From: a virus
Virus record (IMG/VR): IMGVR_UViG_3300045806_000019
Location: 1-22,222 of that record
DNA length: 22,222 nucleotides
Reading direction: 5' to 3' (one strand)
Within the stretch, counting starts at the first letter, position 1. The number at the start of each line of letters is the position of its first letter. Below, piece after piece: positions 1-22,222 of the stretch. A program made the translations under genes and the position numbers. Under the pieces are notes generated by a model, which saw nothing but the letters and a program-made list of their open reading frames with translations, was not told the DNA's origin and made no database searches.

Positions 1-333
1 TCGATCATCATACTTACCCCATATAAGTTCTTGCTGAATATTGAAATCATTCGTATTTTTATAATACGTATCATGATTACCGACAATAAAATGAGTTCTT
101 ATATTATTGTCGTATAGTGGATCGAGAAAGTCTTTTCTAAGTCTATACATCGTATAGTTATTTGTATATTTTCTACGATCCACCATATCTCCAAGATGAA
201 CAACGGTAGTGATATTATTTTCTTTTAAATAAGGAAAGAACACAGTTTCCAGAAACATTCTGGTATTGTCAAGAAATTCTATTTTATCGTTTCTAACACC
301 CCAATGTGTATCTGTTATCAGTGCTACTTTCAT
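1..333 (-). CDS. 47: Recombination endonuclease subunit gp47 (SbcD/Mre11-like), N-terminal part
   Basis: The first 111 codons of a gene that runs off the left edge of the window. The translation begins MKVALITDTHWGVR and carries three metallophosphoesterase signatures in order: D8-x-H10, G48-D49-x-x-D52-R53, and G85-N86-H87-D88. With the short length between them this is the nuclease core of T4 gp47, partner of the gp46 ATPase; the pair resects DNA ends for recombination-dependent replication. The catalytic C-terminal histidines and capping domain lie outside the window. The start ATG overlaps the TAA of the upstream small gene by one base (TAATG), with GGAAGAAG upstream as a weak ribosome site, so translation is probably coupled. 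Its place downstream of 55 and uvsW fits T4-like recombination clusters. Identification is firm; only the length is unknown. Confidence 0.93.
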   Translation of the reverse strand, partial: MKVALITDTHWGVRNDKIEFLDNTRMFLETVFFPYLKENNITTVVHLGDMVDRRKYTNNYTMYRLRKDFLDPLYDNNIRTHFIVGNHDTYYKNTNDFNIQQELIWGKYDDR

Positions 334-527
334 TACTTCTTCCTACCGTCTTTCTTAAAATTACCAAATATGTTATTATTAATTTTGTTCAATTCAGAAT
401 CGCAGTAATCACGTATCGCCTCTACCCTAAAAATATAATTCATTTTTTCATTTTGATTTATGGCAGGAGACTTGATTTTTTCAATTAAATCGATTACGTT
501 CACTGGTATCATATGTAGATTACTCAT
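333..527 (-). CDS. Small conserved-position protein of unknown function between 55 and 47
   Basis: A 64-residue product beginning MSNLHMIPVNVIDLIEKIK and ending with a lysine/arginine-rich tail (KKDGRKK). I do not recognise a family. The start at 527 is chosen over the in-frame ATG at 536 because the AAGGAG ribosome site would directly abut the latter, while it stands nine bases before the ATG at 527. The gene overlaps the end of 55 by eight bases and its stop overlaps the start of 47, so it is part of one translationally coupled 55-orf-47 unit. The middle looks helical, with the charged stretch EAIRDYCDSELNKI; no signal peptide or membrane segment is visible. A role in late transcription or recombination is only suggested by its neighbours. 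Confidence 0.75.
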   Translation of the reverse strand: MSNLHMIPVNVIDLIEKIKSPAINQNEKMNYIFRVEAIRDYCDSELNKINNNIFGNFKKDGRKK

Positions 528-1053
528 CAGTCTCATCTCCTTGAAACAGTTCTACGCCTGTTACTTTACTAGGTTTCTTTGCCTTTGTCAACTTATCTTC
601 GAAGGATTTTATGATTTCTGACGAATATTCGTTCGAATTTAAATGAATATTTTCAGCGTCAGACCATAACATATTCATCAAGAAACTATTTTCAAAGTTT
701 TTATGTTTAATGTATGTATGTTTGTGTTCTTTGGTTATTCTTCGAATAAAGGCATTCCACGCTATCTGTGTGAAATAACCAAAGGGATTGTTTGTTTTGT
801 TTGGATTAAAATTATCAACGGCTGCTATACAATCCAATTCACCATCTGACTTCATTTCATCTATATATGAATAACCAGAAAAATTAGGTCTTTTAGCAAG
901 ATTTTCATTAATAAGAATGATTGCTTGACCTATATACGTTGCAATCTGTGGTTTTGGTTTATGAAGTCTTTCAGACTCCTCAAGTTTTGTTTTATGTTCT
1001 ATCATAGCAGTATACAAAGTTTTATTGTTTATGTAATTTTTTGGCTTCTTCAT
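520..1053 (-). CDS. 55: Late-transcription sigma factor gp55
   Basis: A 177-residue protein, close to the 185 residues of T4 gp55, the phage sigma that replaces sigma-70 on host RNA polymerase and reads the TATAAATA element of late promoters. The segment at residues 88-106 (TNNPFGYFTQIAWNAFIRRI) is the sigma region 2-like core helix typical of gp55. A short hydrophobic patch near the C-terminus (GVELF) followed by an acidic tail could be the sliding-clamp contact, but that is inference. The start is set at 1053 because AGAGGA lies seven bases before that ATG; an in-frame TTG at 1071 is upstream of the ribosome site and is rejected. Cognate TATAAATA sites occur before genes 13, 22 and 23 in the same window, which supports the role. 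Confidence 0.92.
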   Translation of the reverse strand: MKKPKNYINNKTLYTAMIEHKTKLEESERLHKPKPQIATYIGQAIILINENLAKRPNFSGYSYIDEMKSDGELDCIAAVDNFNPNKTNNPFGYFTQIAWNAFIRRITKEHKHTYIKHKNFENSFLMNMLWSDAENIHLNSNEYSSEIIKSFEDKLTKAKKPSKVTGVELFQGDETDE

Positions 1054-1064
1054 CAATTTTCCTC

Positions 1065-1092
1065 TTGACAATATTTTCTAATTTGGTATAAT
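1065..1092 (+). promoter_or_regulatory. Candidate sigma-70 promoter on the opposite strand, facing uvsW
   Basis: On the plus strand TTGACA (1065-1070) is followed after 16 bases by TATAAT (1087-1092), with a TG one base upstream of the -10 (extended -10). It sits in the short gap between 55 and uvsW and would send RNA antisense into the 3' end of uvsW. The sequence TTTGGTATAATAC is identical to that of the uvsY promoter on the other strand. No coding frame follows it. The -10 lies in an 11-bp palindrome (GGTATAATACC), so the minus strand also carries a weaker TATTAT there. Promoter activity is inferred from the sequence only. Confidence 0.45.
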
Positions 1093-1118
1093 ACCACTGT
1101 ACGAATGAAATAGATTAG

Positions 1119-2579
1119 TTATTGAATAGTAATTGGTACTTTGATGATTCTATAGTTGAATTGTTCCTCATTGTATATCTTTACCCTTTCCATGAAATGA
1201 ATAATTGTGATGTTTTTCTTGCTTCTGTAGATAAAATCATCTGCAATATCAAATAATTCTGCTGTATTCTTTGTCTTACTCTTTCTCAATACACGACCAA
1301 TTGATTGAAGATTTCTAATTCGTGACTTCGAAGGCGAAGCAAATATTACGTTATTAAGGTTTTTTATATTAACACCTGTGGAAAATGTTCCGTAGGATGC
1401 AACAATAATAGCATCATCGCTTTCTTCAACAATTCGTCTTATATCTTCACGTATTTGCCCTTTTACTGCGCCTGAAACAAAGAATATTTTCCTATTGGGA
1501 CATATTTCTTTCAATATGTTATATAACTTTTTTCCATGTTTATCGACATATTGAAAGAGTAAAAGGGTGTTACCTTTCAGTGATAGGGTAAGGTTTATTA
1601 TGAATTTATTACGTTCTTTTAGATTAATGAGATAATCCATCTCGGTCTGATAGTCCATCTTAGATACTATTTTTCTGATGTCTTCTGGATAAGACAATAC
1701 TATAGCTTTTATACTAAGATCAGCCAAATGACCTTGTTCGATCAGGGTTTTGGTATCTATGGCATTATAAACAGGTCCAAATAATCCCTCTAATACTAAC
1801 TTATTAGTCATAGTACCGTCCAGAGTACCAGAAAATCCAAATCTATACTTACAATTTGGAAGTTTTGACATAATACCTATAAGAGATTTGGCCTTAAATA
1901 AATGAGCCTCATCCCCTACGAAAAGTTCTATTTTCTCGAAGAATTTAATGTTTAATTTATATATAGACTGCCATGTACTAATTGTTATTGGTTTATGAGA
2001 ATTCTTCTCTTCACCACTATAGATGCAATGTACAAACGAATCAACATCCATACCATAATCTGCAAAATCTTGTTTTAATTGTGTTACAAGATTTATAGTA
2101 GGAACAACTATTAACGTTTTAACACCATAAAAACGAACTAGTAAATATATACTAAAAGATTTACCTGATGCCGTTGGTGATAATATTAATGATCTATCAT
2201 TACTTACGCAATGATTAAATATTGACATTTGATATTCACGTGGTACATATTCACTATTTTGTGATATATTTTTGAAGAATTCGTTTACTTGTTCTTCTGA
2301 TGGTGGTGTTATAGTGAAGTCAGAAACATATTCTATGGAATACCCTCTGACATTGCAAAATTGCTTGACATATGATAGTAAACCAGCATATAATGCACCA
2401 GTTAAAAGATTATACAGACGTATTTTACCATCCCACATTCTGTTCTGATATGTGGGCATATGCTTTGCGTTAGGAACATCAAAGGTGAAGAAATCACTTA
2501 ATTCATAGGCTAATGAAGGCTCACATGTTATTTTTATGTAAGCCTCATTGATTTTTTCTATATGAAATATATCTGACAT
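1119..2579 (-). CDS. uvsW: UvsW ATP-dependent DNA/RNA helicase
   Basis: A 486-residue superfamily 2 helicase, near the T4 UvsW length of about 500. Residues 41-57 (MPTYQNRMWDGKIRLYN) match the characteristic UvsW N-terminal domain. Helicase motifs appear in order: SPTASGKS (134-141, Walker A), DEAH (223-226), FSGTL (249-253, motif III) and QSIGRVLR (425-432, motif VI). UvsW unwinds R-loops and branched DNA, helping the switch from origin-primed to recombination-primed replication. The ATG overlaps the uvsY stop by one base (TAATG) and has no strong ribosome site, implying translational coupling to uvsY. I see no late promoter before it. Two plus-strand promoter-like sequences lie over its two ends. 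Confidence 0.95.
   Translation of the reverse strand: MSDIFHIEKINEAYIKITCEPSLAYELSDFFTFDVPNAKHMPTYQNRMWDGKIRLYNLLTGALYAGLLSYVKQFCNVRGYSIEYVSDFTITPPSEEQVNEFFKNISQNSEYVPREYQMSIFNHCVSNDRSLILSPTASGKSFSIYLLVRFYGVKTLIVVPTINLVTQLKQDFADYGMDVDSFVHCIYSGEEKNSHKPITISTWQSIYKLNIKFFEKIELFVGDEAHLFKAKSLIGIMSKLPNCKYRFGFSGTLDGTMTNKLVLEGLFGPVYNAIDTKTLIEQGHLADLSIKAIVLSYPEDIRKIVSKMDYQTEMDYLINLKERNKFIINLTLSLKGNTLLLFQYVDKHGKKLYNILKEICPNRKIFFVSGAVKGQIREDIRRIVEESDDAIIVASYGTFSTGVNIKNLNNVIFASPSKSRIRNLQSIGRVLRKSKTKNTAELFDIADDFIYRSKKNITIIHFMERVKIYNEEQFNYRIIKVPITIQ
2365..2394 (+). promoter_or_regulatory. Possible second antisense promoter inside uvsW
   Basis: TTGACA (2365-2370) and TATAAT (2389-2394) are separated by 18 bases on the plus strand, inside the 5' part of uvsW. 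There is no extended -10. Transcription would run toward the uvsW start and on across uvsY. As it lies within coding sequence and AT-rich DNA throws up such matches, this is a weak call. Confidence 0.25.
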
Positions 2580-3013
2580 TATACACCATTTTTAAATTTT
2601 ATATATTCAACTGCTGTTTTTATGTTATAACCACGATAAGATAGTGTTTTGATTATATCAGTCAGTAAATCTACTTTTTCTTGTTGCAGGATTATTTTAA
2701 GTGAAAGTTCTTCTAACTGACGATCACTTTCTATATACATAGATGCTTCTGATTTATTAACAGTACCTCTGGGGGGTAATTCCCAACCTTTTTTACGGGT
2801 TTCTTCATTATGTCCCTGAGTATAAAATTCAAATTTGTCTTTTTTTAAAACTTTCAAATCTAACTCATATTTTCTTAATAATAGACGTTCAGATGTTAAT
2901 ACTGTATAATATTTGTGATGTAAACTTGGTATTTTAAGACTTTCTTTGTCTAGATCAATCTCATCTATTTTAGAGTCTTTTTGCCACTCAGAACTTATGT
3001 CTTCTAATTTCAT
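2579..3013 (-). CDS. uvsY: UvsY recombination mediator protein
   Basis: A 144-residue protein, close to the 137 residues of T4 UvsY. It starts MKLEDISSEWQKDSKID, like T4 UvsY (MRLEDLQEELKKD...), and has the expected central charged region with YTQG (T4: YSGRG) and a C-terminal helical part ending in a RGYNIKTAVEYIKF segment that parallels T4 RGFAIKHIQDMRAF. UvsY loads the UvsX recombinase on single-stranded DNA coated by gp32. GAGG lies eight bases before the ATG. A sigma-70-type promoter directly precedes it, so uvsY and uvsW would be expressed before late transcription begins. Identification rests on N- and C-terminal resemblance to T4 UvsY and its place before uvsW. Confidence 0.88.
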   Translation of the reverse strand: MKLEDISSEWQKDSKIDEIDLDKESLKIPSLHHKYYTVLTSERLLLRKYELDLKVLKKDKFEFYTQGHNEETRKKGWELPPRGTVNKSEASMYIESDRQLEELSLKIILQQEKVDLLTDIIKTLSYRGYNIKTAVEYIKFKNGV

Positions 3014-3046
3014 AATAACCTCAAAATAATACGTAATTAATATTGT

Positions 3047-3075
3047 ATTATACCAAAAATATTTAATAATGTCAA
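3047..3075 (-). promoter_or_regulatory. Sigma-70-type early/middle promoter of uvsY
   Basis: On the minus strand TTGACA (3075-3070) is followed after exactly 17 bases by TATAAT (3052-3047), with an extended -10 (TGG before TATAAT). Both hexamers are perfect consensus. The -35 overlaps the stop codon of the gp3-like gene, and transcription would begin about 30 bases before the uvsY ATG. It separates the late structural genes upstream from the recombination and regulatory genes downstream. Confidence 0.78.
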
Positions 3076-3596
3076 TATGTTTTTACTATTTTATAGTTTA
3101 AAAATTTAAAAGTTGCAGTAGCTTCTATGTAATTAACATCTACATTAGTAGTATTAAAAGTTAACTCTGAAATTGACACAGGAAATGCATCCATATAAGT
3201 TACTTCATAATTTGGTTCTTTAGCACTGGAAAGAATACTTAATGATATATCAGTGGTAATACCGTCGCCGGTCATCAAAGGAATTCTTTCAATATTTGCA
3301 TATTGATTGAAATCCAACGGCTTACCTAAAGCACTTAACCAGTTCTGGATTTCCATGTAATTTCGTAAATCTTCATCAACTTTGAATGTAATAGTCAATG
3401 GACCATATATAATATGTTCACCCGGATATGGTATTTTAACGAATGGTGTTGGCATATTAGTATCAGGTAAATCCATACTTGGTAGATTTACTCGCTGAAT
3501 GAAAAAATTTACATGAGGCGCTTTTTTAATTGTGAATCGAAAATTGTTGGGGTTTAGAAAGTTTTTGTTTTCAGGTGTGCTATCTATTGATGACAT
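3072..3596 (-). CDS. 3: Tail-tube-fold protein, probably tail completion protein gp3
   Basis: A 174-residue protein, matching the 176 residues of T4 gp3, which caps the head-proximal end of the tail tube and helps set tail length. The pattern of NNFRFTIKKAPHVNFFIQRV near the start, IPYPGEHIIYGPLTITFKVDE in the middle and a C-terminal beta-rich stretch is that of the tail-tube fold shared by gp19, gp54 and gp3-type proteins. Position decides for gp3: in cyanophage-type T4 relatives a gene of this size follows 23 and precedes uvsY/uvsW. A gp54-like tube initiator is the alternative, but that protein is usually about twice as long. The ribosome site GGAG lies inside the last codons of the upstream GIY-YIG gene. 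No late promoter of its own is visible. Confidence 0.68.
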   Translation of the reverse strand: MSSIDSTPENKNFLNPNNFRFTIKKAPHVNFFIQRVNLPSMDLPDTNMPTPFVKIPYPGEHIIYGPLTITFKVDEDLRNYMEIQNWLSALGKPLDFNQYANIERIPLMTGDGITTDISLSILSSAKEPNYEVTYMDAFPVSISELTFNTTNVDVNYIEATATFKFLNYKIVKTY

Positions 3597-3597
3597 A

Positions 3598-3876
3598 TTA
3601 GTCTCCGTTCATTATAATTGCGTATTGTACTTCTGCTATAGCCTCGTCTAAAGTAAGATTAAACCATTCGCCATGTGTTCTATTGTAATTCATTATTTTA
3701 TGTATTGCTTTTTCTACATTTCGTACTTGCTTTTCGTCAACTTCATGTGTATAATGTACATGAAGTTTATATGGAAATCCAGTCTGTAATTGCTTCAACC
3801 TTTTTTCAGGATGTTTTGATAAACCAATCTTATATGGTCCATAATCACAACCAATTACATATATAAATGAATTCAT
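3598..3876 (-). CDS. Small GIY-YIG-family nuclease (T5orf172/MUG113-like)
   Basis: A 92-residue protein built of a single GIY-YIG-type domain: YVI at residues 6-8, YKIGLSKHPEKRLKQLQTG at about 16-34 with the conserved arginine, a glutamate in NVEKAIHKIM, and the GEWFNL motif near the C-terminus, which is usual in the T5orf172/MUG113 branch. Such genes are common in phage genomes; some act as homing-type nucleases, but for most the substrate is unknown. It overlaps the larger GIY-YIG gene by ATGA and ends two bases before the gp3-like gene, whose ribosome site it contains. It has no DNA-binding extension, unlike its neighbour, so it may be a remnant, a partner or a separate nuclease. The domain is clear, the role is not. 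Confidence 0.8.
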   Translation of the reverse strand: MNSFIYVIGCDYGPYKIGLSKHPEKRLKQLQTGFPYKLHVHYTHEVDEKQVRNVEKAIHKIMNYNRTHGEWFNLTLDEAIAEVQYAIIMNGD

Positions 3877-4613
3877 TGTATAGTTCCTGCTTTTCTACGT
3901 GACCACGCTTCCTTGAGCTTCTGACGCTGTTTAAATGCCCATTCAGGGTTAGCCCAACGATTTGATAATTGCTCAGAACAAAGCTTACCCTGTTCTTCCC
4001 TTGTCATTTTAATATCAACAGATTCTTTTTTGCGTGGGCGGTTAAATTCACCAGATTCCCATTTCATTTTAAGAGATTCAGAAGTTTTTCTCTTTGCTTC
4101 TTCAGAACGAACTGTGCCTAATTTAGCATTTCTCAGTTTGGCCTTGTGTTCATCCATGAATTTGGTTCCTTTTTTTGCATCTGAAATAGACTTGGCCTTT
4201 TCTACAGAACAAGGACCAGTTGATTTACCCTTCTTAGAATGGGAAATTTTTTGACCAATTATTTTGATGTTTTCATCATATGTATGCCATGCTTTATTAT
4301 TAGTGATACATAGATTATAATATCTTGGTGTTTCGTTTATTGGTTTAATTTCTTCTGGTTTAATCATTGATAGATAGCGTTGTTCTTCAACATATGTTTT
4401 CAGACGGGTTAATATATTTGTTTTTAATATCCTACGTTTGAAATCTTGTGGACGATGTAGATGTGCCTGTCTCATCCATGATGAACTACAAACGTATCCA
4501 TCATCTACAGTACCCCAATGACATCCAACATAATATCTTTTATGTTTTCTATCATACCAAATATACACAAAACCATACTTTTTGTTTTCATTACTGTTGC
4601 GCTTATAACTCAT
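3873..4613 (-). CDS. GIY-YIG homing endonuclease with NUMOD3 repeats
   Basis: A 246-residue protein with an N-terminal GIY-YIG nuclease domain: FVYIWYD at 15-21, RYYVGCHWG at 27-34, arginine in SSWMRQA near 48, and a probable metal-binding glutamate in the helix TYVEEQRYL near 76-77. The C-terminal half has lysine-rich repeats of the NUMOD3 type (ISHSKKGKS, SISDAKKGT, LRNAKLGT, KRKTSESLKMKW), which bind DNA in I-TevI and Seg enzymes. It is most likely a free-standing homing endonuclease that moves itself between co-infecting phages; no intron is seen. It lies just after the capsid gene, a favoured insertion site. The start codon follows a hairpin and U-run directly and its ribosome site is inside the hairpin. 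Confidence 0.9.
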   Translation of the reverse strand: MSYKRNSNENKKYGFVYIWYDRKHKRYYVGCHWGTVDDGYVCSSSWMRQAHLHRPQDFKRRILKTNILTRLKTYVEEQRYLSMIKPEEIKPINETPRYYNLCITNNKAWHTYDENIKIIGQKISHSKKGKSTGPCSVEKAKSISDAKKGTKFMDEHKAKLRNAKLGTVRSEEAKRKTSESLKMKWESGEFNRPRKKESVDIKMTREEQGKLCSEQLSNRWANPEWAFKQRQKLKEAWSRRKAGTIQ

Positions 4614-4650
4614 AAAAAAATACTCCCTTTGAAGTTATCTCTAGGAGTAT
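4614..4650 (-). terminator. Hairpin with U-run after g23, overlapping the endonuclease ribosome site
   Basis: On the minus strand ATACTCC (4650-4644) pairs with GGAGTAT (4626-4620) over a loop of 17 bases, followed by six further T residues (4619-4614). This has the form of a rho-independent terminator for the capsid transcript. The 3' arm holds GGGAG (4627-4623), nine bases before the ATG at 4613, so folding would also hide the ribosome site of the GIY-YIG gene. The rest of the g23-endonuclease gap (4651-4710) is AT-rich with no exact late promoter. Confidence 0.65.
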
Positions 4651-4710
4651 TTAATATTTAGTATGTAATATAGATTTATTATTGTTAATTACCTAAATAA
4701 AGTATATATT

Positions 4711-6138
4711 TTACATTAAATTATTCACGATTAGCTTGCGATAATAAACGTTTGAATTTACAGCGATTTCTCCAGCGCCCTTGACAGGCTGATGAGAAGC
4801 GTTAACTTCTGCGAATGGATTTGCAACAACACCATAACGTGTCTTGAACCCAATCTTTGGCTGGAATGTAGACTGATCAACTGCACGGACCATCTGTAGA
4901 GGAACGTATGGGCAATAGAACAGACCTGCGTCGAATGCAGACGAACCCTTATAACCAACGGTTAGATAGTTACCACCAAGAGCATAAGGATCGATATAGA
5001 CCTTTAGACGACCATTTAGAACACCAGCGAAGGTATTACCAGTGTCATCAACCTGTAGGTTGTTTGAGTTAAGAGCAGGGGCGTAGTCAAGAACGCCGGC
5101 CATCTGTAGAGCAGAAGCAACGTCGGATGAACAGATAACGATGTTACCCTTACCACGACGAGTAAGCTTTGCAATAGCATTAGCTTCACGTTCCAACTGG
5201 AACATTAGACCCTTGAACTTTTCAACTGACCAACGACCATTAGAGTCTGTATCAAGATCGAACACACCAGCAGTTGTGGTATTATCCTGAGCACCAATTT
5301 TAGCAGTAATGTTGATAGTACGAACGATTTCACGGTTAATATCTGCAAGCATTTCAGCAGCAAGAATATTTGAAAGTTCGGTTTCAGCATCAAGACCATG
5401 AATTGCCTTCAAGTCCTGTGCAAGTTCCATGGTATATTCTGCCTTTAGAGCACGTGTATTTGCTGTAACTGTAACCTTTTCAATGGAGAATGCCATCTGT
5501 GGGAATATGTTGGCACCATCAGCACCAAGAGATTCACCAAGTGAGGTTGACATACCTGCACCTGTATTATAGGTATTAGTTGCAGTCAATGGAGAAGTAT
5601 TGGTTGCACCCGGAATAGTACCTGTAAAACCAAATCCAAGGTTGTTTGCATCAACACCAGTAAGACCACCAGCACCAGTGAACGCAGAGTTTGGTTCATT
5701 GTAGAATGCTTCGTTTGAAATTACTGAACCATTAGCAGCACCAGCACCATTGGACTGTAGACCCTGATTAGCATAACGTGAACGCATTGCAAAGATAAGT
5801 CCGGTAGGACCAGTCATAGGCTGGACACCACAAATATCATATGCGATCAAATTTGGCATTGTACGGCGGACAAGTGAAATCAATACAGGATCGAATGTAT
5901 CGATACCACCAGCACCGGCTGAAGAACCAGATGAACCCATGAAGTTCGCTGGTACTGAAGATGAAGTTTCTGTAAGAGTCTGGTACTGACCGTGGGCAGC
6001 AGATTCAGTTAAAGCTCTTTCTGTGTTTTCAAGCATAAGTGCCGTGACCGAACGACGATGTTGGTCCTTAATCTTACCAAGAGAATCATAATCTAGAATT
6101 GGTGCCCACTTGTTTTGGATTTCTTCATTTAAAAACAT
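4711..6138 (-). CDS. 23: Major capsid protein gp23
   Basis: A 475-residue precursor of the major head protein (T4 gp23 has 521). Typical gp23 features include the N-terminal NKWAPILD, the HRRSVTALMLENTERAL helix, DPVLISLVRRTMPNLIAYDICGVQPMTGPTGLIFAMRSRY (residues about 85-124), and the C-terminal YCPYVPLQMVRAVDQSTFQPKIGFKTRYGVVANPF segment. Gp21 cuts after L/I-x-E; LTE at 55-57 is the best processing site, which would remove a propeptide of about 57 residues, and LTE at 43-45 is another candidate. The glycine/asparagine-rich insert at about 135-200 is a variable loop region. AAAGGA lies before the ATG and an exact late promoter stands about 40 bases upstream. Base composition is richer in GC than that of the neighbours, as usual for a highly expressed capsid gene. 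Confidence 0.97.
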   Translation of the reverse strand: MFLNEEIQNKWAPILDYDSLGKIKDQHRRSVTALMLENTERALTESAAHGQYQTLTETSSSVPANFMGSSGSSAGAGGIDTFDPVLISLVRRTMPNLIAYDICGVQPMTGPTGLIFAMRSRYANQGLQSNGAGAANGSVISNEAFYNEPNSAFTGAGGLTGVDANNLGFGFTGTIPGATNTSPLTATNTYNTGAGMSTSLGESLGADGANIFPQMAFSIEKVTVTANTRALKAEYTMELAQDLKAIHGLDAETELSNILAAEMLADINREIVRTINITAKIGAQDNTTTAGVFDLDTDSNGRWSVEKFKGLMFQLEREANAIAKLTRRGKGNIVICSSDVASALQMAGVLDYAPALNSNNLQVDDTGNTFAGVLNGRLKVYIDPYALGGNYLTVGYKGSSAFDAGLFYCPYVPLQMVRAVDQSTFQPKIGFKTRYGVVANPFAEVNASHQPVKGAGEIAVNSNVYYRKLIVNNLM

Positions 6139-6178
6139 CTGTATTCCTTTCGATGAGATAGAATATTTTAATTAATAT

Positions 6179-6186
6179 TATTTATA
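6179..6186 (-). promoter_or_regulatory. Late promoter TATAAATA of gene 23
   Basis: An exact match to the T4 late promoter -10 element, read on the minus strand, in the 53-base gap between genes 22 and 23. The predicted start lies roughly 30 bases before the g23 ATG. Recognition would be by gp55 with RNA polymerase. Confidence 0.88.
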
Positions 6187-6191
6187 AAAAC

Positions 6192-7307
6192 TTACTTTTT
6201 GACGGTTCTATCTAAAGCTGTAACATAGCGATTGATATGAGGATCAACATATTTTGTATTTTCTGTTAAGACGCCATCAAAGGTTTCTTCTTCAATGTTT
6301 GAAGAAGGTGCAGCTTCGATGTGGAAATAATTTTCTTTGATAATCTTTGCCTTTTTTTCAAAGGTTTCCAAATTACCATCAAATTCAATACCTTCTACTA
6401 AAGCAAAGAATTTTTCTTTTTGTGTAAGAGCAAGATCAGAAGAAATACTTTCAGTAATTTCTTCAATAGTATTTTCAAGAATTATGCTCTTAAGCTCTGT
6501 ATTCTCTGTAATAGTTTCATCTAAACGTGATTCTAACATATTTACTTTATCAGCAAGTACTTCAAGAACATTCACTTTTTCTTCTGGAACAGAGATATAA
6601 TGTTCAGCAAACAAATTCTTCAACCCTTCAATGAATTCTTCGGAAAGTTCATTTCTTAGTGAGGATTCAATTGCTACTTTATTTTCATCCATCCATTGTT
6701 CAACTACATAATCTAGATAAGCATCCAACTTAGTGGTAAGTTCTTCAGTAAATGTAGTTAATTCTTCCGTAAGGCGATGTTCGTATTCTTCCTCAAGGCG
6801 AGCACTTTCAATCATAAAACGTGCAGAGATAGCAGCTTCAAACAATGTTGATGCCTTATCTTTGAATTCTTCTGATAAATCTTCACCTGAAAAAATATCT
6901 TCAACGTCTTCTTTGACACTCAACTTTGGCATAGCATCCTTTGTCTTTGGACCCTTTGATGCTACAGCAAGAGAAGGCTTCATATCAACCGAACTTTGGT
7001 TCTGACCTGATTTATCACCGACACCCCAATCCTTATTTGGGCCGTACAATGACTGAACCTTATCAAAGAAATCTGTCATTTCACTCTTGGTCAATGTATT
7101 TGTTAAATGTAGCAAGCGCCCTAACTGAGCAACCTTAGAAGCTGATAAGGAATCGCTGTCAGATACAGATTTTGCACCCGGCTTCAAAGTTGATGCTGCG
7201 GTTGTTTCCGAAGAAACAACACCAACACTCTCTTCAAGAGCCTTCTTTTTAGCCTCTTCTAAAGAAGTTCTGAAAAGTTCTTCTACATTTTCTTGAATTT
7301 TTGGCAT
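6192..7307 (-). CDS. 22: Prohead core scaffolding protein gp22
   Basis: A 371-residue acidic, mostly helical scaffold protein. The region from about residue 131 (VKEDVEDIFSGEDLSEEFKDKASTLFEAA) onward matches the T4-type gp22 core: long coiled-coil segments rich in glutamate (about 165-310) and a C-terminal end rich in conserved polar residues. The first 130 residues are a low-complexity extension, which makes it longer than the 269 residues of T4 gp22; I recall comparable extensions in cyanophage gp22. The scaffold fills the prohead and is then degraded by gp21. AAGGAG precedes the ATG, and an exact TATAAATA lies about 30 bases upstream. Its place between 21 and 23 is invariant in T4 relatives. 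Confidence 0.93.
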   Translation of the reverse strand: MPKIQENVEELFRTSLEEAKKKALEESVGVVSSETTAASTLKPGAKSVSDSDSLSASKVAQLGRLLHLTNTLTKSEMTDFFDKVQSLYGPNKDWGVGDKSGQNQSSVDMKPSLAVASKGPKTKDAMPKLSVKEDVEDIFSGEDLSEEFKDKASTLFEAAISARFMIESARLEEEYEHRLTEELTTFTEELTTKLDAYLDYVVEQWMDENKVAIESSLRNELSEEFIEGLKNLFAEHYISVPEEKVNVLEVLADKVNMLESRLDETITENTELKSIILENTIEEITESISSDLALTQKEKFFALVEGIEFDGNLETFEKKAKIIKENYFHIEAAPSSNIEEETFDGVLTENTKYVDPHINRYVTALDRTVKK

Positions 7308-7337
7308 TCGTAGTATCTCCTTGTAATATCTTTTAAT

Positions 7338-7345
7338 TATTTATA
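7338..7345 (-). promoter_or_regulatory. Late promoter TATAAATA of gene 22
   Basis: An exact late promoter element on the minus strand, overlapping the last codons of gene 21 and about 30 bases before the gene 22 ATG. It would let the abundant scaffold and capsid proteins be made in excess over the protease. Confidence 0.85.
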
Positions 7346-8018
7346 TTATATTATTTTTTACTGTTAAAGCAGCCATATAGCCAGCAAATATTGCTAACTT
7401 TTGTTCTTCTAACTGTGTTTTTGAAAGACTACGAATGTTTTCTTTAATCATTTCAACTTTTTGCTCTAACCAAGTATTTTTAATAGGGTCATAAATCCAT
7501 TCAACACCTTCCATAATTCCTTCAACAAAGGCATTAGGTGCTGACGGGTCAGCAACAATATCCGCAGCAGTAGCTAAACGAAAATCTTCTTGTACTTCCA
7601 TGATTCCGGTCTTATTTACTTTAAGAGAACCCATACCACGTGAAGAAACACCAATTTTTCCACCCGATGATATTAATCCACGAGCAATTTCACCCATAGG
7701 GGTTTCAGTTAATTTTGCTTTACCAATATAGTTATCACCATCTTTAACCATTTCAACAATGATATGTGATACTCTATCTAAATTGATCTGTGGGTTAGCA
7801 GGATGGCCTAACTCACCATACGCTCTCTTATTTTCAACCATTTCTTTTACATATCGACTAACTTCTTTATCCAATACATTTGTTGGATAAATTCTTCCGT
7901 TTTTGTTCTTTATATTACCCTGCACAAAAATACCTTTAATAAAATGGGTTTTTTTACCATTATCTTTGGCTTCTGTAATATATTCTACGTCTTCTGTAAT
8001 TTCTGTGATTAATTTCAT
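7341..8018 (-). CDS. 21: Prohead core protease gp21
   Basis: A 225-residue serine protease of the T4 gp21/herpesvirus assemblin type (T4: 212). Candidate catalytic residues are H72 in GELGHP, S126 (or S125) in GVSSRGMGS, and D157 in VADPSAP; the preceding NGRIYP and TPMGEIARGLI segments are typical of the family. It matures the prohead by cutting gp23, gp22 and other core proteins after L/I-x-E; such sites occur in its own N-terminus (ITE at 5-7 and 14-16), consistent with self-cleavage. Only AGG is visible as a ribosome site eight bases before the ATG, two bases after the end of the upstream gene. A 28-bp perfect palindrome lies about 20 to 50 bases before the start. Confidence 0.95.
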   Translation of the reverse strand: MKLITEITEDVEYITEAKDNGKKTHFIKGIFVQGNIKNKNGRIYPTNVLDKEVSRYVKEMVENKRAYGELGHPANPQINLDRVSHIIVEMVKDGDNYIGKAKLTETPMGEIARGLISSGGKIGVSSRGMGSLKVNKTGIMEVQEDFRLATAADIVADPSAPNAFVEGIMEGVEWIYDPIKNTWLEQKVEMIKENIRSLSKTQLEEQKLAIFAGYMAALTVKNNII

Positions 8019-8020
8019 TT

Positions 8021-8266
8021 TTAGTACCTAAATGCTACAGGGACTGCTAACATGTTAGCAGTCCCTACTATTGTATCGGTGGGGGCTTTGTTAATAACAA
8101 CATATTGTGCATTAGAAATAGTTATACTTCCATATACAGTACCATTAGCATATGCTACGTTGGCAACACCTGCTGCACCAGTATTGATGGCACGAATTAA
8201 AACATTGTTACTTACTGTTGTGGCAGATGAAATACCAGATTCAATACCTAATAATTTAAGAATCAT
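8021..8266 (-). CDS. Small beta-rich protein of unknown function in the head cluster
   Basis: An 81-residue product beginning MILKLLGIESGISSATTVSNN. After a short start it alternates hydrophobic and small polar residues (VLIRAINTGAAGVANVAYANGTVYGSITISNAQYVVINK), the pattern of a small beta sandwich, and ends PVAFRY. There is no signal peptide or transmembrane stretch. I recall similar small orfs before g21 in other marine T4-likes but cannot name a function. Its start overlaps the stop of the upstream gene (TAATG), and it ends two bases before gene 21, so it is co-expressed with head assembly genes. A minor capsid, decoration or core component is a reasonable guess, nothing more. The 3' end encodes a perfect palindrome. 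Confidence 0.72.
   Translation of the reverse strand: MILKLLGIESGISSATTVSNNVLIRAINTGAAGVANVAYANGTVYGSITISNAQYVVINKAPTDTIVGTANMLAVPVAFRY
8039..8066. repeat. 28-bp perfect palindrome before gene 21
   Basis: AGGGACTGCTAA, the four bases CATG, and the exact reverse complement of the first arm. In the transcript this makes a 12-bp stem with a CAUG loop near the 3' end of the 81-residue gene, with no U-run after it. It ends about 20 bases before the gene 21 ATG. It could be an RNA processing or translation control hairpin, or a protein-binding site. Confidence 0.85.
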
Positions 8267-8664
8267 TACTCTTTACCTTCTCCGTCATCTGTTGCTGGTA
8301 CAGTAGAACATGGTGCCATTCCATGTACTGGACATAAGACACCTTTACGTGTTTTATTACATGTTTTTGCTTCATACACTTTTTTGGATTCGTCTTCTGT
8401 TCTGCTTAATCTTTTGTTTTTTAAATCCTTTAAAGCATAACCTTTAGAGGATTTATAAGGTAAATCAGTATTACCAACACGATCTGCATGTGTTTCTACT
8501 TTATGTTTTTCTACAAATTTAACAGTAGACGGATCATTAACATTCACACTAGCATCTTTACCACCATAAACTTCTGCGTTAGAAGTGGTTGATGAATATT
8601 TACCCTTAAGTAATGGGTCTTCTTTAAATTTTGAAACAATATCTCTTAAAGGCTTTGTGGTCAT
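8266..8664 (-). CDS. Cys/His-motif protein at the position of prohead core gene 68
   Basis: A 132-residue, mostly polar and basic protein (start MTTKPLRDIVSKFKED). It occupies the place of T4 gene 68 (141 residues), but I see no clear sequence resemblance to gp68. Near the C-terminus it has C102-x8-C111-P-V-H114-x4-C119, a Cys3His set that could bind zinc, followed by an acidic tail (TDDGEGKE). The start at 8664 is supported by GAGGAA six bases upstream, formed by the last codons of the preceding gene; an in-frame TTG at 8685 lies before that ribosome site and is not used. Expression is coupled to 67 and to the 81-residue gene. It is likely a head-assembly accessory protein by position; function is not known. 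Confidence 0.75.
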   Translation of the reverse strand: MTTKPLRDIVSKFKEDPLLKGKYSSTTSNAEVYGGKDASVNVNDPSTVKFVEKHKVETHADRVGNTDLPYKSSKGYALKDLKNKRLSRTEDESKKVYEAKTCNKTRKGVLCPVHGMAPCSTVPATDDGEGKE

Positions 8665-8665
8665 A

Positions 8666-8854
8666 TTATTCCTCGTTAGTTTCAACAGAAGATTCAGAGT
8701 TATACATATTTTGTGCTAATTCGATTTTTTTATTACTTACAGCAACTTCAAGTCTATCTTTTAATAGATTATCAAATGCTGATACAAAATCTGTTGGTTT
8801 CTGATCTAATGTACTATTAATTAAATTGCTTATATCGTATTTATGTTCTGACAT
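8666..8854 (-). CDS. 67: Prohead core protein gp67-like
   Basis: A 62-residue protein starting MSEHKYDISNLINSTLDQKP. The segment FVSAFDNLLKDRLEVAVSNKK-IELAQNMYNSE resembles T4 gp67 (LFAEAMAARTIDLIKEEKIAIARNFLIEGEE), followed in both by an acidic C-terminus, though here the tail is much shorter than in T4 (80 residues). Gp67 is a small internal core protein that helps set head shape and is cleaved by gp21. The ATG at 8854 has AGGG about eight bases upstream; an alternative ATG at 8872 overlaps the portal stop (ATGA) and would add six residues. Position directly after the portal gene fits T4 exactly. Confidence 0.75.
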   Translation of the reverse strand: MSEHKYDISNLINSTLDQKPTDFVSAFDNLLKDRLEVAVSNKKIELAQNMYNSESSVETNEE

Positions 8855-8868
8855 ATTTAATATCCCTA

Positions 8869-10653
8869 TCATTGATTGGGTTGTGGTTGCTGCATGTTAA
8901 CACCCATTTGCTTTGCTTCTTCTGGGTTTTTAGCAACAATTTGTACCGCTGCTTTATATGCAGATTGTTCTTTCATTGTTCTTTCGTTCTTAGGCTTTTT
9001 CTTCATCTGATTTATAGTAACTAAAGCCTGTCGAACCTCTTCGTATTTATTTGCTTCATTAGGATCAGCATTAGCAGGAACTTGACCATCTTGTGGCGAT
9101 CCTTGCGGTTGCTGCATATTTTGTAACATTTGAATATTCTGTTCAATAACAGGATTGATCCATCTTGGGTCTTGTGAAGCATTTTCTTGATTTATTTCAG
9201 CATCCATCATTTCAATTTCATCATCAGATTGATGTATAATATTATTTCGTATCCAATCATGAGAATAATATTTACCTGCCATATCTTGCAGATTACGGGC
9301 AAGATTTGCTCTTGCTTCGATAATTTCATTATTTTTTAATTCTGTGAAATAATTATCTCTGGAATAATTAAATTGAATATCCATAGAAATTTGCTGAAAT
9401 TCTTCAAGAGTAATCACACCCTTAAGTACTAATTGTTTCTTGAGTATTTCAGTGAATAAATGTGAAAATCTTAAACGAAGTCGTGATATAAACCGAGCGA
9501 ATTTTAATTCATCACGAGTAATTTCTGTTGCTCTACCAATAGAAAACAGTGCATCAGAGTTTAATCTTGAAATAGGAACATTCAATGTTTGTAAAAATCT
9601 TTTCTGAAAATATAAAACGTCATCCATTTGACCTAATGTTTGACCACCGGGAAGAGTAGTTACTTCTGTACTTCTACCACCTTCACGGCGTGGAAGCCAA
9701 TAATCTTCCAACATCGTCATAAATTTACGGTCGTCACGAATTTCACCAGTTGCTCCATCATATACCAAACGGTTTTTATGCTTTACCATAATATCACGTA
9801 GATATTGTTCAGCTTTCATTTTTGGTAAGTTACCAACATCAATGTACCACACACGACGCTCAGGAGCACGTGCAAGGCGATAAATGACCAGTGCGTCTTC
9901 TAGTGTGCGCAATTGATTTAAAGACTTAATTGCTTTATGTAGATATGATAAAACCATAGTGCCGTTCGTGTCGGTTAAACCAGACACTACGTGTACAATG
10001 GAATCACGAGCTATTTTTAGCCCATTTGTTCCTGTACTTACTGGTTTATTACCAAAATTAAATCCTTTGTCATTAAAAACAAAATATTCATTAACAGTTT
10101 GTGCAATTGCTCCATCACCGTTATTCTGGCCGGCCGGCATTCTTTTGCGTGAAATCTCACGTATTTTACGTATTTTTCTAGGATCAATATAACGTACTTC
10201 TTTAATACCTTCTTTTGGTGCTTTAGGGTCAACCAAAACATGATAATAAAGTCGTCCGTCAGTATACCAACGTCGATAAATTTCGTATGCTCTTTTGTTG
10301 AAATCAAGTAATTTGAGTATGTTTTGAAATTCGTCTCTCATTACTTTTTTAACGTTTTCAGAAACCTTCACATGATCTAAATCGATTTTAACTATAGTAG
10401 GATCATCTATTGATATAGATTCGTTTACTATTTCGTCGATTGCAGCATCACATTCAGGTTGTAAAGACATTTCTCTATATTTTGATACTAATTCTGCTTC
10501 ATTTCGTACTGATCCATCCAAATCAACATATGTACCATAAGCACTGCCTGCTGCAACAACTGATGCACCATCATCTGTTTCTTTAGCTACGAATGAAGGG
10601 ATTTGATCTTCTTGGGCTTTTTTCTTAAATTCCCAACCAAATAATTCTGCCAT
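8869..10653 (-). CDS. 20: Portal vertex protein gp20
   Basis: A 594-residue portal protein (T4: 524) forming the dodecameric ring through which DNA enters the head and to which the neck attaches. Family signatures include SLQPECDAAIDEIVNE (about 63-78), RRWYTDGRLYYHVLVD, VRYIDPRKIRKIRE, YRLARAPERRVWYIDVGNLPK, MLEDYWLPRREGGRSTEVTTLPGG, and the clip/stem region with LNVPISRL and RATEITRDELKFARFI. The extra length is a glutamine/asparagine-rich C-terminal tail (about 510-594). The ATG has GGAG ten bases upstream; the stop overlaps an ATG of the next frame (ATGA). A GC-rich hairpin lies in the gap before it and no exact late promoter was found there, so readthrough from 18/19 probably supplies it. 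Confidence 0.96.
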   Translation of the reverse strand: MAELFGWEFKKKAQEDQIPSFVAKETDDGASVVAAGSAYGTYVDLDGSVRNEAELVSKYREMSLQPECDAAIDEIVNESISIDDPTIVKIDLDHVKVSENVKKVMRDEFQNILKLLDFNKRAYEIYRRWYTDGRLYYHVLVDPKAPKEGIKEVRYIDPRKIRKIREISRKRMPAGQNNGDGAIAQTVNEYFVFNDKGFNFGNKPVSTGTNGLKIARDSIVHVVSGLTDTNGTMVLSYLHKAIKSLNQLRTLEDALVIYRLARAPERRVWYIDVGNLPKMKAEQYLRDIMVKHKNRLVYDGATGEIRDDRKFMTMLEDYWLPRREGGRSTEVTTLPGGQTLGQMDDVLYFQKRFLQTLNVPISRLNSDALFSIGRATEITRDELKFARFISRLRLRFSHLFTEILKKQLVLKGVITLEEFQQISMDIQFNYSRDNYFTELKNNEIIEARANLARNLQDMAGKYYSHDWIRNNIIHQSDDEIEMMDAEINQENASQDPRWINPVIEQNIQMLQNMQQPQGSPQDGQVPANADPNEANKYEEVRQALVTINQMKKKPKNERTMKEQSAYKAAVQIVAKNPEEAKQMGVNMQQPQPNQ

Positions 10654-10671
10654 ATATATAAATCTCCAAGT

Positions 10672-10692
10672 GGGGAGAGATTAACCCTCCCC
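10672..10692. repeat. GC-rich hairpin between tube and portal genes
   Basis: GGGGAG and CTCCCC flank a nine-base loop in the gap between 19 and 20. On the minus strand no U-run follows, so it is not a standard terminator for the phage transcript; on the plus strand TTTT follows but no gene lies upstream on that strand. It may be an mRNA processing or stabilising hairpin separating tail-tube from portal expression. Confidence 0.55.
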
Positions 10693-10715
10693 TTTTAATT
10701 AAATAAGAGTGCGGT

Positions 10716-11330
10716 TTACGATGGTCCGACTGGACCATCTGCTACTGCTGCTGCACCGTATGTATTAACACCACCGGCCTTCATATCAGATGTTTCTACA
10801 TTTGGAATCCAATAATCATATGAAAAGTTGACAGTAAATGTTTCAATCTGATTGACTGTATCCCAATCCAATGAAATAGGACCAACTTTAGTTGGAAATG
10901 CACCTACAATAGTATATGAACGAATTATAGACCCATCTTTACCATATTGAATTACACTCAAATCTTGCTTATATTGTTCTGTACTGACCGAAGGATCACG
11001 AACGTTTGAAACAAGACGATTAATTGCGTTAGACCATGCTTCGAACAATGCTCTTACCGAGAAATCTTCGTCGTTAAGAACCGAAACTGACCAATCAGAG
11101 AAGGTTCTTTCACCCGCTACTTTAATCTTTCTACCGAAATAAGGAACATCGATAGTAGATATGGTCGAATCAGGGATTTCAGCAGAACGACAAACAAATC
11201 TGAATTTATCAACAGATACGTTATCAAGACCTATACCAGTTGGTACAGAAAGATATATGTTGAATAGGGATGGTCTAGCACCACCATATACTAGACCATT
11301 TTGTTTAAATGTGTTAATGTTGAATGGCAT
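10716..11330 (-). CDS. 19: Tail tube protein gp19
   Basis: A 204-residue tail tube subunit (T4: 163). It starts MPFNINTFKQNGLVYGGARPSLFNIYLSVP and carries the usual tube elements FVCRSAEIPDSTISTIDVPYFGRKIKVAGERTFSDWSVSVLNDEDFSVRALFEAW (split here only by description), then IGAFPTKVG-type and PISLDWD strands near 145-160 and VNFSYDYWIP near the end. Tube hexamers stack inside the sheath to form the DNA channel. The C-terminal glycine/alanine-rich tail adds to length. AAGGAG lies eleven bases before the ATG. Upstream, ACTAAATA (11371-11364) is a poor late-promoter match with two differences; transcription more likely continues from gene 18. Confidence 0.95.
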   Translation of the reverse strand: MPFNINTFKQNGLVYGGARPSLFNIYLSVPTGIGLDNVSVDKFRFVCRSAEIPDSTISTIDVPYFGRKIKVAGERTFSDWSVSVLNDEDFSVRALFEAWSNAINRLVSNVRDPSVSTEQYKQDLSVIQYGKDGSIIRSYTIVGAFPTKVGPISLDWDTVNQIETFTVNFSYDYWIPNVETSDMKAGGVNTYGAAAVADGPVGPS

Positions 11331-11378
11331 TTTTATATTTACTCCTTAAAGAAACTATCGTTATATTTAGTGTGTATC

Positions 11379-13625
11379 TTAATATTGCCCAACAACTTCA
11401 CTGAACTGTACACCAGTACCAACCGCAACAAAGTTCAACTGAATGAAATTGATGCTTCTTGCTGGCTTAATTAGAATATCACCAACAAATTGATTGCTAT
11501 CAATGATAGCCGCAGTGTTATTTGTGTCGTCACAGACAACTAGATAATCAGTAATACCACGACGCCCCTGAATAGTTCTTAAGTATGGTGTTACTAAATT
11601 CATAAACTGTGAACGAGTAAACGTATCATTGAATTCGAATAGAGAATACTTCGCTGCGATTGAAATTGCTTTTTCGAGTACAATGAACAATCTACGAACA
11701 TTAATTCTATCAAATGCAGATGGCTTTGCTTGTAATGTCTTGTCTCCGTAAAGGATTGTACCTTGACCGGGGAAAGTGACAACAGGGTTGATGCCATTCT
11801 TGTACAATGTATCACGATCAGTCTGCTTTGGGTTATATGCAAGACGAACAAGATTTTTGATCTGTCCACGGTTAAATCCAGCAGGACTCCACCATGCATC
11901 GTTTGTACTATCTGTTCTTGCGCACAACCCAGCAATATCACCATTTAGAGGAATCCAACGGTATACATTATTATAACGGTCAAACTGGTACTTATAGCCA
12001 GAATCAAGTACCGCATATGAGGTAGAATGAAGACTATTTCTCCAATTAACAAGGTTAAATGCTTCATTACCAAATGCGTTCAATATATTGGTTTTATCGG
12101 GGGATATCAAGGCAATACAATCACCACGTAATGTAACAATGTTATCGATTATATAATTAGCAAGCTGATAAGATGCACCATCACCACCAAGAGGATAACC
12201 TTGCATGACCAAGGAAATGTCAACATCTTCTGCTGATTGGAACATATCATACGCCGCCGCCACAATTGGGAAATTGTTTACGTTTGTTTCGTCGTAACCA
12301 TCAGAACCAATATTTAGACTGATATTAGCAGGATCAGCAACCGTTGCAGAAGTGATATTTGCTGCATTAGCAGAAGGAGCACCAGCACGATCATTAACAT
12401 TCCATACGTATTGTGAACTTAAATTGATAACAGTACGGTAATAGTTTACCGTACCATCTAAATTTGTTGCGTCTGTTGCACGTGAAAGACCTTTGAAAAC
12501 TTCAAGAACAGTACCAGGAACGCCTGTAAATCCACCATTGTCATCAACTACAACAATGTGTACTTCGTCAATTGCAGCAGTATTACCATTTGAAAGGACG
12601 TATGGTGAAATAGATGGTGCCCCATCTACAACACTATAGAATTCCCAGAAACGTGAAACTGTATTTGTTGAATACGCTGAATATAATCTATAAGGGTCTT
12701 GAAACTGTAGTACTAAGTTTGTGTTAGAGCCACTGTTGCTTGCTACTATGTTTGTTAACTGTAAATACTGATAACCGATAGTTGAATTACCTGCTAAAAT
12801 CTTATCACCAATAGTATACTGGTTTACGTTTGCAGATGTATTTCCTGTACCATTAAATGTCGCTACAGCGGTGTTTGAACCAATATTAAAGTTTAAAGTA
12901 GTTCCACTGTATGAAATATTAGATGTAAATGATGCAGCAGTGTCACACTCTGCAACACGCAGTGAATTACCTAATTCACCTGGATATTTTGCAATATAAA
13001 GCACCCCAGTATCAAAAGTGTTGGATGATTTAGTATAGAAATCATTTGAATTCTTTATAATCTGATTTACTAGATTGGCGGTCACACCAGAGCTTGATGG
13101 GTCAAACCCAAGAGCGGAATATGATGTTGAAGGGTTTGCAAGATATATAGATACTGCGCCATTAGTTGCTAATGCGTTTGAAGAAAGAGTAACAGCAGAT
13201 GAGTTAATAATCGATGTGATAACTACGTTTTGACCAAAATTCAATACAGTACTATCAGAAACCTGTGAAATATACATACCCGCAACAACATTTGCCGTGT
13301 TTGCAACATAAGCTATAGGCGAACCAGATGTAACGTTGGCTGAAATGACTGGTGTAGCACCAGTTGTATTTGCTGCACGACTAACGATAAGGTTGCTTGA
13401 ATATGCAAGAAAGTTTTCAGCAGTAAAATATGTTTCAGGATTATAGTTTGTTGGTGTTCCGAATTTTGTAGATAGTGCAGATGCCGAGTCAATAGATACA
13501 AGCTCACCGACTGGACCCCAACGGAAAAGACCAGCAATAGCTCCAACAGATGTTGAAACTGATGGTACTACCGTGGTTAGATCGATTTCATTAACATTTA
13601 CGCCAGGACTTAATAGGTTTGCCAT
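11379..13625 (-). CDS. 18: Contractile tail sheath protein gp18
   Basis: A 748-residue sheath subunit, longer than the 659 residues of T4. The N-terminus (MANLLSPGVNVNEIDLTTVVP, then GAIAGLFRWGPVGE) and the C-terminal domain (INVRRLFIVLEKAISIAAKYSLFEFNDTFTRSQF, QGRRGITDYLVVCDDTNN, PARSINFIQLNFVAVGTGVQF) are those of myovirus sheath proteins. The middle region is variable and exposed; residues about 100-165 contain a small beta module (VVAGMYISQV...VITSIINSSAVTLSS...GAVSIYLANP) also found in the fibre gene of this window. Sheath contraction drives the tube through the host envelope. AAGGAG nine bases before the ATG is a strong ribosome site, and a near-consensus late promoter lies 40-50 bases upstream. 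Confidence 0.96.
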   Translation of the reverse strand: MANLLSPGVNVNEIDLTTVVPSVSTSVGAIAGLFRWGPVGELVSIDSASALSTKFGTPTNYNPETYFTAENFLAYSSNLIVSRAANTTGATPVISANVTSGSPIAYVANTANVVAGMYISQVSDSTVLNFGQNVVITSIINSSAVTLSSNALATNGAVSIYLANPSTSYSALGFDPSSSGVTANLVNQIIKNSNDFYTKSSNTFDTGVLYIAKYPGELGNSLRVAECDTAASFTSNISYSGTTLNFNIGSNTAVATFNGTGNTSANVNQYTIGDKILAGNSTIGYQYLQLTNIVASNSGSNTNLVLQFQDPYRLYSAYSTNTVSRFWEFYSVVDGAPSISPYVLSNGNTAAIDEVHIVVVDDNGGFTGVPGTVLEVFKGLSRATDATNLDGTVNYYRTVINLSSQYVWNVNDRAGAPSANAANITSATVADPANISLNIGSDGYDETNVNNFPIVAAAYDMFQSAEDVDISLVMQGYPLGGDGASYQLANYIIDNIVTLRGDCIALISPDKTNILNAFGNEAFNLVNWRNSLHSTSYAVLDSGYKYQFDRYNNVYRWIPLNGDIAGLCARTDSTNDAWWSPAGFNRGQIKNLVRLAYNPKQTDRDTLYKNGINPVVTFPGQGTILYGDKTLQAKPSAFDRINVRRLFIVLEKAISIAAKYSLFEFNDTFTRSQFMNLVTPYLRTIQGRRGITDYLVVCDDTNNTAAIIDSNQFVGDILIKPARSINFIQLNFVAVGTGVQFSEVVGQY

Positions 13626-13664
13626 ATTTTTTATCTCCTTATGAGAATATATAAGAAATTGTTT

Positions 13665-13676
13665 TATTTATTTATC
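13665..13676 (-). promoter_or_regulatory. Near-consensus late promoter of gene 18
   Basis: Two overlapping late-like elements on the minus strand, GATAAATA (13676-13669) and AATAAATA (13672-13665), each differing from TATAAATA only at the first base. They lie in the gap between 17 and 18, at the same 40-50 base distance from the ATG as the exact late promoters in the window. Confidence 0.6.
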
Positions 13677-15333
13677 AAAAATCCTCGCTTACATTAAACA
13701 TCCATGCGTCTTCGACAAAACGTTCAATTTGCTCATCATATTCGACCCTACCATCCAAAATAAAACCAAAAGGTGATAAATCTTGATTCATATCTTCTTC
13801 TGTCTTTTCTTTTAAAGACATAACCGTATTAATATTAGTATAATCTTTAAAATATTGTTGCTCTGATAACCAAGCAAATAACACAAGACACATTACCATA
13901 TCATCATGTTTACCTGACTCGGCTTCATATGACGTGCCTTTTTTAGAAAAGGTGGATAATTCGTGTATTGTATTGAAATCATTTATTATTAATTGGTTCT
14001 GTTCAATTAATAATTTAAGTAAAGAGCATCCGACTGATTTAACAATTTTGGTTGTTCGAATACCTTTATCCATACTACCGCCACCAAAACCAGCCGTGAT
14101 TCTTTTACCTGAGCGACCAGCATTTTCTGTGAATAATACATTCTCATACCCAAGATCATAAAGTAAATTATGTGATACCTGTTCACCAATATCATTTACT
14201 TCTATCAGAACTGATGCATTATTATATGCTTTAGCAAGACGATTAATGATATCTGCAAAATCTGCTGGGCCTATATTATTGTTTCTGAATACACATACTT
14301 GTTGATACGGCATATGAGTAACATCAATTAATTGAAATGCAGAATAGTCTAATCCTTTACCACGTGAAACGTCACATATCATCGCATAAACATTATTTTT
14401 TATTGGCTGAAAGTATTGTGTTAGACCATCCTTATCTACCAATGGAATTTGATGAACAAGTTCTTTCAATTTCCATCCAGCAATAAGTGTTCCAGAACTA
14501 CCTATGAAGTTGCAACAATATTCCTGTTCAAATTTTTCATGATTAAAGTTCATGGCACCGAGTGTATCTTCTTTCCATTTCTCATCACGACCGGGAACAT
14601 CGAACCATAATACTTCAAGATTTACATATTGATTACGATTATTTTTTGAATTTACCCATATACTATTAAAGTGATTTAATCCATTTGGTGTAGAAACAAG
14701 AATAATTTTTGATTCTGTACCAGAAGAAATAGTAGGATATACCGATGTGAAAAATGATTCCCAATTATCGATGAATGCGGCCTCATCGATAAATAGCAAG
14801 TTGATGGCGTAACCACGAATAGCGTCGGATGATGTTGCAGCAGCGATAACACGTGAATTATTTTCTAATTCAATATTACCTTTGTTCCACTCTTTAACAC
14901 CCTGTTGTAACCAAACTGGCAAATGTTGGTATGCTAATTGTATCTTACCAAGAATTTCACGTGCTGTATCACCTTTGTTGGCAAGTAATGCAACAGTTTT
15001 ATCCGCATGAAATAGAATATACCAAAGAATGAATGCACAAGTTGTTGTACTTTTTCCTGCCTGACGAGCAGTAGTAACAATATTAAAACGATTTGATGCA
15101 AATGAACGTAACATCTTCTTTTGATAGTCATATAGTTTGAAGCTCATAAGACCTTTATCAACGTTGATAATTTTCATATATTTTTCAGTAAAATATACAG
15201 GGTCTTGGGAGCACTTCATATATTCTTGGAGACTTGTTGGCGTCCATTCTATTGATTGATTAGCACGTTTTAGAAGTGCATTACCATTATAACCCGTTGC
15301 TACACCACTAAGGTCTAGATCAACATTATCCAT
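13675..15333 (-). CDS. 17: Terminase large subunit gp17
   Basis: A 552-residue packaging motor and nuclease (T4: 610). ATPase motifs: LYDYQKKM (68-74, Q-motif region), ARQAGKST (89-96, Walker A), LLFIDEAA (179-186, Walker B with D183 and catalytic E184), and VSTPNG (213-218, coupling motif). The C-terminal RNase H-fold nuclease has the acidic triad D321 (MICDVSRGKG), E378 (VLIEVND) and D477 or D478 (KHDDMVM). It binds the portal, translocates DNA and makes headful cuts. A ribosome site AAGGA is formed within the last codons of gene 16, and the genes are separated by one base, so both subunits are coupled in translation. Confidence 0.97.
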   Translation of the reverse strand: MDNVDLDLSGVATGYNGNALLKRANQSIEWTPTSLQEYMKCSQDPVYFTEKYMKIINVDKGLMSFKLYDYQKKMLRSFASNRFNIVTTARQAGKSTTTCAFILWYILFHADKTVALLANKGDTAREILGKIQLAYQHLPVWLQQGVKEWNKGNIELENNSRVIAAATSSDAIRGYAINLLFIDEAAFIDNWESFFTSVYPTISSGTESKIILVSTPNGLNHFNSIWVNSKNNRNQYVNLEVLWFDVPGRDEKWKEDTLGAMNFNHEKFEQEYCCNFIGSSGTLIAGWKLKELVHQIPLVDKDGLTQYFQPIKNNVYAMICDVSRGKGLDYSAFQLIDVTHMPYQQVCVFRNNNIGPADFADIINRLAKAYNNASVLIEVNDIGEQVSHNLLYDLGYENVLFTENAGRSGKRITAGFGGGSMDKGIRTTKIVKSVGCSLLKLLIEQNQLIINDFNTIHELSTFSKKGTSYEAESGKHDDMVMCLVLFAWLSEQQYFKDYTNINTVMSLKEKTEEDMNQDLSPFGFILDGRVEYDEQIERFVEDAWMFNVSEDF

Positions 15334-15334
15334 T

Positions 15335-15766
15335 TCAATTTTCCTTAATATCTTTAATTAATTTTTGTAATTCTGTTGTTGAACCAACAAATAGGTTATT
15401 TGTTACACTTTTTGCTTGATTATTTGTTGGTGTTGATATATTGGTAATATCACGTATTCTTGCTTGTAATTCTAACAAATCACGATTAGCCTTAACAGTA
15501 GAATCGATTAGTTTTGCTAATACTTCGTAATCACGAGCTTGTTGTGAATTTTCTGCAACTCTACCCAAGCTATCTATTGCTTCTTTACCTGCATGAATTA
15601 ATTCATGAATATTTGCTCTAGCAATTTCAAAGTCTATTTTAGCACTGTCGTCATGAGCAACGTCTATTATATTTTTAATAGCTTGTGAGGGGGTGTTTAT
15701 AACCAATGGATTTATGTTGAGCGCTGCACTCAACGGGTCCGTATTTGGAGTATTATTTGATGTCAT
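15335..15766 (-). CDS. 16: Terminase small subunit gp16
   Basis: A 143-residue small terminase subunit (T4 gp16: 164), which recognises DNA and stimulates the gp17 ATPase. After a polar N-terminal arm the central part (IDFEIARANIHELIHAGKEAIDSLGRVAENSQQARDYEVLAKLIDSTVKANRDLLELQARI, residues about 44-105) is the conserved antiparallel coiled-coil that forms the oligomeric ring, and the ARDYEVLAKLI stretch is typical. A low-complexity linker leads to a C-terminal helix (TELQKLIKDIKE). The ATG overlaps the gene 15 stop (ATGA). Direct position before gp17 settles the assignment. Confidence 0.92.
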   Translation of the reverse strand: MTSNNTPNTDPLSAALNINPLVINTPSQAIKNIIDVAHDDSAKIDFEIARANIHELIHAGKEAIDSLGRVAENSQQARDYEVLAKLIDSTVKANRDLLELQARIRDITNISTPTNNQAKSVTNNLFVGSTTELQKLIKDIKEN

Positions 15767-16611
15767 GGTAAATCTTCTGCACTGTAAATATTGGTTATAA
15801 ACCCAAAATCATCAGATGAATCTATCTGTATATACGGTACAGTATCCAATGTATTATTTGCTTTACCGTACCAATTTATAGGTGTATTATTTGGTGACAT
15901 TCCCGGTTGAACTGTAATTTTTTCTATAATATTCGTGTTTCCTACTGCTGTATGGAGTTTACCATTAGGAACATAAAAATTTGTATTGACAAATTTAATA
16001 ATACCTGCTTGCTTAACTGGCCCGTAAATATATCCCTTTAAAGTTAAATCTAAAGACCATATGATAGCACGGCGTTTTTCAAAAGCACCGTCATACTTAT
16101 CCTCGTATCGAATGTCATTTAATATTACAGGTATATCCATATCAATTTCCATTTCTGGAATTAATTTACATGTGGTTGTCCAATCTGGTGTAAAATATGG
16201 TAATATTTGTTCTATTATTTTCGTACCATCTTCTGCATTTTTTACGTAGATATATACTTTAAAATTAAAATTGTAAGGTACTGGGTTGTATTGATATTTG
16301 AAAGTATTTGAATCTTTTTTTACACTTGATTTGTTTGTAGTTGGTAATTTTCGTGTACCATCATAATGTAACGTACCCATTTCAAAGGATATTATTGGTA
16401 GTGTTGGTGTGGCGGATTGACGATCAATGTTTGGATCATCAATCACTCTTGCCAACATTTTATCTTTTGGTGCATACGTCACAGGTACTTTAACTATAGA
16501 AGTCAAAGTGCCTGTTGTGTTTGTTTTTGTGATTCTAATATCATCAAAAAGTGTGCCTATTAATATTACATATTTTCTTATTGTTTCAAAATAAAAACCT
16601 TGACCAAACAT
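15763..16611 (-). CDS. 15: Tail sheath terminator / tail completion protein gp15
   Basis: A 282-residue protein (T4 gp15: 272) that caps the sheath and tube at the head-proximal end and joins the tail to the neck. The opening MFGQGFYFETIRKYVILIGTLFDDIRI, the block IPYE-like region KDKMLARVIDDPNIDRQSATPTLPIISFEM and the VYIYVKNAEDGTKIIEQILPYFTPDW segment (about 120-148) match gp15 of T4 relatives. DIPVILNDI and RRAIIWSLDLTLKGYIYGPV follow. AAGGAT precedes the ATG, in the nine-base gap after gene 14. Order 13-14-15-16-17 leaves little doubt. Confidence 0.93.
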   Translation of the reverse strand: MFGQGFYFETIRKYVILIGTLFDDIRITKTNTTGTLTSIVKVPVTYAPKDKMLARVIDDPNIDRQSATPTLPIISFEMGTLHYDGTRKLPTTNKSSVKKDSNTFKYQYNPVPYNFNFKVYIYVKNAEDGTKIIEQILPYFTPDWTTTCKLIPEMEIDMDIPVILNDIRYEDKYDGAFEKRRAIIWSLDLTLKGYIYGPVKQAGIIKFVNTNFYVPNGKLHTAVGNTNIIEKITVQPGMSPNNTPINWYGKANNTLDTVPYIQIDSSDDFGFITNIYSAEDLP

Positions 16612-16620
16612 AGTTTATCC

Positions 16621-17358
16621 TTATAAATTACCATCACTGAATGGGTCTTGAACACTAAAATCTATAAATGTACTTGACTCGTTGTTTATTTCCGATGTAT
16701 CACCATTATTTAATGAATCTAATACATAACTATCCAACAGTATATAATCCCCTTGATCAGTCATTAAATGTTTACCTTCTTCGTTTAATAAACCCCAATC
16801 AAGAAGATTAGTATCAAATTTTTTCTGATATATGTCTATTGCTGCTATACCAGTATTGAATGATTCATTCGAATATTCGAATAATTCACATGTCAATTTA
16901 TATGTCTGCAAGCCACCCATTTGGTAAAACATTTCAAATTTATCTGTGAATTTTATTTGAAAACATTTTTCATTTAGTGGAAAGTATATCAAATCACCTT
17001 CGTTAGGTCTTTGTTGAGATGTTATTGTACCTACTTCTTGGTTGAAAATTCTTTGTGCAACAGATAAAACAATTTGATCACGTATTTCTAGGCCAAATTT
17101 TGACATAAAATTACCATCACCTTTGAATCCGTCTATATTTTCTATATAAAAACAAAGTGGTATGGCTTGGTTATAACTGGACTGATCGTCAGCACCATAT
17201 ACGGAATCATAATTGTTCAATACACGTGGTATATAATATGCATCGATGCCATAAATTGATATGGCTTCAATGATGAGATTTTCCAACAAATCCTGTTCTT
17301 GAGAATTTTTGAAATTATTGAAAAAGAAATTGGTTGTGCCGTTATATGGTCTTGCCAT
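16621..17358 (-). CDS. 14: Neck protein gp14
   Basis: A 245-residue neck protein (T4 gp14: 256), part of the connector between portal and tail with gp13. The N-terminal MARPYNGTTNFFFNNFKNSQEQDLLENLIIEAISIYGIDAYYIPR and the YFPLNEKCFQIKFTDKFEMFYQMGGLQTYKLTCELFEYSNESF region (about 125-168) are conserved in T4-like gp14. The C-terminal tail (about 190-245) is acidic and polar. The ribosome site is weak (GGAT overlapping the end of gene 13), suggesting coupling. A 16-bp palindrome at 16867-16882 in its coding sequence is probably chance. Confidence 0.92.
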   Translation of the reverse strand: MARPYNGTTNFFFNNFKNSQEQDLLENLIIEAISIYGIDAYYIPRVLNNYDSVYGADDQSSYNQAIPLCFYIENIDGFKGDGNFMSKFGLEIRDQIVLSVAQRIFNQEVGTITSQQRPNEGDLIYFPLNEKCFQIKFTDKFEMFYQMGGLQTYKLTCELFEYSNESFNTGIAAIDIYQKKFDTNLLDWGLLNEEGKHLMTDQGDYILLDSYVLDSLNNGDTSEINNESSTFIDFSVQDPFSDGNL

Positions 17359-17367
17359 TATTTTATT

Positions 17368-18108
17368 TTATCCAATAGTGTCTGATGCTGGCAACGAATA
17401 AGATGATGCCATTTCTTTTTCCATTTCTTTACGTTCCGCCGCCGCTTCATCATATATTTGCTGGCCGTTGAATTTAATTCCACCCGGTAATGTCATACCA
17501 GAGAATTTTTTCATATTCGTTCCCCATTGTTGTTTAATTAAGATGGATGCATATCTAGCAAGCCATCTGTCACCCCAAGAACGAGGGTAAATATCAGGAT
17601 CAACTATTTGATATGCTTCCACTACCAAATAATCTCCTACATTCACATTGTCCCAATTCATATCAACGTATAATCGGTTAATATGACGATTATAACGTAT
17701 AGGTTGTTTGCCTACCAACAATTGTTCTAACTGTTGAATATGGGTCAACGCCATGTAATATGGAACCATAGATACATTGGTTAATGTATATAGATCATTT
17801 AATGCTATCTGATATCTTATGTTAAACATACTGTTAGTATTGAGAGCAGACCCCATGTCAAATATATTCACCACACCTATGATGTTTTCTGGCATGGTGA
17901 TATATTGGTTATCTATATCTGTTTGTGTTAGAGGCCATTTATAATATACCTTGTCCGAACCATCAAAATGATAATCCCAATAATATCTAAGAGCCTCGTC
18001 AATTCGATCTTCTAATTGATCTTCGTCCACGTTTATTTCGAGTACAGGTGCACCTAATTCACGTAAACAATACTGTTTAAATTCCTGTCTATTGGTAGGT
18101 AATGCCAT
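17368..18108 (-). CDS. 13: Neck protein gp13
   Basis: A 246-residue neck protein, shorter than the 309 residues of T4 gp13 but similar in size to the cyanophage form as I recall it. The start MALPTNRQEFKQYCLRELGAPVLEINVDEDQLEDRIDEALRYYWDYHFDGSDKVYYKW is highly typical, as is YLVVEAYQIVDPDIYPRSWGDRWLARYASILIKQQWG (about 163-200) with the downstream KFSGMTLPGGIKFNGQQIYDEA. It sits on the portal-proximal side of the neck. AAGGAT lies seven bases before the ATG, and an exact late promoter lies 22-29 bases upstream, making this the first gene of a long late operon. Confidence 0.94.
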   Translation of the reverse strand: MALPTNRQEFKQYCLRELGAPVLEINVDEDQLEDRIDEALRYYWDYHFDGSDKVYYKWPLTQTDIDNQYITMPENIIGVVNIFDMGSALNTNSMFNIRYQIALNDLYTLTNVSMVPYYMALTHIQQLEQLLVGKQPIRYNRHINRLYVDMNWDNVNVGDYLVVEAYQIVDPDIYPRSWGDRWLARYASILIKQQWGTNMKKFSGMTLPGGIKFNGQQIYDEAAAERKEMEKEMASSYSLPASDTIG

Positions 18109-18129
18109 TTTAATAATCCTTTTTATTAA

Positions 18130-18137
18130 TATTTATA
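18130..18137 (-). promoter_or_regulatory. Late promoter TATAAATA of gene 13
   Basis: An exact late promoter element on the minus strand in the 31-base gap between the fibre gene stop and gene 13. It probably drives the neck, terminase and downstream genes through readthrough. Confidence 0.85.
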
Positions 18138-18139
18138 TA

Positions 18140-21100
18140 TTATGACCATATACCAACATTTGTTACTGTTGATGAACCAACTGGTGTTACTTTGAAATAA
18201 GAGTTCATACCAACTACACCCGCCGCAGCAACACCTAGAGATACCTGTGGTATAATTGTGCCGCTAGTGGTTACACGTATAATTCCTCTGATCCACGCAT
18301 TACCAACTGTGTTTGTATTAACGGATGTTAATGCAACCGATGCAGCAGTATTATATGTGTTATAATCATTTGTGGGTGTTGATAATGATGCTGGTTTGTT
18401 AGCCAGCGCAGTCCACGATTGTGTATTAACAGCAGTTCCACCTAATGCAAAACCAAATGTTCCAGATGAAGCCGATAACGCAGACAATGAGAACATACAT
18501 TCAAACATGTAAGTACCTACAGGTAATGTGATAGCACCATTTGTAGATGTATTGAATAGTTTTTGTGCTGCTGTCTGTGATGTTAACGTATATGCTGCAT
18601 TTTGTAATATCCATTGCTCAGTAGGTATTGCACCACGCCCGCTTGTTGACGATGGTGTACCATAGAACGCTGATCCATCAAATTCAACAGACCCAGTTGT
18701 TTGAGTGGTTAAATTAGTACCAGAAGCAAAAGTTAATGGTGCTAATGTAGTAGTACCGGCCTTTATACTAATACCGTTTGCTGTTGTAAGACCATTAATA
18801 ATTGCAGATGTATTTGAAAACATCGCAGTGCTATTTACTGTTAAAGCAGTAAATGTGGCATTACTGAATGATGCAATAGTCGATCCAGTGTTAGACTGAA
18901 ACGTTGCACCTGTGCCTGTATTTGATACAACAACTAAACCAGTAGCAGTATTAGATTGGCCGTATATTCCGTATGAAGCACCTGAAACAGCGTACATACC
19001 TATATAGTTCACTGATTGTGCAAATACTCCGTATGAGCCACTAGAATAGCTTGTAAGGCCCGCCGATGCACTAGATAGTGACCCTACGGTTGCAGTATTT
19101 GTGGTTAATGTATTGGCATATATGTTTGTACCATATATGTTGAGCCATGTAGCACCAGCAGTTCCAAGATTTAATATGTTATTAACTCCCGGATATACAC
19201 CTGTACTGCTTATATAATTAATCAATACACCATTCACATAAAAGTCTTGTGTTGAACTCGCCCCTGTCGTTGACAAAATGAACGGTCCATTCGTGGCATA
19301 ATTGGTTAATGATAAACTACCACTTGTGCTTTGATTAAGTATAGATGACATAGAATTTGATGTCATCGTAAAATTAGCGCTTGTTGTACTATTTTGTGTG
19401 ATTGTGGCGTTTGCACCTAGTGATAGATTAACATTTGCATTTATACCACTCGATCCAACCGTCAAATAATTATAGGTTGTATTTCCTGTGATTGTGGAAT
19501 TCGATGAAATAACATTGGCATATATGTTTGTAGTATAAGAGGTATTAGAAGTAACAACATTGGCATTTATATTTGTAATATATGCAGTATTCCACACTGA
19601 TGTAGTTGTTCCAATAAATAATGCATTATTTGTTCCGGGGAATAACCCAGACGTATTAAAATATGCAACGGTTGTTCCTCCATTGAGGCCGCTGTTGAAA
19701 TTTATTGACCCAGTACCTAATGTTGATATATATAATGGTAAATTGTTAGTGTAATTTGTAATTGAGGCAACACCATTATTTGCCATTGCTATAGACAACG
19801 AACTTGTAGATGTGGCATTAATAGATGTAAATGATATACCTGAAGTATTTCCGATAGTAGTTAAGTTTAATACACCATTATTTGCACTTAATCCTAATGA
19901 TTTGTATACGTAGTTATTATAAGATACATTATATCCAGCACCAAATAGACTTGTTGCACCTGAAGCAACACTTGGATTAGAAATGACTGTGCCGCCAGTA
20001 GACGCAGCAAGGGCAAACATATTTCCTGCGTATGAAGTAGTTGTTTTGTATGCAATTTTTATTGCTGCATTAGTTCTACCGCCATGACGAGAATAATAAC
20101 ATTGTGAAATATTGGGGTCAGCCGAAGATGTTAAGAAGTTTATCAAATTTGTAATAGTGTTAAATAGTGCAGTCTGTGGTAGTGGGTTTGTGTAATAGTT
20201 TATAGTTGAAACAGCGCCAGTGGGGGTCTGCGACAATATAAGCGAAGTATTGTATATAACTTTTGTAATAACCGTTCCCGCCGGAATATTTGTACCAGTT
20301 ATAGCATTACCTACCGAAGCAAGATAAGTATTAGATGTTGATAGTATATTACCTGTATAGGACGAAATTGTTAATGGTGTTCCTGAACCAGATACACCCG
20401 TGGTAGTAGGACTAATTAATACATAATTACCTGTACCTACCAATGATGTATTAGTAGTAAAGGTAACAGTAGATGATCCCAAAGTGATTGTATCATTGTT
20501 TGCAGGAAGACTTGAATATGTTATAACACCTGTTGATGTAGAAGTACCAGAACCAACACCACCAAGAGTAGGTTCGCTTAACGTGCTTATACCGATATTA
20601 TTACCAAAATCAAAACACCCTCCATAAATTTGTCCTAGAGCACCACATTCAATAATATTTCCATAACCAGCAGATGCGTCAATCGCACATGCACCACCAA
20701 GAGTTGACCAGTCTAACTGACCCCCTGTAAATTTATTTCGTGAAACATATTGGTTATCTATAACAATATCTCTCCAATTAACCTCTAAGTCGAGTTTATC
20801 GAATATATTACCAAATACAGGGTTGATATTGTTAGTTGTTAGATACACACCAATATCAGCACCACCGGCAGAGCCAGTAAACTTAGTCATAGCAGCACCA
20901 CGAATACGCCATGCATGACCATAATACATTAGTGATGTATATGCGCAAACAGTTGAGGTGATAATACCATTATATTCCACACCAGCAAGAGCTTGTAATG
21001 TACCCACCGTGCCATATGAGGCAGGTGAAGACGAAACTGTAACATTTAATGGTGAAAATACGTTCCAATAAATCCCTATTGTAGGTTGACTAAAATCTGT

Positions 21101-22222
21101 TGGGGTTGTATATTGAGCCTGTGAAATATTTGAATCAGTTGAACTGTTTAGAAAATTAACAAGATTGGTTAGCGTGGCACTTGTTGAGGTTGTATTAATT
21201 AAAGCATAATTGCCCGTACCAATAAGAGCATTATTAGTTGTTAGTGTAGTTGTAGTAGAACCAATCGTAATTGTTGCGTTATTTGCAGGGACGTTAGAAA
21301 AATTAATCCATTGATTTCCTGCCATTTGATTACTATTACTAACGACAACATCCAAATCTAAACCGTTAACATAGTCAATTAAATCTCTTCTACCTAATTG
21401 TAATGTGGTGCCTGGATAATTACTTGAAAATCCAATACCTCTTAAATGCGAGTACACATTACTAGCGCCTCCACCAAGACCATTGTATGGTGTACCTTGG
21501 GAAAGCGTTCCGGCAGATAGTGTTGCATAAGCATTAGGTGTTGTTGATGCTGCTAGAGTGAAACTGTTGTTGAAATTTCCACGGTTCTTGGTGTTGACAC
21601 CAAGAACCCCACCCCAGTATGAATAATAACATTTTGTTATATTTGTATCAGAAGATGAATTTAAATATGTTGTTGCATTTTGAAGAGTTGAGGTAAGGGT
21701 AGACCCTAGAAGAATATAATTTGTTCCGGTTCCAGTTAAAGATGTGTTGGTAGTAAACGTTAAAGTTGTACCACCTAATGCAATGGTTGCATTATTTGCT
21801 GGATTATTTGCAAATGAAATATAACCATAATATGCTAGTAAATCTGTACCCAGACGAAATGCATATCCGCTTGTAACATAAGAAATAAAATTTGTTACAC
21901 CTGCTCCGTCGCCCTCGAAACGTAGACCACCACCTAAAATATTTCCTAAATCGAATAAAATACTATTTGCAAATATATATGTACCACTAGGAACTTTAAT
22001 TGTAGGGTAAACACGATATGAGAAAGTATTTGATGTTGATGAGTATGTAATACCACAACTGAACTGATTTGAAGAGGGTTTTAATGATCCTGAAATAATG
22101 TTGTTATTAACAGACCAATAGTATGCATTAACATTAGGGTCTGCTAATACATTGGTGTTTAGAAATGTATATAATGCATTAGCAGATAATGAAGCATTTG
22201 CACCAATATTGACCTGACTTCC
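18140..22222 (-). CDS. Large repetitive tail fibre or whisker protein, 5' end outside the window
   Basis: An open frame of 1360 residues still open at the right edge; a GTG at 21457 is internal and not the start. It lies where T4 has 12 and wac, directly before 13, so it is a fibre, short-fibre or fibritin-like structural protein, rich in S, T, N, G with almost no charge. Visible parts: repeated beta domains with PANNATITIG...NFLNSS.D.NIS (DNA about 21826-21613, 21310-21100, 20532-20082, and the tail of another at the right edge), two longer repeats containing LFPGTNNALFIGT / VYPGVNNILNLGT ending in NIYAN (about 19785-19560 and 19345-19105), a TFASGTNLTTQTTGSVEFDGS motif common in phage fibres, and a C-terminal domain of about 150 residues (18600-18143) with QVSLGVAAAGVVGMNSYFKV, typical of fibre tips. 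It likely contacts host receptor or supports fibres. Confidence 0.82.
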   Translation of the reverse strand, partial: GSQVNIGANASLSANALYTFLNTNVLADPNVNAYYWSVNNNIISGSLKPSSNQFSCGITYSSTSNTFSYRVYPTIKVPSGTYIFANSILFDLGNILGGGLRFEGDGAGVTNFISYVTSGYAFRLGTDLLAYYGYISFANNPANNATIALGGTTLTFTTNTSLTGTGTNYILLGSTLTSTLQNATTYLNSSSDTNITKCYYSYWGGVLGVNTKNRGNFNNSFTLAASTTPNAYATLSAGTLSQGTPYNGLGGGASNVYSHLRGIGFSSNYPGTTLQLGRRDLIDYVNGLDLDVVVSNSNQMAGNQWINFSNVPANNATITIGSTTTTLTTNNALIGTGNYALINTTSTSATLTNLVNFLNSSTDSNISQAQYTTPTDFSQPTIGIYWNVFSPLNVTVSSSPASYGTVGTLQALAGVEYNGIITSTVCAYTSLMYYGHAWRIRGAAMTKFTGSAGGADIGVYLTTNNINPVFGNIFDKLDLEVNWRDIVIDNQYVSRNKFTGGQLDWSTLGGACAIDASAGYGNIIECGALGQIYGGCFDFGNNIGISTLSEPTLGGVGSGTSTSTGVITYSSLPANNDTITLGSSTVTFTTNTSLVGTGNYVLISPTTTGVSGSGTPLTISSYTGNILSTSNTYLASVGNAITGTNIPAGTVITKVIYNTSLILSQTPTGAVSTINYYTNPLPQTALFNTITNLINFLTSSADPNISQCYYSRHGGRTNAAIKIAYKTTTSYAGNMFALAASTGGTVISNPSVASGATSLFGAGYNVSYNNYVYKSLGLSANNGVLNLTTIGNTSGISFTSINATSTSSLSIAMANNGVASITNYTNNLPLYISTLGTGSINFNSGLNGGTTVAYFNTSGLFPGTNNALFIGTTTSVWNTAYITNINANVVTSNTSYTTNIYANVISSNSTITGNTTYNYLTVGSSGINANVNLSLGANATITQNSTTSANFTMTSNSMSSILNQSTSGSLSLTNYATNGPFILSTTGASSTQDFYVNGVLINYISSTGVYPGVNNILNLGTAGATWLNIYGTNIYANTLTTNTATVGSLSSASAGLTSYSSGSYGVFAQSVNYIGMYAVSGASYGIYGQSNTATGLVVVSNTGTGATFQSNTGSTIASFSNATFTALTVNSTAMFSNTSAIINGLTTANGISIKAGTTTLAPLTFASGTNLTTQTTGSVEFDGSAFYGTPSSTSGRGAIPTEQWILQNAAYTLTSQTAAQKLFNTSTNGAITLPVGTYMFECMFSLSALSASSGTFGFALGGTAVNTQSWTALANKPASLSTPTNDYNTYNTAASVALTSVNTNTVGNAWIRGIIRVTTSGTIIPQVSLGVAAAGVVGMNSYFKVTPVGSSTVTNVGIWS
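19112..19130 (-). repeat. Copy 1 of the NIYAN-coding direct repeat in the fibre gene
   Basis: ATTGGCATATATGTTTGTA on the plus strand, 19 bases, identical to 19514-19532; a third copy at 19559-19577 differs at two positions. They encode the (T)NIYAN motif that closes the long fibre repeats. Confidence 0.75.
19514..19577 (-). repeat. Copies 2 and 3 of the NIYAN-coding direct repeat
   Basis: The copies at 19514-19532 (identical to 19112-19130) and 19559-19577 (two differences) are 45 bases apart, one 15-residue period, giving TNINANV then TNIYANV. They suggest growth of the shaft by local duplication. Confidence 0.65.
21583..21608. repeat. Perfect inverted repeat in the fibre gene, 12-base arms
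   Basis: GGTTCTTGGTGT and its exact reverse complement separated by two bases. In RNA an 11-bp stem with a four-base loop results. It lies inside codons for GGVLGVNTKNRG just after one of the repeat domains, in otherwise non-palindromic DNA. Confidence 0.85.

What the first reader, a model, noticed from the sequence alone, without database searches (positions are those of the whole stretch)
1065..1092. Consensus promoter on the opposite strand between 55 and uvsW, with the same core as the uvsY promoter
Seen: TTGACA, 16 bases, TGG-TATAAT on the plus strand in a window whose genes are all on the minus strand. The sequence TTTGGTATAATAC is shared with the uvsY promoter. It lies in the intergenic gap and points into the 3' end of uvsW, with no gene downstream. 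Known: in T4 uvsW is expressed later than uvsY, and UvsW activity early would hurt R-loop-primed replication. Inference: an early antisense RNA could hold down uvsW until late infection.
Basis: partly seen in the sequence, partly recalled or inferred. Interest (0 to 1): 0.6.

Follow-up and report, generated by a model that had tools for sequence, protein, structure and literature searches.

The report
Conserved backward promoter before late sigma gene

Summary
In detail: TTGACA-16-TATAAT (with TGG before the -10) lies at 1065-1092 (+), opposed to every gene of this T4-like phage contig (3 perfect promoters in the window, 0.075 expected). The site is strongly conserved. Among loci chosen only by gp55 homology, an antisense promoter of at least 10/12 lies within 260 bp upstream of gp55 in 54 of 64 (window group), 83 of 93 (cyanophage-like) and 71 of 93 (pelagiphage-like) loci; shuffles give 7-9. 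The two marine groups also have a sense promoter for gp55; the window clade lacks it but keeps the antisense one. Just after the antisense -10 is a short palindrome around TGT at the predicted start site; its arms vary but stay complementary (clearest in pelagiphage-like phages).

In most relatives another ORF separates uvsW from the promoter; in one subclade the promoter sits upstream of uvsY and faces away from uvsW. uvsW overlaps uvsY and has no late promoter here. What stays constant is that gp55 lies on the sense side. My preferred reading, a sigma70-dependent boundary or brake on transcription entering the gp55 unit, is inference; no RNA data were available.

The parts
1065..1070 (+). 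antisense -35 box TTGACA; just upstream of and touching the gp55 ribosome-binding site on the other strand
   Evidence: conserved as TTGACT/TTGACA/TTTACT in relatives
1087..1092 (+). antisense -10 box TATAAT, preceded by TGG (extended -10)
   Evidence: present in nearly all relatives that keep a uvsW-55 gap
1092..1101 (+). start-site region TACCACTGTA: TGT at 1098-1100 with short complementary arms TAC/GTA; predicted start near 1099. Weak in the window itself, clearer in relatives
   Evidence: sequence; pattern and controls in relatives
520..1053 (-). gene 55, late sigma factor; ATG at 1053 preceded by AAGAGG. Constant sense-side neighbour of the element
   Evidence: phrog_234, E 1.1e-45; start read from sequence
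1119..2579 (-). uvsW helicase; its 3' end is the first gene that an antisense transcript would cross
2579..3013 (-). uvsY; its stop overlaps the uvsW start
   Evidence: phrog_231
3047..3075 (-). sense promoter of uvsY-uvsW, TTGACA-17-TATAAT
   Evidence: sense promoter of at least 10/12 in 33 of 44 relatives

Best explanation
The site is a genuine, old sigma70-type early promoter that fires backwards out of the gp55 transcription unit into the preceding genes. Supported by comparison: its existence and conservation, its independence from a sense promoter in the window clade, and its position sense-upstream of gp55 whichever gene it faces. Inferred: it acts in cis as a transcription boundary or brake. 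Host sigma70-RNA polymerase bound at, or leaving, this promoter collides with or blocks polymerases coming from the uvsY-uvsW or late-gene side, so that less read-through reaches gp55 (and 47, 46) while host sigma70 is active. As sigma70 transcription gives way to gp55-dependent transcription the brake would fade and the late sigma factor could rise. The palindrome at the start site may slow promoter escape or bind a regulator; its role is not established.
For: Antisense promoter in 54/64, 83/93 and 71/93 loci chosen by gp55 homology, against 7-9 in shuffles; named cyanophages, HTVC008M and DLP_6 have it. Antisense promoters of at least 11/12 are rare elsewhere in the same loci, 0.05 per kb. 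Window clade: antisense 48 of 55 tips, sense 8 of 55, so it is not a by-product of a sense promoter. gp55 is on the sense side in every arrangement, whereas the gene on the antisense side is ORF X, uvsW or the gene before uvsY. In cyanophages the sense and antisense -35 boxes overlap, which should make polymerase binding mutually exclusive. Competition between polymerases at bidirectional E. coli promoters, at high activity, is documented (PMC12825309).
Against: No RNA or protein data. In phages with genes inserted between the element and gp55, gp55 keeps its own sense promoter, which a brake far upstream would not control. In the uvsY-head subclade the element lies upstream of the uvsY promoter, so it could only damp read-through. 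A pure brake does not explain the start-site palindrome or the similar first 20 nt of the RNA in some phages. Several lineages lack the element altogether.
Confidence: 0.38

Rival explanations
1. Cis-antisense RNA control of the upstream unit: the early transcript pairs with uvsW, ORF X or uvsY mRNA and lowers, delays or protects it.
For: The transcript must cross these genes. In insertion cases the element stays next to the 3' end of ORF X or uvsW rather than next to gp55. Antisense RNA is known in T4-like cyanophages: CfrI of S-PM2 (PMC2984593); PMC10976474 says antisense transcription is observed in Kyanoviridae and may protect mRNAs.
Against: The facing gene differs between lineages, and in one subclade it is not part of the uvsY-uvsW-X unit. 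uvsW shares an operon with uvsY and has no late promoter here, so a uvsW-specific delay is not indicated.
Confidence: 0.24
2. The promoter makes a short regulatory RNA, or it belongs to a small set of promoters whose start-site palindrome is the operator of a phage regulator.
For: Few copies exist per genome and they resemble one another within a genome while differing between genomes: CAC..GTG in G002, AGCTATGT at three Melnitz promoters, AACC..TTGT..GGGTTC in S-RIM8. Arm complementarity exceeds re-paired controls in the pelagiphage-like group and, at 3 bp, in the window clade.
Against: No Rfam match; no extra synonymous constraint over the first ~150 nt of uvsW crossed; loop length varies among close relatives, unusual for a dimer's operator.
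Confidence: 0.18
3. R-loop replication origin: the backward transcript primes DNA synthesis, as the uvsY promoter does at T4 oriF.
For: Early promoter without a gene of its own beside uvsY/uvsW; T4 origins are promoters whose RNA forms R-loops, and UvsW unwinds them (PMC3016281).
Against: GC-skew extremes of S-RIM8, Melnitz and HTVC008M do not fall at the element (a weak test). No sign of an unwinding element was sought or found.
Confidence: 0.08
4. Non-functional: chance match, or a by-product of the symmetry of a bidirectional promoter.
For: The window is AT-rich; the opposite strand at the same spot reads TGG-TATTAT; bidirectional promoters are common in bacteria (PMC12825309).
Against: Conservation far above shuffles; antisense arm kept in a clade without the sense arm; the comparable plus-strand perfect promoter at 2365 is not conserved.
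Confidence: 0.05

Closest known systems
Bidirectional (divergent) sigma70 promoters of bacteria (PMC12825309)
   Same: In cyanophage-like relatives the gp55 sense promoter and the antisense promoter overlap and point apart
   Different: There the overlap is through inverted -35 boxes; in the window clade only the antisense arm remains, and the arm is conserved across a wide range of phages
CfrI antisense RNA of cyanophage S-PM2 (Millard 2010, via PMC2984593)
   Same: Antisense RNA in a T4-like phage
   Different: CfrI lies at psbA and a homing endonuclease gene; this is a promoter beside gp55 and no RNA has been shown here
Antisense transcription of T4 gene 32 (Belin 1987, listed in PMC3014915)
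   Same: Antisense transcription of a T4-like core gene
   Different: Different locus; no relation to the late sigma factor
Lambda paQ, antisense promoter in the late-activator gene Q (own knowledge)
   Same: A backward promoter beside the gene of the late-transcription regulator
   Different: paQ lies inside Q and its RNA overlaps Q; here the RNA leads away from gp55, and no CII-like activator is known
T4 oriF at the uvsY promoter (PMC3016281)
   Same: Promoter near uvsY and uvsW
   Different: oriF is the sense MotA-dependent uvsY promoter; no origin evidence exists here

Membership tests
sigma70-type early promoter | -35 TTGACA, 16-18 nt, -10 TATAAT | tested here: met
   12/12 in the window; conserved
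sigma70-type early promoter | transcript starts 6-9 nt after the -10, early in infection | not testable with these tools
   no RNA data
bidirectional promoter | a matching sense promoter at the same place | tested here: not met
   window clade: sense 8 of 64 against shuffled 6.8. Met in cyanophage-like relatives, 80 of 93. The opposite-strand TGGTATTAT in the window has no -35
cis-antisense RNA regulator of uvsW | transcript complementary to the target in all members | tested here: not met
   ORF X usually comes first; one subclade faces away from uvsW
cis-antisense RNA regulator of uvsW | target regulated apart from its operon partner uvsY | tested here: inconclusive
   anatomy argues against: overlap with uvsY, no own late promoter; expression not measured
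T4 R-loop origin | replication starts and RNA-DNA hybrid at the promoter | not testable with these tools
   only GC skew was checked, no support
known structured RNA | match to an Rfam family | tested here: not met

The most novel reading that the evidence does not exclude
A deeply conserved cis-regulatory device of T4-like phages of the cyanophage/pelagiphage type: a host-sigma70 promoter pointing backwards at the border of the late sigma-factor unit, with a palindrome of variable sequence at its start site, which couples the decline of host sigma70 activity to the rise of gp55 and so times the early-to-late switch.
Probability: 0.22. Interest if true: 0.8.

Novelty: new variant of a known kind. 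Interest (0 to 1): 0.6.

Why it matters
These phages are among the most abundant in oceans and lakes. How they control the middle of infection is poorly understood: cyanomyoviruses lack MotA and Asi, and middle promoters could not be identified in Melnitz (PMC2984593; PMC9004378). A conserved antisense promoter beside the late sigma gene is a concrete, testable candidate for part of the early-to-late switch, and can be examined in cultured cyanophages and in HTVC008M.

Tried and rejected
Chance: rejected by conservation in loci chosen by gp55 homology and by the non-conserved control site at 2365. Constraint from the gp55 ribosome-binding site: it could explain only the bases next to the -35, not TATAAT or the spacing. 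Conserved antisense gene or RNA in the first stretch: no extra synonymous constraint in the last 48 uvsW codons (obs/exp 0.93-1.15, baseline 1.10-1.15); a raised stretch around 50-60 codons from the end coincides with conserved helicase residues and was not pursued. Shared core with the uvsY promoter as a regulatory link: not conserved. Intrinsic terminator for the sense transcript: stems of 3-6 bp without a U run, judged too weak. Which strand forms the start-site palindrome: wobble-pair counts did not decide; in the cyanophage-like group pairing is not distinguishable from re-paired controls (17 of 41, control mean 13, maximum 18). Replication origin: GC skew gave no support. Near-identical phage DNA: none found. 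Stazic 2016 on antisense transcription in cyanophages is not held, and no held paper was found that maps transcript starts at gp55.

Full report
OBSERVATION. It lies in the 65-bp gap between uvsW (1119-2579, -) and gene 55 (520-1053, -), opposed to all genes. The 13-mer TTTGGTATAATAC occurs only here and in the uvsY promoter. Three perfect promoters occur in the window against 0.075 expected. Gene identities were checked by profile: gp55 phrog_234, UvsY phrog_231, UvsW_N.

CONSERVATION IN THE WINDOW CLADE. Relatives were fetched by protein homology, not by the promoter. In gp55 loci of about 60-73% identity, almost every locus with a uvsW-55 gap of 36-101 bp carries TTGAC[TAC], TTTAC[TC] or a close variant, then 16-17 nt, then TATAAT on the antisense strand. 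The invariant TATAAT column is partly by construction, because that alignment was anchored on it; the independent figures are the promoter counts. Within 260 bp upstream of gp55, 54 of 64 loci of this group have an antisense promoter of at least 10/12, 8 of 64 a sense one, and shuffles give 6.8. The other plus-strand perfect promoter, 2365-2394 inside uvsW, scores mostly 7-8 of 12 in the same relatives, a useful negative control.

DEEP CONSERVATION. Named phages show the same: ACG-2014a and -f, P-RSM3, S-MS29, S-P4, S-RIM8, S-SM2, Sf-CH8, DSL-LC03, HTVC008M and Stenotrophomonas phage DLP_6, some with one or two mismatches, and a weaker form in Melnitz. Scans with S-RIM8 and HTVC008M gp55 gave groups with 83 of 93 and 71 of 93 antisense promoters and 80 of 93 sense promoters in each; shuffles gave 6.6 and 8.8. 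In many cyanophage-like loci the two promoters overlap through inverted -35 boxes. The window clade has lost the sense arm, or never had it, and keeps the antisense arm, which argues against a mere symmetry by-product. Upstream of gene 55 in T4 no such promoter is seen.

START-SITE PALINDROME. Directly after the antisense -10 many phages have a short palindrome around TGT at the predicted start: CCGG-TATGT-CCGG, GGTCTA-TG-TAGACC, AACGG-TGT-CCGTT, AACC..TGT..GGTT, CAC-TAT-GTG. In the pelagiphage-like group 21 of 45 distinct sequences have at least 4 bp, against 4.4 (maximum 10 of 200) when arms are re-paired between sequences. In the window clade 38 of 42 have at least 3 bp, control 26 (maximum 32). 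In the cyanophage-like group the excess (17 against 13, maximum 18) is not significant, because the stems hardly vary. The left arm lies before the predicted start, so the antisense RNA should not contain the hairpin; its role is open. A few other copies exist per genome: at sense promoters of a primase-like gene in G002, two small ORFs in Melnitz and gp88 in S-RIM8, and antisense beside tail-fibre-like genes in G002 and G008.

WHAT STAYS CONSTANT. In most relatives an ORF (called methylamine utilization protein in cyanophage records; here ORF X) lies between uvsW and the element. In a set of pelagiphage-like loci new ORFs sit between the element and gp55, and the element stays just after ORF X, 320-990 bp from gp55; in L148/L155 it stays after uvsW. 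In one subclade (support 85) in which the uvsW-55 element is missing, an antisense promoter lies about 85-95 bp upstream of uvsY, divergent from the uvsY promoter and facing away from uvsW; in L122/L123 and L132/L135 it has the same CATTTATG start-site motif. So uvsW is not the constant target, while gp55 is on the sense side in every arrangement. On a gp55 tree the antisense state changes 23 times against 42 in shuffled labels; some of the counted losses are these displacements.

MECHANISM. Supported by comparison: position, conservation, independence of the sense arm. Inferred: function. I favour a boundary or brake by transcriptional interference, active while host sigma70 polymerase is in charge. 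The antisense-RNA reading remains possible, since cis pairing needs no extra conservation; the absence of extra synonymous constraint in the last 48 uvsW codons argues only against a conserved RNA or ORF in that stretch. An R-loop origin has no positive evidence.

LIMITS. No expression data; promoters scored by consensus; many IMG/VR records are fragments, so some absences may be truncation; related sequences were de-duplicated only for identity of the upstream stretch, so the counts are not independent events; hosts unknown. The literature library is partial (Stazic 2016 not held), so an antisense start at this locus may already have been recorded in cyanophage transcriptomes.

Noticed in passing
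window 2365-2394 (+): A second perfect plus-strand promoter (TTGACA-18-TATAAT) inside uvsW; not conserved in relatives, probably chance.
   Followed up: yes
loci of the pelagiphage-like group, e.g. L297, L356, L369: Short palindrome with a TGT loop and covarying arms at the predicted start of the antisense promoter; function unknown.
   Followed up: partly
G002 10067 (+); G002 93586 (+); G008 67602 (+): Other copies of TATAATCAC..GTG: sense to a primase-like gene, and antisense at the start of a 68-72 aa ORF between tail-fibre-like genes.
   Followed up: partly
G016 34448 (-): A 12/12 antisense promoter directly upstream of the terminase large-subunit gene.
   Followed up: no
clade with L061, L066, L070, L072, L073: The antisense -35 (TTGACA or TTGCCA) is repeated 11 bp further on, and both copies change together in L070/L072: a possible binding-site repeat.
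   Followed up: no
L326, L310, L351, L360, L311: New ORFs (81, 201, 229 aa and others) inserted between the antisense element and gp55 in pelagiphage-like contigs.
   Followed up: partly
window 6186, 7345, 18137 (-): TATAAATA late-promoter motifs upstream of genes 23, 22 and a 13-like gene.
   Followed up: no
window 8039-8066: A 28-bp hairpin with a 12-bp stem near the end of an 81-aa ORF, scored as a plus-strand terminator.
   Followed up: no
window 3598-4613 (-): Two ORFs whose start (MNSFIYVIGC, YGFVYIWYDRKHKRYYVGCHWG) looks like GIY-YIG nucleases, between the capsid and tail-tube genes; judged by eye only.
   Followed up: no
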